The notes under the pieces: generated by a model | The model's database searches: none | Seen by the model: only the letters and a program-made list of their open reading frames with translations | Told to the model about the DNA's origin: nothing | Made by a program: the position numbers and the translations under genes | Part shown: one piece after another, positions 1-64,000 of the stretch | Layout of the letters: each line of letters begins with the position of its first letter | Position numbering within the stretch: the first letter of the stretch is position 1 | Assembly (NCBI RefSeq): GCF_900099815.1 | Contig: NZ_FNCW01000006.1 | Coordinates: 62,001-126,000, forward strand | Reading direction: 5' to 3' | DNA length: 64,000 nucleotides | Source of the DNA: Psychroflexus sediminis | GTDB taxonomy: Bacteria > Bacteroidota > Bacteroidia > Flavobacteriales > Flavobacteriaceae

Positions 1-350
1 TTATGCAATGGGAGGCGGTAATAATTGAAGCCCCAGAACAGATGAAACAAAAAGTAAATTAAAGACACAAACGCCATAGCTTCTAAAAACCGTGTGCCCA
101 ATTTTCTGAACCTGCTCTTAATTAACCTGAATATCCAAACCACAATTATTAGGACAAGCGCAGAATAAAACAAATCTCCAAGCGAAAAAGGAATCCAGGA
201 CGTCAGATAATGCTGAAGCTGAGATGAGACTAAAAAAAAACCTTCACTGTAATACGTTTCGACCCAGGCAGGGTTTTGTTTCAGCACGTAAATCAAGAGC
301 AACTGAAAAGGAAAAAATAAAGCAAGACAGTTTAAGGTGATGTTTTTCAA
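1..350 (-). CDS. DUF3810 family membrane protein, C-terminus beyond window
   Basis: Partial gene read on the minus strand; the frame stays open to the window edge, so only about 116 N-terminal residues are visible. Three hydrophobic segments are seen, around residues 6-22, 54-71 and 88-106, followed by the motif FWGFNYYRLPL, which I recognise as characteristic of the Bacteroidota DUF3810 family (predicted inner-membrane proteins of unknown role with a putative metallopeptidase-like C-terminal part). There is no in-frame ATG between the upstream stop at 363-365 and the first conserved residues, so the most likely start is the TTG at 348-350; this is uncertain. The gene is divergent from purL and shares its 140 bp upstream region. 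Confidence 0.7.
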   Translation of the reverse strand, partial: MKNITLNCLALFFPFQLLLIYVLKQNPAWVETYYSEGFFLVSSQLQHYLTSWIPFSLGDLFYSALVLIIVVWIFRLIKSRFRKLGTRFLEAMAFVSLIYFLFHLFWGFNYYRLPLH

Positions 351-448
351 GTGGTCATTTAATTATATGATGAATTGTCCACTACGGGAGTTTAGGTAAA
401 TTCAGTCTCAAACTTAATCAATTTTTAAAAATACTCACATATTTATCG

Positions 449-456
449 TAATTTTG
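449..456 (+). promoter_or_regulatory. Likely -7 element of the purL promoter
   Basis: TAATTTTG fits the Bacteroidota -7 consensus TAnnTTTG and lies 34 bp before the purL ATG. No clear TTG is present at the expected -33 distance, so this rests on the -7 motif and its position alone. Confidence 0.4.
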
Positions 457-490
457 AAGGCGTCAAAACACAACTCAAATCCAACACGGA

Positions 491-3400
491 ATGATCATTT
501 TCTTTAAAGCTGAATCGACGCATTACTTCGCAGTTTCCCTTGTAAAACGACCAGATTACGAAACCATCAAAAAATTTAAATGGGTATTTGGCGATGCTCA
601 ATTCGTTGATGAAAAACAGATCGACGGGCAGTTTATCGGACCTCGTCAGGTGATGATTACACCCTGGAGCACCAATGCTGTGGAAATTACTCAAAATATG
701 GGAATCGATGATGTTCAGAGAATTGAAGAGTTTTATGATGTGACTTCGGAAGATAGGGATTTCGATAAAATGCTTTACCAAAAGTATGATGGCTTGGATC
801 AGGAAATTTTTACTATAGATATCCATCCTGACCCTGTTCTTGACATAAATGACATAGCGGAATACAATCAACAGGAAGGCCTGGCTCTCAATGAGGAAGA
901 AGTCGGTTATTTGGAAAACCTTTCCAAAAAACTGGGACGTAAATTAACCGATGCTGAAGTCTTTGGTTTTTCTCAGGTCAATTCAGAGCATTGCAGACAT
1001 AAAATCTTTAACGGAACCTTTATCATTGATGGAGAAGAGCAGCCTGAATCGCTTTTCAAACTCATCCGTAAAACCTCTGAAACGCATCCCAACAGTATCG
1101 TTTCGGCCTATAAAGACAACGTAGCTTTCATCAAAGGACCACAGGTTGAGCAGTTTGCTCCTACCCGTCCTGAAATGGCTTCAGAATATAAAAATTCAAA
1201 ATTCAATTCTGTAATTTCCCTGAAAGCAGAAACCCACAATTTTCCGACTACAGTAGAACCCTTCAACGGGGCTGCCACAGGTAGCGGCGGTGAGATAAGA
1301 GACCGGCTTGCCGGCGGAAAAGGCTCGTTGCCCTTAGCCGGATCTGCTGTATATATAACCTCTTACCCCAGACTTACCGATTCCAGGACCTGGGAAAAAT
1401 CAGTCCCTAAACGGGAATGGCTGTACCAAAGTCCGCTGGACATTCTGATTAAAGCCTCCGACGGCGCTTCAGATTTTGGAAATAAATTTGGTCAGCCGCT
1501 CATCAATGGTTCTTTGTTCACCTTCGAACATGAGGAACATAACCGATTATTAGCCTACGATAAAGTCATCATGCTGGCCGGTGGTGTTGGTTACGGCAAA
1601 GCCGATCAGGCCTTAAAGGACATTCCCAAAAAAGGCGATGATATCGTTATTCTGGGCGGCGACAACTACAGAATTGGTATGGGAGGTGCTGCAGTATCTT
1701 CTGCAGATACCGGCGAATTCGAAAGCGGTATCGAACTCAACGCCGTACAGAGATCCAACCCCGAAATGCAAAAAAGAGCTGCCAATGCTATTCGTGCCAT
1801 GGTCGAACTCGAGGAAAACCCGATTCGCTCTATTCATGATCACGGCGCCGGCGGTCACCTGAACTGCTTAAGTGAATTGGTTGAAGACACGGGGGGTCAT
1901 ATAGATATTGACAAACTTCCTGTGGGCGATTCAACGCTTTCCGCCAAAGAAATTATAGGTAACGAATCTCAGGAACGCATGGGTCTGGTGATTGGAAAAA
2001 AAGACTCCGAATTTTTGAAAAAAGTGGCCTTACGGGAGCGCTCTCCAATGTATCGCGTAGGAACGGTCACCGATGACCATCAGTTTGTATTCAAAAATTC
2101 CAAAACTCAGGAAAAACCTTTGGATCTGAAGTTAGAGGATATGTTTGGGAGCTCTCCCAAAACCATCATGAAAGATCACAAAGTAGAAAGAACTTATTCA
2201 AATCCTGAATTCGATTCTAAAAAAATATACGATTACGTCGAGCAGTTGCTTCAACTGGAATCCATCGCCTGTAAAGACTGGCTGGTCAATAAAGTGGACA
2301 GATGCGTTTCCGGTCGCGTTGCTGTTCAGCAAACTGTAGGACCCTTGCAGGTTCCACTTAATAACTGCGGGGTAGTTGCCTTAGATTATAACGGCAAAGA
2401 AGGGGTTGCCAACTCCATTGGTCACTCGCCTATTTCTGGCTTAATCAATCCTGCTGCAGGAGCCAAAAACTCTGTCGCAGAGGCCTTAACCAACATCATT
2501 TGGGCACCATTGCAAGATGATTTAACTTCAGTTTCATTGTCAGCTAACTGGATGTGGCCCTGTAATAATGAGGGCGAAGATGCCAGACTGTATGAGGCAG
2601 TGAAAGCCGTTTCAAAATTTGCTATTAATCTGGGAATCAACGTTCCTACCGGTAAGGATTCCTTATCGATGAAGCAGCGTTATAAAGACCGGGAAGTGCT
2701 TTCGCCGGGGACGGTGATTATCTCTGCGGCCGGGCACTGTAATGAAATCACCCGTGTGATTGAACCTATGTTTCAAAAAGAGGCAGGATCTATATATTAT
2801 TTGGATTTTTCTCAGCATGACCTGGAGCTCGGCGGCTCAGCTTTCTATCAACTCTTGAATAAAGTTGGACATAAGGCCCCATCCGTCAATGCAGATGCTG
2901 AATTCAAAAAGAAATTCAATGCCATTCAAACGCTGATCAAACAACATAAACTAGTCAGCGGTCATGATATTTCATCGGGAGGCCTCATTACCACTTTGCT
3001 GGAATTATGCTTTGCGGACAATGATTTAGGCGCTGAACTGGATTTCAAAGCTTTTGAAGAAAAAGATGTGTTCAAACTCTTGTTTGCAGAAAATACAGGC
3101 ATTGTGTTTCAGGCGGATGGAGATTTAACTGCAGATTTTAAGGAACTTGACCTACATCCCCTCTATCTTGGAGAAGTAAACTCAACCGGTAAGCTAAGCA
3201 TTGCTCTTGATGAACAAAACCTGAGTTTTGATGTGGATACCTACAGGAACTACTGGTTACAGACGTCTTATGAATTTGACAAACACCAGAGTGGAGAAGT
3301 AAAAGCTAAAGAACGTCACGAGAACTTCAGGGATAACGGCTTAACCTTCAATTTCCCGGCGCATTTTGATGGAAAATTAAAACCCGTTGAGGGGAAACGC

Positions 3401-4147
3401 ATCAAGGCTGCCATCATAAGAGAAAAAGGCTCAAATTCTGAACGTGAGATGGCCAGAGCCATGCATCTGGCCGGGTTTGATGTAAAAGACATCCACATGA
3501 CCGATTTGATGTCTGGTGAAGAAACTCTGGAAGATGTCCAGTTTATTGCAGCCGTTGGAGGATTTTCGAATTCCGACGTTCTGGGCAGCGCTAAAGGCTG
3601 GGCCGGAGCTTTCAAATACAATGAAAACGCCAACCTGGCTTTGCGCAATTTCTTCAACAGGGAAGACACCTTATCGCTTGGGGTATGTAACGGATGTCAG
3701 CTCTTTGTAGAGCTGGGACTGATCACACCACAGCATGAAGAAAAACCGAAAATGCTACACAACGACTCAGGAAAGTTTGAATGTCGCTTCACGGCGGTCA
3801 CTATTTCCGAAAGCAAGAGCATCATGCTCAAAAGCCTCGAAGGCTCTACGCTGGGTATTTGGGCCGCGCATGGGGAAGGTAAATTCTATTTACCAATGGA
3901 AGAACATCAGTATTCCATACCTGCGAAATACTTCAGAGAGGAATTCCCCTGCAATCCGAATGGTTCAGATTATAATGCAGCCATGCTTTGCGATGAAACA
4001 GGAAGACATCTGGTGATGATGCCACACCTGGAGCGATCGACCTTTTCCTGGAACTGGGCACATTATCCTAAAGACAGAAAAACCGATGAGGTTTCGCCGT
4101 GGATTGAGGCTTTTCAAAATGCAAAAACATGGTTCGAAAAAGCTTAA
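491..4147 (+). CDS. purL: Phosphoribosylformylglycinamidine synthase (large single-chain PurL)
   Basis: Fourth step of purine synthesis: converts FGAR, ATP and glutamine to FGAM in the cytoplasm. At 1218 residues it is the single-chain form found in Gram-negative bacteria, not the PurS/PurQ/PurL split form. A PurS-like N-terminal part (about 1-130) is followed by the linker with EHCRHKIFNG near residue 166, two AIRS-type ATPase halves (about 200-560 and 600-900; KAETHNFPTTVEPF and GGEIRDR in the first), and a class I glutamine amidotransferase from about 970. There the nucleophile is C1066 in GVCNGCQ, with a late HGEG motif. The ATG start fits family N-termini. A cupin gene follows after 3 bp, implying co-transcription. 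Confidence 0.97.
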   Translation: MIIFFKAESTHYFAVSLVKRPDYETIKKFKWVFGDAQFVDEKQIDGQFIGPRQVMITPWSTNAVEITQNMGIDDVQRIEEFYDVTSEDRDFDKMLYQKYDGLDQEIFTIDIHPDPVLDINDIAEYNQQEGLALNEEEVGYLENLSKKLGRKLTDAEVFGFSQVNSEHCRHKIFNGTFIIDGEEQPESLFKLIRKTSETHPNSIVSAYKDNVAFIKGPQVEQFAPTRPEMASEYKNSKFNSVISLKAETHNFPTTVEPFNGAATGSGGEIRDRLAGGKGSLPLAGSAVYITSYPRLTDSRTWEKSVPKREWLYQSPLDILIKASDGASDFGNKFGQPLINGSLFTFEHEEHNRLLAYDKVIMLAGGVGYGKADQALKDIPKKGDDIVILGGDNYRIGMGGAAVSSADTGEFESGIELNAVQRSNPEMQKRAANAIRAMVELEENPIRSIHDHGAGGHLNCLSELVEDTGGHIDIDKLPVGDSTLSAKEIIGNESQERMGLVIGKKDSEFLKKVALRERSPMYRVGTVTDDHQFVFKNSKTQEKPLDLKLEDMFGSSPKTIMKDHKVERTYSNPEFDSKKIYDYVEQLLQLESIACKDWLVNKVDRCVSGRVAVQQTVGPLQVPLNNCGVVALDYNGKEGVANSIGHSPISGLINPAAGAKNSVAEALTNIIWAPLQDDLTSVSLSANWMWPCNNEGEDARLYEAVKAVSKFAINLGINVPTGKDSLSMKQRYKDREVLSPGTVIISAAGHCNEITRVIEPMFQKEAGSIYYLDFSQHDLELGGSAFYQLLNKVGHKAPSVNADAEFKKKFNAIQTLIKQHKLVSGHDISSGGLITTLLELCFADNDLGAELDFKAFEEKDVFKLLFAENTGIVFQADGDLTADFKELDLHPLYLGEVNSTGKLSIALDEQNLSFDVDTYRNYWLQTSYEFDKHQSGEVKAKERHENFRDNGLTFNFPAHFDGKLKPVEGKRIKAAIIREKGSNSEREMARAMHLAGFDVKDIHMTDLMSGEETLEDVQFIAAVGGFSNSDVLGSAKGWAGAFKYNENANLALRNFFNREDTLSLGVCNGCQLFVELGLITPQHEEKPKMLHNDSGKFECRFTAVTISESKSIMLKSLEGSTLGIWAAHGEGKFYLPMEEHQYSIPAKYFREEFPCNPNGSDYNAAMLCDETGRHLVMMPHLERSTFSWNWAHYPKDRKTDEVSPWIEAFQNAKTWFEKA

Positions 4148-4150
4148 GCT

Positions 4151-4651
4151 ATGCTCACTCAGAAACAATTGATTGAAAAATTAGATTTAGAAAAACATCC
4201 TGAAGGCGGGTATTTCAAAGAAACCTACAGAAGTGATCTTTCCATTTCTAAAAACGAATTACCTTCTGAATTTGAGTCAGAACGAAGTGTATGCACCTGC
4301 ATTTATTTTATGTTAACAGCTAACGCGTTTTCAGCCTTTCATAAAGTCAATCAGGATGAAGCCTGGCATTTTTATTTAGGGCAAAGAATTTCACTTCACA
4401 TGATTTCTCCTGAAGGGGATTACTCTAATATCAAAATAGGGTCGGATTTTTCAGCAGGAGAAACACCTCAGTTTGTCGTTCCTGCTCAGCACTGGTTTGC
4501 TGCTGAAATTGATCATCCCGAAGGCTTTGCACTTGTGGGCTGTACCGTTGCTCCCGGCTTTGATTTTAAAGATTTTAAATTAGCTGAACGCCAGCAACTT
4601 CAGCAGAAATTCCCTAAACATAGTGAATTGATTTTGAGACTCACACGCTAA
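4151..4651 (+). CDS. DUF985-type cupin
   Basis: A 166-residue protein of the DUF985 group in the cupin superfamily (related to yeast YML079w). Visible signatures are HPEGGYFKETYRS near residue 17, the cupin motif stretch SAFHKVNQDEAWHFYLG near residue 60, and the C-terminal VVPAQHWFAAE and GCTVAPGFDF, which form the barrel. Members bind small ligands in the barrel; some are described as sugar epimerase-like, but the function is not settled. It begins 3 bp after the purL stop, so it is probably translated from the same mRNA; no purine-related role is known to me. Family confidence is high, function is open. Confidence 0.9.
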   Translation: MLTQKQLIEKLDLEKHPEGGYFKETYRSDLSISKNELPSEFESERSVCTCIYFMLTANAFSAFHKVNQDEAWHFYLGQRISLHMISPEGDYSNIKIGSDFSAGETPQFVVPAQHWFAAEIDHPEGFALVGCTVAPGFDFKDFKLAERQQLQQKFPKHSELILRLTR

Positions 4652-4660
4652 CTTTCTTTT

Positions 4661-4828
4661 TTGAAAACAAAAATCTGTTCGATTTGTGAAGAAGAATTTG
4701 AGGTACTGTATCGAATTCAGATAGAAAAGGGCAAAACATGGATTTTTGCCTGTAAAACCTCCTCAGAGAAGCAGCAGGGCCTCCCGCATTACAAATACGG
4801 AGGAACCTGGAAGGGCAAAAGGCACTAA
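4661..4828 (+). CDS. Small Cys-containing protein of unknown function
   Basis: A 55-residue reading frame starting with TTG, 9 bp after the cupin stop and on the same strand. It has a CxxC pair (C6, C9), a third Cys (C31) after an aromatic WIFAC, and an ordered C-terminus HYKYGGTWKGKRH. The composition looks like a real small zinc-ribbon-like protein, and I have an impression of similar small proteins in other flavobacteria, but I cannot name a family. The expected second CxxC reads C-K-T-S, so only three Cys are available as metal ligands; His43 or His55 could serve as the fourth. The start codon and expression are inferred from context. Confidence 0.5.
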   Translation: MKTKICSICEEEFEVLYRIQIEKGKTWIFACKTSSEKQQGLPHYKYGGTWKGKRH

Positions 4829-5024
4829 ACAGGTTATACAGAACATATTTTTACAATTCTCTTAATCTTAATCACAAAAATTTTGATTGTAAGGCTTTAG
4901 AGAGCAAAATCCCTAATTTTTTTTATATTTTTTAACCTAAAACAAATTTTATCAAAAGTTAAGATCAACTTCTTATTCAACTCTATTATATTTTGTTAAT
5001 TTGAATATCCTTAAAAAATGCCTG

Positions 5025-6158
5025 ATGAAAAAAATTCTTTTATTGCTCTTTCTTCCATTTTTAAATTATGCGCAGGACAAGCCAATTGTTGATATTGGGG
5101 GTGCATTGCGTTACAATTATCTATACACCTCATGGAATGGCGACCAAAAAGACATAGGAGGAGATTTTGTTTATGATATATTTAGAGTGAATGCTGAGGC
5201 CAGATACAAGGGCGTTTACTTAAATGCAGAATATCGTGAATACTCTCCAGCCTTTGGAGGTGGATTCATGAAAAGTGGCTGGATGGGGTATTCCTTCAAT
5301 GAAAAAGAAGATATTCATATTGGCTTGACTCAGGTTCCCTTTGGCATTCAGGAATACAATTCTTTCAACTGGTTTTTTAATCTCACTTACTACACCGGAC
5401 TTGAAGATGACCATGATATGGGGGTAAAATACATGAATAAAGGAGAAAAATTTGAATACCAGTTAGCCTTTTTCAAAGGCTCTGAGTTATTTGATCTCGG
5501 AGGAGCGAGTGAGGTCAGTTCAAATCGGTATGCCTATGATATTGTGGGCAGGAATAAAGAAATAAACCAGTTCAATGGAAAATTTGTTTATAAAACAGGA
5601 GAGAAATTCAAACACAGAATTGGTCTGTCTGCTCAATATGGAGGACTTTATAACATCGACACTAAAGAGGTTGGAAACCACAGTGCGTTTGCACTCCATC
5701 ATGAAGTTTTTCATAAAAGATGGAACTTAAAAACCTCATTGATTACAGCTAGACATAATCCCATCAATGCCCTAGGACAAAGCAGAGAGGTTGTCCAAAT
5801 GGGAGCTTATGGATTTCCTTATGAAGTAGCTTCCGACTATGAAATGTACACCGCAGCTATATCTTATAATTTGCCTGTGAGTCTGGGCCCCATAAGCAAT
5901 CTCAAATTCTACAATGACTTTGGGTATATGGATAAACAGGCTTCAGGATTCAAAAATACAGCTATGAACGTTACGGGGGTTTTGGTCATGGCTGGCGATA
6001 TGTACATCTATGTAGATTATGCCGCCGGATATAATCACTCCTGGTTTGGTGGAAACTTCACTAACGAACTGGGAGAAGGTAATCCAAATTTAGGCTGGGA
6101 AGCGAGGTTTAATATCAATTTTGGGTATTATTTCTTAACCGACAATAAATCAAGATAA
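5025..6158 (+). CDS. Outer-membrane beta-barrel (porin-like) protein
   Basis: A 377-residue protein from the ATG at 5025; an upstream in-frame TTG at 5001 would put charged residues before the signal peptide, so the ATG is preferred. The N-terminus MKKILLLLFLPFLNYAQ is a signal peptide, and the rest alternates short amphipathic strands rich in Tyr, Phe and Gly, ending in an aromatic strand (RFNINFGYYF), as in outer-membrane barrels. The gene lies 24 bp ahead of a BCCT transporter, which suggests that it supplies the outer-membrane route for that transporter's substrate. The exact porin family is not recognised, and substrate specificity is inference from context. Confidence 0.75.
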   Translation: MKKILLLLFLPFLNYAQDKPIVDIGGALRYNYLYTSWNGDQKDIGGDFVYDIFRVNAEARYKGVYLNAEYREYSPAFGGGFMKSGWMGYSFNEKEDIHIGLTQVPFGIQEYNSFNWFFNLTYYTGLEDDHDMGVKYMNKGEKFEYQLAFFKGSELFDLGGASEVSSNRYAYDIVGRNKEINQFNGKFVYKTGEKFKHRIGLSAQYGGLYNIDTKEVGNHSAFALHHEVFHKRWNLKTSLITARHNPINALGQSREVVQMGAYGFPYEVASDYEMYTAAISYNLPVSLGPISNLKFYNDFGYMDKQASGFKNTAMNVTGVLVMAGDMYIYVDYAAGYNHSWFGGNFTNELGEGNPNLGWEARFNINFGYYFLTDNKSR

Positions 6159-6182
6159 GTTATAAACTAAAAGAATAATTAT

Positions 6183-7790
6183 ATGTCTCAAAAAGTAACC
6201 AGAAGCGATGAAAAGAAATCCATCTTTGGCCTGGAAATTAACGGTCCTGTTTTCTTTTCATCGACCATCTTAATCATAATCAGCATTGCTCTTACCCTTT
6301 ATTTTGGGGATGCTGCTGAAGCCTTTTTTAATTCAACTCAAAACCAAATTGCAAAATATGGCGGCTGGGTATTTGTGCTAAGTGTAAACGTTTTTCTGAT
6401 CTTTGTTCTCTATCTGGCTTTTAGTAAATACGGAAAAATTAGGTTAGGCGGAAAGAATGCTGAGCCCGAATTCAAAACCATTTCCTGGTTTTCCATGCTT
6501 TTTAGTGCAGGAATGGGGATTGGCTTACTTTTCTGGAGTGTTGCAGAACCCGTCACACACTTTGTCAATCCTCCGGCGGGTACAGAAAATACGGCCGAAG
6601 CAGCCAAACAAGCCATGAATTTTACATTCTTACACTGGGGTTTTCATGCCTGGGCCATCTACGCTCTGGTAGGTTTAGCGCTTGCGTTTTTCACCTATTC
6701 CAGAGGTTTACCACTTACCATAAGAAGTGTGTTTTATCCTTTTCTAGGTGATAAAATCTATGGTATTATTGGAGACATTATCGATATTTTTGCCGTGTTA
6801 GCTACGCTTTTCGGACTTGCAACTTCACTGGGTTTCGGGGTACAGCAGGTAGCTGCCGGTCTGGAACAGGTTTTTGGCTTAAGCTCTGGAATAACAACCC
6901 AGGTTTTACTTATAGCAGGAATTACAGCTGTTGCGACGATCTCAGTTGTACTGGGGGTTGATAAAGGGGTGAAGGTGCTTAGTGAATGGAATATCAGAAT
7001 AGCGGTTGTCTTGTTGCTTTTGGTCGTTGTATTGGGTCCAACACTTTTCATATTTGAAAGCTATCTGGAAAATCTCGGAAATTATTTTACAAGCATTGTT
7101 GAAATTTCACTGTGGAATGAAAGTTTTACTGGTGGAAACTGGCAAAACAACTGGACTTTATTTTACTGGGGGTGGTGGATTGCCTGGTCTCCGTTTGTAG
7201 GAACGTTTATCGCCAGGGTTTCTAAAGGAAGAACGATTAAGGAATTTATTTTAGGCGTGCTTATCGTTCCCAGTCTCATCACATTCTTTTGGATTACGGC
7301 CTTCGGAACTTCCGCACTGGATTTGATTTTGAACGGGAATGATACCATTGCCACGGCTGTAGATTTTGATGTCGCCACTGCGTTATTTGTCTTTTTTGAA
7401 GAGATTCCATTAACTCTCATACTTAATATTGTAGGGATCATTTTAATCATAGGTTTCTTCATAACCTCTTCCGACTCCGGTTCTTTGGTTATTGATAGTT
7501 TGACCTCCGGAGGAAAAATTGAAGCGCCGGTAGGTCAGCGTATTTTCTGGGCTGTAACTGAAGGTACTGTTGCAGCAGTCTTGCTTATAGGCGGTGGACT
7601 TGGAGCTTTACAGGCGGCCTCCATTGCCACAGGTTTACCCTTTGCTGTCATTCTTCTCATTATGTGCTACTCTCTATACAGAGGATTGAGAGAAGAAATA
7701 GCTAAAAAAGAAAAATATAAAGAAAGCGAACAGAAAAAAGACTACGAAAACATCGTAAGTGAGATTATAAAAAAACGAAATAAAAAATAA
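6183..7790 (+). CDS. BCCT-family betaine/choline/carnitine-type transporter
   Basis: A 535-residue inner-membrane transporter with about twelve hydrophobic segments. Family signatures include the glycine-rich GMGIGLLFW (residue about 112), LHWGFHAWAIY, the Trp-rich WGWWIAWSPFVGTFIARVS near residue 327 and the helix with TSSDSGSLVIDS. BCCT proteins import quaternary-ammonium solutes such as glycine betaine, choline or carnitine, usually with sodium. The GMGIG stretch resembles that of the sodium-coupled betaine carrier BetP, but the substrate cannot be fixed from sequence. The C-terminal tail is short, charged and cytoplasmic. It sits between a porin and a universal stress protein gene 5 bp downstream. 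Confidence 0.93.
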   Translation: MSQKVTRSDEKKSIFGLEINGPVFFSSTILIIISIALTLYFGDAAEAFFNSTQNQIAKYGGWVFVLSVNVFLIFVLYLAFSKYGKIRLGGKNAEPEFKTISWFSMLFSAGMGIGLLFWSVAEPVTHFVNPPAGTENTAEAAKQAMNFTFLHWGFHAWAIYALVGLALAFFTYSRGLPLTIRSVFYPFLGDKIYGIIGDIIDIFAVLATLFGLATSLGFGVQQVAAGLEQVFGLSSGITTQVLLIAGITAVATISVVLGVDKGVKVLSEWNIRIAVVLLLLVVVLGPTLFIFESYLENLGNYFTSIVEISLWNESFTGGNWQNNWTLFYWGWWIAWSPFVGTFIARVSKGRTIKEFILGVLIVPSLITFFWITAFGTSALDLILNGNDTIATAVDFDVATALFVFFEEIPLTLILNIVGIILIIGFFITSSDSGSLVIDSLTSGGKIEAPVGQRIFWAVTEGTVAAVLLIGGGLGALQAASIATGLPFAVILLIMCYSLYRGLREEIAKKEKYKESEQKKDYENIVSEIIKKRNKK

Positions 7791-7795
7791 AAACT

Positions 7796-8656
7796 ATGCG
7801 ACCTATTAAAAAGATCTTAGTCGGTTTAGACCTCTCTGATATTGATCAACAGCTCATCAGATACAGTTCCTTTTTTGCCGATATAATCGATGTTGACAAA
7901 GTTTATTTTGTACATAACATCAAACGTTATGAGATATCTGAAATGCTGGAAAAAGAATTAGAAGATATCGATCTGGAAGAACTGATTACCGAAGAACTCA
8001 AAGACCGAGTGGATGAAAACTTCAATACCGAAGTGGAATGGGAAGTGCTTATTTCTGATGATCCTTACACAGAATCCCTTATTAGCTATATAGTCAATAA
8101 ATACAGTATTGATTTGCTGATGATGGGAAATAAAAACAACGAGGAAGGCTCTGGAATTCTGGCCTTTAAATTATTAAGAACGACAAGGTGCCAGTTTTTG
8201 TGGGTTCCGGAAAATGCCAGTATGGAGATGAAAAAAGTTTGGGTAGGTACAGATTTTTCAAATTCGTCTAAAAAATGTTTCGCTTATGCAGACCTATTAA
8301 AATCCAATCATGACTTCGAACTTGAAGCTGTTCACGTCTACAGCCTGCCCGTTCATTTCTCACCCTATTTAAATAATTCTGAAATCAATCCTAAGATGGA
8401 AGAATATATCGACAAAAGATTTGACAATTTTCTCAGAAAGATCGACTTCTCCGATAAAATAAAAAAATACAAAATATTGGGCCGAGAAGCCAATGTGGCA
8501 AGCAGACTCAAAAAAGAGGCCTACAAAAATGATGTCAATCTGTTGATGGTTGCAGATAAAGGTTCCAATACGATCTCAAACCTCACCTTGGGAAGTATCA
8601 CGGAAGATTTATTTAATCGGGAATTAAAAATACCTTTGCTCATCATTAAAGATTAA
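7796..8656 (+). CDS. Tandem-domain universal stress protein
   Basis: A 286-residue protein with two UspA folds. The first begins [11 protein letters not shown] and ends near residue 145; the second starts at [10 protein letters not shown] and ends [10 protein letters not shown]. The nucleotide-binding loop is degenerate in domain 1 ([11 protein letters not shown]) and partly kept in domain 2 ([15 protein letters not shown]), so ATP binding is plausible in only one half. Soluble and cytoplasmic. It starts 5 bp after the BCCT stop; pairing of Usp genes with membrane transporters is a recurrent arrangement, where the Usp protein may regulate transport. That role is inference here. Confidence 0.9.
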
Positions 8657-8673
8657 CAAATGATTTAAAAACC

Positions 8674-10389
8674 ATGAAACACACCTGTATTCAGTTAAGC
8701 TGTCTGCTGCTTATTTTGTCTTTAAGCTTTAGCTGCCAAAAAGAGAAAAACTCAGTTAGTAAAGATGGCTTTGAAACCACTATAGCAGATTCTGCTATGG
8801 TGGTTTCTGCACGTAAGGAAGCTTCCGGGATAGGTCTGGATATCATGAAAAAAGGCGGAAATGCCTTTGATGCTATGGTGGCAACAGAAATGGCCCTGGC
8901 GGTTTGCTATCCCTTTGCAGGTAACCTTGGCGGAGGCGGTTTTATGGTGTACAGAACCCATGAAGGCCAAACCGGTGCTTTGGACTATCGGGAAAAGGCT
9001 CCGTTTTTGGCCACCAAGACCATGTACCTTGATAAAGAAGGGGTTCCCAGCCCACAACTGAGTAGACTCGGAAGTCTGGCCATTGGAGTTCCAGGGACAG
9101 TAGCAGGCATGTTTAAAGTCCATGAGAAGTTCGGGACTTTACCCATGGCGGAATTACTTCAGCCAAGTATTGATCTGGCCAGAACCGGTTTTGTGGTGAC
9201 CTCGAAGCAGGCAGATATGCTTAACACACTACAATCCACCTTCTTACAGGTCAATAAAGACTCTATTCTGTATTCCAGAGCATTTCAAAGCGGAGATACG
9301 CTTAGAAATATCGCTCTGGCTAAAACCCTAGAACGAATTTCTAAACATGGACGTTCTGAATTTTATAGCGGAACAACGGCAGAGATTTTAGTTGATTTTA
9401 TTTCAAAATATGGCGGAATTATAAGGCTTCGAGACCTGAAAGCCTACGAAGCGGCGTGGAGAGCACCCATTGAGGTCTCTTATAAAGAACTCAAAGTCAT
9501 TTCCATGTCTCCCCCCTCCAGTGGGGGCATTGTGTTAGGTCAAATTTTAATGATGCTAGAAAATCATGAGCTTAAAGCTTTAGGTCATAACTCTTCAAAA
9601 TACATTCAGTTGCTTACCGAAGCAGAACGCAGAGCCTATGCAGACAGAAGTTTTTATCTGGGCGATCCGGATTTTGTCAACATCCCACAGGATAGTCTTC
9701 TCAGCGAAGATTATACCAAACAACGTATGCAGGGATTTACATTTGAAGCGGCAACACCTTCAAAAGACATTGGACATGGGAAGATTTCAGGATTTGTCGA
9801 AAGTAAAGAAACCACCCACTACTCTATCGTAGACCCATTCGGGAATGCGATTGCTGCAACCACGACCCTGAACGGAGCCTATGGATCTAAACTTTACAGC
9901 AATGAACTCGGTATTTTTCTGAATAACGAAATGGATGATTTTAGTGCAAAACCAGGTTTTCCCAATATGTTTGGACTCATTGGTGCAGAAGCCAATGCTA
10001 TCGAGCCTGGCAAGCGGATGCTGAGTTCCATGACACCCAGCATTGTGGAAAAGGATGGAGAATTTTGGATGAGCCTGGGTTCGCCTGGCGGATCCACCAT
10101 TATCACCTCTGTACTTCAAACTATTTTAAATGTGTACGAATTTGATATGTCTATGCAGGAGGCCGTAAATGCGCCCAGATTTCATCATCAATGGCTGCCC
10201 GATGAAATCACATTTGAAACTCGTGGATTTGACTCTGATTTACTGGACTCTCTAAGAGCAAAAAATTATAAGGTGATTCAACAGGACTCTAAGATTCTGG
10301 GGAAAGTAGATGCCATTTTAAAATTACCAAACGGGAAACTACAGGGAGGTGCAGATTATCGCGGAGATGATACCGCCCTTGGGTTTTAA
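8674..10389 (+). CDS. ggt: Gamma-glutamyltransferase, predicted lipoprotein
   Basis: Cleaves or transfers the gamma-glutamyl group of glutathione and related compounds. The 571-residue precursor should self-process before the catalytic Thr (T380) in ETTHYSIVD, giving large and small subunits. Other signatures are [19 protein letters not shown] and, in the small subunit, the SSMTPSIV and GSPGGSTI segments. The N-terminus ends in a lipobox (LSFSC, C21), so the enzyme is probably membrane-anchored outside the cytoplasm rather than free in the periplasm. It begins 17 bp after the Usp gene and is the last gene of the porin-BCCT-Usp set. A different function for the family member, such as cephalosporin acylase, is less likely. 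Confidence 0.94.
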
Positions 10390-10522
10390 TTCCAAGGCTT
10401 TGATTTACAGATGACTAAAATCTGCTTTAAGAATTTCGTAAAATTGTCTTGTTTAAAAAAAGGTTTTAATAGAATTTAAAGCAAATATTTATTATTTTTC
10501 CCTGATAAAAATTAAAGTTCTC

Positions 10523-12298
10523 ATGGCATCACTAAAACGCTTATTTGATTTTCCATACTACCAACTGGAAAAATATAATTTAAACGACGCTCTTGTAACC
10601 AAATATGACGGGGTATGGAAATCTACTTCTACCGAGGAATACATCGAACAGTTCAATAAAATTAGTCGAGGTCTGTTGAGACTTGGTGTAAAGCCTAATG
10701 ATAAAGTTGCCATTATTTCCACCAACAACAGAACCGAGTGGAACATTATGGATATTGGTATCATGCAGCTGGGAGCTCAGGACGTTCCTATTTATCCAAC
10801 CATTTCTGAAGAAGATTATGCGTATGTGCTTAACCATAGTGAATCCAAGTTTTGTTTTGTCTCTGATAAAGAGGTGTATGACAAAGTAATGGCTATAAAA
10901 GGTGAAGTGGAATCTCTAAAAGAGGTTTATACCTTTGATCAGATAGAAGGAGCCAAAAACTGGACAGAAGTTTTGGACCTGGGTGCCGACGAAAGCAATC
11001 AAAGCGAGGTGCTTTCTATCATGAATAAAGTAACCGAAAACGATTTAGCGACCTTAATTTATACTTCAGGAACAACTGGACGACCAAAAGGAGTTATGCT
11101 TTCTCATAAAAATATTGCCAGTAATGCTATCAACAGTTCTACACGACTGCCATTAGACAAAGGAAATGCAAAAGCTTTGAGTTTTCTTCCTGTATGTCAC
11201 GTTTATGAGCGCATGCTGCAGTATATGTATCAGTTTAGCGGAGTAAGTATTTATTTTGCAGAATCTATAGAGACGATAAGCGATAACCTTAAAGAAGTAA
11301 AACCAGAAGTGATGTCTGCTGTGCCAAGACTTCTTGAAAAAGTATATGACAAAATCATCGCTAAAGGGGCCGATCTTACGGGTGTGAAGAAAAAATTATT
11401 TTTCTGGGCTGTAGAACTTGGATTGAAATACGAACCTTACGAAGGCAACGGCTGGTGGTATGAAACCCGTTTAAAACTTGCGCGAAAATTGATTTTCAGC
11501 AAGTGGCAAGAAGCTTTGGGAGGAAATCTGCAAGTGATTGCATCCGGAAGTGCAGCTTTACAGCCGAGATTAGCAAGAGTTTTTAATGCAGCTGGAATGG
11601 GGGTTATGGAAGGTTATGGTCTTACAGAAACCTCGCCAGTGGTGTCTGTAAACGATATGCGCGATGGGGGATTCAAAATAGGAACTGTTGGCCGGCCAAT
11701 TGCAGAAACCGAAGTGAAAATTGCAGAAGATGGCGAAATCCTGGTCAAAGGTCCACAGGTCATGATCGGTTATTATAAAGACAAGGAAAAAACGGATGAA
11801 GTCTTAAAAGACGGATATTTTCATACAGGTGATATTGGAGAAATTGATCAAGACGGTTTCCTAAAAATCACAGACCGTAAAAAAGAAATGTTTAAAACTT
11901 CAGGAGGAAAGTATATCGCTCCTCAGATCATTGAAAATGTAATGAAGCAATCTCGCTTTATAGAACAAATCATGGTTGTTGGAGAAGGTCAAAAAATGCC
12001 TGCTGCCCTGATACAATTGAATAAAGAATTTGTTACTGAATGGGGAGAACGAAAAGATCTAAATCTCGGTGAATCCCTTTCAGAAATGGTGAAAAATCAA
12101 GACTTGATAGATAGAATTCAGGAAGAGATCGATTTATACAATCAGAAATTTGGAAACTGGGAGAAAATTAAAAAATTCGAATTAACTCCAGATGAGTGGA
12201 CGGTTGAAGATGAACACCTTACGCCTACAATGAAGTTAAAAAGAAAAGTGATAAAAGAAAAGTATATGGATCTTTACAATAAAATTTACTCCAACTAA
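10523..12298 (+). CDS. Long-chain fatty acid-CoA ligase (AMP-forming)
   Basis: A 591-residue ANL-superfamily enzyme that activates fatty acids to acyl-CoA through an acyl-adenylate. The phosphate-binding loop YTSGTTGRPKGVMLSH lies near residue 180, the A5 region EGYGLTETSP near 370, DGYFHTGDIG near 430 and the hinge DRKKEMFKTSGGKYI near 450. The C-terminus ends with KLKRKVIKEKY, typical of the eukaryote-like long form common in Bacteroidota. Chain length is inferred from family resemblance. It has its own 133 bp upstream region and is followed by a strong terminator, so it is probably monocistronic. Confidence 0.92.
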   Translation: MASLKRLFDFPYYQLEKYNLNDALVTKYDGVWKSTSTEEYIEQFNKISRGLLRLGVKPNDKVAIISTNNRTEWNIMDIGIMQLGAQDVPIYPTISEEDYAYVLNHSESKFCFVSDKEVYDKVMAIKGEVESLKEVYTFDQIEGAKNWTEVLDLGADESNQSEVLSIMNKVTENDLATLIYTSGTTGRPKGVMLSHKNIASNAINSSTRLPLDKGNAKALSFLPVCHVYERMLQYMYQFSGVSIYFAESIETISDNLKEVKPEVMSAVPRLLEKVYDKIIAKGADLTGVKKKLFFWAVELGLKYEPYEGNGWWYETRLKLARKLIFSKWQEALGGNLQVIASGSAALQPRLARVFNAAGMGVMEGYGLTETSPVVSVNDMRDGGFKIGTVGRPIAETEVKIAEDGEILVKGPQVMIGYYKDKEKTDEVLKDGYFHTGDIGEIDQDGFLKITDRKKEMFKTSGGKYIAPQIIENVMKQSRFIEQIMVVGEGQKMPAALIQLNKEFVTEWGERKDLNLGESLSEMVKNQDLIDRIQEEIDLYNQKFGNWEKIKKFELTPDEWTVEDEHLTPTMKLKRKVIKEKYMDLYNKIYSN

Positions 12299-12312
12299 GG
12301 GGTTCATGCATT

Positions 12313-12342
12313 AAAAAGGAGTCTAATTTTAGGCTCCTTTTT
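12313..12342 (+). terminator. Rho-independent terminator after the acyl-CoA ligase gene
   Basis: The arms AAAAAGGAG and CTCCTTTTT pair around an AT-rich loop and end in a T run, 15 bp after the stop codon. A mirror A tract allows weaker function on the other strand. Confidence 0.85.
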
Positions 12343-12388
12343 AGTTTTAAATCGATTATTAAAAGAATAAATTAGAGTTCTTTGTCCT

Positions 12389-13582
12389 ATGAATCCATCA
12401 GCTTCAGGTTGGCTAATTAAGTGTTTACATCGCATCAGCGAATCCACCATTCTATCTTTAAATGAGAATGAATTTTACGACAGGTTAAGAAAAACTGGCT
12501 TTATATATGGATCCAGCCAAAGCAGTTTGATTCTTCTAACCAAAAATCTCAAATACACCCAGCAAGAATTAGCAAAAATAAACCTCCTTGTTACTCTCGT
12601 CTACGTGGATCATCAAATTTGTGAAGACCAGCCTGGCAGTGAAATCATAATTAGACTTATAGGCTTTTATGAATCGCTACATTCTCAAAAAGAGTTTCTA
12701 AAGTCGATTTTCAAATTCAAAACTAAAGCTGAACAAAAATTGGAACAGCTCATTCATAAGCGTGTTCAAACCAATGAAGGTCTTATTCAAAAGAATTTCA
12801 GCCACCTTATTACCAATGCTTTATTGTTTACAGATGTATTGACTTACAGAAAAAGCCTGATGACATCAGTAAAGCCAAGCGATTATGCTAAAACTTTGGA
12901 AGGCTTGATTATGCAGACGGTTTTCTTAGCTCTGGATAAAAAAACCAATAAAACAACTTACGATTCACTCATCCTGAAACTTATAAAAAGCTCTTTGCGT
13001 TATCATGCCACTGATACTGAAAATGTGATGAAAACTCAAGGTATTGACTATAGCCCGGTACTCAGTAGCATGGGAAGTTTGTATGTCTTCGATCTGGCCT
13101 GCATGGCGGTTTACAGCGATGAAGAAATTGAAATCAGTGAACTGAAATTCATGAATATTCTGGGATCCGACTTGAATCTTACCGAGTCTCAAACCCATAA
13201 AAGTATTGAGTTTCTATTTCATTTTGTTTCTGAGTACAGACAGCATATTGCTTATTTTCATTTCAGTAATCCCCTAAATCACTTTTACCAAAAAAATCAG
13301 AAGGCTGTAAAACTCTTACTGAGCAGAAATAAAAATCGGCTGTATAAGGAAATTATCCAGAGCAAAGAACTGGTATATCTGCTTTCCCAGTCAACACAGC
13401 GAGAACTGAACGCAGATGAAAAACTAAAAGTTAAAAGTCAACTTTATGACATTTTCAAAAGCATTCCCTCCCTTGCCATTTTTGTGATGCCGGGAGGCAG
13501 TGTTCTACTTCCCATTATCATAAAATTCATTCCTCAACTCCTGCCTTCGGCCTTCAATGAAAATTATGAGAAAGATGAATAA
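12389..13582 (+). CDS. LETM1-related protein with TerB-like middle region
   Basis: A 397-residue protein. The C-terminal segment (about 352-386) with SLAIFVMPGGSVLLPIIIKF resembles the membrane-associated LETM1 domain of mitochondrial cation-exchange proteins. The centre (about 225-265), with MAVYSDEEIEISELKFMNIL, resembles TerB-type helical repeats with acidic loops. Homologues in flavobacteria have been called LETM1-related biofilm-associated protein; I recall that name but cannot verify it here. The hydrophobic PGGSVLLP stretch suggests membrane association. No partner genes are apparent: its own leader precedes it and the next gene is convergent. The molecular function is unknown. Confidence 0.75.
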   Translation: MNPSASGWLIKCLHRISESTILSLNENEFYDRLRKTGFIYGSSQSSLILLTKNLKYTQQELAKINLLVTLVYVDHQICEDQPGSEIIIRLIGFYESLHSQKEFLKSIFKFKTKAEQKLEQLIHKRVQTNEGLIQKNFSHLITNALLFTDVLTYRKSLMTSVKPSDYAKTLEGLIMQTVFLALDKKTNKTTYDSLILKLIKSSLRYHATDTENVMKTQGIDYSPVLSSMGSLYVFDLACMAVYSDEEIEISELKFMNILGSDLNLTESQTHKSIEFLFHFVSEYRQHIAYFHFSNPLNHFYQKNQKAVKLLLSRNKNRLYKEIIQSKELVYLLSQSTQRELNADEKLKVKSQLYDIFKSIPSLAIFVMPGGSVLLPIIIKFIPQLLPSAFNENYEKDE

Positions 13583-13661
13583 CATTCCAGATAGTAGATT
13601 AAAACCACTATAAGTACTTTGATTAAGGTAATCATAAGCTAAGGTTTTTAGTGTGATGGAT

Positions 13662-14507
13662 TTATTTGATTTCTATAGGACCTCCAGACTTTGATTTGTT
13701 TAATACTACATCACCTGTTGGCTGGTTCAAATACTTAATGTTTCCGCCACTGCTTGTTTCAGCCTTCAGGTTAACGACTGAATACACGGTCACATAAGCC
13801 CCTGATGAAGCTTTTGATGTGACATTTTCTGATTTTAATTTTTCGGCATCTACATTTGATCCACTTGAAGACTGGACCTCCAATTCACTTGTTGTACCTT
13901 CAAGATTAACCGAAGAACCTGAAGAAGATTCAACATTGACTGATATGGCATTCACATCTAAATAAGCCCTGGCTCCACTTGAACTATCCACAATTAGATC
14001 ATCTAGGTTTAAAATCAAATGAGCAGCAGAACCACTTGAGGTTTCTATATTCAAGGTGTTAAGTTCTAAATCTAAGGTCACTTCACCTCCACTTGAAAGA
14101 TCCAAATTGAGATTGTCAAAATTCAAGCGTTCCTGAGAAGTAACTTCAGTTCCGCTGGATACTTTTAAAGACTTTAATTTTTCAGTAAAATAAAGAGTAA
14201 TCTGTTTTGCATCTGCATTTGAAATCTGTTTGGAGGCTCCAATGATCAATTTCCCCTTTTTATTTTCATATTCAAAAACTTCAAATAAATTTTCATTGGC
14301 TTCCACTACCATATAGTTGGAAGAAGCAGGTTCTAAAATAACTTCCCAGCCTTTTTTGAGTTCAACATCGGTAAAGGAATCCAACATGATCTGCTCGGTG
14401 ATGACTTCGCCTTCACCTTCGATTTTTTCGAGATAATCAATGTTGATATTGCAGCCGAAAAACAATAAACACAGGCTGTATACTAGTGCGTAGGTCATGG
14501 TTTTCAT
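13662..14507 (-). CDS. GIN-domain (DUF2807) lipoprotein
   Basis: A 281-residue exported protein. The N-terminus carries a signal peptide with a lipobox-like LFFGC (C19). The body is the head-GIN (DUF2807) domain: a run of short strands with repeating SSG and SSGS turns (for example VESSSGSSVNLEG, VQSSSGSNVDAE), predicting a right-handed beta-helix. These proteins are abundant in Bacteroidota and their ligand is unknown. It is the third gene of a padR-pspC-GIN set, 5 bp after the PspC gene, so PadR probably controls it. Start and family are clear; the role in envelope stress is inference from neighbours. Confidence 0.88.
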   Translation of the reverse strand: MKTMTYALVYSLCLLFFGCNINIDYLEKIEGEGEVITEQIMLDSFTDVELKKGWEVILEPASSNYMVVEANENLFEVFEYENKKGKLIIGASKQISNADAKQITLYFTEKLKSLKVSSGTEVTSQERLNFDNLNLDLSSGGEVTLDLELNTLNIETSSGSAAHLILNLDDLIVDSSSGARAYLDVNAISVNVESSSGSSVNLEGTTSELEVQSSSGSNVDAEKLKSENVTSKASSGAYVTVYSVVNLKAETSSGGNIKYLNQPTGDVVLNKSKSGGPIEIK

Positions 14508-14512
14508 AAGAT

Positions 14513-16081
14513 TTAGTTTTGAAGGGTTAATGAATCGGTTTTCATACTGCTATCCAAGGGTTTCCAGGTATTCTCCTTATAGTCTAAATAGGTGTTATAA
14601 TATGAGCGTTTGAAGTTTCTTACTCTGCTAAAATCCAACAGACTTTTATCTAAATACACAATCCTGTCCTTTGGTATATAAACAGTTACTTCAACTTTCA
14701 TATCTTCTTTCAGGAATTCTGGCTGAGTCAGGAGATAGGTGTCGAGTTCTAAATTAGAATTCTGCAGTTCGAAGTCATAATCGATTAAAGAAGCCCTTTC
14801 TCTGGCCTGCGATTCACTTGAACCAAAGCTTTTTTTGGTAACTCTTACCTTCAATTCCTCATCATTGGAGGTTCTGAAATTGACATATACATTGGGACTG
14901 TATAATCTGCTTGTATTGGATTCATCCTGGACTATTTTCTGAAGTTTACTCTGTCTAAGTTCATCTGAAAACAGAAGGTTTGCATCCATCTTGATTCTTA
15001 AAGTATCTTCAGAAGCGAGGGCCAGTGACTTTACCTCTACCACTTCGGCATCATAACTCACCTCGAGTTCTTTTTTAATACTTAGGGTCGTGATTACAAT
15101 GACACAAAGTATCCAAATGCCTACTAAGGTGATGTGGCTTATTTTACCAATCGATTTAAGGTTGGAAAAGAGCAATTTCAGGCTTAAAATAAGCAGATAG
15201 AAAAAAGGGATTGCTCCTACCAGGAAAAACAAAACGACCTGAATCCAGTATGGAACTCCAAGAGAAAATATTTCCATAGTAGTGAAATCTCCTAGTTCGA
15301 AGATGGATATAGTTCCAAAGCTGAACAAAAAAATAAGAGATCCAACCAAAACCACGCCAGAGATGATTAACAATATAACCCCTAAGAATTTTGATATAAA
15401 AACACCAAGGGCTTTTAATACTTCTCCAAGACCGTCAAAAAACTTAGTGACTCCAGATTTGGTCTGCTGACCGTATTTGTCATAATCTATATCCCCCACT
15501 TTATCTGCGAATTTGGAATAGCTCTCTTTCACCTTGCGTTCTATATTAGATAAATTTACAGGCTCACCCTGCATATCTAGCTTTTGAGCCGTTGTTCTTG
15601 CAGCTGGAGTTACTGCCCAGAGGATTACATAAATAGCTACTGTCGCCCCAAAGGAAAACAAGGCTGAAACGATCCAAATGAGTCTAATTACAATTAGATT
15701 TAGTCCCAGGTAATGATGCAGACCGGCTGAAACTCCACCTATATAATTGTTCTCAATATCTCTATATAACTTTCGAGAGGTTCTCGCCCTTGAGGAGGTA
15801 GAGGTTGAATCTTCATCGTCAATCTTATAAGCTTCAGGCTCACCCATGATGGCAATCATCTCATTCACTTGAGAAAGATTGATGACCTGCTTTTCATGTG
15901 TCATCGACTCCGTAAAGAGTTCTGCAATTCTAGCTTCAATATCCTGAAGAATTTCGTCTTTGCTTTCCTCTTTTGCCAGATAGCTTTCTATGGTTTTTAA
16001 ATACCTGTCCAGTTTAATAAACGCATTTTCATCGATGTGAAAAAACACATTTGCTAGATTAATGTTGATTGTCTTATTCAT
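14513..16081 (-). CDS. PspC-domain membrane protein
   Basis: A 522-residue inner-membrane protein. Residues about 1-75 form a helical N-terminal region. Residues about 100-160 form the PspC domain (RKLYRDIENNYIGGVSAGLH and IYVILWAVTPAA). Three further hydrophobic segments lie near 225-255, 275-300 and 315-335, and the C-terminal part is soluble and probably extracytoplasmic. PspC domains occur in phage-shock envelope-stress systems; in Bacteroidota they are commonly paired with a PadR regulator and a DUF2807 protein as here. Its start overlaps the padR 3' end by 8 bp, implying translational coupling. Confidence 0.9.
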   Translation of the reverse strand: MNKTININLANVFFHIDENAFIKLDRYLKTIESYLAKEESKDEILQDIEARIAELFTESMTHEKQVINLSQVNEMIAIMGEPEAYKIDDEDSTSTSSRARTSRKLYRDIENNYIGGVSAGLHHYLGLNLIVIRLIWIVSALFSFGATVAIYVILWAVTPAARTTAQKLDMQGEPVNLSNIERKVKESYSKFADKVGDIDYDKYGQQTKSGVTKFFDGLGEVLKALGVFISKFLGVILLIISGVVLVGSLIFLFSFGTISIFELGDFTTMEIFSLGVPYWIQVVLFFLVGAIPFFYLLILSLKLLFSNLKSIGKISHITLVGIWILCVIVITTLSIKKELEVSYDAEVVEVKSLALASEDTLRIKMDANLLFSDELRQSKLQKIVQDESNTSRLYSPNVYVNFRTSNDEELKVRVTKKSFGSSESQARERASLIDYDFELQNSNLELDTYLLTQPEFLKEDMKVEVTVYIPKDRIVYLDKSLLDFSRVRNFKRSYYNTYLDYKENTWKPLDSSMKTDSLTLQN

Positions 16082-16418
16082 CGTTAGTTTGTTTTTTTGA
16101 AGTAATTTTTGTGACTGCGAAACTCAATTCGGTCCAAGTTTCTGAAAGTTCGCTGAGAAAATCCTTCCCGTCTTCAGTAAGGCCATAGTATTTACGAGGT
16201 GGCCCCCCTGTGGATTCTTCCCATCGGTACGATAGAAGATTTGCATTTTTTAGCCTGGTTAGCAAAGGGTAAATCGTTCCTTCAACAACCAGGAGCTTTG
16301 CGGACTTCAACGTGTCAAGGATTTCTGCAACATAAGCATCGTCATGACTCAGCACAGACAAAATGCAATATTCCAGGACTCCCTTGCGCATTTGAGCTTT
16401 AGTGTTTTCTATTTTCAT
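16074..16418 (-). CDS. PadR-family transcriptional regulator
   Basis: A 114-residue winged-helix regulator. The N-terminal signature MRKGVLEYCILSVL leads into the recognition region and the wing with EGTIYPLLTRLKNANLL and the Y-R-W-E-ESTGGPPRKYY turn, and a short C-terminal dimerisation helix follows. PadR proteins usually repress their own operon and respond to small molecules or membrane stress. Here the downstream PspC and DUF2807 genes are the obvious targets. The promoter carries a 14 bp perfect palindrome overlapping the -7 element, consistent with autorepression. Family assignment is firm; the inducer is unknown. Confidence 0.94.
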   Translation of the reverse strand: MKIENTKAQMRKGVLEYCILSVLSHDDAYVAEILDTLKSAKLLVVEGTIYPLLTRLKNANLLSYRWEESTGGPPRKYYGLTEDGKDFLSELSETWTELSFAVTKITSKKQTNDE

Positions 16419-16442
16419 AATCTCCTTTTAAATAATATATAA

Positions 16443-16474
16443 CAAAGATATATCTTTTAGACACTACTTTGCAA
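16443..16474 (-). promoter_or_regulatory. padR operon promoter with overlapping palindrome
   Basis: Read on the minus strand: TTG (16472-16474), a 21 bp spacer, then TATCTTTG (16443-16450), matching the Bacteroidota promoter form. The palindrome AAAGATATATCTTT at 16444-16457 covers most of the -7 element, where a bound repressor would block initiation. PadR is the natural candidate. Confidence 0.55.
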
Positions 16475-16673
16475 TACATAGTAATATAATTTAAAATTTT
16501 ATTAACATTAGCCTGATGCTGATTTTTTTGATATAGTTCAGAAGCATTAGTAAAATCAGTACACCCAGCTTTTTTTGAATGAAATAAATAAAGTCAAATA
16601 GAATTAGAAAAAAATAAAATCACAGTATTGAATTGAATAAATGACTACCTTGAAACTTCAAAATAGAATCTCA

Positions 16674-17126
16674 ATGAAGCTTTCTCCCTCCAAAATCAAT
16701 TTGTTTTTATTGTCCAAATTACCTTCCGCCTGGCTTTGCGGAGTTCGAGTAAAAACGATAAATGCACAGCTGTGTATGACCACTGTCACTCACCGGTGGA
16801 TTAATCAGAACCCCTTCAATAGTATGTATTTTGCTGTACAGGCTATGGCAGCAGAACTGAGTACAGGAGCTATAGTTATGAAAGAAATCAGCGACAGCGG
16901 TGAAAATATTTCCATGCTGGTTCAGGAAAATTCCTCAAGGTTTTATAAAAAAGCCAAAGGAAAAATAAGGTTTACCTGTGAGGATGTGGAGCTGGTTCAA
17001 GACAGCATCAAAACCTGTCTTAAAGAACCTGAAGGACTAAAATTCTGGATGACTTCGACAGCTAAAAACAAATCTGGTGAAGTGGTATCAGAGTTTAAGT
17101 TCCAATGGACCGTCCGGAAAAAATAA
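16674..17126 (+). CDS. DUF4442 hotdog-fold protein
   Basis: A 150-residue protein from the ATG at 16674 (MKLSPSKINLFLLSKLPSA). An in-frame ATG 33 bp upstream adds residues unlike family N-termini, so I chose the internal start. HRWINQNPFNSMYFAVQAM and ELSTGAIVM are the recognisable DUF4442 segments; the family has a hotdog fold related to acyl-CoA thioesterases, but activity is unproven. It is soluble, stands alone on the plus strand and is divergent from padR across a 255 bp AT-rich gap. Confidence 0.85.
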   Translation: MKLSPSKINLFLLSKLPSAWLCGVRVKTINAQLCMTTVTHRWINQNPFNSMYFAVQAMAAELSTGAIVMKEISDSGENISMLVQENSSRFYKKAKGKIRFTCEDVELVQDSIKTCLKEPEGLKFWMTSTAKNKSGEVVSEFKFQWTVRKK

Positions 17127-17260
17127 ATTTATGCTAATAAAAAACAAAATTTATGACATTTATCATAATAAACCAGGTATGAAATTGTTATATTCACAGA
17201 AACAATTTATATGACATACTTCTACATAATTTTTAAAATTTTTTAATGATGCCCAGAGCA

Positions 17261-17443
17261 ATGTTTGAATACACTAAAGAAATTTTGAGAAAAGTAAGTT
17301 TTGATGCCCATCTCTTTTGCAAAGAATTAAAAAAGGCGACAGAACGCTTACTTCCTTACGAACTTGACGAACTTAGAGACTTTATTTTAAGTTTGATAAA
17401 AAAGAATCCATCTTTAAAACAATGTATGGTTTACCTCGATTAA
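17261..17443 (+). CDS. Small conserved flavobacterial protein
   Basis: A 60-residue protein, if translated from the third of three in-frame ATGs (17246, 17249, 17261); MFEYTKEILRKVSFD matches my memory of a small protein widespread in Flavobacteriaceae, while the preceding MMPRA does not. It is helical and charged, with ELKKATERLLPYELDEL in the centre; there is no signal peptide or membrane segment. The function is unknown. It is followed by its own terminator, which supports a separate short transcript. Confidence 0.65.
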   Translation: MFEYTKEILRKVSFDAHLFCKELKKATERLLPYELDELRDFILSLIKKNPSLKQCMVYLD

Positions 17444-17464
17444 TATTAAACATCACCTTAAATT

Positions 17465-17500
17465 AAATCCATTATTCCTCCGAGGAAATAGTGGATTTTT
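17465..17500 (+). terminator. Terminator after the small protein gene
   Basis: AAATCCA pairs with TGGATTT around inner TTATTCC/GGAAATA arms, and a T-rich run follows. It lies 22 bp after the stop. Confidence 0.75.
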
Positions 17501-17531
17501 CTTTTATATGTACCTTTACTCAAAAATTTAA

Positions 17532-18059
17532 ATGTCTAAAATCACAGCCTTCACAGGATCCAATTCACAGACTTCCATCAACGATAATTTGTTGCAGTAT
17601 GCTTTAAACTTTATAAAGAAAGCGAATGTCAATTATATTGATTTGAAAGCTTTGGATGTTCCGATGTATTCTGAAACCCTTGAAAATTCGAATGGTATTC
17701 CAGAAGATATTAAAAATTTAAAATCCGAGATCAAAAAAGCTGACGCCTTAATCGTTGCCGTCAATGAGCACAACGGAGCGATGTCTGCTTTTTTCAAAAA
17801 TATAACCGACTGGCTTTCTCGAAGTGACAGCGAATACCTTAAGGACAAACCCATTTTTTTGATGTCTACCTCACCCGGTAAAGGTGGAGCTCAATCAAGT
17901 TTAGAATACACGACCAATAATTTTAAAAAATTTGGTGGAAACGTTATTCATAATTTTAGTCTGCCTTCCTTTGAAGAAAATTTTGATGAAAATGGAATGA
18001 CAGATAAATACAAAGCCCATCTCGAATCTTTACTCACCACTTTTGAAAACGATTTATAA
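17532..18059 (+). CDS. NADPH-dependent FMN reductase-type flavoprotein
   Basis: A 175-residue flavodoxin-like protein of the NADPH-dependent FMN reductase family. The N-terminal FMN phosphate loop is in ITAFTGSNSQTSINDNLL, followed by ALDVPMYSE and the flavin-contacting EHNGAMSAFFKNITDWLSR near residue 80, and STSPGKGGAQSS near 113. It is probably a cytoplasmic quinone, azo or FMN reductase; the substrate is not predictable. It ends 5 bp before pabB and may be co-transcribed with pabB, tilS and dsbD. Confidence 0.88.
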   Translation: MSKITAFTGSNSQTSINDNLLQYALNFIKKANVNYIDLKALDVPMYSETLENSNGIPEDIKNLKSEIKKADALIVAVNEHNGAMSAFFKNITDWLSRSDSEYLKDKPIFLMSTSPGKGGAQSSLEYTTNNFKKFGGNVIHNFSLPSFEENFDENGMTDKYKAHLESLLTTFENDL

Positions 18060-18064
18060 GCGAT

Positions 18065-19372
18065 TTGAGAACTGTCAAAACATTTCAAAAGAAGCATTTT
18101 AGCGGAGATTTTAAACAAAAGCTTTTTCACTGGGGTAAGCAATTCGAAGAAGCTATTTACTTAGACTCCAACGATAGTGAGCATCTATATCAGAGCTATG
18201 GAGCTATGCTTGCTGTAGAGGCCTTTACTGCCATAAAATCTGACGATGACAAAGCTTTTGAGCGACTTGATGAATACCAGAGCAACACCAGGGACTGGTT
18301 ATTTGGATACCTGAGTTATGACTTAAAAAACGATACCGAATCCATTTCTTCAAAAAATGAAGATCATCTTCAATTTCCTGAACTCTATTTTATTCAGCCT
18401 AAAAAAATATGGCTTTTAAAGAAAGATCAAATCGAAGCGCATTATCTGAAGATGGTCGATGATCAAATCGATACAGACTTAGAATCTATTCTAAGAACAG
18501 ATCTTCACAATACGACTTCTCAAGCCATACGATTTACTCCCGGATGGGATAAAGAAGAATATGTTGCAAAGGCTAAACAAGTTTTAGCGCATATCCAAAG
18601 AGGAGATATTTATGAAGTCAATTTCTGTCAGGAATTTTTCGTGAAAAACACCGAAATTCAACCTCATGCTACCTTTGATCATCTGAATTCAGTTTCAAAA
18701 GCTCCATTTTCCTGTTTTTTAAAGCTGGAACAATACTTTGCACTTTGCGCCAGTCCGGAGCGGTTTCTGAAAAAAGAAAATCAGAAATTGATCTCACAGC
18801 CCATTAAAGGCACTGCCAGGCGTGGCGCAAATCCCGCTGAAGACGAGCAGTTAAAACAAAACTTACAAAATGATCCCAAGGAGATTTCAGAGAACATTAT
18901 GATTGTGGATTTAGTGAGAAATGACTTGTCCAAAACAGCAGAAAAAAGTTCTGTAAAGGTTGAAGAACTTTGTGAGATCTACTCCTATGAACAGGTTCAT
19001 CAAATGGTTTCGACTATCACCTCTAAAGTCAGAATCGATTATTCTGTAGCTGAAATCTTAAAATCATTGTTTCCTATGGGAAGTATGACAGGAGCTCCCA
19101 AGTGTTCGGCCCTGGAAATTGCAGAAACCTACGAATCTACAAAACGTGGACTTTACAGCGGAGCTATTGGTTATATCACTCCTGAAAATGATTTTGATTT
19201 TAATGTGGTCATCCGAAGTTTGCTCTACAATTCAGAAAAAAAGTACCTGTCCTATATGGTAGGTAGTGCCTTAACTTCTCTGGCAAAACCGGAACAGGAA
19301 TATGAGGAATGCCTTATAAAAGGCAAAGCATTACAATATGTTGTTAATGCGTCTAATGTTACTGAAGAATAA
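18065..19372 (+). CDS. pabB: Aminodeoxychorismate synthase component I
   Basis: Chorismate-utilising enzyme of folate synthesis that aminates chorismate for p-aminobenzoate. The 435 residues end in the chorismate-binding domain. SQPIKGTARRG contains K248, where PabB enzymes carry the catalytic Lys and anthranilate synthase TrpE usually has Ala, so PabB is favoured over TrpE. NDLSKTAEKSSVKVE, YSYEQVHQMVSTI and GSMTGAPKCSALEIAE complete the site. No ATG precedes the conserved N-terminus, so translation starts at TTG, 5 bp after the previous stop. No glutaminase partner gene is in the window. Confidence 0.9.
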   Translation: MRTVKTFQKKHFSGDFKQKLFHWGKQFEEAIYLDSNDSEHLYQSYGAMLAVEAFTAIKSDDDKAFERLDEYQSNTRDWLFGYLSYDLKNDTESISSKNEDHLQFPELYFIQPKKIWLLKKDQIEAHYLKMVDDQIDTDLESILRTDLHNTTSQAIRFTPGWDKEEYVAKAKQVLAHIQRGDIYEVNFCQEFFVKNTEIQPHATFDHLNSVSKAPFSCFLKLEQYFALCASPERFLKKENQKLISQPIKGTARRGANPAEDEQLKQNLQNDPKEISENIMIVDLVRNDLSKTAEKSSVKVEELCEIYSYEQVHQMVSTITSKVRIDYSVAEILKSLFPMGSMTGAPKCSALEIAETYESTKRGLYSGAIGYITPENDFDFNVVIRSLLYNSEKKYLSYMVGSALTSLAKPEQEYEECLIKGKALQYVVNASNVTEE

Positions 19373-19405
19373 AGCAATAAAGTTTAATTTAGTGTTTTTC
19401 TAAAG

Positions 19406-20722
19406 ATGCAAAACCGTTTCCAGACACATATAGAATCTGAGTTCCCCGAATTACTGAGTCAGCCATTCATCATTGCCACCAGTGGCGGTATTGATTCTGT
19501 AGTTTTGGCGAATCTGTGTTTCCATTTGAAACTGGATTTCGCTTTAGCCCACTGCAATTTTCAATTGCGAGCAGAAGCCAGTGATACAGATGCGCGTTTT
19601 GTGGAAGATTTGGCCGACTCCATGAATAGGCCGTTTTTTATAAAAAAATTTGAAACCGAGACTTTATCAGATGAACAAAATGAATCCATTCAAATCACAG
19701 CCAGAAACCTGCGCTACGGATGGTTTCGCGAGTTGATAGAAACGACCTCATACAATTACCTGCTCACCGCACACCACCTCAACGATAGTCTGGAAACTTT
19801 CTTTATAAACCTAAGCCGCTCTACCGGGCTCAAGGGTCTTTTGGGAATCCCAGACCGGAATGACTACATAAGAAGACCGCTTTTGATATTCTCCAAAGAA
19901 GAAGTCAAAAATTTTGCTATTGAGCAGAACATTGAATGGCGGGAAGACCAAAGCAATAATTCTACAAAATACTTAAGAAACAAGGTAAGACATGAAGTTG
20001 TACCTAACTTAATAGATTTAAATCCAAATTTTTTGGCCAACTTTGAATCCAGTCTCGAAAAATTAAAGGATGCTGAACTTCTGATTGAAGATTACACCAC
20101 TTTGCTTTTTAAAACCCTGGTCACAAAAAAGGACGAGCATTATGAAATCGATATTGAAAAGCTAAACAGATTTCCAAACCAAAAAGCGATTTTGTATCAA
20201 TTGCTGGAAAGTTTTGGTTTTACTGAATGGGAGGATGTATACCGTTTGAAAGATGCTCAAACGGGTAAGAAAATATTTTCAGCTTCGCATCAGCTTACTA
20301 AAGATCGTGAAAAATTGATCTTATCAAGTATTTCTAAACAGAGCTTTAAAGCTGCTGACCTCAAAGCCGGTCAAACAAGTCTTGACTTAGGTAATTTCAG
20401 ATTGAACATAGAAGACGTCACTCAGCTTGGAAATTTCACTTCGAATGTGGCCTACGTCGATAAATCAAAACTTCAGTTTCCCTTACATTTGAGAACTGTA
20501 CAACATGGAGATTACTTTTATCCCTTCGGAATGAAAGGAAAAAAGAAATTAAGCGATTTTCTAAAAGATGAAAAAATAAGTCCGCATCTGAAACCTTCTC
20601 AGCTTTTGCTATGCAATGGCAATGCTGATGTAATTTGGGTACTGAACTTAAGAATAGATAATCGCTACAAAGTAGAATCAACCACTGAGGATATCCTCAA
20701 AATTGAAATTTTAAATGATTAG
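19406..20722 (+). CDS. tilS: tRNA(Ile)-lysidine synthetase
   Basis: Adds lysine to C34 of the CAU-anticodon tRNA-Ile so that it reads AUA. The 438 residues start with the PP-loop ATP-pyrophosphatase motif TSGGIDSV (residues 25-32), followed by HCNFQLRAEASDTDA, TAHHLNDSLETFFINLSR and REDQSNNSTKYLRNKVRHE, all characteristic of TilS. The C-terminal third (KGKKKLSDFLKDEKI) is the tRNA-binding TilS-C region. The last 8 bp overlap the start of dsbD, which suggests coupled translation. Confidence 0.96.
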   Translation: MQNRFQTHIESEFPELLSQPFIIATSGGIDSVVLANLCFHLKLDFALAHCNFQLRAEASDTDARFVEDLADSMNRPFFIKKFETETLSDEQNESIQITARNLRYGWFRELIETTSYNYLLTAHHLNDSLETFFINLSRSTGLKGLLGIPDRNDYIRRPLLIFSKEEVKNFAIEQNIEWREDQSNNSTKYLRNKVRHEVVPNLIDLNPNFLANFESSLEKLKDAELLIEDYTTLLFKTLVTKKDEHYEIDIEKLNRFPNQKAILYQLLESFGFTEWEDVYRLKDAQTGKKIFSASHQLTKDREKLILSSISKQSFKAADLKAGQTSLDLGNFRLNIEDVTQLGNFTSNVAYVDKSKLQFPLHLRTVQHGDYFYPFGMKGKKKLSDFLKDEKISPHLKPSQLLLCNGNADVIWVLNLRIDNRYKVESTTEDILKIEILND

Positions 20723-22742
20723 AGCCTATTTATTACTCATTTTTTCACTGCTGATTATAACTAAGTCCCAGGCTCAATTTGGGTTTGAGAAACAGGATAA
20801 CTCTTTAAACCCATCCAGCTGGGAAGCTTCAGTTGTTAAAAAGTCCGATAGTATTTTTACGGTAAAGATTACTGCTCAAATTGAAGAAGGCTGGCATTTA
20901 CCTTCTCAAACTGAATTAAAAGAAGGTGAAAGCGGACCTATCCCTACAGAGTTCAATTTTGAATTTGATTCTGCGGTATTAGAAAAAATAGGATCAACTC
21001 AGGAACCGGATGGCATAACCAAATTTGATGAGATCTTCAAAACAGATTTAACCTATTTTCTTAACCAGGCCACCTTTAAGCAAGATTTTAAAGTAACAGC
21101 TAAAGAGGGTTCGCTCGATCTAGAAATCCTCTTCATGATTTGTAATGATGAGATGTGTCTCCCTCAGGATCAAAAACGCTTTAGCTTTAGTATTTCAGAT
21201 GCACAGTTGATGCTTACAGAAACCCAAATCATCGAAATTAAAAGCAGGGACAAAGTTCAAACTGAAGCTTTAAAACTCGATCTCAAAGGTGAAAGCCAAT
21301 TCCAGATAAATTCAGAAGAAGACCAGGACAGCAATTTTACCATTTTTCTTTTGGGTTTTATTGGCGGACTTATAGCTTTGCTTACCCCCTGTGTATTTCC
21401 TATGATTCCGTTGACGGTTTCCTTTTTCACCAAAGGTGCAAAGACCAAAAAATTAGGCCTGATGAATGCTCTGATGTATGGCTTTTTTATCTTTTTGATT
21501 TACCTATTGCTGAGTTTGCCTTTTCACCTGATCGATTCGGTTAATCCGGAAATTTTGAATAGCATTTCCACAAATCCAATTCTGAATATCATCTTTTTCA
21601 TCATTTTCTTATTTTTTGCTTTTTCATTTTTTGGGTATTACGAAATCACATTACCAAATTCCTGGAGCAGCCGACTAGATCAGAAAGCAACCAGCTTTGG
21701 CGGTGCTGTCGGTATTTTCTTTATGGCGCTAACGCTCGCCTTAGTGTCTTTTTCCTGTACAGGACCTATACTTGGCTCCTTACTCGGCGGTTCTCTTACC
21801 GCAGACGGGGGCGCTACGATGCTGACCTTCGGTATGGGTGGTTTTGGACTGGCTTTGGCCCTGCCCTTTGCCTTGTTCGCGTTGTTTCCCAATTGGTTGA
21901 ACTCACTTCCAAAAAGCGGGGGATGGCTCAATACAGTGAAAGTCGTCTTAGGATTTTTGGAATTAGGACTTGCTTTCAAATTTCTATCGAATGCAGATTT
22001 GGTAGAACACTGGGGAATACTCAAAAGAGAAGTGTTTATCGGTATTTGGATTGTGATTGGAATTGCCATGCTGCTCTATCTTTTTGGAAAACTCAAATTT
22101 CCTCATGATGAACCTCGCCAAAAACTGAGTAAAGGAAGAATTTTTGCAGGGCTTCTTACTCTGGCTTTTGTAATCTACCTCATCCCTGGACTTACCAATT
22201 CTTCACAGGCCAATTTAAAATTACTGAGCGGATTCCCTCCTCCTCTGTTTTATAGCATTTATGAAAAAGAAACCGAAGGTCCGCTTGGATTGAAAGCTTA
22301 TAAGGACTTTGATAAGGGATTACAGGCTGCTAAAGCACAGAGCAAACCCATCCTATTGGATTTCACAGGCTGGGCCTGTGTGAATTGCAGAAAAATGGAA
22401 GAACAGGTCTGGAGTGATCCGGAGGTATATGAAACCATCAAAAACGATTACATTCTTATTTCCCTGTATGTCGACGATAATGCCAGGCTGGATAAAGAGG
22501 AGAGGTTTAACTTTGAAAGAAGCAATGGGTCGGTTAAGAAAATCAGAACCGTTGGTGATAAGTGGGCCACCTTTCAGACCCTAAATTTCAGAAATAATTC
22601 TCAGCCTTACTACGTTTTACTCTCTCCAGAGCTGGAGATTCTGAATGTAACCAATGCCTACGAACCTTCATCTCAGGCTTATTTGAACTGGTTAGAAACC
22701 GGACTTGAAAACTTCCAAAACAAAAAAGATAGAGCTGAATAG
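20715..22742 (+). CDS. dsbD: DsbD-type thiol:disulfide interchange protein
   Basis: A 675-residue membrane protein that carries electrons from cytoplasmic thioredoxin to the periplasm. It shows a signal peptide (MIRAYLLLIFSLL, cleaved after SQAQ), an N-terminal periplasmic domain with a Cys pair in CNDEMC (about 145), and about eight membrane helices between residues 210 and 500 with Cys in LLTPCVFPMIPLT and SFSCTGPILG. The C-terminal thioredoxin-like domain has FTGWACVNCRKME (C555 and C558). All three redox parts of classical DsbD are therefore present. Homologues act in cytochrome c maturation and disulfide reduction. It overlaps tilS by 8 bp. Confidence 0.93.
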   Translation: MIRAYLLLIFSLLIITKSQAQFGFEKQDNSLNPSSWEASVVKKSDSIFTVKITAQIEEGWHLPSQTELKEGESGPIPTEFNFEFDSAVLEKIGSTQEPDGITKFDEIFKTDLTYFLNQATFKQDFKVTAKEGSLDLEILFMICNDEMCLPQDQKRFSFSISDAQLMLTETQIIEIKSRDKVQTEALKLDLKGESQFQINSEEDQDSNFTIFLLGFIGGLIALLTPCVFPMIPLTVSFFTKGAKTKKLGLMNALMYGFFIFLIYLLLSLPFHLIDSVNPEILNSISTNPILNIIFFIIFLFFAFSFFGYYEITLPNSWSSRLDQKATSFGGAVGIFFMALTLALVSFSCTGPILGSLLGGSLTADGGATMLTFGMGGFGLALALPFALFALFPNWLNSLPKSGGWLNTVKVVLGFLELGLAFKFLSNADLVEHWGILKREVFIGIWIVIGIAMLLYLFGKLKFPHDEPRQKLSKGRIFAGLLTLAFVIYLIPGLTNSSQANLKLLSGFPPPLFYSIYEKETEGPLGLKAYKDFDKGLQAAKAQSKPILLDFTGWACVNCRKMEEQVWSDPEVYETIKNDYILISLYVDDNARLDKEERFNFERSNGSVKKIRTVGDKWATFQTLNFRNNSQPYYVLLSPELEILNVTNAYEPSSQAYLNWLETGLENFQNKKDRAE

Positions 22743-22756
22743 CTCTATCTTTTTTG
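22722..22756. terminator. Bidirectional terminator between dsbD and lysA
   Basis: A 15 bp perfect stem (AAAAAAGATAGAGCT and its complement) has a 4 nt loop, with A tract and T tract on either side. It overlaps the dsbD stop codon and serves both convergent genes. Confidence 0.85.
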
Positions 22757-22776
22757 TTTAATACGCGTAAATCCAT

Positions 22777-23982
22777 TTATAATGCGACTTCTATCTGATT
22801 TCTCATGATATCTTCAAAAGTTTCCCTTTGTCTGATCAAATGAGCTTTGCCTTTATGCCAGAGCACTTCCGGTGGTCTAAATCTTGAGTTGTAATTGCTC
22901 GCCATAGAGTAACAGTAGGCACCGGCATTTTTAAAGGCTAAAATATCGCCTTCACTTATTTCTGAAATCATTTTATTGTTGGCAAAGGTGTCTGTTTCAC
23001 AGATATAGCCTACCACAGAATAAAACCGCTTGTTGCGCTTTGGATGTGAAATATTGATGATGTCATGTTTCGACCCGTAAAACATGGGACGAATTAAGTG
23101 ATTGAATCCGGAATCGATTTGAGCAAAAACCGTTGAGGTTGTTTGCTTAACTACATTCACTTTAGCCAAAAACAATCCTGCTTCACTTACTAGGAATTTC
23201 CCGGGCTCGAAGGCCAGCGTCAATTCCCTGCCGTAAGATTTACAAAATTCATTGAAACGTTTGGTTAACTTAGCGCCCAATTCCTCCACATCGGTTTCGA
23301 TGTCCCCTTCGTGGTATGGCACCTTAAATCCGCTTCCAAAATCCAGAAATTCCAGATTTTTGAATTGAGCCGCAGCATCAAAGAGAATTTCTGCAGCGTG
23401 AAGAAACACCCCAATATCGAGAATATCGCTCCCGGTGTGCATGTGGATACCGTTGATGTTCATGCTCGTATTTTCCACTATCCGTAAAACGTGAGGCATC
23501 TGATGTATAGAAATTCCAAATTTGGAATCGATATGGCCCACAGAAATATTGGTATTTCCACCGGCCATGACGTGAGGATTAATACGAATACAAACCGGTA
23601 CGCTTGGATGTTTCGCCCCAAACTGCTCAAGAATAAGCAGATTATCGATGTTGATTTGAACGCCTAGCTCCACCGCTTCTTCGAGTTCTTCCATGGAGAC
23701 CCCGTTAGGCGTAAAAATAATTTTACCCGGTTCAAAACCTGCCGCAATACCCAAGCGCACTTCCTGTATGGAAACGGTATCCAAAGCACTTCCAAGCTGA
23801 TTGAATAATCTCAGAATACTCAAATTGGACAAGGCCTTTACCGCATAGTGAAGACGCAAGTGTTTGACCTTTTTAAAAGCTTCCGTAAGACGTTTATACT
23901 GTTTTGTAATCTTTTCTGAATCGTAAACGTAAACTGGACTACCAAATTCCTGAGTGATTTTTAAAAGGTCTGCGTGTATCAT
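22777..23982 (-). CDS. lysA: Diaminopimelate decarboxylase
   Basis: Final step of lysine synthesis: PLP-dependent decarboxylation of meso-diaminopimelate. The 401-residue protein has the alanine-racemase-like barrel with the PLP lysine K49 in HYAVKALSN, HMHTGSDI, the phosphate-binding FGSGFKVPY, EPGKFLVSEAG, and the substrate-binding CETDTFANNK near residue 330 contributed across the dimer. The related ornithine/arginine decarboxylases are less likely because the CETDT motif fits LysA. No lysine riboswitch-like leader is visible upstream. It appears monocistronic, with the shared terminator 20 bp downstream. Confidence 0.95.
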   Translation of the reverse strand: MIHADLLKITQEFGSPVYVYDSEKITKQYKRLTEAFKKVKHLRLHYAVKALSNLSILRLFNQLGSALDTVSIQEVRLGIAAGFEPGKIIFTPNGVSMEELEEAVELGVQINIDNLLILEQFGAKHPSVPVCIRINPHVMAGGNTNISVGHIDSKFGISIHQMPHVLRIVENTSMNINGIHMHTGSDILDIGVFLHAAEILFDAAAQFKNLEFLDFGSGFKVPYHEGDIETDVEELGAKLTKRFNEFCKSYGRELTLAFEPGKFLVSEAGLFLAKVNVVKQTTSTVFAQIDSGFNHLIRPMFYGSKHDIINISHPKRNKRFYSVVGYICETDTFANNKMISEISEGDILAFKNAGAYCYSMASNYNSRFRPPEVLWHKGKAHLIRQRETFEDIMRNQIEVAL

Positions 23983-24064
23983 TGGTTTTAAAATTTAAAA
24001 TAAAGGGGTTATTCGGGTTAAGATTTTTAATCCGGCTAAAATAGTAAACATAAATGAATAAGGA

Positions 24065-24235
24065 TTATGCCGCTATCTTAGATTTCAGATAGCATTTCTT
24101 TGAAATTTTGACGCGTTTTTGTTTTACCAGCTTGGAAACTAATTTTCTTTTAAGCTTGGTTTTGTAAGACCTAAAAAGAAACCCGCAAAATTTTGCTGGA
24201 GATAACTGCTGGAATATAAATTGAAAAATAATCAT
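24065..24235 (-). CDS. Doubtful basic micro-ORF
   Basis: A 56-codon frame from an ATG, 9 bp after the stop of the hypothetical membrane protein gene and on its strand. The product is hydrophobic for its first 20 residues, then extremely Lys/Arg rich (KTKLKRKLVSKLVKQKR), ending KSKIAA. I do not recognise it. Basic composition can arise by chance from AT-rich DNA with poly-A tracts, so coding status is uncertain. Confidence 0.2.
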   Translation of the reverse strand: MIIFQFIFQQLSPAKFCGFLFRSYKTKLKRKLVSKLVKQKRVKISKKCYLKSKIAA

Positions 24236-24244
24236 GTTGCAATT

Positions 24245-24967
24245 TTAAGCATTATAGTATTTACTTCTCCAGATGGCTGTGTTAAAATTCTTGCCTTTTG
24301 CAAAGCCGTAATACAGGGCAATACCCGCAATCCATTTGAACATAAATAAGAATAGCAAGATAAATTCTGTCCTGATATTATCTTCACTCATAAAAAAGCC
24401 ACTTGGGACAAGTGCAGTACAAATCAGGGCTGATAAGAATACGAGAAGCATAAAATTTTCGAAGGTTTTAAAAGGCCACATCATCAATTTACGAAATGGA
24501 TTTAAGTCGTTTCCCCATTTATGAATCAAGTAGTAATAATCATTTCCAATAGGTGCAAATAATAAAGGATCATCTGCATTTTCTAATTTAAATAATTTGG
24601 AAGGAGCCATGATTTTAAATCCCTGCAAACTGGTTTCATGCTCTTCTTCCAAGGTTTTAATTTTTGAAATGGCTTCATAAGGTAGTTTGCCCTTAAAATA
24701 TTTTGAATCTAGAAATCTTAATCTGTACGTGATGCAAATTTTTTCAATTTGATCGATATGATAAATTTCACTGGACTGCAGTTTATCAAAATCAAAATCA
24801 TTGGAGTCGATAGAGTCTCCGGAAGTTACCTTATTTAAAATCTCACCGTTTCTTACATCAACATCTTTGAGAACATCATGAACCTGTTTCAAAATGGCTT
24901 CGTTGGAAGTTGTTTTGAATTTCTCTTTGTTCAACTGGGTTTTAAGGTTTGTTCTTGGAAACATCAT
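24245..24967 (-). CDS. Hypothetical protein with two C-terminal membrane segments
   Basis: A 240-residue protein I cannot assign. The N-terminal 165 residues are soluble and mostly helical, with ILKQVHDVLKDVDVRN, a helical stretch around YEAISKIKTLEEEHE and a Trp/Tyr-rich part (NDYYYLIHKWGNDLNPF). Two hydrophobic segments follow, LLVFLSALICTALVPSGFF (about 175-195) and FILLFLFMFKWIAGIALYY (about 202-222), with a basic C-terminus. This resembles a cytosolic domain anchored by a C-terminal hairpin. Upstream is a thioesterase gene and downstream lysA, neither tightly spaced, so context gives no role. Confidence 0.7.
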   Translation of the reverse strand: MMFPRTNLKTQLNKEKFKTTSNEAILKQVHDVLKDVDVRNGEILNKVTSGDSIDSNDFDFDKLQSSEIYHIDQIEKICITYRLRFLDSKYFKGKLPYEAISKIKTLEEEHETSLQGFKIMAPSKLFKLENADDPLLFAPIGNDYYYLIHKWGNDLNPFRKLMMWPFKTFENFMLLVFLSALICTALVPSGFFMSEDNIRTEFILLFLFMFKWIAGIALYYGFAKGKNFNTAIWRSKYYNA

Positions 24968-25063
24968 GGCTCTTTTTCAACATTCGGTATAAAAGTAATA
25001 AGTAAGTTAAATTCAAGCAATTGGAAATTAAAAATTTAACACCCATTAAGTATATATTCAAGC

Positions 25064-25504
25064 TTATTCCTTTTGGTTCAGACGAATGAAGTTATAAACC
25101 CCTCTTCCTTCAGCAACAGATACTTGACTGGAATCTTCTTCTAAATAGCATTTCATATCAGCGACAAATATCCTGGAGCCTAGCCTCAGCGTTCTTCCTT
25201 CCACGATGATAGCTTTACCAAATGCTGGCGATAAAAAATCAACACGAATATCGATAGTGGCCATTTTATCTTTGATGGAGCTTAAGTGAGTTCCTCCAAC
25301 AATTCCTCCGACTGAATCCATCACCGTAGTAATAATGCCTCCGTGCCATCTGTTGGAACGGATATCTCCAACCACTTCCGGTCGGAAGGGAACTCTTACC
25401 TTCACGTAATCTTTTTCAATATGAAGCAGTTCCAGACCCAAAAACTTGTGGATAGGAATAATTTCTTCAATCATTTTCTTTACAAACTCATCCTGTAAAT
25501 CCAT
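25064..25504 (-). CDS. PaaI-type hotdog thioesterase
   Basis: A 146-residue hotdog-fold protein of the PaaI/YbgC-like acyl-CoA thioesterase group. The active-site helix region NRWHGGIITTVMDSVGG (residues about 51-67) has the HGG turn plus an Asp at the expected catalytic position, and a second strand IDIRVDFLSPA follows. Such enzymes hydrolyse acyl- or aryl-CoA thioesters; the substrate is not predictable. It lies 72 bp after pheT on the same strand, with a terminator-like hairpin between them. Confidence 0.85.
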   Translation of the reverse strand: MDLQDEFVKKMIEEIIPIHKFLGLELLHIEKDYVKVRVPFRPEVVGDIRSNRWHGGIITTVMDSVGGIVGGTHLSSIKDKMATIDIRVDFLSPAFGKAIIVEGRTLRLGSRIFVADMKCYLEEDSSQVSVAEGRGVYNFIRLNQKE

Positions 25505-25523
25505 TATATCAGGTTTTAGAAAC

Positions 25524-25555
25524 TAAAAATCCCCAAGCTCTTAAGCTTAGGGATT
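25524..25555 (-). terminator. Terminator after pheT
   Basis: On the minus strand AATCCCTAAGCTT and AAGCTTGGGGATT pair with one mismatch, followed by TTTTTAG, about 20 bp after the pheT stop. Confidence 0.65.
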
Positions 25556-25575
25556 AAATATAAGTTTAAATGCAC

Positions 25576-28002
25576 CTATCTTAAACTCGCATTGAATTTA
25601 ATTTCAAATTGATTCTGTAACTTCTTCATCACTTTATCCACTTGCTTATCGGTGAGTGTTTTCTTTTTATCCATGAATATGAATCGAAGTGCATAACTTT
25701 TCTTGTCTTCCGGAAGATTCTCTCCTTCATAAACATCGAACAAATCAACCTTCTGCAATATTTTTTTCTCTGTATTAAATGCGGTTTCTTTAAGGTCATC
25801 AAATTTCACCCCTTGATCGAGCAACAGAGCAAAATCACGCTGAGTTGAAGGGAACTTGGGTATTTCGCTAATTTTGAGTTGTTTTTTCTCGAGAACGTCC
25901 AATACATTATCCCATTGGATATCTGCGTAAAGTACCTCCTGATCGATGTCAAAATGATTTAAAATCTCGGTCTTAACCCTGCCAAATTCGACGATAGTCT
26001 TAGAATTCAATTTACCTGTAAGTCCTTCTGAAATGGATTTTGATTCAACAGATTGGTATTCTAAACTTGATAAGCCAAATCTTTCAAAAATACGTTCTAA
26101 GTAAGCTTTCAGCTGAAAAAAATTAGTCTTTTCTTCAAAATGCGACCAGGAATCAGGAGTTTTAGAACCGGTAAGAAACAAGGCTAAATGCTTGAATTCC
26201 AGAAATTCATCCTCCTTTTTATGATAGGTTTTACCAAATTCAAAAAACTTTAAATCGGTTTTCTTTCGATTGATGTTGTAGCTCACAGACTCCAACCCGG
26301 AAAATAACATCGATTGTCTCATGACGCCTAAGTCATTGCTCAGGTAATTGAGTATATCCACATTGTGTTCTTCTTTAAGGTCTTCGGCCAGTTCTACATA
26401 GGCTTTGGTAGTCAGGGAATTGGACATTATTTCAAAAAAACCCTGAGAAACCAGCTGGTTTGCTATTTTATTCTGAATTTTATAATCGTCGTATGGCGAA
26501 GAATTAGCGACAGACACATTGAATTTACTATCAGACTCAATGTTGTTGTAACCATAAACCCGCAGAATTTCTTCTATCACATCCACCTCTCGCTGAACAT
26601 CAACTCTATAGGTAGGAATCGTCAGTCCCAAACCACTTTCAGAAACATTGTTCACCCGGATATCTAAAGAGGTCAAAATCGTTTTAATAACTCCGGTATC
26701 GATCTCCTGACCTATTAACTGATTGATTTTATCGAAGGTTAAGAAGACCTGGAAGTCCTCTATTTTTTTAGGGTAAAAATCGTCAATATCGCTAGACACT
26801 AGACCGCCAGCTATTTCTTGAATTAAAATTACTGCACGTTTTAAGGCGAATTCAGTTATATTGGGATCTATTCCCCTTTCAAAGCGAAAAGACGCATCTG
26901 TATTCAAACCATGACGCTTAGCAGTTTTTCTAATGCTCACAGGATTGAAGTAGGCGCTTTCAAGGAAAATATTTGTTGTACTTTGAGTTACTCCGCTTTC
27001 TGCTCCACCAAAAACACCAGCAATGCATAAAGGCTTTTCGTCATCACAGATCATCAAATCTTCTTCATGAAGCTCTCGTTCTATGCCATCTAAGGTGGTA
27101 AATTTAGTTCCCGTTTTTAAAGTCTTAACTTCAATTTTATTGTTTTTGACTTTATCCAAATCAAAGGCATGTAGGGGCTGACCTAACTCGTGTAACACAT
27201 AATTGGTCGCATCTACTATATTATTTTTCGGATTTATACCTATAGCCTGAAGTTTATTTTTAAGCCAGTCTGGAGAATCTTTCACCTCCAAACCAGAAAT
27301 ACTCAGGCCACAATACCTTGGGGCCAGTTCGGGCTGTTTCACAGAAATGGCAACCCTCAAGCTTCTATTATCCACATGAAAATTACTTACAGAAGGTGTA
27401 TCCAACGGGATATTAATTTCATTTTGAATTAATCCAGCCCTTAGATCTCTGGCAACACCCCAATGGCTCATGGCATCCGCTCGGTTGGGAGTAAGTCCGA
27501 TTTCGAAGACCTGATCTTTTTCCACTGAAAAAACCTGGTTAAGAGGTGTTCCTGGAATCAGGTTTTCTCCTAAAACCATAATTCCAGCATGGCTTTTACC
27601 AATTCCGATTTCATCTTCTGCACAAATCATCCCTTCACTTACCTCCCCTCTGATCTTTCCTTTTTTAATTGGCCAGGGCTGACCTTTTTCATCATAAAGA
27701 GTAGTCCCAATTGTAGCTACAGGAACATTTTGTCCCTGGGCAACGTTGGGGGCACCACATACTATTGAAACTGGCTTTTCTTTACCAATATTTACTTTGG
27801 TGATTTTTAAGCGGTCGGCATTGGGGTGAGATTCACAGGACTCAACATAGCCTACGACTATACCTTCCAGCCCTCCCTTTATAGATTCAAAGTCTGTAAT
27901 TCCTTCGACTTCAAGTCCGAGATCTGTAAGTAAAACTTCAGTTTCTTGGGCTGTCCAGTTGGTCTTTAAAAATTGCTTTAACCAGTTATAAGAAATCTTC
28001 AT
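25576..28002 (-). CDS. pheT: Phenylalanine-tRNA ligase beta subunit
   Basis: The 808-residue beta chain of the heterotetrameric PheRS. Domains in order are an N-terminal helical piece, the tRNA-binding EMAP/OB domain with VVGYVESCESHPNADRLK (about 45-150), the B3/B4 editing region with LDGIERELHEEDLMICDD, B5 with LRVYGYNNIES (about 475), the catalytic-like core with FFEFGKTY, and the C-terminal ferredoxin-fold anticodon-binding domain (FPSTQRDFALLLD, about 725-808). Length is normal for the family. The alpha subunit gene is not adjacent in this window. A TATCTTTG -7 element lies 22 bp upstream. Confidence 0.97.
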   Translation of the reverse strand: MKISYNWLKQFLKTNWTAQETEVLLTDLGLEVEGITDFESIKGGLEGIVVGYVESCESHPNADRLKITKVNIGKEKPVSIVCGAPNVAQGQNVPVATIGTTLYDEKGQPWPIKKGKIRGEVSEGMICAEDEIGIGKSHAGIMVLGENLIPGTPLNQVFSVEKDQVFEIGLTPNRADAMSHWGVARDLRAGLIQNEINIPLDTPSVSNFHVDNRSLRVAISVKQPELAPRYCGLSISGLEVKDSPDWLKNKLQAIGINPKNNIVDATNYVLHELGQPLHAFDLDKVKNNKIEVKTLKTGTKFTTLDGIERELHEEDLMICDDEKPLCIAGVFGGAESGVTQSTTNIFLESAYFNPVSIRKTAKRHGLNTDASFRFERGIDPNITEFALKRAVILIQEIAGGLVSSDIDDFYPKKIEDFQVFLTFDKINQLIGQEIDTGVIKTILTSLDIRVNNVSESGLGLTIPTYRVDVQREVDVIEEILRVYGYNNIESDSKFNVSVANSSPYDDYKIQNKIANQLVSQGFFEIMSNSLTTKAYVELAEDLKEEHNVDILNYLSNDLGVMRQSMLFSGLESVSYNINRKKTDLKFFEFGKTYHKKEDEFLEFKHLALFLTGSKTPDSWSHFEEKTNFFQLKAYLERIFERFGLSSLEYQSVESKSISEGLTGKLNSKTIVEFGRVKTEILNHFDIDQEVLYADIQWDNVLDVLEKKQLKISEIPKFPSTQRDFALLLDQGVKFDDLKETAFNTEKKILQKVDLFDVYEGENLPEDKKSYALRFIFMDKKKTLTDKQVDKVMKKLQNQFEIKFNASLR

Positions 28003-28023
28003 AATATATATCTATAGAACGTG

Positions 28024-28031
28024 CAAAGATA
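28024..28031 (-). promoter_or_regulatory. Likely -7 element of the pheT promoter
   Basis: TATCTTTG on the minus strand matches TAnnTTTG and lies 22 bp before the pheT ATG; a clear -33 TTG is not visible. Confidence 0.4.
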
Positions 28032-28102
28032 ACAAACCCGCTTAGCTCTTAAAATTTTTATTCCTCTAAAATTATAGTAAATTGAGCCAAAAATATTTTT
28101 AT

Positions 28103-29440
28103 ATGAAAACTATACTTACAATTGCTTTTTTAAGCATTTCGACTGTCTTTTATGGTCAAATCGATACCCGGATTTATGATATTGTGGATGATGTATCCGC
28201 AGAAAAACTGGAATATTATGTGCAGAACCTGGCTGATTTTGGAACCCGAAACACCTTTAGTGAAACCGAAAGCGATACCCGAGGAATAGGGGCGGCCAGA
28301 CGCTGGATAAAAAAAGAGTTTGAAGCGATTTCATCAGACTGTAACAATTGCCTTGAGGTTTTTTTTCAAGGGGAAACGGTTACGCCTGACATGGGAAGCA
28401 GAATTCCTAAAACAGCCGAAGTTAAGAACGTTGTCGCCATTCAGAAAGGGATAAAATATCCTAATTCTTATATCATCATGAGCGGAGATATCGATTCCAG
28501 AGCCTCAGACACTCAGGATTTTACAACCGATGCTCCTGGAGCAAATGACAATGCCACGGGAATGGCAGGAGCCATGGAAGCCGCCAGGGTCCTTTCTCAA
28601 TATGAATTCGATCACAGTATTGTATATGTGGGACTAAGTGGTGAAGAACAGGGTCTGTTTGGGGGTAAGTTTCTCGCCGAATACGCCAAAGAAAAGGGCT
28701 GGGATATTATTGGAGTCCTTAATAACGACATGATTGGCAATATTGAAGGACTTGACGGTGTGATTGATAACAGAAGCTTCAGAATTTTCAGCGAAGCTCA
28801 CAACCCGACCGAAACCGACAGAGAAAGACAAATGAAGCGTTTTTATGGCGGTGAAGTGGATGGAGCTTCAAGACAGTTGGCCAGATATGTGTATGAAACG
28901 ACACAAACCTATATGCCGGAAATGAATCCGATCATGATTTACCGTTTGGACCGCTTTGGTCGTGGGGGACATCACAGGTCTTTTAACGATTTGGGCTATC
29001 CCGGGATCAGAATTATGGAAGCACATGAAAACTATAACCAGCAGCACCAGGACGTTAGAGTGGAAAGCGGCATCGCTTATGGCGACGTGATAGAACATGT
29101 TAATTTTGATTATGTCAAAAAATTAACTGCAGTGAATGCCATTAGCATGGCAAGTTTGGCCTGGGCTCCTCCCGCTCCCTTAGAAGTTGCCATTGGCGGT
29201 ATTGTAGAACCTTCGGTCAGACTCCAATGGGAACAGGAAAACCCGGAAGATGTTAAAGGCTATAAGGTATACTGGAGATCTACAACTTCCCCGACCTGGG
29301 ATCATTTCAGATATGTAGAAAACGTAAATGAAATTACATTAGAGGGAATCATCATCGATAATTTTTTCTTCGGAATTTCCTCTGTTGGTGAAAACGGACA
29401 CGAAAGTGTTGTGGTATTTCCCTCAAAAATAATGAGGTAA
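28103..29440 (+). CDS. Secreted M28-family metallopeptidase with C-terminal FnIII-like domain
   Basis: A 445-residue exported protein from the ATG at 28103 (an in-frame TTG 21 bp upstream would spoil the signal peptide MKTILTIAFLSISTVFYGQ). The peptidase core has APGANDNATG (D149), the catalytic SGEEQGLFGG (E181/E182), NNDMIGN (D209) and a C-terminal HENYNQQHQ, all M28 features. Residues about 355-445 look like a fibronectin type III domain (VRLQWEQENPEDVKGYKVYW). The usual first zinc ligand in H-x-D is Asp here (GDIDS, D129). It is probably an aminopeptidase-like enzyme in the periplasm or outside; the substrate is unknown. Confidence 0.88.
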   Translation: MKTILTIAFLSISTVFYGQIDTRIYDIVDDVSAEKLEYYVQNLADFGTRNTFSETESDTRGIGAARRWIKKEFEAISSDCNNCLEVFFQGETVTPDMGSRIPKTAEVKNVVAIQKGIKYPNSYIIMSGDIDSRASDTQDFTTDAPGANDNATGMAGAMEAARVLSQYEFDHSIVYVGLSGEEQGLFGGKFLAEYAKEKGWDIIGVLNNDMIGNIEGLDGVIDNRSFRIFSEAHNPTETDRERQMKRFYGGEVDGASRQLARYVYETTQTYMPEMNPIMIYRLDRFGRGGHHRSFNDLGYPGIRIMEAHENYNQQHQDVRVESGIAYGDVIEHVNFDYVKKLTAVNAISMASLAWAPPAPLEVAIGGIVEPSVRLQWEQENPEDVKGYKVYWRSTTSPTWDHFRYVENVNEITLEGIIIDNFFFGISSVGENGHESVVVFPSKIMR

Positions 29441-29457
29441 TAAAATTTCTGAAAACT

Positions 29458-29494
29458 AAAAAAGGTCTTATCCAAATGGATAAGACCTTTTTTT
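29458..29494 (+). terminator. Terminator after the M28 peptidase gene
   Basis: AAAGGTCTTATCC and GGATAAGACCTTT form a 13 bp perfect stem with a 4 nt loop and T8 tail, 18 bp after the stop. It sits immediately beyond the 3' end of the convergent tRNA gene and may also stop its transcript. Confidence 0.85.
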
Positions 29495-29496
29495 TG

Positions 29497-29570
29497 GGTG
29501 GAAGATGGGGCTCGAACCCACGACCCCTGGTACCACAAACCAGTGCTCTAACCAGCTGAGCTACATCCAC
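29497..29570 (-). tRNA. tRNA-His (anticodon GTG)
   Basis: A 74 nt cloverleaf on the minus strand. The anticodon loop TTGTGGT (anticodon at 29534-29536) is held by CTGGT/ACCAG; the D arm starts GCTCAG, and the T arm has GTGGG TTCGAGC CCCAT. The discriminator is C73 and the base before position 1 is G, as expected for tRNA-His. CCA is not fully encoded, normal for this phylum. The acceptor stem pairs except for a U6-U67 mismatch. Confidence 0.93.
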
Positions 29571-29662
29571 CAGTTGTCCTTTAAGACGATGCAAATTTAA
29601 TATAATATTGCATTCTACAAAAGGATTTAGATAAATAACAGAAAAAATAAATGAAAGTAAAA

Positions 29663-29702
29663 TTATAACCCATTCAGATCATTAAGCGTGAATGGGTTAT
29701 AA
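29663..29702 (-). terminator. Terminator of the acetate-module operon
   Basis: A 14 bp perfect inverted repeat (TTATAACCCATTCA and its complement) with a 12 nt loop, 36 bp after the stop of the fused ligase gene; on the minus strand it runs into AATTTTAC. The T run is short, so strength is uncertain. Confidence 0.6.
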
Positions 29703-29738
29703 ATCCCCTAATCCGGATTTCTTTTAAAATTTCAGGGC

Positions 29739-32700
29739 TTATTCATCCAAAAACGGCTGTACTTTTTCTTTGATTTCCTCTACAATACCGGGGTCCAGCA
29801 AGGTAGATACATCTCCGATCTGATCCCCTTCATCAGAAGAAATCTTTCTCATGATACGCCTCATGATTTTACCACTTCGTGTTTTAGGCAATCCGGATAC
29901 AAAATGTATGCGGTCTAACTTGGCTATCGGACCAATTTTGCTTGCAATGAGCTGATTGATTTCCTTACTCAGATTCTCTTTATTTCTGGATTCACCATCG
30001 GTTTTTAAAATTAAAAATCCAGCAAGAGCATTTCCTTTTACCTGATGAGGGAAGCCGATGATAGCGGACTCGGCCACGGCAGGATGCTCATTGATGGCAT
30101 CTTCTATAGGCGCGGTGCCCAAATTATGCCCGGAAACAATAATCACATCATCTACTCTACCGGTGATTCTGTAATAGCCTACTTCATCCCTGAGCGCCCC
30201 GTCCCCAGTAAAATAGACATCCTTAAAGGCTGAGAAATACGTGTCTTTATAGCGCTGATGATTGCCATAAACCGTTCTGGCCATACTTGGCCAGGGATGC
30301 TTGATGCAAAGTTTACCAGAGACCGAATTACCCTGTATTTCATTTCCTTGATCATCCATCAGTGAAGGCTGAATTCCCGGCAAAGGCAGGGTTGCATAGG
30401 TGGGTTTGGTCGGGGTCACAAACGGAATTGGAGAAATCATAATTCCACCCGTTTCTGTTTGCCACCAGGTATCCACAATTGGACATTTCTTTTTACCGAT
30501 GTTTTCATTATACCAGTTCCAGGCTTCCTCGTTGATAGGCTCACCAACACTTCCGAGAACTTTTAAAGACGACAAATCGTATGTATTTACAAATTCGATA
30601 TCTTGTTTAGCCAAAGCTCGAATAGCCGTTGGAGCAGTATAAAACTGATTCACTTTGAATTTATCTATTATATCCCAAAACCTACCAAAATCGGGGTAAG
30701 ACGGAACACCTTCAAACATGAGTGTTGTAGCACCATTCAAAAGTGGGCCGTACACTATATAGGAATGTCCTGTTATCCAGCCGATATCAGCCGTACACCA
30801 GTATACATCATTCTCCTGGTACTGAAAAACATTTTTGAATGAAAATGCCGTGTATACCATGTATCCCGCAGTGGTATGCACCATACCTTTCGGGGTTCCG
30901 GTAGATCCTGAAGTGTATAGAATGAAAAGCATGTCCTCTGCATCCATGACTTCTGCTTCACACTTATCGCCTACCTGCTTTAATTCTTCGTGAAGCCAGA
31001 CATCGCGATTTTCAAGCATATCCACTTTAGAGAAGGTACGTTTGGCAACCAAAACGCAGTCTACTGAAGGTGTAGATTCCAAAGCTTCATTCACAATGCT
31101 CTTTAAATCAATGCTTTTGGAACCTCTGTAAGATCCGTCTGAAGTAATTACCATCCTGCAGTCTGAATCATTGATTCTTGAAGCCAAAGCAGATGCAGAA
31201 AATCCGGCAAAAACCACAGAATGCACTGCTCCTATTCTGGCACAGGCTAAAGTAGCAATGGCCAGTTCGGGAATCATCGGTAAGTAAATGCAAACCCGAT
31301 CTCCCTTCTGAACTCCATTTTTCTTAAGCACATTTGCCATTTTATTGACCCGCTTCGACAAGTCATTGTAACTGATATGAAGTGCTTCTTCATCTGGATT
31401 ATTCGGTTCCCAAATAATTGCCGTTTTATTACCTCTGGTTTTTAAATGCCTGTCAATAGCATTTTCAGTAATATTGAGCTGAGCCCCTTCAAACCAGCTC
31501 ACCTCTGCTTTTTCAGGATTCCATTTCAATACCGAATCCCATTTCCTTTTCCATTCAAAATTTCTTTCAGCAATGGTGTTCCAAAAATTCTCCGGATCGT
31601 TTTGAGAAATCCTATACACATCCATATACTTAGCAAGTGAATCGATGTTATAATAGCTTTTAGTCAGTGCTTTTAAAGACTGAGTTACCTGATCTTTATT
31701 TTTACTGAAAGCACCGATTTTCTGCTGGCTAAAGATTTCAATAATCTCACTGATTACCATCGGGTCTTCGATAGTTGAAGGAAGTTTATACGCCTCTCCC
31801 GCTACAAGTTTCCTTAAAGTTCTTCTTAAGGTCTTACCACTTCTGGTTTTCGGCAGGCGCTTGACTATAACTACATTCTTCAAGGCAGCAATAGCTCCAA
31901 TTTTATCTCTGACTAACTGAATAATTTCAGTTTGCATTTTATAGGATTCATAGCCTTCTTCACCAGTTTTGGGGACGACAATGGCTAGCGGTACTTCTCC
32001 CTTCAGTTCATCCTGTAATCCAACAACAGCACATTCAGCAACAGACGGGTGCTGAGAAACAACTTCTTCGAGAGCTGCTGTAGAAAGTCTGTGACCAGAC
32101 ACATTGATGACATCGTCAATTCTTCCAGTGATAAAGACATAACCCTCTTCATCGATATACCCACCATCACCGGAGAAGTAATAGCCCGGAAATTTGCTTA
32201 GATACCCGTTTTTATAGCGTTCATGGTTATTCCAAAGCGTTTGCATGAATCCTGGGGGGAGCGGTAATTTGGAACAAATATAACCTTCAGTATTGGCAGG
32301 TAGGGTTTCGCCGTCTTCAGAAAGAATCGCCAGATCATAACCCGGGACGGGTTTTCCTGCAGAACCAGGTTTTACAGGCAAAGCATCCATTCCCATGTAA
32401 TTAGCAACAATAGACCAGCCCGATTCTGTCTGCCACCAGTGGTCAATCACAGGAACCTTCAGATGATCTTCGGCCCACTTCAAAGTGGTTTCATCACATC
32501 GCTCTCCAGCCAGAAATTGATATTTTAAGGAAGAAATATCATGCTTTTTGATAAACTCTCCTTTTGGATCTTCTTTTCTGATGGCTCTGAAAGCTGTTGG
32601 AGCGGTAAACATGACATTTACTTTATGGTCTTCAATCACTCTCCAGAACGCCCCGGCATCAGGGGTTTTAACGGGTTTCCCTTCATATATAATCGTTGTA

Positions 32701-33599
32701 TTTCTATGAATCATGGGGCCATAAACAATATAACTATGTCCAACCACCCAGCCCACATCCGATGCAGCCCAGAACACATCGCCGGGTTTGGTTCCATAAA
32801 TATTCTCCATAGAAAATTTTAATCCAACCGCGTACCCCCCCGTATCTCTTACCACTCCTTTGGGCGATCCAGTAGTTCCAGAGGTGTAAAGAATATAGGA
32901 AGGATCTTTAGATTTTAAAGCTACTGCCGGAGTGGGTTCAGCCTTTTCCATCAATTCTGTATAATCGATATCGTAAGGCTTCTCCTCAAATTCAACTCCC
33001 AGTTTTCTATTGAACACCACAACTTTTTCTACCTTGTGCTTAGCTTTTTCAATGGCTTCATCCACCATGGGCTTATAGGCTATGAGTCGATCCACTTCAA
33101 TTCCGGAAGTCGCCGTCATGATCACTTTGGGCTTGGCATCGTCTATTCTCATCGCCAGTTCATCTGGTGCAAAACCTCCGAAAACCACAGAATGTATCGC
33201 CCCGATTCTGGCGCAGGCCAGCATGCTGAACAACGAATGAGAAATCATTGGCATGTAAATAATGACCCGATCCCCTTTTTCAACACCTAAGGCTTTTAGG
33301 CCGCCGGCAAGTTTGGATACCTTCTCCAAAACCTCATTATAGGTGTATTTCACCTGCTTCTGTCTGACCGCAGAATCATAAATAAGGGCAATTTCATCCC
33401 CATATCCATCTTCCACGTGTTGATCTATGCACAAATAACTCAAGTTGGTTTCTCCATCAGGAAACCAGTGGTATATCCCTTCTGAGGTTTGTTCCAAAGC
33501 TTTGGTTGGCGCTTTGAACCACCTTATATTTTCAGAGGCTTTCATCCAGAATTCTTCAGGATGCTCAATACTTTTTTGATAGACTTCTTTATAATTCAT
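29739..33599 (-). CDS. Fused double acyl-CoA synthetase: PrpE/ACSS3-like half plus acetyl-CoA synthetase half
   Basis: One uninterrupted 1286-residue frame contains two complete AMP-forming short-chain acyl-CoA synthetases. Half 1 (about 1-615) has YTSGTTGSPKG (238-248), HWWQTESGW (387-395) and the catalytic PKTRSGK (K589); the SGW ending resembles propionate-activating PrpE/ACSS3. Half 2 (about 655-1286) has YTSGSTGTPKG (895-905), TWWQTETGG (1044-1052) and PKTRSGK (K1244), as in acetyl-CoA synthetase Acs. In Acs and PrpE this Lys is the site of regulatory acylation. A linker of about 40 residues (SQQKIGAFSKNKDQ) joins them. Both active sites look intact. Normal family length is 620-660, so this is a true fusion. 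Last gene of the operon, 11 bp after the response regulator. Confidence 0.93.
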   Translation of the reverse strand: MNYKEVYQKSIEHPEEFWMKASENIRWFKAPTKALEQTSEGIYHWFPDGETNLSYLCIDQHVEDGYGDEIALIYDSAVRQKQVKYTYNEVLEKVSKLAGGLKALGVEKGDRVIIYMPMISHSLFSMLACARIGAIHSVVFGGFAPDELAMRIDDAKPKVIMTATSGIEVDRLIAYKPMVDEAIEKAKHKVEKVVVFNRKLGVEFEEKPYDIDYTELMEKAEPTPAVALKSKDPSYILYTSGTTGSPKGVVRDTGGYAVGLKFSMENIYGTKPGDVFWAASDVGWVVGHSYIVYGPMIHRNTTIIYEGKPVKTPDAGAFWRVIEDHKVNVMFTAPTAFRAIRKEDPKGEFIKKHDISSLKYQFLAGERCDETTLKWAEDHLKVPVIDHWWQTESGWSIVANYMGMDALPVKPGSAGKPVPGYDLAILSEDGETLPANTEGYICSKLPLPPGFMQTLWNNHERYKNGYLSKFPGYYFSGDGGYIDEEGYVFITGRIDDVINVSGHRLSTAALEEVVSQHPSVAECAVVGLQDELKGEVPLAIVVPKTGEEGYESYKMQTEIIQLVRDKIGAIAALKNVVIVKRLPKTRSGKTLRRTLRKLVAGEAYKLPSTIEDPMVISEIIEIFSQQKIGAFSKNKDQVTQSLKALTKSYYNIDSLAKYMDVYRISQNDPENFWNTIAERNFEWKRKWDSVLKWNPEKAEVSWFEGAQLNITENAIDRHLKTRGNKTAIIWEPNNPDEEALHISYNDLSKRVNKMANVLKKNGVQKGDRVCIYLPMIPELAIATLACARIGAVHSVVFAGFSASALASRINDSDCRMVITSDGSYRGSKSIDLKSIVNEALESTPSVDCVLVAKRTFSKVDMLENRDVWLHEELKQVGDKCEAEVMDAEDMLFILYTSGSTGTPKGMVHTTAGYMVYTAFSFKNVFQYQENDVYWCTADIGWITGHSYIVYGPLLNGATTLMFEGVPSYPDFGRFWDIIDKFKVNQFYTAPTAIRALAKQDIEFVNTYDLSSLKVLGSVGEPINEEAWNWYNENIGKKKCPIVDTWWQTETGGIMISPIPFVTPTKPTYATLPLPGIQPSLMDDQGNEIQGNSVSGKLCIKHPWPSMARTVYGNHQRYKDTYFSAFKDVYFTGDGALRDEVGYYRITGRVDDVIIVSGHNLGTAPIEDAINEHPAVAESAIIGFPHQVKGNALAGFLILKTDGESRNKENLSKEINQLIASKIGPIAKLDRIHFVSGLPKTRSGKIMRRIMRKISSDEGDQIGDVSTLLDPGIVEEIKEKVQPFLDE

Positions 33600-33610
33600 A
33601 ACACTATAGT

Positions 33611-33985
33611 TTAGGGTTTGTGATTTAATAATTCACTTACAGTATTCAGGAGTTTTTTCATAGAAAACGGTTTTTTGATGTATGCTTTAGCGCCAAGATT
33701 CAAGGCTTTCTGAACATCGCTTTCCTTTTGTTTCGCACTTATAATTACAGTTTGCGTAGAGGCTTTGAGTGCGTTGTGCTCTCGCAAATGCTGCAGGACT
33801 TCATATCCATCTACTTTAGGCATCATAATATCCAAAATCACCAGGTCTGGCAAGAGTTTTTCTGCGAGCGCAATCGCCTCCTCCCCGTCTCGGGCAATAA
33901 AAACCTCATAATCATTTTTTCTTAAGGTATACTCCAGTGCCATGATTATGTTAGGCTCGTCATCTACAAGTAAGATCTTTTTCAT
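33611..33985 (-). CDS. Single-domain (CheY-like) response regulator
   Basis: A 124-residue receiver domain with no output domain. The acidic pocket is LLVDDEPN (D8, D9), the phosphoacceptor is D52 in LVILDIMMPKVDGYE, S83 is the switch residue in VIISAK, and K105 lies in IKKPF. Its start overlaps the end of the upstream kinase gene by 4 bp, which marks it as the kinase's partner. Without a DNA-binding domain it must act through another protein, further phosphotransfer or protein contact; the well-studied acetate-switch regulator CrbR of Vibrio, by contrast, carries an HTH domain. Confidence 0.93.
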   Translation of the reverse strand: MKKILLVDDEPNIIMALEYTLRKNDYEVFIARDGEEAIALAEKLLPDLVILDIMMPKVDGYEVLQHLREHNALKASTQTVIISAKQKESDVQKALNLGAKAYIKKPFSMKKLLNTVSELLNHKP

Positions 33986-36678
33986 AGCTTTCGTTTTGGT
34001 AATTTCACAATGAATTCTGCTCCTGTTTCAAGGCCTGGATCAGCATAAATCTCGCCGCAGTGCATCTGCACAATCTGTTTACAGATCGCTAATCCAAAAC
34101 CACTACCAACAGGTTTTTTGAAGGTCTGATTTTTGGACTGATAGAATTTTTTAAAAATCAAATCAAAGTCCCCTTCTGGTATTCCCTTGCCGTTGTCCCT
34201 GATTTTAATCGTAATTTCTTCTGAATTTTCCTCTAAAAGCACTTCTATCCTCCCCTCGTTTTCTGAAACAAATTTTAAAGAATTGGAAAGTAAGTTAGTA
34301 AACACCTGAAGCATTTTGCTGTAATCAAATTCGGCTTCGATTTGAGTTTTATTCTCAAAATTGACCTCTATGTGTTTTCGTTCAGCGATACTGCTTATTC
34401 CATCAATAGCATCTTGGATACACGTATTCAAGGCTTCGGACGTTATATTCAATTCATCTCTTCCTGAAGCCATTTTTTCCAAATCCAGAATATCGTTGAT
34501 CAGTGCATTGAGGCGTTCTGTATCCTGAATAATATTGTTCAGGAATTTTTGACGAAGTTCAAATGGCATATCATCATCTTCTGTCAATACTTCAGAACTT
34601 GCCTTGATGGAAGTGATTGGAGTTTTGAGCTCATGCGCTACCGTATCCAAAAAGTCATCCTTAAGCTGGTCCTGGAGTTTAAGCTCTTCATTCGCAGATT
34701 TCAAATCTGAAGTGAGTTTAATCAGCTTTTGAGACTGTTCTTCCAGTGACTTGTTGACGGAAATGGTTTCTTTGTTTTCCTCCAATATTTTTAAAACTTC
34801 AACCAAAGACACCGGCTTTTCTTTGGCCACATTGGAAATTAAGATTTTAGCAGAAGCGCTTCCCACAGCTCCCGTAAGCAATCGTTCTGAGAAATTGATA
34901 AATCTGGCATCTGCCAACTTTTCTTCCGGATTTACCTGGTAGCGTTTTCTAAAGACGTTCAAAGCTTTCTTGGCTTTGGCCTCCCCAAGGAAACGAATCA
35001 ATATATTCTGGATATCCTCTACGTAGGCTTCACCTTTCCAGACGTAAGCATTTTCTTTGAGTTCCACGACTTTCTCACTGTTTACGAACATTTCACCATA
35101 GTTTCTCTCCCGGTAATTTCCTTTTTTGACAACTGATAAAACCAAATAAGCTCCCGTATTGAGCAATAAACTCCAGTATAAGGCATGGTTAACCGGATTC
35201 AGTAAGTCAACACCAAAAAGCGCATAAGGTTTAAGCAGGTCGATACCGTATAATCCTTGTTCTGCAAATGAATTTTGACTCAAAACATTTTCAGTAATAA
35301 AGGGTAGCAGATACGTAAACCCAACTATAAGCATACCGAGTATAATACCCACTTTTGAACCTAAAGCAGAGCCTCTGTTCCAAAACATGCCTATGAAAAA
35401 ACTAGGAGCTAACTGGGCGATGATCAAAAATGAAATAAGCCCGATTGAAAATAAAGAAACTTTGGGGTCAAACAGGGCATAAAGTAAATAAGCCAGAATT
35501 ATAGAACTAAATACACATAGGCGTCTTATGTTTTTAATGGTTTTTTCGTTCTTAAACGACTTGCTTTGGGTCAGATTTTTTATAAATCCGTAAGGTATAA
35601 TAAGGTTATTGCTCAACATCGTGGACAGCGCCACCGTGGAAACCACAACCATAGAAATCACTGCTGAAAGACCTCCCAGAAAAACTAAAATAGCCAACCA
35701 ATACTCCTCAAAATATAAAGGAATAAGAAGCGTAAAATAGTCGGCTTTGGACTGATCTCCTAAAATCAGCATTCCTCCCCAGGCGATAAAAATGACAAAT
35801 ACATTAAATAATAAAAGGTAAAGCGGAAAAAACCAAATCGAGGTTTTTAGCTGTTTTCGATTAGTAAATTCAACTACAGAAGCCTGAAACTGGCGTGGCA
35901 ACAGAAAAATCGCCAAAAAAGAAAGCGCTACACTAAAATACCAATTGATGCCGCCACTTAAACCCTTGATGGTACTTAACTCATTCAAATCCAAACCCAA
36001 CTTAGCCTGCTTATAAATATCTGATGTGCCGTCAAACACAAAGTAGGTGACGTAAACTCCAACGATGAGAAAGAAGCTTAACTTCAATACAGATTCAACA
36101 GCAATAGAAAACATAACGCCTGTTCTGTGCTTGGAAGCATCCAGGGCTAAGGTTCCAAAAAAGGAGGCAAAGATGGCCAAAATTAAAGCGATGTAAAAGG
36201 TAGAATCCGTTATCACCGATGAACCCTCAATCCCAAGACTTGAAGTAGAAACAATTTCAAAGGTTTCAGAAATCGCTTTGAGTTGAAGAGAGATATAAGG
36301 AATAATACTCGCAGCGCAAACCAGAGTGACCAAAGCTCCCAGAGATCTGCTGTTACCATATCTAAGAGAGATAAAATCGGCAATACTCGAAACCTTATAC
36401 ACTTTGGATAGCTGAATTATTTTCTTCAATAAAACAATCCACAATGGCGCAGCGATGATAGGTCCGAGATAAATCGTAAGAAACTCAACTCCGGACTTTG
36501 CTGCCATGCCTACACTGCCATAATAGGTCCATGCCGAGCAGTACACCGCAAGGGATAAAGCATATACAACCGGATGTGACACCAGTTTTGAGCCTTTATT
36601 TTTTTCAGCAAAAAAAGCGATGAGAAACAAAATCCCCAAGTAGACAAAAATGAGTGCTATGAGTGCGGTTTTACTCAT
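33982..36678 (-). CDS. Histidine kinase with sodium:solute symporter sensor domain (CrbS/CbrA-like)
   Basis: An 898-residue protein. Residues about 1-530 form a sodium:solute symporter-type membrane domain of about thirteen segments (YCSAWTYYGSVGMAA, IADFISLRYGNSRSLG, GLSAVISMVVVSTVAL). Residues about 540-640 are a cytoplasmic linker, then a coiled segment. HisKA has H682 in VAHELKTPITS, and the ATPase domain has LLSNSLKF, DNGKGIPEG and GSGFGLAI. SSS-fused kinases such as CrbS control acetyl-CoA synthetase genes and CbrA controls carbon and nitrogen use in gammaproteobacteria. Here the kinase is encoded beside an acetate-type symporter and ACS, which makes acetate or propionate sensing a strong inference. 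It overlaps both flanking genes by 4 bp. Confidence 0.92.
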   Translation of the reverse strand: MSKTALIALIFVYLGILFLIAFFAEKNKGSKLVSHPVVYALSLAVYCSAWTYYGSVGMAAKSGVEFLTIYLGPIIAAPLWIVLLKKIIQLSKVYKVSSIADFISLRYGNSRSLGALVTLVCAASIIPYISLQLKAISETFEIVSTSSLGIEGSSVITDSTFYIALILAIFASFFGTLALDASKHRTGVMFSIAVESVLKLSFFLIVGVYVTYFVFDGTSDIYKQAKLGLDLNELSTIKGLSGGINWYFSVALSFLAIFLLPRQFQASVVEFTNRKQLKTSIWFFPLYLLLFNVFVIFIAWGGMLILGDQSKADYFTLLIPLYFEEYWLAILVFLGGLSAVISMVVVSTVALSTMLSNNLIIPYGFIKNLTQSKSFKNEKTIKNIRRLCVFSSIILAYLLYALFDPKVSLFSIGLISFLIIAQLAPSFFIGMFWNRGSALGSKVGIILGMLIVGFTYLLPFITENVLSQNSFAEQGLYGIDLLKPYALFGVDLLNPVNHALYWSLLLNTGAYLVLSVVKKGNYRERNYGEMFVNSEKVVELKENAYVWKGEAYVEDIQNILIRFLGEAKAKKALNVFRKRYQVNPEEKLADARFINFSERLLTGAVGSASAKILISNVAKEKPVSLVEVLKILEENKETISVNKSLEEQSQKLIKLTSDLKSANEELKLQDQLKDDFLDTVAHELKTPITSIKASSEVLTEDDDMPFELRQKFLNNIIQDTERLNALINDILDLEKMASGRDELNITSEALNTCIQDAIDGISSIAERKHIEVNFENKTQIEAEFDYSKMLQVFTNLLSNSLKFVSENEGRIEVLLEENSEEITIKIRDNGKGIPEGDFDLIFKKFYQSKNQTFKKPVGSGFGLAICKQIVQMHCGEIYADPGLETGAEFIVKLPKRKL

Positions 36679-36872
36679 CGGTCTGAATATTTTTTAAGAA
36701 TCAAGTAGGACATGAGAATACTCACCAGCCAAACTATAAAGACAAAAAAGTAAAACAAAGGAAACCCAAGCACCGAAGTCACCTGATTGAAAGCAAGTAC
36801 CAAAGGTATATTGAAAAGCAGAATCAAGCCAAAGCTTAAAAAAATGAGTTTCTGTTGATGCCTCTTTTTCAT
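36675..36872 (-). CDS. Small two-TM membrane protein linked to the sensor kinase
   Basis: A 65-residue protein with a basic start (MKKRHQQK), two hydrophobic segments (LIFLSFGLILLFNIPLVLAF and FPLFYFFVFIVWLVSILMSY) and a basic end. Its stop overlaps the start of the symporter-kinase gene by 4 bp, the tightest form of translational coupling. Small two-helix subunits accompany other sodium:solute symporters (DUF4212 in this same operon), so I infer that it is the accessory subunit of the kinase's symporter domain. The family name is not recognised. Confidence 0.75.
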   Translation of the reverse strand: MKKRHQQKLIFLSFGLILLFNIPLVLAFNQVTSVLGFPLFYFFVFIVWLVSILMSYLILKKYSDR

Positions 36873-36907
36873 GTGATGAGAAATATATCCTGAAATTAAA
36901 TAAAATC

Positions 36908-36943
36908 CTCAAGAGAATGCATTTAAATCGGCATGCTCTTGAG
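36908..36943 (-). terminator. Intra-operon hairpin between symporter and sensor genes
   Basis: CTCAAGAG and CTCTTGAG pair, with an inner ATGC/GCAT helix and one mismatch, in the only sizeable gap (86 bp) of the operon. On the minus strand GATTTTATTT follows. It could be a partial terminator or an RNA-stability element. Confidence 0.45.
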
Positions 36944-36958
36944 AATAAATAAATCCTG

Positions 36959-38746
36959 TTAATGATCTGAGGCTTCTCCTGCTCCACTAGGAATTCTTAC
37001 ATTTTCTACCATCTCCTGAACATCCAGAGGTGGCTCTGGAGTAAACTTACTTATCACGATAGATACCATAAAGTTGACCAGCATGGCCACCGATCCGAAA
37101 CCTTCCGGAGAAATGCCAAACCACCAGTCTGCAGGAGTACCGCCCCCAAAGAAGTCAAATTTAAACTTCATCATATAAAATATCATCAGTGAAATTCCAA
37201 CGACCATACCAGCCACAGCACCTTCTTTATTCATGCGTTTGTAGAAAATTCCTAAAATAATAGCAGGAAAGAAGGAAGCCGCTGCCAGACCAAAAGCCAG
37301 GGCAACAACGGCTGCAACAAATCCAGGAGGATTAATTCCGAAATACCCTGCAACAACCACAGCAACAACAGAAGCTAAACGAGCAGCAACCAGCTCGCCT
37401 TTGTCTGTAATTTTTGGATATACCATTTTCTTGATCAAATCGTGAGAGACGGAAGAGGAAATCACCAGTAAAAGTCCGGCAGCAGTAGAAAGTGCAGCAG
37501 CTAAACATCCTGCAGCCACCAAAGCGATGACCCAGTTTGGTAAATTGGCGATTTCCGGATTAGCCAATACCATAATATCCCGGTCTACGTACAATTCGTT
37601 TTTGTTCTCTGAAGGGTTCTCTACGATTCTTTCGCCACTTTCACCTCTCTGTTTATCAGTAAACAAGGGAATCCCTGTTAGAGCATCCCCGCCTTCTTTA
37701 GCTTTACCCAGATATTGAATTTTTCCGTCAGAATTCTTATCCGTCCACGCCAAAAGGCCTAAACCTTCCCAGGTAGTAAACCATTCGGGCATCTCAGTAT
37801 AATTTTTTTCATTTACGGTCTGTAGCAAATTCAGTTTACCAAAAGAGGCTACAGCAGGAGCTGTGATATAAAGAATACCTATAAACAGCAAAGCATATCC
37901 GGCTGATTTACGCGCATCTTTAACCCGCTTTACAGTAAAGAATCTTACGATAACATGGGGCAGACCAGCAGTTCCAACCATTAAAGCCAAAGTGATAGCG
38001 AAAACATCTATCAGGTCTTTAGAGCCTTCGGTATAGGCTGTGAAGCCTAATTCCTGGCTCAAACCATCTAGTTTATCCAGCATGTAGGTGTCGGGCTGAC
38101 TGGCCAGCGTATCTCCCATGCCAAACATAGGAATAGGATTGCCGGTGACCTGGAAAGAAATAAAAATAGCCGGAACCAGAAAAGCGAAAATCAACACGCA
38201 GTACTGAGCGACTTGCGTGTAGGTAATGCCTTTCATACCGCCCAGGACAGCGTAGAATAAAACGATAATCATCCCGATAATAACGCCGGTTTCAATTTCA
38301 ACTTCCAGGAATCTTGAAAAGACAACCCCTACCCCTCGCATCTGACCCGCGATATAAGTGAAAGAAACAATTAAGGCACAAATAACAGCTACTGAACGCG
38401 CTACTTTTGAATAATACCGGTCTCCTATAAAATCAGGGACGGTAAATTTTCCGAATTTCCTTAAATAAGGTGCCAATAATAAAGCTAAAAGCACAAAACC
38501 ACCAGTCCAGCCCATTAAAAAAACCGAGCCATCGTAACCCATAAAAGAAATAATTCCTGCCATGGATATGAAAGAAGCTGCAGACATCCAGTCGGCTGCG
38601 GTGGCCATACCATTTGCCAGAGGCGAAACACCACCTCCTGCGACATAAAATTCTTTAGTTGAACCAGCACGGCTCCAGATCGCTATTCCAATGTAGATAG
38701 CAAATGAAACGCCGACGAAAATATAAGTAAGTGTTTGAGAATCCAT
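36959..38746 (-). CDS. ActP-like sodium:solute (acetate/short monocarboxylate) symporter
   Basis: A 595-residue inner-membrane symporter. GGGVSPLANGMATAADWMSA near residue 37 is the characteristic SSS substrate/sodium-site helix of the ActP group, followed by FTVPDFIGDRYYSK, GTAGLPHVIVRFFTVKRVKDA and ALSTAAGLLLVISSSVSHD. It has about thirteen hydrophobic segments and a long extracytoplasmic loop at about 310-395 containing an EF-hand-like DKNSDGKIQYLG. The family imports acetate, propionate, pyruvate or similar anions. A DUF4212 small subunit gene precedes it by 6 bp and a porin comes before that, so it should form the inner-membrane step of an acetate/propionate uptake path. Confidence 0.92.
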   Translation of the reverse strand: MDSQTLTYIFVGVSFAIYIGIAIWSRAGSTKEFYVAGGGVSPLANGMATAADWMSAASFISMAGIISFMGYDGSVFLMGWTGGFVLLALLLAPYLRKFGKFTVPDFIGDRYYSKVARSVAVICALIVSFTYIAGQMRGVGVVFSRFLEVEIETGVIIGMIIVLFYAVLGGMKGITYTQVAQYCVLIFAFLVPAIFISFQVTGNPIPMFGMGDTLASQPDTYMLDKLDGLSQELGFTAYTEGSKDLIDVFAITLALMVGTAGLPHVIVRFFTVKRVKDARKSAGYALLFIGILYITAPAVASFGKLNLLQTVNEKNYTEMPEWFTTWEGLGLLAWTDKNSDGKIQYLGKAKEGGDALTGIPLFTDKQRGESGERIVENPSENKNELYVDRDIMVLANPEIANLPNWVIALVAAGCLAAALSTAAGLLLVISSSVSHDLIKKMVYPKITDKGELVAARLASVVAVVVAGYFGINPPGFVAAVVALAFGLAAASFFPAIILGIFYKRMNKEGAVAGMVVGISLMIFYMMKFKFDFFGGGTPADWWFGISPEGFGSVAMLVNFMVSIVISKFTPEPPLDVQEMVENVRIPSGAGEASDH

Positions 38747-38752
38747 AGTTTT

Positions 38753-39025
38753 TTATTTATCGTATCCGTATTTTTTATCTAATTTGTTCATTAACCTCAC
38801 GTAAACGAAAATCAAAATGATGAATACGTAAATAGAACCTTGCTGTGCAAACCAAAAACCAAGTTTGAAGCCTCCGATTTGAAATTGATCCAGCCAGTCT
38901 TTGAAGAGGATTCCGGCTCCATAGGAAACCAGAAACCAAATGGGGAGGAGTATGGCCAAATATTTAAGGTTTTCCTTCCAGTAAGCCGTAGCTTTTTTTT
39001 GTTTTTTGTCGTTTTGTTTATCCAT
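38753..39025 (-). CDS. DUF4212 small subunit of sodium:solute symporter
   Basis: A 90-residue protein recognisable as DUF4212: a charged N-terminus (KKATAYWKENLKYLAILLP), a first membrane segment ending LVSYGAGILF, the conserved FKLGFWFAQQGSIYVFIILI containing the second, and a charged tail (LMNKLDKKYGYDK). The family is almost always encoded just before an SSS-type symporter gene, as here (6 bp spacing), and is thought to be its partner subunit. It starts 2 bp after the porin stop. Confidence 0.93.
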   Translation of the reverse strand: MDKQNDKKQKKATAYWKENLKYLAILLPIWFLVSYGAGILFKDWLDQFQIGGFKLGFWFAQQGSIYVFIILIFVYVRLMNKLDKKYGYDK

Positions 39026-39027
39026 AA

Positions 39028-40248
39028 TTACAAGTATATCATAGCCTGAAGACTAAGGGTTTTCTGATTGAAATTTCCAAAGGATTGAGATTTATATTCT
39101 AAGGTTAATTTTGAATTGTGACCGCTGAAGTAAGCATTCGCGCCTATGCCTAAAATAGTTTGATTGTCATCTACAGCATCAAAGCTTTGTAAAGCATAAG
39201 ACAGGTAAGGCTGAAATTTGACAGCCTGCTTTTGACCGGGAATCACTACACCCGTGTGGCCGTATAGCATAGCTCCCGATCCATAAGGACCGAATAGATA
39301 ATTCTCTCCGTAATCGTTATTCTGATAGACCGCGTAGGCGGTCAATGCCGCATTATTATTTCCTAAAGGAGCATCATAAAACACATCAAAGGCATACAGC
39401 ATAACATCCTCTCCCGCTAAGCTTCCTTGGTTCTGAATAGCACTGCCATTGGGATGAGCAAAGAATCCGGTGCCTAGCGTCAGTACCTTTTTACCGCCTA
39501 AGTAGGACCCGACTTTGTAAGGAAGATAACTGGATTCTTTATCAAAAAGGTGGTAGGTAAAATAGCCGGCATAATTGTAGAGTGCATTGGCAGAGCCTAG
39601 ATTGGCAAGTCCTGTATAGGTCGCCTGATCCTGAGTTGGAAGCCTGCTGTCCAGTCCGTTGGCAATAGCATTGTTCACGGCTACCTGGTATTGAAATTTA
39701 CCCAGATTCCCTTTGGCAAAAACACCGATATGCCTTGCAAACTGGTCACTTAAGCCCAGGGTTGACCAGGACGACCTGTTATTGTCCAAAGTCAGCATGT
39801 TCAAAGTGGATTGATTGTTTAACCGCGAAATGCCATTGAAATAGTGAAGACCGCCTCCAAGCGTGAGTTCTTCACCCAAATTGTATTGTACCCACGCATC
39901 GTGCAAAAAAACCTGGGCTGCATCTCCGGTACCCACTGGATTCATGTTTTGAGAACTCAGGTTATTGAGTCCGATATGAGACACGATGGTAAAATCCTTT
40001 GAGATTTGTCCGATAAAAAGGAGACGGGCTCTTCTGAGCAGGAAATTGGTCTGACTTTCATTTTCCGGAACATCATCCTGGTAATTCATCTGGAACTGCG
40101 CCCATGAGATGATTCTTAAAAATTTATCAGGCTGATCTTCGTTAAACTGAATTTTGAAACCTCCTCTATAATTAGGAGATCCTTGTGAAAATGCATGATT
40201 ACTTACTAAAGCTATAATACATGCGAAAAGTGTAATAAAATACCTCAT
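39028..40248 (-). CDS. Outer-membrane porin of the acetate module
   Basis: A 406-residue exported protein: signal peptide MRYFITLFACIIALVSNHAF (cleaved after FSQ), then a barrel with many Tyr/Phe-rich strands. The segment NFLLRRARLLFIGQISKDF near residue 65 is typical of the phosphate-selective-porin (OprP/OprO-like) superfamily, whose members pass anions, and the C-terminus ends in the aromatic strand TLSLQAMIYL. As first gene of the tightly packed operon it probably admits acetate-like anions across the outer membrane. Membership is fairly clear; selectivity is inference. Confidence 0.85.
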   Translation of the reverse strand: MRYFITLFACIIALVSNHAFSQGSPNYRGGFKIQFNEDQPDKFLRIISWAQFQMNYQDDVPENESQTNFLLRRARLLFIGQISKDFTIVSHIGLNNLSSQNMNPVGTGDAAQVFLHDAWVQYNLGEELTLGGGLHYFNGISRLNNQSTLNMLTLDNNRSSWSTLGLSDQFARHIGVFAKGNLGKFQYQVAVNNAIANGLDSRLPTQDQATYTGLANLGSANALYNYAGYFTYHLFDKESSYLPYKVGSYLGGKKVLTLGTGFFAHPNGSAIQNQGSLAGEDVMLYAFDVFYDAPLGNNNAALTAYAVYQNNDYGENYLFGPYGSGAMLYGHTGVVIPGQKQAVKFQPYLSYALQSFDAVDDNQTILGIGANAYFSGHNSKLTLEYKSQSFGNFNQKTLSLQAMIYL

Positions 40249-40273
40249 CAGGTGACAATTTTTTAAATATTTA

Positions 40274-40299
40274 TGCTATTTAATGCTAATAACTTGCTA
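40274..40299 (-). promoter_or_regulatory. Three helically phased TAGCA repeats in the operon leader
   Basis: Read on the minus strand, TAGCA occurs three times at offsets of 11 and 10 bp, 26-51 bp before the porin ATG. One-turn spacing puts all copies on the same DNA face, as in many operator arrays. No convincing TAnnTTTG promoter was found nearby. Confidence 0.35.
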
Positions 40300-40360
40300 C
40301 GAACATGACATTAATTCCTTGTTAAATAAAAAATAATATATATTTCTGTAAAATATATAG

Positions 40361-40774
40361 TTATTCTTTAAAGCGCTCCCATTTAATCACCATAAATTTA
40401 TCTCCGAGTTCTGTAACGATCATGCCAGAACCCCTGGTGTTTTCTTCAGATGAAAAGTACTTACCCAGCTCTGTCTGACTCAATATTTTATAGGTGGGGT
40501 GAACGTCTGAATTCTGGACTTTTTGAATGTTATACTTTCGCACCCAGTTCATCACACTCACGTGAGAAATTCCCAAAATACGCTCAATTTCTCGGTAAGA
40601 AAGACCCTCTAAGTAAAGCTGAAGAGCCTTGGTTACATAATACTGATCTATTCTTTTTCCCAGTTTATTTACTGTAAAAAAATAGTTACAGGCTTTGCAC
40701 TTATAGCGTTGGCGTTCATTAACAATACCGCTTTTCACGATGTTATTGGACTGACATTGAGGACAGAATTTCAT
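40361..40774 (-). CDS. IS1 InsA-like zinc-ribbon/HTH protein, probable domesticated regulator
   Basis: A 137-residue protein from the ATG at 40774 (an upstream in-frame ATG adds twelve unrelated residues). The N-terminal zinc ribbon has two CxxC pairs (MKFCPQCQ and YKCKACNYFF) like the InsA part of IS1. A helix-turn-helix follows, with YLEGLSYREIERILGISHVS near residue 56. The C-terminal 60 residues, ending GMIVTELGDKFMVIKWERF, are not transposase-like, no DDE catalytic domain follows and no terminal repeats flank it. It is therefore read as a transposase-derived DNA-binding protein. Lying 112 bp upstream of the acetate operon on the same strand, it is the best candidate regulator there. Confidence 0.75.
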   Translation of the reverse strand: MKFCPQCQSNNIVKSGIVNERQRYKCKACNYFFTVNKLGKRIDQYYVTKALQLYLEGLSYREIERILGISHVSVMNWVRKYNIQKVQNSDVHPTYKILSQTELGKYFSSEENTRGSGMIVTELGDKFMVIKWERFKE

Positions 40775-40862
40775 ATATACATATTTTGCATAAATATATC
40801 TATTTAGCAATAAAAATGACTGTCTGAGATTAGATTCTTGTTGATTTTTTGAATCTGAACAT

Positions 40863-40896
40863 AAAAAAACCCTGACTCCACAGCTGGAAACAGGGT
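40863..40896 (-). terminator. Terminator after bshB1
   Basis: ACCCTG and CAGGGT arms enclose an inner CAGCTG palindrome; on the minus strand a T7 run follows. It lies 29 bp after the bshB1 stop. Confidence 0.75.
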
Positions 40897-40924
40897 AAAT
40901 GTTAAGCCATTGAATTAAAAGCGT

Positions 40925-41641
40925 TTAGATAAGATCAAATATAGAGTCCACCGCCGGATAGCGTTCCACAGTAAAACCTTCAGCATGTTCGGTGTTAATG
41001 AATCTTCCTAAGTTCCTGGCTCTATAGGTGATGCTGTCAAAAAAATTGGAACTGGAAATAGGGGTTTGAGGTTCTTTGCTTTCTATATCGTAAAACTGAG
41101 ACTTATAGGCTTTGATACATTCTATTTTCTTGTCCATAAACCCGGTTATATCCACCACGATATCGGGCTCAATATCAAACCATTGTATATAATGATACAC
41201 ATGCTTTGGTCTCCATTCCCTTTGAGAATTGCCTTCGCAAATCGTTTCTATTTTTTTTAAACCGCTCAGGAAGCAGGAATCGCTAACGAGCTGACTTCCC
41301 TTCCCGTGGTCTATATGCCGGTCACGGATGGCATTGCACAAAACAACATCCGGCCTGTATTTCCTCAGGATTTTAATGACCTCGAGTTGATGAGCGGTAT
41401 TATTCGTAAAAAACCCATCGCTAAACTCTAAGTTTTTTCGCATGCTTACGCCAAGAATTTCGGCTGCGTTCCTGGCTTCTTCATCCCTAATTTCAGCCGT
41501 ACCTCGCGTTCCTAACTCCCCGCGGGTTAAATCTAAAATCCCCACCTTCTTTCCATTACTGATTTCTTTAGCCAGTGTCCCCGAACAACTCAGTTCTACA
41601 TCATCGGGATGTGCTCCAATAGCCAGTATATCTAATTTCAT
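40925..41641 (-). CDS. bshB1: Bacillithiol biosynthesis deacetylase BshB1
   Basis: A 238-residue LmbE-family zinc deacetylase that removes the acetyl group from GlcNAc-malate in bacillithiol synthesis. The zinc site starts AIGAHPDDVELSCSGT (H11, D14), followed by LTRGELGTRGT, RDRHIDHGKGSQLV with the later His, and WFDIEPDIVVDITGF. This pattern and length match BshB1 better than other LmbE deacetylases. BSH is the low-molecular-weight thiol of many flavobacteria. It starts 3 bp after the NhaC gene stop and is co-transcribed with it. Confidence 0.93.
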   Translation of the reverse strand: MKLDILAIGAHPDDVELSCSGTLAKEISNGKKVGILDLTRGELGTRGTAEIRDEEARNAAEILGVSMRKNLEFSDGFFTNNTAHQLEVIKILRKYRPDVVLCNAIRDRHIDHGKGSQLVSDSCFLSGLKKIETICEGNSQREWRPKHVYHYIQWFDIEPDIVVDITGFMDKKIECIKAYKSQFYDIESKEPQTPISSSNFFDSITYRARNLGRFINTEHAEGFTVERYPAVDSIFDLI

Positions 41642-41644
41642 AAT

Positions 41645-43117
41645 TTATTTTTTTCTCAATTGTCTTATCTTAATGTCGAATGCAGCAAAAAATAGGGTGA
41701 CGAAAGGACTCAAATAATTAAAGATCGCATAGAAAAAGTAATCCACTACCGGCACACCCAAAACCCCACTATGGTAAGCCCCGCAGGTATTCCAGGGGAC
41801 TAGTACTGAAGTGACTGTACCCGAGTCCTCTAAAGTTCTACTTAGGTTTTCCGGTGCTAAGCCTTTCTTTTCATAGGCTTTTGAAAACATTTTTCCAGGA
41901 ACCACAATGGCAAGGTACTGATCGGAAGCGGTAAGGTTTAAAGCCAGACAACTGGTGACTGTGCTGAAAAACAAGCCAAAAGTGGACGTAAACAGATTCA
42001 GAAGTGCTTCGCTAATTCGCTCCAGGGCGCCGATAGCATCCATAATGCCACCAAAGACCATAGCACAGATAATCAGCCAGATTGTGCCTAACATGCCGTA
42101 CATCCCACCAGCTGAAAATAAACCCTGTAAAATTGCATTTTCTGTAGGAATCACAATAGCCACCGTAATCGAATTCATGATGCCTTTATAAGCCGTTTCA
42201 AAAGTGAGTGTATCTCCTCCGCCAATGAGCTGAACCAGATCAGGCTGAAAAATAAGGGCGGCAACTGCCGCTAACAGCGTACCTAAAAGCAAGGCGATGA
42301 GCGGTGGTGTTTTCTTTACGATTAAAAAAATAACCAAAACCGGAACCACAAATAACCAGCCAGATACATTGAAAGAAGCATCTATACTATTTAGAATTTC
42401 GTTTGGATTGGTTTGCCCGGAGGTGTCAAGATTTAAACCAATAATGACAAACACAAGCAGGGTAATGATAATGGTAGGTACGGTCGTAATGGTCATGTAT
42501 CTGATGTGGGTAAACAAATCTGTCCCTGCCATGGCCGGCGCGAGGTTGGTCGTATCACTCATGGGCGATAATTTGTCTCCGAAATACCCTCCGGACAATA
42601 CCGCTCCGGCGGTCATCGCAATAGATACTCCAAGCGCTTCTGCAATACCGATTAAGGCAATACCAACGGTGGCTGAGGTCGTCCAGCTGCTTCCTGTGGC
42701 AATGGATATGACCGAACATATAATCACACAGGCTGCAAGAAATATAGTTGGATTCAGAATTTGTAAGCCATAATAAATCATGGTCGGTATAATTCCGCTT
42801 AGCAGCCAGGTTCCTGCCAGGGCTCCCACCATCAGTAAAATTAAAATGGGCTCGGTGGTAGATTTTATGTTCTTGGCGACATCCTCTATCATGGTTTCAA
42901 ACCTGGCGCCTTTGGAAACACCCACAATCGCTGCTACAGCACCCCCCATCAGCAGTATGAACTGATTAGAGCCTGCAAGCGAATCATCTCCATAAATAAA
43001 AACATTATAAGCCAACATACCTATAAGCACTATCACTGGTATTAAAGCCTGCCAGATACTCAGTTTAATTTTGGTTCCGGATGGGTCTTCTTCAGGTACA
43101 TTCAGGGGATCACTCAT
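41645..43117 (-). CDS. nhaC: Na+/H+ antiporter NhaC family
   Basis: A 490-residue inner-membrane protein with about eleven hydrophobic segments. The conserved core SGGYFGDKLSPMSDTTNLAP near residue 175 plus GSSWTTSATVGIAL and LEDSGTVTSVLVPWNTCGAY are signatures of the NhaC antiporter family, which exchanges sodium and protons for pH and salt homeostasis (some members exchange malate/lactate). The start ATG is clear. It lies 3 bp upstream of bshB1; no functional tie between the two is obvious. Confidence 0.92.
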   Translation of the reverse strand: MSDPLNVPEEDPSGTKIKLSIWQALIPVIVLIGMLAYNVFIYGDDSLAGSNQFILLMGGAVAAIVGVSKGARFETMIEDVAKNIKSTTEPILILLMVGALAGTWLLSGIIPTMIYYGLQILNPTIFLAACVIICSVISIATGSSWTTSATVGIALIGIAEALGVSIAMTAGAVLSGGYFGDKLSPMSDTTNLAPAMAGTDLFTHIRYMTITTVPTIIITLLVFVIIGLNLDTSGQTNPNEILNSIDASFNVSGWLFVVPVLVIFLIVKKTPPLIALLLGTLLAAVAALIFQPDLVQLIGGGDTLTFETAYKGIMNSITVAIVIPTENAILQGLFSAGGMYGMLGTIWLIICAMVFGGIMDAIGALERISEALLNLFTSTFGLFFSTVTSCLALNLTASDQYLAIVVPGKMFSKAYEKKGLAPENLSRTLEDSGTVTSVLVPWNTCGAYHSGVLGVPVVDYFFYAIFNYLSPFVTLFFAAFDIKIRQLRKK

Positions 43118-43350
43118 GTCAAGAATTTAAAATCGACGTAATGTTACAATTTTGTAGCTTATTTCACAAAATAAAGCTTCAGTTTTATCCCCCTTTCGTT
43201 GTAATCCATTTAAAATCATGATAGTATTTATGAGCAGGAAATTAAGTCACAGTTTGTAAGCTTTCACCTGTCTTTTTGAAGAGGTTTCAGATGCATTGCG
43301 CTTATAATTCAAATTATTCAAGAATTTAATAAGGTTTTAAAAGGATTCAA

Positions 43351-43380
43351 TTGCCCTTTATAACAGAAGGTGTAAATTTG
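43351..43380 (+). promoter_or_regulatory. lpdA promoter
   Basis: TTG (43351-43353), a 19 bp spacer and TAAATTTG (43373-43380) give a full match to the Bacteroidota promoter form. The start codon is 34 bp downstream. The rest of the 297 bp gap (43118-43414) shows nothing else I can assign. Confidence 0.65.
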
Positions 43381-43414
43381 TAAGACTTTATTTTTAGAAC
43401 TTAAAATTCATTTT

Positions 43415-44821
43415 ATGAACACATATGATGTAGCCGTAATCGGCTCGGGACCTGGAGGCTATGTAGCGGCCATTCGCTGTGCACAGCTGGGTATGAAAAC
43501 TGTTATTATCGAAAAATACGCTACCAAAGGTGGCACCTGTCTTAATGTAGGATGTATCCCATCCAAAGCTTTACTGGATTCCTCTCACCATTACGAAGAT
43601 GCCATCAAGCATTTCGAAGAACACGGCATCGATATTTCCGGAGAAGTAAAGGTCAATTTGAAAAAAATGATGGAGCGCAAGTCAAGCGTTGTGGAGCAAA
43701 CCACAAAAGGAATTGATTTCCTGATGGACAAAAACAATATCGAATCATTACAGGGTGTGGCTTCGTTTAAAGACAAAACCCACCTTATCATCACGGATAA
43801 TGACGGCGAAGAAACCGAAATTGAAGCCAAACACAGCATTATCGCTACGGGAAGTAAACCTTCCAGTCTTCCCTTTATAGAGATCGATAAAGAACGTATT
43901 ATCACGTCCACCGAAGTGCTTTCGCTAAAAGAAATTCCAAAGCACATGATTATGATAGGCGGCGGAGTGATTGGTCTTGAACTTGGACAGGTCTACAAAA
44001 GACTGGGTGCCGAAGTGACAGTTATTGAATTTATGGACCGTATCATTCCGGGCATGGACAAAGACCAGAGCAAGGAATTGATGAAAGCTATGAAAAAACA
44101 AAAAGTGAAATTTCATCTCTCTCACAAAGTAAAATCTGTTGAGCGCGATGGAGACGAAATCACCGTAAAAGCAGATGATAAAAATGATAAAGAAGTAGAA
44201 TTCAAGGGTGATTATTGTCTGGTTTCTGTTGGAAGAAAGCCCTATACAGATGGCCTAGGAGCTGAAAAAGCTGGCGTTGAAATCAATGACAAAGGTCAGG
44301 TCATCGTTAATGAAAAACTCCAAACTTCCGCAGATAACATATACGCTATCGGAGACGTCATCAAAGGCCCCATGTTAGCTCACAAAGCTGAAGAAGAAGG
44401 TACTTTTGTCGCCGAAGTGATTGCAGGACAGAAGCCGCATATCAATTATAATTTGATTCCAGGAGTCGTTTATACTTGGCCAGAAGTGGCTTCCGTAGGT
44501 AAAAATGAAGAACAGCTGAAGGATGAAAATGTCGAATACAAAACAGGTAAATTTCCGATGCGTGCTCTGGGAAGAGCCAGAGCCAGTGGAGATGTGGACG
44601 GCTTTGTAAAAATTCTTTCAGACAAGAAAACCGATGAAGTTCTGGGCGTTCATATGGTAGGTGCGAGAGTGGCCGACCTTATCGCCGAGGCGGTTACCGC
44701 TATGGAGTTCCGTGCCAGTGCCGAGGACATTGCCAGGATGAGCCATGCTCACCCAACTTATGCAGAGGCAGTAAAAGAAGCTGCTCTCGCGGCAACAGGA
44801 GACAGAGCTTTACATATTTAA
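43415..44821 (+). CDS. lpdA: Dihydrolipoyl dehydrogenase
   Basis: The E3 flavoprotein shared by 2-oxoacid dehydrogenases and the glycine cleavage system: oxidises dihydrolipoyl groups and reduces NAD. The 468 residues show the FAD-binding GSGPGGYVAAIR, the redox disulfide GGTCLNVGCIPSKALL (C42/C47), the NAD-binding IGGGVIGLELGQVYKRLG, the second FAD contact YAIGDV, and the C-terminal catalytic SHAHPTYAEAVKEAAL with the active His-Glu pair. Length is typical. It has its own promoter and terminator, so it is transcribed alone. Confidence 0.97.
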   Translation: MNTYDVAVIGSGPGGYVAAIRCAQLGMKTVIIEKYATKGGTCLNVGCIPSKALLDSSHHYEDAIKHFEEHGIDISGEVKVNLKKMMERKSSVVEQTTKGIDFLMDKNNIESLQGVASFKDKTHLIITDNDGEETEIEAKHSIIATGSKPSSLPFIEIDKERIITSTEVLSLKEIPKHMIMIGGGVIGLELGQVYKRLGAEVTVIEFMDRIIPGMDKDQSKELMKAMKKQKVKFHLSHKVKSVERDGDEITVKADDKNDKEVEFKGDYCLVSVGRKPYTDGLGAEKAGVEINDKGQVIVNEKLQTSADNIYAIGDVIKGPMLAHKAEEEGTFVAEVIAGQKPHINYNLIPGVVYTWPEVASVGKNEEQLKDENVEYKTGKFPMRALGRARASGDVDGFVKILSDKKTDEVLGVHMVGARVADLIAEAVTAMEFRASAEDIARMSHAHPTYAEAVKEAALAATGDRALHI

Positions 44822-44843
44822 ACCTCCCGTAAATATTACAATC

Positions 44844-44876
44844 AAGCCGATATCCTGATGTATCGGCTTTTTTTTA
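44844..44876 (+). terminator. Terminator after lpdA
   Basis: The perfect 9 bp arms AAGCCGATA/TATCGGCTT are followed by T8, 22 bp past the stop. I see nothing assignable between here and 45021. Confidence 0.85.
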
Positions 44877-45021
44877 TTTCGATTTTGTTTGCGATTATTT
44901 AAAATGTTCAAGATAGCTAGCTTCAGGCTAACCACAAACTTGATGTGCCGCCCTGAGTGGCAGAAGCCTTGAATGTTTTTCTAATAATGCGTATGTTTCG
45001 TTCACCTAAAGCATCCAACAC

Positions 45022-45723
45022 ATGAAAATAGCCGGAATAGATTCCTGTCCGCTGGGCTGGATTGTCATCCATCACGACTCTAAGGACTTTGGCTTTGAAG
45101 CCGTCAAGTCCATCGGTCATTTGATGGAATTACATCCGGACCTTCAAAGATTCTTTATTGACATTCCCATTGGTTTGTCTTCCGAAAATTACACCCGGAC
45201 AATCGAATCAAAACTCAGAAAAGAACTGGGAAGCAGGTCTTCAACCATATTTACACCAGCCTGCAGGAAAGCTGTCTATGCTGCAGATTACGATGAAGCC
45301 CGGGAAATCAATAAGCAGGTCTTAGGTCAAAGCATTTCGATTCAGAGTTACAACATCTCTAAAAAAATAAAAGAAATTGACCGGTTTATGACCTCTAAAC
45401 CTGACGGACTAGAAGTCTATGAAAGTCATCCGGAGATCTGCTTTAAGTATTTGAATGATTCAAAAGTGATTCAGACTAAAAAGTCGACCAAAAAAGGATT
45501 TCTAGAACGCTTTCACTTGCTTCAAAAACAAGATCCTCAACTAAAACTACTGTATCAGGATATCATTGAAACCTTCCCTAAATCGAAAGTGAAACCGGAC
45601 GATATCCTAGATGCCATGGCGCTTTGTGTCTCCAATTTGAAAAGAAATTCTTCTGGATTGAACTTTATTCAAGATAGACAGCATACAGACGATAAAGGAA
45701 TCTTTGTCAAAGTTGCTTACTAA
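45022..45723 (+). CDS. DUF429 family protein
   Basis: A 233-residue protein with the N-terminal signature IAGIDSCPLGWIVIH and a second Asp motif FIDIPIGL near residue 48, plus RSSTIFTPACRKAVY, YESHPEICF and the C-terminal KPDDILDAMALCVSN. This spacing of Asp residues resembles the RNase H-like fold, and I recognise the family as DUF429. The family has no assigned substrate. It is cytoplasmic and not in an obvious operon; lpdA ends 200 bp upstream after a terminator. Confidence 0.85.
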   Translation: MKIAGIDSCPLGWIVIHHDSKDFGFEAVKSIGHLMELHPDLQRFFIDIPIGLSSENYTRTIESKLRKELGSRSSTIFTPACRKAVYAADYDEAREINKQVLGQSISIQSYNISKKIKEIDRFMTSKPDGLEVYESHPEICFKYLNDSKVIQTKKSTKKGFLERFHLLQKQDPQLKLLYQDIIETFPKSKVKPDDILDAMALCVSNLKRNSSGLNFIQDRQHTDDKGIFVKVAY

Positions 45724-45740
45724 CTTAGATTAATATTTTT

Positions 45741-45802
45741 CTCTGTGAACTCTGTGACTTAGTGGTATTTTTTTTTACCACAGAGCCAGCGAGAACACTG
45801 AG
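45741..45802. repeat. CTCTGTG-type imperfect palindromic hairpin
   Basis: Two 27 nt arms match at 20 positions when one is reverse-complemented: ctctgtgaactctgtgac starts the left arm and ccacagagccagcgagaac lies in the right one, with a T-rich loop. It contains the CTCTGTG/CACAGAG repetition seen in dispersed intergenic repeats of many environmental bacteria. It lies between convergent genes and could act as a terminator. Confidence 0.6.
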
Positions 45803-45810
45803 TTTACTAT

Positions 45811-46449
45811 TTACCTCCCCGCTATAATATCCTGAAAAATAGGTTTAAAGCCGCTCAGGAAGAATTCGATAGCGATAACCATGATAATAAGTCCCATCAA
45901 TCTCATTAATACATTATTACCCGTTTGACCTAAAATTTTCATGATTTTTCCCGCACTCAGAAGAATCGCCAGGGTGATTCCCATAACCACAATGATAGCT
46001 CCGATAAGTACGGTTTTCATTTCTACGCTTTGTGCATCTTCCATCATAACGATAGCATTGGTAATAGCTCCTGGTCCGCAAATCATTGGAATTGCCAAAG
46101 GCGTTATAGAAATATCATTCACATAGGTTTTAATTTCAGCCTCCTGAACTTTCACTTTCCCCAATCTGGCTTGCAACATATCCATGCCCATCAAAAAGAA
46201 AATAATTCCACCTACGACTCTAAAGCTATTGACAGAAATCCCGAAAAACGTAAATAAAATCTGACCTGTAAAAGCAAATATGAGGATCGTAACAAACGAA
46301 GCGACAATAGCCTTTTTGGCAGTAGATTTTCTACTGGCCTGATCCAGATCTGAAGTCATAGTCATAAAAATAGGCATGACACCAAGCGGATTGATGATCG
46401 TGAAAAAGGTTGTAAAAGATAAAATTCCAAAAGCGATTAACTCTGTCAT
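45811..46449 (-). CDS. MarC family membrane protein
   Basis: A 212-residue protein from the ATG at 46449; a longer frame upstream adds a Cys-rich stretch unlike the family. Six hydrophobic segments are visible, with the MarC signature FTIINPLGVMPIFMTMT at residue about 14, FFLMGMDMLQAR and ITPLAIPMICGPGAITNAI. The family (UPF0056) was named for multiple-antibiotic-resistance linkage but is not proven to transport antibiotics; the function is unknown. It is convergent with the DUF429 gene. Confidence 0.9.
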   Translation of the reverse strand: MTELIAFGILSFTTFFTIINPLGVMPIFMTMTSDLDQASRKSTAKKAIVASFVTILIFAFTGQILFTFFGISVNSFRVVGGIIFFLMGMDMLQARLGKVKVQEAEIKTYVNDISITPLAIPMICGPGAITNAIVMMEDAQSVEMKTVLIGAIIVVMGITLAILLSAGKIMKILGQTGNNVLMRLMGLIIMVIAIEFFLSGFKPIFQDIIAGR

Positions 46450-46610
46450 TACTTGTATAATAAGTTGATGTAAATTTTTGCAAAAGTATTTTGAATTTTC
46501 TGATTTACAATACGAGCAGTAAAAATTAATTAACAAATTTCGCTTCGTGAGTCAACCTGCTTATGGGATTATAAAACTGCAAAAAAAAATATGTTTATTC
46601 TTTGATAAGT

Positions 46611-46642
46611 GTTTACGAAAACGATTGAAATCTATACTTTTG
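46611..46642 (+). promoter_or_regulatory. GAPDH promoter with LacI-type palindrome
   Basis: GTTTACGAAAAC (46611-46622) is a palindrome except for its two bases beside a central CG, the form used by LacI-family regulators. TACTTTTG (46635-46642), a good -7 element, follows; no TTG is present at -33, where the palindrome sits instead. Confidence 0.4.
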
Positions 46643-46671
46643 CCAGAAATTTTTAAAAACGTAACCTCGTA

Positions 46672-48120
46672 ATGAACCCATCTCAAATTTATGAAAAGGA
46701 ACTTTCCTTTCAGGCCGACAGGCGTCGTGCTTCAGTAAAATTTATTAGCATTGTAAACGAACTCTGGTATGATAAATCAATCGAACTTGTTTTATTTAGA
46801 AACTCGCTCATCAACAAAAACGTAGGAGAGATTCTCAAACTTCATGAATATGCAGGAAAATTTGTAGATAAACCCATCTCTATTTTTGATTCTACTGAAG
46901 TAGCAGAAGGTATCAAAAACTTGAATTTGCCACCTTCCAAGTTGGATATTGGGAAACTCACTTTTGAATATCTTCAAAACGGAAACAAAGATCAAAATGT
47001 GATGAGTTTTCTTACCGATAAACTTAAAGATTCTGAACATTTCAATACTATCACTCCCAAAGATGTTGTGTTGTATGGTTTTGGTAGAATTGGGCGTCTT
47101 ATCGCCAGAGAATTGATGGCCAAAACAGGCAAAGGCAATCAGTTAAGATTGAGAGCTATTGTTACTCGAGGAGAAATCACACAGGAGATTTTAGAGAAAA
47201 GAGCTTCACTGCTTAAAAATGACTCCATCCATGCCGATTTCAATGGAACAGTTCAAATAGATATGAAAAATTCGGCTTTAATCATAAATGATACCACTGT
47301 AAAGATGATTTCTGCTAATAAGCCTGAAGACATTGACTATACCATATATGGAATTGACAGGGCCTTAATTATCGATAATACAGGAGCTTTTAGAGATCAG
47401 GAAGCCTTAAGCCGACATTTAAAATCCAAAGGCGCTGACAAAGTTTTACTGACAGCTCCGGGAAAAGGCATTCCAAACATTGTTCATGGAGTAAATCACA
47501 AAAATCATGATATAACGAAAGACTCCATTTTTTCTGCGGCCTCTTGTACAACCAACGCCATTACCCCAATTCTAAAAGCCATTGAAGATAATTTTGGTGT
47601 AGAACATGGCCATTTAGAAACCATACATGCCTATACCAATGACCAAAATCTGGTCGATAATATGCACAGTAAATACAGGAGAGGCCGTGCTGCAGCATTA
47701 AATATGGTGATTACTGAAACAGGAGCTGGTAAGGCTGTAGCCAAAGCACTTCCTCAGCTGGAAGGAAAATTAACCTCCAACGCTATTCGTGTGCCAGTTC
47801 CCAATGGGTCGTTGGCTATATTAAATTTGAACCTAAAAACGAAGACCACAAAAGAAGAACTGAACGCCAGAATCAAAGACGCTGCACTAAATGGAGATTT
47901 GGTAGAACAAATCAAATATTCCATAGATAATGAACTTGTCTCTTCTGATATTGTTGGTGTATCTGCACCAGCCATTTTAGACAGCCATGCGACTATTGCA
48001 GATGAAAATACCAATTCTGTGGTGCTTTATATTTGGTATGATAATGAGTTTGGCTATAGCCACCAGGTGATAAGATTAGCAAAATATATTTCTAAGGTCA
48101 GACGATTTACTTACTACTAA
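46672..48120 (+). CDS. gap: Glyceraldehyde-3-phosphate dehydrogenase with N-terminal extension
   Basis: A 482-residue enzyme, about 145 residues longer than canonical GAPDH. Residues 1-125 are a helical extension of unknown function. The NAD-binding fold begins VVLYGFGRIGRLIAREL near residue 128, the catalytic cysteine is C292 in SAASCTTNAITP, and the C-terminus has SSDIVGVSAPAILDS and YDNEFGYSHQVIRL. It oxidises glyceraldehyde-3-phosphate with NAD(P) and phosphate, or runs in reverse. This long form accompanies a canonical GAPDH in many flavobacteria, possibly for gluconeogenesis; that is from memory. The promoter carries a LacI-type palindrome. Confidence 0.92.
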   Translation: MNPSQIYEKELSFQADRRRASVKFISIVNELWYDKSIELVLFRNSLINKNVGEILKLHEYAGKFVDKPISIFDSTEVAEGIKNLNLPPSKLDIGKLTFEYLQNGNKDQNVMSFLTDKLKDSEHFNTITPKDVVLYGFGRIGRLIARELMAKTGKGNQLRLRAIVTRGEITQEILEKRASLLKNDSIHADFNGTVQIDMKNSALIINDTTVKMISANKPEDIDYTIYGIDRALIIDNTGAFRDQEALSRHLKSKGADKVLLTAPGKGIPNIVHGVNHKNHDITKDSIFSAASCTTNAITPILKAIEDNFGVEHGHLETIHAYTNDQNLVDNMHSKYRRGRAAALNMVITETGAGKAVAKALPQLEGKLTSNAIRVPVPNGSLAILNLNLKTKTTKEELNARIKDAALNGDLVEQIKYSIDNELVSSDIVGVSAPAILDSHATIADENTNSVVLYIWYDNEFGYSHQVIRLAKYISKVRRFTYY

Positions 48121-48125
48121 AGAAT

Positions 48126-48155
48126 AAAAATCCTTAAGAAATTAAGGATTTTATT
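48126..48155 (+). terminator. Terminator after the GAPDH gene
   Basis: AAAATCCTTAA and TTAAGGATTTT flank a 3-4 nt loop, followed by a T-rich run just after the stop. Confidence 0.75.
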
Positions 48156-48163
48156 TTTTCAAA

Positions 48164-48197
48164 TTGAATAGTATTAAAAGCATTTTAGATACTTTTG
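48164..48197 (+). promoter_or_regulatory. Promoter of the coiled-coil/MFS/trmD operon
   Basis: TACTTTTG at 48190-48197 is a full -7 match 16 bp before the first ATG. A TTG at 48164-48166 leaves a 23 bp spacer, longer than ideal. Confidence 0.45.
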
Positions 48198-48213
48198 CAA
48201 AAACCTTAGTTAT

Positions 48214-48825
48214 ATGAAATCTTTCTATTTTCTTGTTGTCGTTTTATTTTTAACGCTGTCTAGCTATTCACAAGACAGCTCTACAGAAGAAAAAACAGAA
48301 GAGCCTTCCGCTGTCGAGAACCTAAAGGCTGTTGTTGATGAATCAAACAATTACCAGCAATACAAAGTGATTGAAAAAGTGAATATCAATAATGCTATTG
48401 AAAAGGTTTCGACTGAATTTGATCGTTTGACTTCGCAAATTTCTGAATTAAAGGATAGTATTCAATCCCAAGATAAAATTATCAAATCTTTAAATAAAGA
48501 AGTTTCAGATTTAAATGCAGAACTTACTAATCTTCAAAATGAGAAAGATGAAATTCAATTTTTGGGAATGGCATTAACCAAAGCGACATATAACACTATC
48601 ACTTGGTCAATAATCGGGATATTAATAGCTTTGCTTTTGTTCTTTCTATTCAAATTTAACAGAAGTAATCTGCTTACCCGGGAGGCCAAACAGAATTTGA
48701 AAAATCTTGATGCTGATTATGAAAACTATAAGCGTATTGCCTTAGAAAAACAACAAAAACTAGGAAGAGAACTTCAGGACGAAAAAAATAAAAACCAAAA
48801 ATTCAATAAGGGGAATAAAAAATAA
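48214..48825 (+). CDS. Exported coiled-coil protein with one membrane segment
   Basis: A 203-residue protein with a signal peptide (MKSFYFLVVVLFLTLSSYSQ), an acidic low-complexity stretch (EEKTEEPS), a long heptad-like coiled coil from about residue 60 to 115 (LTSQISELKDSIQSQDKII), one membrane helix (TWSIIGILIALLLFFLF, about 129-147) and a second charged helical tail rich in Lys and Gln. The function is unknown; homologues upstream of trmD are sometimes mislabelled as tRNA methyltransferase because of position. It overlaps the next gene by one base (TAATG), so translation is coupled. Confidence 0.75.
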   Translation: MKSFYFLVVVLFLTLSSYSQDSSTEEKTEEPSAVENLKAVVDESNNYQQYKVIEKVNINNAIEKVSTEFDRLTSQISELKDSIQSQDKIIKSLNKEVSDLNAELTNLQNEKDEIQFLGMALTKATYNTITWSIIGILIALLLFFLFKFNRSNLLTREAKQNLKNLDADYENYKRIALEKQQKLGRELQDEKNKNQKFNKGNKK

Positions 48826-50123
48826 TGTCGAAGACGGAAGAATTTTATGAATTTTTGACCGAAGATGACGAAACAAGGGCATGTGAGTCGATTCCAGATT
48901 CCGAATGTACACAAGTTCCTAAAAACTTCTCCTTAAATATTCTTAACGGCAGCCTAACCAAACTCGCTGAAAAATTGATTAGTCCGGGGCTTACTTTACC
49001 CTGGATTCTAAGTTACTTGGGAGCCCCTCTTTTTCTTATCGGGATGTTGGTCCCTATAAAAAATGTAGGCTCTCTCCTGCCCCAGTTATTGGTGAGTGGA
49101 AAGCTTAGAAAAGAAAAAAAAAGAAAGCCATATTGGGTAGGTGCTGGGTTAACCCAGGGCATTTGTTTACTGTTTTCTGCTATCCTTCTAGCCTTTATTG
49201 ATAATCAAAGCTTTGTAAGCTATGCGATTGTGGTATTGCTACTCCTGTTTAGTGTTGCCTCGGGGGTTGGCTCAGTTAGTTTTAAAGACGTAACTGGAAA
49301 GACCGTCCCAAAAGGCGAAAGGGGACAAATGTTGAGTTATAGATCTACCTTTGGTGGTGCTTTGGCATTAATAGCGGGAGGCGCTCTGGTATTTTTTTTC
49401 AAAGAAGAGGATAATAAGTGGATGTATACTGGATTATTTGCAGGGGCCGCTTTGCTTTGGATCGCTGCAGCTTTAATTTTTTCTAGAATTGTAGAAGAAC
49501 CAGGGTCTACAAAAGGGGGGAGAACACCCATCCAGGAGTTGAAGTCCGGCGCTTCACTTTTGAAAACAGATCATTCTTACAGAAACTTCATCATCACCAG
49601 AGCCTTGTTGATGACCATACCCCTTTTAGATCCTTTTTTTATCCTAGTAGCCAAAGACGTGAGTCAAGAAAACTGGAATTATTTAGGATTTATCATCATT
49701 ATTGGCAGTTTAGCGCAAATTGTAAGCAGTCCGTTTTGGGGAAAACTGGCAGACCAATCCAGTCTTTATCTCATGAGGATTTCAGCCGGACTTTCTATCT
49801 TAAGCATACTTTACGCTTTGGTTTTTGTCTATTCTGATTCTGATTTTCTCAATTTTTATTATTTTATGCCTGTCATATTTATAAATGGTATAGCATATGC
49901 GGGAGCCAGATTGAGCCGAAAAACCTATATCATAGATTATGCACCCGATGATGAAAGACCTACTTACGTTTCTGTCGCCAACACCTTGATTGGTTTATTC
50001 ACCATAGTAGCGGCTTCTTTTGGGCTTATTGCCGAATATTTTGGCCTGGCTTATCAGTTTTGGTTTTTTCTTTTGCTACTGGTAGCCTGTATTTCATTAA
50101 GCTTCACCCTTAAAAAAGTTTAA
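48825..50123 (+). CDS. MFS transporter
   Basis: A 432-residue membrane protein with about twelve hydrophobic segments after a 40-residue soluble N-terminus that contains several acidic residues and two Cys ([15 protein letters not shown]). Visible MFS-like parts are [18 protein letters not shown] in an early cytoplasmic loop and [20 protein letters not shown] in the second half. The substrate cannot be predicted. It begins in the stop of the coiled-coil gene and ends 4 bp before trmD. Confidence 0.8.
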
Positions 50124-50127
50124 AAAA

Positions 50128-50805
50128 ATGAGAATTGATATCATCACAGTCGTTCCAGATTTACTAAAAAGTCCTTTTGAAGCTTCCATTTTAAAAAGAG
50201 CTATTGAAAAGGGGATGGTTGAGATTCATCTGCACAACCTGAGAGATTACACTACTTCCAGCTACAATCAAATTGATGATTATCAGTATGGAGGTGGTGC
50301 GGGTATGGTCATGATGGTAGAGCCTATAGATAAGTGTATTTCCAAACTGAAGTCTGAAAGAACTTACGATGAGGTTATTTATTTGACCCCAGACGGCGAT
50401 GTGCTCAATCAGGGCATGGCAAATTCCCTGTCATTACAGGGAAATATGATCATGCTTTGCGGACACTATAAAGGAGTGGACCAAAGGGTTAGGGATATGT
50501 TTATCACAAAAGAAATTTCCATAGGAGATTATGTCCTGTCGGGAGGGGAACTCGCTGCAGCCGTGCTTTGTGATTCGATTATACGTTTAATTCCAGGGGT
50601 TTTAGGCAACGAAACATCAGCCCTCACTGATGCCTTCCAGGATAATTTATTATCTCCTCCTATTTACACAAGACCGGCAGAATATAAAGGACACGAGGTT
50701 CCTAAAATATTGTTGAGTGGTCATCAGCGAAAAATCGATGACTGGCGAGATGAAAAAGCCTTACAAAGAACGAAAGATCGAAGACCAGATTTATTGGAAG
50801 ATTAA
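50128..50805 (+). CDS. trmD: tRNA (guanine-37-N1)-methyltransferase
   Basis: Methylates N1 of G37 next to the anticodon, which prevents frameshifting. The 225 residues start [13 protein letters not shown] and contain [29 protein letters not shown] and the SAM-binding trefoil-knot stretch [18 protein letters not shown], followed by [12 protein letters not shown] and a short C-terminal domain ending [10 protein letters not shown]. All are TrmD hallmarks. It lies upstream of rplS, the usual order in many bacteria, though rplS has its own promoter here. Confidence 0.96.
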
Positions 50806-50815
50806 GGTTCTTAAT

Positions 50816-50845
50816 TTGTATAAGTATAATTTTTGTTTACTTTTG
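50816..50845 (+). promoter_or_regulatory. rplS promoter
   Basis: TTG (50816-50818), a 19 bp spacer and TACTTTTG (50838-50845) match the Bacteroidota consensus. The 68 nt up to the ATG form a leader with short AACC/GGTT complementarity. Confidence 0.65.
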
Positions 50846-50913
50846 CAATCTCTAAATCAACCTCTGACGAGATCCGTGAATGTTGGTTTGGGTAATAGAA
50901 AAACTAAAATAAA

Positions 50914-51264
50914 ATGGATTTAGTAAAGTTTGTTCAAGACGAATTTGTAGAAAAGAAGGATTTTCCAAAATTTTCTTCAGGTGATACAATCACGGTTTAC
51001 TACGAAATTAAAGAAGGTCAGAAAACACGTACACAGTTCTTCAAAGGAGTTGTGATACAAGTTAAAGGTTCTGGTACTTCTAAAACATTTACCATTCGAA
51101 AAATGAGTGGAACTGTAGGAGTTGAAAAAATATTTCCTATCAACATGCCTGCAATTCAAAAAATTGAAATTAATAAAAGAGGTTCCGTTAGACGAGCGAG
51201 AATTTATTACTTCAGAAATCTTACAGGTAAAAAAGCAAGAATTAAAGAAAAAAGAACGAATTAA
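50914..51264 (+). CDS. rplS: 50S ribosomal protein L19
   Basis: A 116-residue ribosomal protein located at the 30S-50S interface. FSSGDTITVYYEIKEG, RTQFFKGVVIQVKG, TFTIRKMSGTVGVEKIFPIN and KRGSVRRARIYYFR are the conserved L19 stretches; the length is normal and the C-terminus is short and basic. It is transcribed from its own promoter and followed by a strong terminator, so it forms a single-gene unit after trmD. Confidence 0.98.
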   Translation: MDLVKFVQDEFVEKKDFPKFSSGDTITVYYEIKEGQKTRTQFFKGVVIQVKGSGTSKTFTIRKMSGTVGVEKIFPINMPAIQKIEINKRGSVRRARIYYFRNLTGKKARIKEKRTN

Positions 51265-51285
51265 GTTTGTTTTTCCGATTCACAC

Positions 51286-51318
51286 AAACCTTCTTTCAAA
51301 ATTGAAAGAAGGTTTTTT
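51286..51318 (+). terminator. Terminator after rplS
   Basis: AACCTTCTTTCAA and TTGAAAGAAGGTT pair perfectly over 13 bp with almost no loop, followed by T6, 21 bp after the stop. Confidence 0.85.
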
Positions 51319-51334
51319 GGTTTTTAACAGGGTT

Positions 51335-51380
51335 ATAACCTGCCCTGGCAAGGTTATTATATGCTTAATCTTTATATTTG
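51335..51380 (+). promoter_or_regulatory. icd upstream inverted repeat and -7 element
   Basis: ATAACCT (51335-51341) and AGGTTAT (51351-51357) are perfect inverted 7 bp half-sites with 9 bp between. TATATTTG at 51373-51380 is a -7 match 46 bp before the icd ATG; the -33 position falls within the second half-site. Confidence 0.4.
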
Positions 51381-51423
51381 AAAGGTTGAACTTTATTTAA
51401 TTAATTCCAAAAATAACAAATGA

Positions 51424-53655
<2,232 letters not shown>

Positions 53656-53677
53656 GTTTGATGTCGACTTGAAATTA

Positions 53678-53714
53678 AAAAGCCTTGAGAAAAAATTCTC
53701 AAGGCTTTTTTTTT
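53678..53714 (+). terminator. Terminator after icd
   Basis: AAAGCCTTGAGAA and TTCTCAAGGCTTT pair perfectly around a short A-rich loop, followed by a T run, 23 bp after the stop. Confidence 0.85.
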
Positions 53715-53728
53715 AGAAGAAAAGGATT

Positions 53729-53757
53729 AAAAAAAGCCTTCACAAGGGAAGGCTTTA
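53729..53757 (-). terminator. Terminator after rpmE2
   Basis: AAAGCCTTC/GAAGGCTTT stem with a 7 nt loop; on the minus strand a T run follows, about 20 bp after the L31 stop. It is adjacent to, but distinct from, the icd terminator. Confidence 0.75.
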
Positions 53758-53778
53758 TATTTAAGAAAAGCACAAGGC

Positions 53779-54039
53779 TTATTTTTCTTCTTTCTTGTAT
53801 TTTTTGTACTTGTTTTTGAACTTATCAATTCTACCAGCACTATCCACGAGTTTTGTTTTACCAGTATAGAACGGATGAGAAGTTCTTGATATCTCAAGCT
53901 TAATCAAAGGATACTCATCTCCGTCTACTTCGATGGTTTCTTTAGTTTGAGCTGTAGATTTTGTCAAAAACACATCTTCATTAGACATATCTTTAAATGC
54001 TACTAATCTATAATTTTCTGGATGTATACCTTTTTTCAT
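53779..54039 (-). CDS. rpmE2: 50S ribosomal protein L31 type B
   Basis: An 86-residue L31 of the type without zinc-binding Cys. The start [20 protein letters not shown], the middle [20 protein letters not shown] and the Lys-rich C-terminus are family features; the CxxC of the zinc-binding form is absent. It is monocistronic with its own promoter, terminator and a short leader. Confidence 0.96.
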
Positions 54040-54070
54040 CGTAACGTCTTTACTAATTTATTTCAGGTTG

Positions 54071-54100
54071 CAAATTTAACCAAAAGATTATATTACACAA
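54071..54100 (-). promoter_or_regulatory. rpmE2 promoter
   Basis: On the minus strand TTG (54098-54100), a 19 bp spacer and TAAATTTG (54071-54078) match the Bacteroidota consensus, 31 bp before the ATG. Confidence 0.65.
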
Positions 54101-54136
54101 ACAAATAATTGATTTATTCATACAATATTTTACGCT

Positions 54137-55135
54137 TCAGAATAAGGTGCCTTCCAGGTACTTTTCAAGAAACCCAGTCTGATTCAGAATCTGAGTTTCA
54201 ATAGGTATATAAAACAACTTACTGGATTTTAGCTTGGATTTCAGACGCACATAATCCTTTTGAGTGGTCAATAGTACTGATTCTCTCTGGAGCATTTTTA
54301 CATCGGTTTCGGAAAATTCGTGATGATCTGCAAACTGAATGTGCTCAAATTCTTTATTCATGGACTTCAGGTGGGTCACTAGTGGTTTTGGATTGGCAAT
54401 ACCCGTGACCAGCGTGAAATTATCAAAGTCAGCTAACTTTTCATATTCAATCTCATTCGTTACAAATTCAGAATAGAGAATTGTCGAAAATAAAAGGTTC
54501 TGATAGGTCCTGGGCTTAAGTTGTTTTTGTATTCGAATTTGCTGTTCAGCAGCCAGGTTGTGGGGGCATTTGGTTACTATGATCAAATCGGCTCGGGAAG
54601 CACCGGTTTGAAACTCTCTGAGGTTACCGGTAGGCAACACAAAATCTCGTGTATAAAGGTCGTTAAAAGTGGTCAAAAGAATGGATAAGCTTGGTTTTAC
54701 CTTTCTATGCTGAAAAGCATCATCAAGTAAAATTAAATCTAATTCAGGGTGATTTTTTAGCAATTCTGAAATTCCTCTTTGCCGGTTGGCATCTACTGCC
54801 ACAGTGATTTCGGGAAAATTGATTTTAAACTGCAGCGGCTCATCCCCTACTTCAGAAGACAAATGATGGGGATGGACTTCTAGAAAGCCGTCAGTAGTTC
54901 GCTTATAACCCCGGCTAAGCGTTGCTATGCGGTGCTTATTTTGTAAAGTCTTAATCAAAAGTTCAATCATCGGGGATTTACCCGTGCCTCCTGTATTCAG
55001 GTTGCCAACGCATATGATCGGGATGGGATAGGATCTGGATTGAAACACATTGACCCTGTACAGAAAATTACGAATAGACATGATACAGCCGTAAAGGACT
55101 GAAAAAGGAAAGAGTAAATATCTTAAGAATTTCAT
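54137..55135 (-). CDS. lpxK: Tetraacyldisaccharide 4'-kinase
   Basis: Phosphorylates the 4' position of the lipid A precursor at the inner membrane. The 332 residues have a hydrophobic membrane-contact N-terminus (MKFLRYLLFPFSVLYG), the P-loop GNLNTGGTGKSPMIELL (44-60), LSRGYKR, the DDAFQHRKVKPSLSILL Walker-B-like region (about 142) and the C-terminal FADHHEFSE and TQKDYVRLK. These fit LpxK throughout, and the length is typical. It is divergent from the nif3-like gene across a 48 bp gap. Confidence 0.95.
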   Translation of the reverse strand: MKFLRYLLFPFSVLYGCIMSIRNFLYRVNVFQSRSYPIPIICVGNLNTGGTGKSPMIELLIKTLQNKHRIATLSRGYKRTTDGFLEVHPHHLSSEVGDEPLQFKINFPEITVAVDANRQRGISELLKNHPELDLILLDDAFQHRKVKPSLSILLTTFNDLYTRDFVLPTGNLREFQTGASRADLIIVTKCPHNLAAEQQIRIQKQLKPRTYQNLLFSTILYSEFVTNEIEYEKLADFDNFTLVTGIANPKPLVTHLKSMNKEFEHIQFADHHEFSETDVKMLQRESVLLTTQKDYVRLKSKLKSSKLFYIPIETQILNQTGFLEKYLEGTLF

Positions 55136-55183
55136 GACTGCGAAATTATAATTTTTAAATTTAGGGTTTAAAATAATTGACTA

Positions 55184-56278
55184 ATGATTGTAAACGATTT
55201 TATTGAAGCTATCGAAGAACTTGCTCCTTCCTATTATGCAGAGGACTTTGACAATACAGGATTACTGATAGGAGAAAATAGCATGGAAGTAACTGGTGCA
55301 TTGATAACTTTGGATGCTTTGGAATCTGTAGTGGATGAAGCTATTGAGACCAGATGCAATTTAATCATCAGCTTTCATCCCATTATTTTCACTGGTCTTA
55401 AAAAATTAAATAGAAAGTCTTATGTAGAGCGTGTAGTTCATAAAGCCATTAAGCACGATATCGCCATTTACGCGATGCACACAGCCCTGGATAATGTTTC
55501 CAACGGCGTAAATGGAATGATTTGCGAAAAATTAGGCTTAAAAAATACATCAGTGTTAATTCCGAAGTTGAAAACTATCAAAAAACTGACGACTTACGTG
55601 CCTAAAGCAAGTGCTGAAACCGTAAGAAATGCGCTTTTTGAAGCAGGAGGAGGAAGCATTGGCAATTATGATCTGTGCAGTTTTAATAGTCAAGGCATTG
55701 GCACTTTCAATGGAAATGAAAATTCTAATCCAACAATTGGTGAGCCTGGAAAAACTCAGTTTGAAGAAGAAATTCAAATCAATTTGACGTTTTCATCGCA
55801 TTTGCAATCTAAAATCCTGAAGGCGCTTTTTAAAAGCCATCCTTATGAGGAAGTTGCTTATGAAGTTGAGACCCTTGAAAATAAGGATCAGCACAGGGGT
55901 ATAGGAATGCTTGGTGAACTGGAAACACCTCTAGGAATAACTGAGGTTTTATCGCTCGTAAAAGAAGTTTTCAAAACCAAGGTCATAAGACACTCCGAAC
56001 TCAAGGATAAGGCCATTAAACGCATTGCCGTGCTTGGAGGCAGTGGAGCATTCGCCATTGAAAATGCAAAAGCGGCCAAAGCTGAGCTTTACATCACTGC
56101 AGATTTGAAATACCACGACTTCTATAAAGCTGAAAATCAGATCATTTTAGCCGACATAGGTCATTACGAAAGCGAGCAGTATACAAAAGATTTAATACAT
56201 GCTTATCTTACGAAAAAATTCCCTAATTTTGCACTCGTTTTATCTAATATTAATACCAATCCGATTCAATACTATTGA
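55184..56278 (+). CDS. Nif3-like dinuclear metal center protein
   Basis: A 364-residue member of the Nif3/DUF34 family, hexameric proteins with a two-metal site. DFDNTGLLIGE lies near residue 22, SFHPIIFTGLKKL near 65 (the paired His motif has F in place of the first His), AIYAMHTALDNVSNGVNG near 99 and the C-terminal ADLKYHDFYKAE plus ADIGHYESEQ near residue 305-330. An insert domain occupies about 130-235, as in the long form; a GTP cyclohydrolase 1 type 2 label is common but unproven. It is followed after 2 bp by the coiled-coil zinc-ribbon homologue, a gene pair conserved in this phylum. Confidence 0.92.
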   Translation: MIVNDFIEAIEELAPSYYAEDFDNTGLLIGENSMEVTGALITLDALESVVDEAIETRCNLIISFHPIIFTGLKKLNRKSYVERVVHKAIKHDIAIYAMHTALDNVSNGVNGMICEKLGLKNTSVLIPKLKTIKKLTTYVPKASAETVRNALFEAGGGSIGNYDLCSFNSQGIGTFNGNENSNPTIGEPGKTQFEEEIQINLTFSSHLQSKILKALFKSHPYEEVAYEVETLENKDQHRGIGMLGELETPLGITEVLSLVKEVFKTKVIRHSELKDKAIKRIAVLGGSGAFAIENAKAAKAELYITADLKYHDFYKAENQIILADIGHYESEQYTKDLIHAYLTKKFPNFALVLSNINTNPIQYY

Positions 56279-56280
56279 TT

Positions 56281-57063
56281 ATGGCAAAGAAAAAAGAGGT
56301 TACAGTAGAGCAAAAATTAAGAGCTCTTTACGATTTACAACTAATAGACTCACGTATTGACGAAATAAGAAATATGCGAGGTGAACTACCTCTTGAAGTT
56401 GAAGATTTGGAAGATGAAGTTGCAGGACTCACCAAAAGAATTGAAAAGTTAGAATCTGATCTGAAAGTAACCGAAGAGAAGATAAAAGAGAAAAAACAGT
56501 TCATAGTGGATGCTGAAGCTATGATCAAAAAATACAAAAGCCAGCAAGACAACGTTAGAAATAACAGAGAGTTTGATGCTTTGACTAAGGAAATCGAGTT
56601 TCAGGAACTGGAAATCGAATTGGCTCAAAAACACATCAGGGAATACAGCGCTCAAATAGAGCATAAAACGGCAGTGATAGAAGAAACTAAAGAAAAATTA
56701 GCTGAAAGGCAGAATCATCTTGATCATAAGAAGTCTGAGCTTGATAATATTTTAAAAGAAACTGAGAAAGAAGAAACTGCATTAACTGAAAAGTCAGAGA
56801 AATATAAAAAGGATATCGAAGAACGTCTGGTAAAAGCCTATACAAGAATTCGTAACAATGTAAAGAACGGCATGGCTGTCGTTACCATTGAACGCGGTGC
56901 TTCTGGAGGTTCTTTCTTTACCATTCCACCGCAAGTTCAAGTCGAAATTGCTGCGAGACGTAAAGTCATCATCGATGAACACAGTGGAAGAATCCTTGTC
57001 GATCAAGAATTAGCAAGAGAAGAAGAAGAAAAAATGGAAAAGATGTTTACGAAGTTAGCATAA
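56281..57063 (+). CDS. C4-type zinc-ribbon family coiled-coil protein lacking its cysteines
   Basis: A 260-residue protein from the ATG at 56281 (an upstream TTG overlapping the previous stop is unlikely). Residues about 10-190 form a long antiparallel coiled coil (ALYDLQLIDSRIDEIRN, NNREFDALTKEIEFQE) typical of the CT398/DUF164-like family. The C-terminus should be a four-Cys ribbon, but the corresponding positions read ERGASGGSFFTIPPQV and DEHSGRILVDQ with no Cys. The fold elements (the IPPQ turn and the GRILVD strand) remain. Function is unknown; related proteins have been suggested to act in trafficking or transcription contexts. It is operonic with the Nif3-like gene. Confidence 0.88.
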   Translation: MAKKKEVTVEQKLRALYDLQLIDSRIDEIRNMRGELPLEVEDLEDEVAGLTKRIEKLESDLKVTEEKIKEKKQFIVDAEAMIKKYKSQQDNVRNNREFDALTKEIEFQELEIELAQKHIREYSAQIEHKTAVIEETKEKLAERQNHLDHKKSELDNILKETEKEETALTEKSEKYKKDIEERLVKAYTRIRNNVKNGMAVVTIERGASGGSFFTIPPQVQVEIAARRKVIIDEHSGRILVDQELAREEEEKMEKMFTKLA

Positions 57064-57084
57064 ATCTCTTCATAGATCTATAAC

Positions 57085-57118
57085 GAAAAGCTCGGGATTT
57101 CTCTCGGGCTTTTTTTTG
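57085..57118 (+). terminator. Terminator after the zinc-ribbon family gene
   Basis: AAAAGCTCGGG and CTCGGGCTTTT pair with G-U contacts around an 8 nt loop, with T8 tail, 21 bp after the stop. Confidence 0.7.
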
Positions 57119-57165
57119 CTCCAAACTTTAACTAGACCTTAATCTCTGTCTTTTAGATTAACCCC

Positions 57166-57173
57166 TACTTTTG
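57166..57173 (+). promoter_or_regulatory. Likely -7 element of the msrA promoter
   Basis: TACTTTTG fits TAnnTTTG and ends 13 bp before the msrA ATG, which implies a very short leader. No clear -33 TTG is seen. Confidence 0.4.
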
Positions 57174-57186
57174 CTTTAAAAAACCG

Positions 57187-57849
57187 ATGAAATCATTTTT
57201 AAGCTTACTGATGCTTTCCCTCTTTTTTGTAAGCTGTGGAAAAGCACAAAATTCAAAAACTACCAATGAAAGTAAAAGCGACATAACTTCAGAACAATTC
57301 GATGATGAAGTTTATGACAGAGCTTACTTTGCCAGTGGTTGCTTCTGGTGTGTAGAAACTATCTATGAGAGCCTGAAAGGTGTAGAAGAAGTTTTTTCCG
57401 GCTACTCTGGTGGTCATACCAAAAATCCAACTTACCAGTCTTCAAACACTGGCACAACCGGACACGCTGAGGCTGTAGAAGTCATATACAACCCAGATGT
57501 AATTTCTTTCGAAACACTGGTTGATGTTTTTTTTGGCTCTCAGAATGTCACTCAGCAAAACGGTCAGGGACCAGATATAGGTTCACAGTACCGGTCTATT
57601 ATTTTCTACCAAAATGAAGAAGAAAAAGAGATTATTGAAACTAAAATCGAAAGCCTTTCTAAAGAATACGAAAAGCCAATAGCCGCTGAAGTAATGGATT
57701 TTGATAAATTCTGGATGGCAGAAGAGTATCATCAGGACTATAAGGTCAATAATCCTAACAATCCCTACATCAGGAATGTTTCAGTTCCGAGATTTAACAG
57801 GTTTAAAGAAAAGTTTCCAGAACTTCTTAAGCCTAAATATAAGCCATAA
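57187..57849 (+). CDS. msrA: Peptide-methionine (S)-S-oxide reductase, lipoprotein form
   Basis: Repairs oxidised methionine in proteins. The 220-residue precursor has a lipobox (LFFVSCG, C17), so it is exported and anchored outside the cytoplasm. The catalytic motif is YFASGCFWCVETIYE (C52), followed by GYSGGHTKNPTYQ, GTTGHAEAVEVIY and the C-terminal FWMAEEYHQDY, all MsrA features. A second Cys (C55) in GCFWC replaces the distant resolving Cys of some homologues. No MsrB domain is fused. It is convergent with a hydrolase gene across a 27 bp perfect inverted repeat. Confidence 0.95.
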   Translation: MKSFLSLLMLSLFFVSCGKAQNSKTTNESKSDITSEQFDDEVYDRAYFASGCFWCVETIYESLKGVEEVFSGYSGGHTKNPTYQSSNTGTTGHAEAVEVIYNPDVISFETLVDVFFGSQNVTQQNGQGPDIGSQYRSIIFYQNEEEKEIIETKIESLSKEYEKPIAAEVMDFDKFWMAEEYHQDYKVNNPNNPYIRNVSVPRFNRFKEKFPELLKPKYKP

Positions 57850-57853
57850 AGTT

Positions 57854-57912
57854 AAATGGAATAAGAATTAAAAAAGCCGCTGTATGCGGCTTTTTTAATT
57901 CTTATTCCATTT
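57854..57912. terminator. 27 bp perfect inverted repeat, bidirectional terminator
   Basis: Arms 57854-57880 and 57886-57912 are exact reverse complements, with a 5 nt loop (TGTAT). The inner AAAAAAGCCGC/GCGGCTTTTTT forms an ordinary two-way terminator for the convergent genes, but the perfect pairing extends 16 bp further than needed. Confidence 0.85.
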
Positions 57913-57920
57913 GATAATCT

Positions 57921-58754
57921 CTATTTCAGAAAATCCATCAAAAGCGAGTTAAATTCTTTATGGTGAGTCACCACTAATCCATGTGGAGCCCCTTTGATGA
58001 CTTGCATTTGAGCGTTTGGTATTAACTGTTTAGCTTTTTCCGCTGAGGCTTCGATAGGTACAATTTGATCTTCATCCCCATGAACTATAAGCGTAGGGAC
58101 ATCAAACTTCTTACAATCTTCTCTAAAATCGGTTTTTCCAAAACTATCGATACAATCTAAAGTTGCTTTTTTTGAGCCCTGCATTGCCAGGTTCCAGGTC
58201 AGCTGAAGCATAGCTTCACTTATCCTTTCTCCTTTTAGGGAATCATAATTATAAAAGTTTTTTCCGAAATCTTTAAAAAACTGTGGCCTATCTTTTTTAA
58301 TGCCTTCTTTCATCGATTCAAAAACCGATGCATCTACAGCATCGTTATCATCTGTTTGCAACATAAATGGAGTGACTGCAGAAACCAACACAGCTTTAAC
58401 TATGGAAGCTGTGCCATAACGACCTATAAACCGGGCAACCTCACCTCCACCCATAGAGAACCCCAGCAAAATAACGTCTTCTAGCTTAAGCGTTTCTATA
58501 ATATCGTTCAGGTCCTTTGCCAGCGAATCGTAGTCATAACCATTCCATGGCTTTGAGCTTTGTCCAAACCCACGCCTATCATAAGAAATGACCCGGTAAC
58601 CAGAATTGACTAAGGTGTCCACCTGGTATTCCCACATAATTCTGTTTAATGGCCATCCATGAATTAAAATAATGGGCTGACCGGAACCGTAATCGTTATA
58701 TGCCAATTTGATGGCTCTTGATTTTTCTAGAGAGGAGGTGTTTAATTCGTTCAT
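57921..58754 (-). CDS. Alpha/beta hydrolase (non-heme haloperoxidase/esterase type)
   Basis: A 277-residue enzyme from the ATG at 58754 (a longer frame from a TTG adds only basic residues). The oxyanion HGWPLNRIMW, YDRRGFGQSSKPWNGYDYD, the nucleophile elbow GFSMGGGEVARF, HGDEDQIVPIE (Asp) and GAPHGLVVTH (His) complete the fold. The pattern is that of cofactor-free chloroperoxidase/arylesterase-like hydrolases. It is soluble and has no partner gene; the substrate is unknown. Confidence 0.9.
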   Translation of the reverse strand: MNELNTSSLEKSRAIKLAYNDYGSGQPIILIHGWPLNRIMWEYQVDTLVNSGYRVISYDRRGFGQSSKPWNGYDYDSLAKDLNDIIETLKLEDVILLGFSMGGGEVARFIGRYGTASIVKAVLVSAVTPFMLQTDDNDAVDASVFESMKEGIKKDRPQFFKDFGKNFYNYDSLKGERISEAMLQLTWNLAMQGSKKATLDCIDSFGKTDFREDCKKFDVPTLIVHGDEDQIVPIEASAEKAKQLIPNAQMQVIKGAPHGLVVTHHKEFNSLLMDFLK

Positions 58755-58835
58755 GAGTCTTTTCTTTCTAAGATAAAGCAAATCCTAAAAGACAGAAGTG
58801 AATTAAAAAAAGTTTAACCAAACTTTTTCCATAAA

Positions 58836-58862
58836 AAAACCCTGCTATAGAAGCAGGGTTTC
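58836..58862 (-). terminator. Terminator after rpsA
   Basis: AAACCCTGCT/AGCAGGGTTT stem with a 4 nt loop; on the minus strand T7 follows, 22 bp after the rpsA stop. Confidence 0.8.
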
Positions 58863-58883
58863 AGTTTAATAAACAAATAAAAT

Positions 58884-60713
58884 TTATTTATTTTCCATTT
58901 TATCCTTAAGTGCTTGCAATTCTGCATTAGCATCTCCGAAAGTCGTTTTCTTAGATTCGTCTTCAGACTTCTTAGCGGCCTTCTTAACGATCTGAGCTTC
59001 TTCTTCCTTGTGGATTGACGTATGTGAAGCTACAACACGCTTGAATTCTTTGTTGAATTCAATAATGAGAAATTCTGCTACTTCACCTTTAGCTAATTTT
59101 GTTCCGTCTTCTTTTTCAAGATAACGCTGTGGAACAAAAGCTGTGACATCTTCATTAAACTCAACAGTTGCACCTTTGTCAACTATTTCAGAAACAGCTG
59201 CTGTATGTTTGGTTCCTACTGCAAATTCATCAGAATACTTATCCCATGGATTTGTTTCAGTTTGCTTATGTCCAAGGCTTAGTTTACGCCCTTCAACATC
59301 AAGCTCCAACACAACTACGTCAAGTTTATCTCCAACTTTACAAAATTCTGATGGGTGTTTTATTTTCTTAGTCCAAGACAAATCAGAAATATAAATCAAG
59401 CCATCAATACCTTCTTCAAGTTCTACAAATACTCCAAAGTTTGTAAAGTTTCTTACTTCACCAACATGTTTGGAACCAACAGGATATTTTGTTGTAATAT
59501 CTGTCCAAGGATCTGGAGTTAATTGCTTGATACCAAGAGACATCTTTCTATCTTCTCTGTCGAGAGTCAAAATTTTAGCCTCTACTTTATCACCAACATT
59601 TACAAAATCCTGAGCAGATCTCAAATGCGTACTCCAGGACATTTCAGAAACGTGAATCAAACCTTCAACACCTTCTTCTACTTCAATAAAAGCACCGTAA
59701 TCTGCGATAACTGTAACTGTACCGTTAACAACATCACCGACTTTTAGGCCTTCATCTAAAGCATCCCAAGGATGTTTGTGTAATTGTTTTAAACCTAGTT
59801 GAATTCTGGTCTTATCTTCATCGAAATCAAGGATAACAACATTCAATTTCTGATCTAATTCCACGACTTCGTTTGGATGGTTTATTCTTGACCAAGAAAG
59901 GTCTGTGATATGAACCAATCCATCTACTCCACCAAGATCAACAAAGACTCCGTAAGAAGTGATGTTTTTCACAACACCTTCTAAAACTTGTCCTTTTTCT
60001 AGCTGACCGATGATTTCTTTCTTCTGTTCTTCAATATCCGCTTCGATAAGCGCTTTGTGAGAAACAACAACGTTTTTGAATTCATGGTTGATTTTAACCA
60101 CTTTGAATTCCATGTTTTTTCCGACATAAGCATCGTAATCACGAATAGGCTTCACGTCGATTTGAGAACCTGGTAAAAATGCTTCGATGCCAAATACATC
60201 TACAATCATTCCACCTTTCGTTCTGCATTTCACAAGACCGTTTACGATTGTTCCATCCTCCTGAGCTTTATTTACACGCTCCCAGGCACGGATAACTCTC
60301 GCTTTTCTATGAGAAAGGATAAGCTGGCCTTCTGCATCTTCTTTAATGTCGATGAGAACATCTACCTTATCTCCTACTTTAAGATCTGGATTGTAACGAA
60401 ATTCGTTTAATGAAATTACACCTTCACTTTTCGCATTGATATCGATGATAGCATCTTGATCTGTAAGGTGAACTACGGTTCCATCTACGACTTCGTTATG
60501 AAGTGTATCAACGAAATTTTCCTCTACTAATTTCTCGAATTGCTCTAACTGTGCATCATCAACTTCATCAATACCTTCTTCGTACTTGTGCCAGTTGAAT
60601 TCCTCTAGAAATTGTTTCGGATTTTCTTGTTGTTCGGAAGGAGCTACTTTAGGTGTAGATTCTTCTGAATTTGCAACTGATTGTTGCTCTTTGGTTGTTT
60701 TGTCTTCAGCCAT
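58884..60713 (-). CDS. rpsA: 30S ribosomal protein S1
   Basis: Binds mRNA at the 30S platform and helps initiation, which is important in this phylum where Shine-Dalgarno use is weak. The 609 residues have an acidic, Gln-rich N-terminus (about 1-60) followed by six S1/OB repeats; repeats 3-6 are the clearest (YGVFVDLGGVDGLVHITD, YGAFIEVEEGVEGLIHVS, FGVFVELEEGIDGLIYIS, and the degenerate last one VDKGATVEFNEDVTAFVP). The C-terminal tail is charged. Transcription starts from a good promoter about 110 nt upstream, giving an unusually long leader. Confidence 0.96.
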   Translation of the reverse strand: MAEDKTTKEQQSVANSEESTPKVAPSEQQENPKQFLEEFNWHKYEEGIDEVDDAQLEQFEKLVEENFVDTLHNEVVDGTVVHLTDQDAIIDINAKSEGVISLNEFRYNPDLKVGDKVDVLIDIKEDAEGQLILSHRKARVIRAWERVNKAQEDGTIVNGLVKCRTKGGMIVDVFGIEAFLPGSQIDVKPIRDYDAYVGKNMEFKVVKINHEFKNVVVSHKALIEADIEEQKKEIIGQLEKGQVLEGVVKNITSYGVFVDLGGVDGLVHITDLSWSRINHPNEVVELDQKLNVVILDFDEDKTRIQLGLKQLHKHPWDALDEGLKVGDVVNGTVTVIADYGAFIEVEEGVEGLIHVSEMSWSTHLRSAQDFVNVGDKVEAKILTLDREDRKMSLGIKQLTPDPWTDITTKYPVGSKHVGEVRNFTNFGVFVELEEGIDGLIYISDLSWTKKIKHPSEFCKVGDKLDVVVLELDVEGRKLSLGHKQTETNPWDKYSDEFAVGTKHTAAVSEIVDKGATVEFNEDVTAFVPQRYLEKEDGTKLAKGEVAEFLIIEFNKEFKRVVASHTSIHKEEEAQIVKKAAKKSEDESKKTTFGDANAELQALKDKMENK

Positions 60714-60831
60714 ATGCTGATTTAAAATTTGTATTCTGTTCGTCCAAGAAACTCAAGCAAACTTACAGAAGAGATTAAATTATTTAAAATCAACCCTTTA
60801 AACGTTTCTTGTTTTGCATTTAAAAGGAGTG

Positions 60832-60860
60832 CAAAAATACAACTATTTTATGATAATCAA
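60832..60860 (-). promoter_or_regulatory. rpsA promoter
   Basis: On the minus strand TTG (60858-60860), an 18 bp spacer and TATTTTTG (60832-60839) match the consensus. The distance to the start codon is about 118 bp, so the mRNA has a long leader. Confidence 0.6.
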
Positions 60861-60884
60861 AACCTTAGTTAAATATTTTATAGA

Positions 60885-61814
60885 TTAATCTTCAGGTTCT
60901 TCTTCAACTTCGGTTTCTTCGACACGTACGGCTTCTGCTTTAGGGATAACGCCACCTCCAATATTTTTTGCAATGTAATAAGTTACCTGAGCGCCAAATA
61001 AAAAGATGACAAGAGAATAGTAAATCCAGACCAAAAGAATGACCAGGGAGCCGGCAGCTCCGTAAGTCGTACTTAGATCGTTATTATTCATGTACAAACC
61101 GATGAGAAATTTACCGATTATAAAAAGCAAAGTAGTCACAATGGCCCCTGTCCATGTATCTTTCCACCTTACCTTAGCATCCGGTAAAATTTTATACATC
61201 AATGCAAAAATAACCACCAGGATAAGTTGGGAAATAATCAGTTGACCAATAGAAATCAATTGCAGATTGACATCAGGAAAAAAGTTGTCCAATTTCCCAA
61301 ATGAATAAGAAATGATAGCGTCCAGGACTAATGAAATGATTAAAATAACACCGATAACCAAGACTACCGAAAAGCTTAACACCCTGTCAATGGCCAGTTT
61401 AAGCCAGCCTTTATCTGGCTTTGGTTTGATATGCCAGATATGATTTATACCTCTTTGAAGACTTACAAATACTGTGGTTGCACTAAAGACGAGAATTATA
61501 ATCGCAATCGTTGCAGACAGGGTATTGTCGGCATTCAAGGCAAAGTTTTCTAAAATACTTTCTAAGGTTTTTCTCGAATCTTCTCCTGCCAAGCTTGATA
61601 TCCGGTTTAAAATCTGCTCCCTTATCTCTGATCTCTCATAAAGACTTGCCCCCACATTCAGAATGATAATCAAAAAAGCAGGAAGGCTAAATATGGTGTA
61701 AAAAGCCGTCCCGGCTGCAAAGCTCATGGATTCATTGGAAGTGAAATCTTTGATAGTATCTACCAGAATTTTCACATATTTCAATTCAAGAATTGATTTT
61801 AACTTTCGTTTCAT
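60885..61814 (-). CDS. YihY/virulence factor BrkB family membrane protein
   Basis: A 309-residue protein with about six hydrophobic segments. SMSFAAGTAFYTIFSLPAFL at residue about 29 is the family hallmark, followed by FVSLQRGINHIWHIKP, ARVRWKD-like KVRWKDTWTGAIVTTLLF and STTYGAAGSLVILLVWIYYS. The C-terminus is acidic (EETEVEEEPED). The YihY/BrkB family was once called RNase BN in error; its function is unknown, perhaps export-related. No operon partner is certain: the next gene upstream starts 93 bp away. Confidence 0.92.
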   Translation of the reverse strand: MKRKLKSILELKYVKILVDTIKDFTSNESMSFAAGTAFYTIFSLPAFLIIILNVGASLYERSEIREQILNRISSLAGEDSRKTLESILENFALNADNTLSATIAIIILVFSATTVFVSLQRGINHIWHIKPKPDKGWLKLAIDRVLSFSVVLVIGVILIISLVLDAIISYSFGKLDNFFPDVNLQLISIGQLIISQLILVVIFALMYKILPDAKVRWKDTWTGAIVTTLLFIIGKFLIGLYMNNNDLSTTYGAAGSLVILLVWIYYSLVIFLFGAQVTYYIAKNIGGGVIPKAEAVRVEETEVEEEPED

Positions 61815-61907
61815 GGACTTAATCTAAGAAGACAAAAATAAAAGTCGCTTTGACAACCAAGGGGTGCTTTAGTAAAATTTAATAGTTTCCCTTATCAACT
61901 AAACTCA

Positions 61908-62891
61908 TTAAATCTTTATCATATAATGGTGTATAGCGGTCATTACATCCCGATAGGCCCAATGACTCAGTTTATCTTCTTCGACTAGGGCCAGGTCGGC
62001 TGTCTTGAACACCTGCTGAATTTCATCAAAAATCAACATATTTGCCTGACCAAGCCCTGTTCTTACATCGGCTTGAAGCCTTTTGCTCAAAAATCCTTCT
62101 TTGGACTGGTCCTGAATCTTTTCAGCAATAGCATCTCTGTTTTGAATGGCGCTTGAAATTTTTTGACGGAGCGAGTTTGTGATTGTTTCAAAATCGGAAT
62201 TAAAAATCTGTTCTGCATGCAGGGTATTTAAAAAACACTGCGCAATCCCTATAAAGCAGGATGACATACAGACCCGTGCAAATTGTTCAAAAGGAATATG
62301 AAATACGTTGTAGTCAAAATGATTCTTTATGGAATTGATGTGAAATCCAAACTCTTGAGGAACCCTTACATCGGTCAAATTGATGGATAAGGAAGAGGTG
62401 CTTTTTAAACCAAAAATTTCCCATTTATCCTCAGAAAACTCCACAGAATCTCTGGGTACCACAAAAGAAGAAACTTCTCCGGTATCTGCGTTTTTAGCAT
62501 TCAAACTGAAGTAATTCGCATGTGCAGCTCCAGAACACTTTCCCCAGCTGCCGTTTAAAAGCACAGACTTATCTTCGGCTTTAAAGCTGCCGCCAACTGC
62601 GCCACTTCCAGCAACAACAGTCCTTTCGGGTGTAAAAATAGTTTTGGCAGCGTCTGGGTCAAAAAAGCCGCAAAACCAGTTAGCTCCTGCACCCAAATTC
62701 AGAACCCAGCCCAAACCTCCAAAGTGTGTCGAGGTTTCCGTGATGCGTTGACCCGCCGTTTTCAAATCCAATTCCAGGCCACCATAGTCTTTGGGCACAA
62801 ATAATTTGAACGCATCGTTTCGGAATAATTCTTCTAATAAATCTTCAGGAATCTGAGACCTTTTGTAATCTTCTATTTTGACTTTTCTCAT
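61908..62891 (-). CDS. Acyl-CoA dehydrogenase-like flavoprotein
   Basis: A 327-residue protein of the acyl-CoA dehydrogenase superfamily, shorter than the usual 380. The N-terminal helical domain includes LFVPKDYGGLELD, the beta domain GSGAVGGSFKAEDKSVLLNG and GLKSTSSLSINLTDVRVPQE, and the C-terminal helices run from about 210 to the end with RTGLGQANMLIFDEIQ. The catalytic Glu is not identifiable by eye. The pattern also resembles flavin-dependent hydroxylases of this fold. It begins 19 bp after the GlmU-family gene and may be co-transcribed with it. Confidence 0.75.
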   Translation of the reverse strand: MRKVKIEDYKRSQIPEDLLEELFRNDAFKLFVPKDYGGLELDLKTAGQRITETSTHFGGLGWVLNLGAGANWFCGFFDPDAAKTIFTPERTVVAGSGAVGGSFKAEDKSVLLNGSWGKCSGAAHANYFSLNAKNADTGEVSSFVVPRDSVEFSEDKWEIFGLKSTSSLSINLTDVRVPQEFGFHINSIKNHFDYNVFHIPFEQFARVCMSSCFIGIAQCFLNTLHAEQIFNSDFETITNSLRQKISSAIQNRDAIAEKIQDQSKEGFLSKRLQADVRTGLGQANMLIFDEIQQVFKTADLALVEEDKLSHWAYRDVMTAIHHYMIKI

Positions 62892-62910
62892 TAATAATTA
62901 AATTAAATTC

Positions 62911-64000
62911 TTAGTCCCGGCGATAGCTTGAGGTCATTTCAAAAACGTTTTCCAGAATCGCTTTATCGGTTTTGGTCAAACTTAAACCCCTGCGTTTCAT
63001 GACGAGTTCAGCCACTTCAAAAACTTTATTCAGCTTGTAAGTAATGACGCCCTGGCTCCCGCCCCAGCTGAAACTCGGGACAAAATTTCGTGGAAAACCA
63101 GATCCGAAAATGTTGGCGCTTACCCCTACTAGCGTTCCCGTATTGAGCATCATATTGATGCTGCATTTGGAATGATCACCCATGATTAAACCACAAAACT
63201 GAAGTCCGGTATCTTTAAACCGGCCAGAATCGTAATCCCAAAGTTTTACGTTAGCATAATTGTTTTTCAGATTGGAAGTATTGGTATCTGCCCCAAGATT
63301 ACACCACTCACCGATGACGGAATTGCCCAAAAAGCCGTCATGCCCCTTATTGGAATAGCCTAAAATCATAGAATTGCTCACTTCTCCTCCTACTTTAGAA
63401 TGGGGACCAATGCTGGTGCCTGTGTAAATTTTAGCGCCCATTTTTACAGTAGAATGCTCACAGAGTGCGAAAGGTCCTCTAATGGCAGAATTCTCCATAA
63501 CCTCAGCTTTTTTTCCGATATAAATAGGACCCTCGCTGGCATTGAGCGTACCGTTATATAATTTGGCACCTTCTTCAATAAAAATCTGCCCTGGATTGAA
63601 GCAGGTTACCGTTTCCGGTATAGGCTGAGAAGTCCTTCCCTCTGTCAGTAAAGAAAAATCATCCTGAATAGCCTTATGATTTTTTGAAAATAAATCTGTT
63701 GCACTTTCAACATACTCCACCTTAGAATCTGTTTCAACCACTTTTAACTTTGAAAGATCCAGAGTCTGATTTTTCTTTAACCGGTATGCTAAAATGACAG
63801 CCTCTTGTTTTAAGACCTCATCGTCATTTAAGTTTTTTACGTTTTCCCAAAACTCCTGTGAAGCCAGATATCTCGCATTGATGAATATATTTTCTTCCTC
63901 AACCTGCTCGGGATATTTTTCAGCTAAATAAGACTGCGTTTTGTAAGAGACCGACGCCTTTGCAATGTGTTCCCATTTTTCCTTTAAGGTAAGTATCCCA
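62911..64000 (-). CDS. GlmU-family putative sugar nucleotidyltransferase, N-terminus beyond window
   Basis: Open to the window edge, with 363 C-terminal residues visible. The visible part begins with a short helical region (KEKWEHIAKASVSYK) and runs into a left-handed beta-helix of hexapeptide repeats (about 100-280), for example IFIEEGAKLYNGTL, IYIGKKAEVMENSAIRG and GANIFG-like GVSANIFGSGFPRNFVPSF. It resembles the Bacteroidota alternate GlmU family, where an N-terminal nucleotidyltransferase domain (here missing) precedes a hexapeptide acyltransferase-like domain. A GTG at 63741 is internal and should not be taken as the start. Confidence 0.8.
   Translation of the reverse strand, partial: GILTLKEKWEHIAKASVSYKTQSYLAEKYPEQVEEENIFINARYLASQEFWENVKNLNDDEVLKQEAVILAYRLKKNQTLDLSKLKVVETDSKVEYVESATDLFSKNHKAIQDDFSLLTEGRTSQPIPETVTCFNPGQIFIEEGAKLYNGTLNASEGPIYIGKKAEVMENSAIRGPFALCEHSTVKMGAKIYTGTSIGPHSKVGGEVSNSMILGYSNKGHDGFLGNSVIGEWCNLGADTNTSNLKNNYANVKLWDYDSGRFKDTGLQFCGLIMGDHSKCSINMMLNTGTLVGVSANIFGSGFPRNFVPSFSWGGSQGVITYKLNKVFEVAELVMKRRGLSLTKTDKAILENVFEMTSSYRRD

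Follow-up and report, generated by a model that had tools for sequence, protein, structure and literature searches.

The locus described here raises the question of why a protein resembling a transposon product stands directly in front of an operon for the uptake and use of acetate. The window, that is, the whole stretch of 64,000 nucleotides analyzed on contig NZ_FNCW01000006.1 of Psychroflexus sediminis, carries a small gene that we call P. Downstream of P lie, in this order and all on the minus strand, genes for a porin-like protein, a DUF4212 protein, a symporter, a histidine kinase, a response regulator (RR) and an acetyl-CoA synthetase (ACS). The substrate of the operon is probably acetate, because the operon includes ACS. 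According to the excerpts of the literature available to us, InsA binds the inverted repeats of IS1 through a zinc finger and a helix-turn-helix (HTH) and represses the promoter overlapping the left repeat, IRL (PMC12428005). An earlier note on the window had proposed that P is an accessory protein of IS1 domesticated as a dedicated regulator. Here we describe P, its flanks and its neighbors, and weigh what P may do. The features are collected in Table 1.

Table 1. Features of the P locus, in coordinates of the window
Feature	Coordinates	Strand	Basis
P (137 aa; putative domesticated InsA-like protein with zinc ribbon, HTH and InsA-frame tail)	40361..40774	-	ORF, profile matches, conservation, alignment, AlphaFold2
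P zinc ribbon, residues 4-31 (C4, C7, C26, C29)	40682..40765	-	profile matches, conservation, model
P helix-turn-helix, residues 44-84	40523..40645	-	conservation, comparison with IS1 relatives, model
P C-terminal tail, residues 91-134, homologous to the InsA-frame tail	40373..40504	-	conservation, model, alignment
Left operator-like site, tandem TGCTAAATAGATATATTTATGCAAAATATGTATA abutting the P start codon; candidate IRL-derived operator	40776..40809	-	motif search
Right operator-like site, inverse orientation, between P and the porin-like gene; candidate operator of the acetate operon, IRR-derived	40319..40360		flank comparison
Outer-membrane porin-like protein, 406 aa (ExtI-like, below cut-off)	39028..40248	-	profile match
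DUF4212 symporter small subunit	38753..39025	-	profile match
VC_2705-family sodium/solute symporter	36959..38746	-	profile match
Symporter-like histidine kinase (SSF, HisKA, HATPase_c; CrbS/CbrA-like architecture)	33982..36678	-	Pfam
REC-only response regulator, 124 aa	33611..33985	-	profile match
Acetyl-CoA synthetase, 1286 aa, two fused synthetase units	29739..33599	-	profile match

P is a conserved, single-copy zinc-ribbon and HTH protein

The ATG at 40774 is the plausible start for P and opens a frame of 137 aa ending at 40361. We preferred it to the TTG start in the list of open reading frames, because the frame from the TTG would cross the conserved motif upstream. The double CxxC ribbon and the HTH that the earlier note had recognized as InsA-like are both borne out. 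Across 115 distinct coding sequences, the four cysteines of the pairs C4/C7 and C26/C29 are conserved at 99-100%, and G16, Q22, R23, R61, E62, S70, H71, W77, E102, L103, G117, K126 and W132 are invariant. In Pfam, the HTH passes the thresholds of HTH_28 and HTH_23. In NCBIfam, two zinc-ribbon domains of transposases also exceed their cut-offs, NF050000 (43.8 bits, cut-off 28) and NF048018 (44.3 bits, cut-off 27), which places the N-terminus of P with the zinc ribbons of the IS1/IS1595 type. Two further models stay below threshold, Zn_ribbon_InsA of Pfam (PF03811; 20.1 bits, threshold 26.1) and transpos_IS1 (83 bits, cut-off 100). In line with the earlier note, no DDE domain was found in P by searches with Pfam and NCBIfam profiles.

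The AlphaFold2 model of P (pLDDT 86.2, pTM 0.62, from 48 sequences) comprises a ribbon hairpin with strands at residues 12-18 and 21-26, three HTH helices and a beta-alpha-beta-beta tail. Fold comparison gave no PDB match at E <=0.001; the best matches were Lrp/AsnC proteins with a TM score of about 0.26, too weak for use.

P is under strong purifying selection. Of 14 pairs, five have a saturated dS; in the other nine, its dN/dS ratio does not exceed 0.043. Multiple dispersed copies, which the earlier note would have taken as evidence against its proposal, do not occur: P is present once in this genome, where the two other matches reach 33% over 42 aa.

Descent of P from InsA

The nearest mobile relatives of P are IS1 elements on plasmids. 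Identity to P is 42% for that of the archaeal genus Methanomethylovorans, 36% for that of Methylobacter and 35% for that of Tenacibaculum; a further IS1 relative with 40% identity is found in genome G286. The recognition helix of P reads S-H-V-S/T-V/I-x-x-W, near the S-[HN]-V-[SA]-[VI] of these elements. P aligns without a change of frame to the InsA frame of the IS1 relatives, through 'GSG' and beyond, with one single-residue gap before the tail. Hence, the tail that had been called a distinct, non-transposase C-terminus is indeed diverged, but it still aligns to the InsA-frame tail. Against the InsA-frame tails of L229 (Methylobacter) and of L228 and L262, the latter two nearly identical to each other, it scores 53, 60 and 61, and none of 500 shuffles scores as high. 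The comparison with L177 is weak (31/500 shuffles) and that with L230 is not significant (73/500).

What P has lost is the transposase part of the element. The first catalytic Asp of IS1 falls on a variable position of P (T101 in the window). The frameshift run of IS1 (A7-A8) is present in all six relatives checked, whereas 113 of 115 P loci have no run of A7 or longer in the homologous segment; A6C occurs in 13 of the 115. Both insB and the InsB/DDE part reached by -1 frameshifting are absent from P, whose frame ends at 137 aa. We rejected an origin of P as a truncated transposase (transframe InsAB'), since its tail is in the InsA frame and not in the -1 frame. Likewise, we rejected the reading of 'VTELGDKF' in P as a lost DDE strand corresponding to 'VIELDEMH', because the alignment sets 'ILSQTELGKYF' on the 'V-ELDEMHTYI' strand.

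In the tree, a branch with support 100/99 splits the 35 P rows from the 19 IS rows; the tree is compatible with one recruitment of P. Long branches are present, and the nearest IS row is not settled by the tree. Altogether, the sequence comparisons indicate that the ancestor of P was the InsA of an IS1-family element, a DNA-binding repressor.

Searches for IS1 relatives in viral contigs, phages and Flavobacteriaceae returned two degraded copies, L260 and L261, whose ends resemble those of L229, and two short matches; in 199 Flavobacteriaceae there were 21 unsorted matches. The Bacteroidota IS1 copies L166-L172 have other recognition helices and no clear end repeats.

P is linked to the acetate operon and tracks its kinase

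P ends 112 bp before the porin-like gene (gap 40249-40360), on the same strand, as the earlier note had stated. The kinase of the operon has HisKA and HATPase_c domains over the cut-off and an SSF match at residues 37-448 that falls below it (20.5 bits, cut-off 22.8). No STAC domain was among its Pfam matches at E <=1, in a Pfam set that may lack a STAC model. The two units of ACS are visible as two stretches each of ACAS_N, AMP-binding and AMP-binding_C, and ACS matches over about 1280 aa recur in several related operons (e.g., L132 and L144-L146). On its other side, P is directly preceded by a PIG-L deacetylase gene and an antiporter gene that, from a reading of its sequence, we take to be NhaC-like (40925-43117, minus strand). 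These two neighbors are found in the closest Psychroflexus relatives and not at other loci.

A scan of GTDB genomes yielded 478 relatives of P, of which the best 80, a set biased toward close relatives, were analyzed. In 79 of these best 80 of 478 loci, genes of the operon lie less than 10 kb downstream of P and share its strand; in the sole exception, L050, the contig stops 375 bp after P. Among the best 80 of 478, 69 loci have more than 7.5 kb of sequence downstream of P, and there the kinase is present in 68 and the RR in all 69. An absence of linkage in relatives, which would have spoken against the earlier proposal, is thus not what the loci show.

We also asked how P is distributed relative to the acetate genes, a check that the earlier note had called for. 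Among 100 relatives, a set that includes the genome of the window, P occurs in 30 and the kinase in 31; 28 genomes have both, two P only, three the kinase only, and 67 neither. Four of the five discordances are contig ends: in the three kinase-only loci (L121-L123) the contigs stop before the place of P, and in the P-only locus L120 the contig is cut inside the symporter gene. In the fifth, G076 (locus L119), P, RR and ACS are present and no kinase is found at E 1e-30. DUF4212 occurs in 46 of the 100 relatives, 20 of them without P and the kinase. Because DUF4212 often occurs without P or the kinase, we conclude that P tracks the kinase and not the symporter.

A similar picture emerged from a phylum sample of 392 genomes, for which a completeness of at least 90% was requested and P was counted at E<1e-40. 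P is found in 30 and the kinase in 41 of these genomes (both 28, P only two, kinase only 13, neither 349). Nine genomes with weaker P matches (E 1e-25 to 1e-6) were left out of this count; six of these matches fit the IS1 model, and the remaining three are in G245, G417 and G473. All 13 kinase-only genomes lie outside the class of the window's genome, Bacteroidia in GTDB, and are listed as 'same phylum'. The class boundary of P is not clean, because P occurs once outside the class, in the P-only genome G382; its P contig is cut inside the symporter gene, and the search of its genome revealed no kinase. The second P-only genome, G261 (locus L128), has P with a diverged end, the tandem motif described below with a period of 20 and ACS about 2 kb away; neither a kinase in the genome nor an RR in the 19-kb stretch was found. 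The Fisher P values for the co-occurrence of P and kinase (3.6e-19 and 1.4e-30) ignore relatedness and are descriptive only.

The response regulator of the operon consists of a receiver

P might be the output half of a split two-component system, in which the phosphorylated REC-only RR switches P, as an activator or by derepression, and kinase, RR and P together replace a pair such as CrbS/CrbR. P lies in the same neighborhood as the RR and the kinase and is co-inherited with the latter. The RR has an open frame of 119-125 aa in 65 of the 69 loci with long downstream sequence, and profile searches found no DNA-binding domain other than that of P in the operon proteins scanned. The locus L119, which keeps P, RR and ACS, also fits such a partnership. 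However, RRs of receiver size occur as well in P-less kinase-RR loci outside the class, and searches of G261, which has P and its motif, revealed neither a kinase nor a local RR. Of the 13 P-less kinase loci, the ORF lists of eight were read: RR frames of 122-164 aa are present in five (L155, L156, L162, L164 and L165), the RR match lies outside the kept ORFs in L153 and L161, and L160 has no RR match. The two of these RRs scanned against Pfam (L162 and L165) have a receiver domain only. We regard this split-output reading, which takes up a suggestion of the earlier note that P may be the DNA-binding partner of the RR, as possible and hold it tentatively. Directly upstream of the kinase, two of the P-less loci carry an ArsR-family gene (L164:8269-8607 and L165:8119-8448) and L160 carries an XRE-peptidase M78 gene (L160:11400-12890).

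A tandem motif abuts the start of P

Directly before the start codon of P, the motif TGCTAAATTnATATA occurs twice with a period of 19 bp. The tandem is present in 110 of 115 distinct loci, with a period of 19 in 109 of them and of 20 in L128, and it lies one base from the start codon in 50 of the 110. The five misses comprise three loci with too little upstream sequence and two, L129 and L130, with a partial motif in place. In L131, ACS is divergent from P, so that the left site sits between the two genes; L129 shows the same arrangement with a partial left site.

We searched the 100 relatives with a degenerate pattern, allowing up to two mismatches. The pattern matched once in each of the 30 P-positive genomes and in none of the 70 P-negative ones, and the reversed pattern used as a control matched once across all 100. 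In 29 of the 30 genomes the match lies directly upstream of P; in G096, tandem and P are at different contig ends. Because the loci used to define the pattern overlap with these genomes, its presence beside P is partly circular, whereas its absence elsewhere is not. Among the 100 genomes, the tandem motif abutting the P start is a new element exclusive to P-positive genomes. The data give no support for a wider P regulon, as single-unit matches are scattered over P-positive and P-negative genomes alike (58/100) and no further site stands out for the single-unit pattern in the 100 genomes. The same single-unit match, TGCTAATTTTGTATA, is found near the first bases of two contigs of G000 (G000:C9:59-73 and G000:C29:87-101) and inside a third (G000:C14:143217-143231), and it may be part of another repeated element.

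The tandem resembles the ends of an IS1 element. The ends of the Tenacibaculum IS1 read GGCATTGCTAATTTAATATAG and GGCATTGCTAATTCAATAAAG, and the former scores 20.9 bits on the matrix of the P motif (about 5e-5 per random 30-mer). Moreover, 16 bases of this terminal repeat, TTGCTAATTTAATATA, recur without mismatch upstream of P in 13 locus records from seven distinct places. Other IS1 ends score lower: 7.1 bits for the right end of Tenacibaculum, 6.3 for the left end of G286 and 5.0 for L232. The right end of G286 is weak (0.019 per random 30-mer), and the ends of L229 and of the Methanomethylovorans element L228 are not significant on the P motif (0.03-0.59 per random 30-mer); L262, whose ends are like those of L228, is not among the scored ends. 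A correlation between recognition helix and IS1 end sequence is suggestive only, because an IS1 from Microcystis, which belongs to a different helix group, scores 6.7 bits as well, level with some of the relatives. The outermost GGCA is missing: none of 110 outer motif units has GGCA within the 6 nt before it.

Given its position, the flanking motif could instead serve the promoter or the translation of the P gene, with P acting elsewhere. In favor of this, the motif lies directly at the start codon, and RNA folding of the 45 nt upstream of the start is somewhat more stable than in shuffled sequences (mean z -1.6 over 112 loci). This reading is improbable, since a related sequence follows the stop codon in inverse orientation, the motif is similar to an IS1 terminal repeat, and the tandem stands beside no other gene in the 100 genomes.

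An inverse copy of the motif follows the stop of P

The earlier note had reported no inverted ends around P, and here it was mistaken. In addition to the tandem upstream (40776-40809), there is an inverse copy from 40360 down to 40319, starting immediately behind the stop codon. Of 115 loci, 77 have an inverse site no more than 40 nt from the stop, compared with 0.5 in shuffles and with 10 loci for the forward orientation, and in 60 of the 115 it starts at the first base after the stop. The right site is degenerate, and the regular expression behind these counts was composed after inspection of the data. With the weight matrix derived from the upstream motif, at least 7 bits are reached after the stop by an inverse site in 41 of 115 loci and by a forward one in two, compared with about five in shuffles; the right site of the window itself scores below 0. 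L130 has a forward, not an inverse, tandem after P. As single-stranded DNA, both sites of the window form hairpins (z -2.2 and -3.7). A conserved RNA structure after the P stop is not supported on average (45 nt, mean z -0.10 over 115 loci). Compared with an active IS1, P is flanked by end-like inverse motifs but lacks GGCA tips and dispersed copies.

That P is a passive IS remnant lying beside the operon by chance is exceedingly improbable. It is recognizable as an IS1 InsA, as such a remnant would be, but it is under purifying selection, is present as one strong copy in each of the 30 P-positive relatives, and keeps its place and motif.

In the P-porin gap, a GTTCGT block occurs within the next 110 nt after the stop-side site in 38 of 115 loci, compared with 0.8 in shuffles. 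In the window, GTTCGT is found at 40299-40304 on the minus strand, downstream of the inverse site. The TAnnTTTG promoter box of Bacteroidetes is not enriched in this gap (2/115 loci, 9.4 in shuffles), and for this reason the promoter of the operon could not be located. These data bear on whether P may activate the operon, the right site lying upstream of the porin promoter and RNA polymerase being recruited there, while the P gene itself is repressed. The inverse site at the start of the gap, with the GTTCGT block further on, could be an upstream activating site. However, the characterized relative, InsA, is a repressor, and without an enriched TAnnTTTG box the porin promoter has no located position relative to the site. 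Activation of the operon by P is thus possible, if somewhat less than probable.

Discussion

In this study, we found that a gene for an InsA-like protein is conserved in front of an acetate operon, between sequences that resemble the ends of IS1. We consider it likely that P is a domesticated InsA, kept as a local transcription factor of the acetate operon and acting through the IS1-end-like sites that flank its gene. Our confidence is slightly lowered because the right site of the window misses the weight-matrix threshold and because P occurs once outside the class. The proposal of the earlier note, domestication of InsA as a dedicated operon regulator, is strongly supported by sequence evidence, namely the single branch of the tree, the dN/dS ratios, the linkage to the operon, the co-occurrence with the kinase and the private flanking motif.

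In our proposed mechanism, P would be an IS1-family InsA that was recruited to serve the acetate-uptake operon as its local transcription factor. It most likely binds DNA as its ancestor did, at a site resembling the IS1 terminal repeat, TTGCTAAWTTnATATA. The tandem copy at the start of P would provide autoregulation, as InsA does at the IS1 promoter, and the inverse copy past the stop, before the downstream operon, would place that operon under the control of P. P should not transpose, as the frameshift run and the first catalytic Asp are lost together with the insB frame and the outermost GGCA of the ends. Because of the homology to InsA, we infer that both flanking sites are bound by P, which would thereby repress its own gene and control the operon beyond the right site; repression, rather than activation, is our default guess. 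The kinase and the REC-only regulator would modulate P, and this co-inherited pair is the obvious route from acetate to P. A more far-reaching version is rather unlikely: a whole IS1 would have been frozen as a cassette, the repressor becoming the output of the receiver-only two-component system and the two ends the autoregulatory and operon operators, so that a split response regulator made from a transposon would control acetate uptake throughout a bacterial class.

Compared with InsA of IS1, P has kept the zinc ribbon and HTH, the InsA-frame tail, an identity of 35-42% to the nearest IS1 elements and end-like repeats beside the gene. In contrast, it lacks insB, the GGCA tip and, in nearly all loci, the A7 run; it is present in one copy, is fixed beside an operon and has a tandem end unit.

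CrbR belongs to the LuxR-type regulators and carries a DNA-binding domain itself. The P operon differs in that its RR, of 124 aa, lacks an output domain, and no DNA-binding protein besides P was found in the operon. The two systems share a symporter-fused histidine kinase linked to ACS; in the available portions of the sources, the kinase of CrbS/CrbR (MxtR/ErdR) in Vibrio and Pseudomonas is tied to acs and acetate uptake (PMC7918813, PMC5436829, PMC5715377).

To our knowledge, transposon proteins acting as transcription factors are well documented in eukaryotes and rare in bacteria. TldR descended from TnpB and is a transposon-related bacterial protein serving as a dedicated regulator, as P would be. 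The two differ, as TldR is RNA-guided and P is a zinc-ribbon and HTH protein from the repressor of a DDE element. In the parts of the literature available to us, TldR, an RNA-guided transcription factor related to the transposon protein TnpB, is the nearest bacterial transposon-related regulator seen (PMC13418256). According to similar excerpts, eukaryotic transposase-derived factors such as FHY3/FAR1 are likewise domesticated transposon DNA-binding domains used as transcription factors. P differs in being bacterial, in belonging to a single operon and to the IS1 family, and in having end-like repeats still beside its gene. The consulted portions of openly licensed literature, on domesticated InsA and bacterial transposase-derived regulators and on acetate regulation and single-domain regulators in Bacteroidetes, contain no description of P, which is weak evidence of absence.

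P and its probable binding sites were apparently captured together, leaving a regulator between what look like relics of old transposon ends. P is probably a dedicated regulator of acetate uptake and use in many Bacteroidota, and for many Flavobacteria and their relatives it provides a specific candidate regulator of acetate uptake with a defined candidate operator. It also opens to experiment the question of how a response regulator with nothing but a receiver could reach DNA. Finally, P serves as a warning that proteins resembling an 'IS1 family transposase' can be conserved operon regulators.
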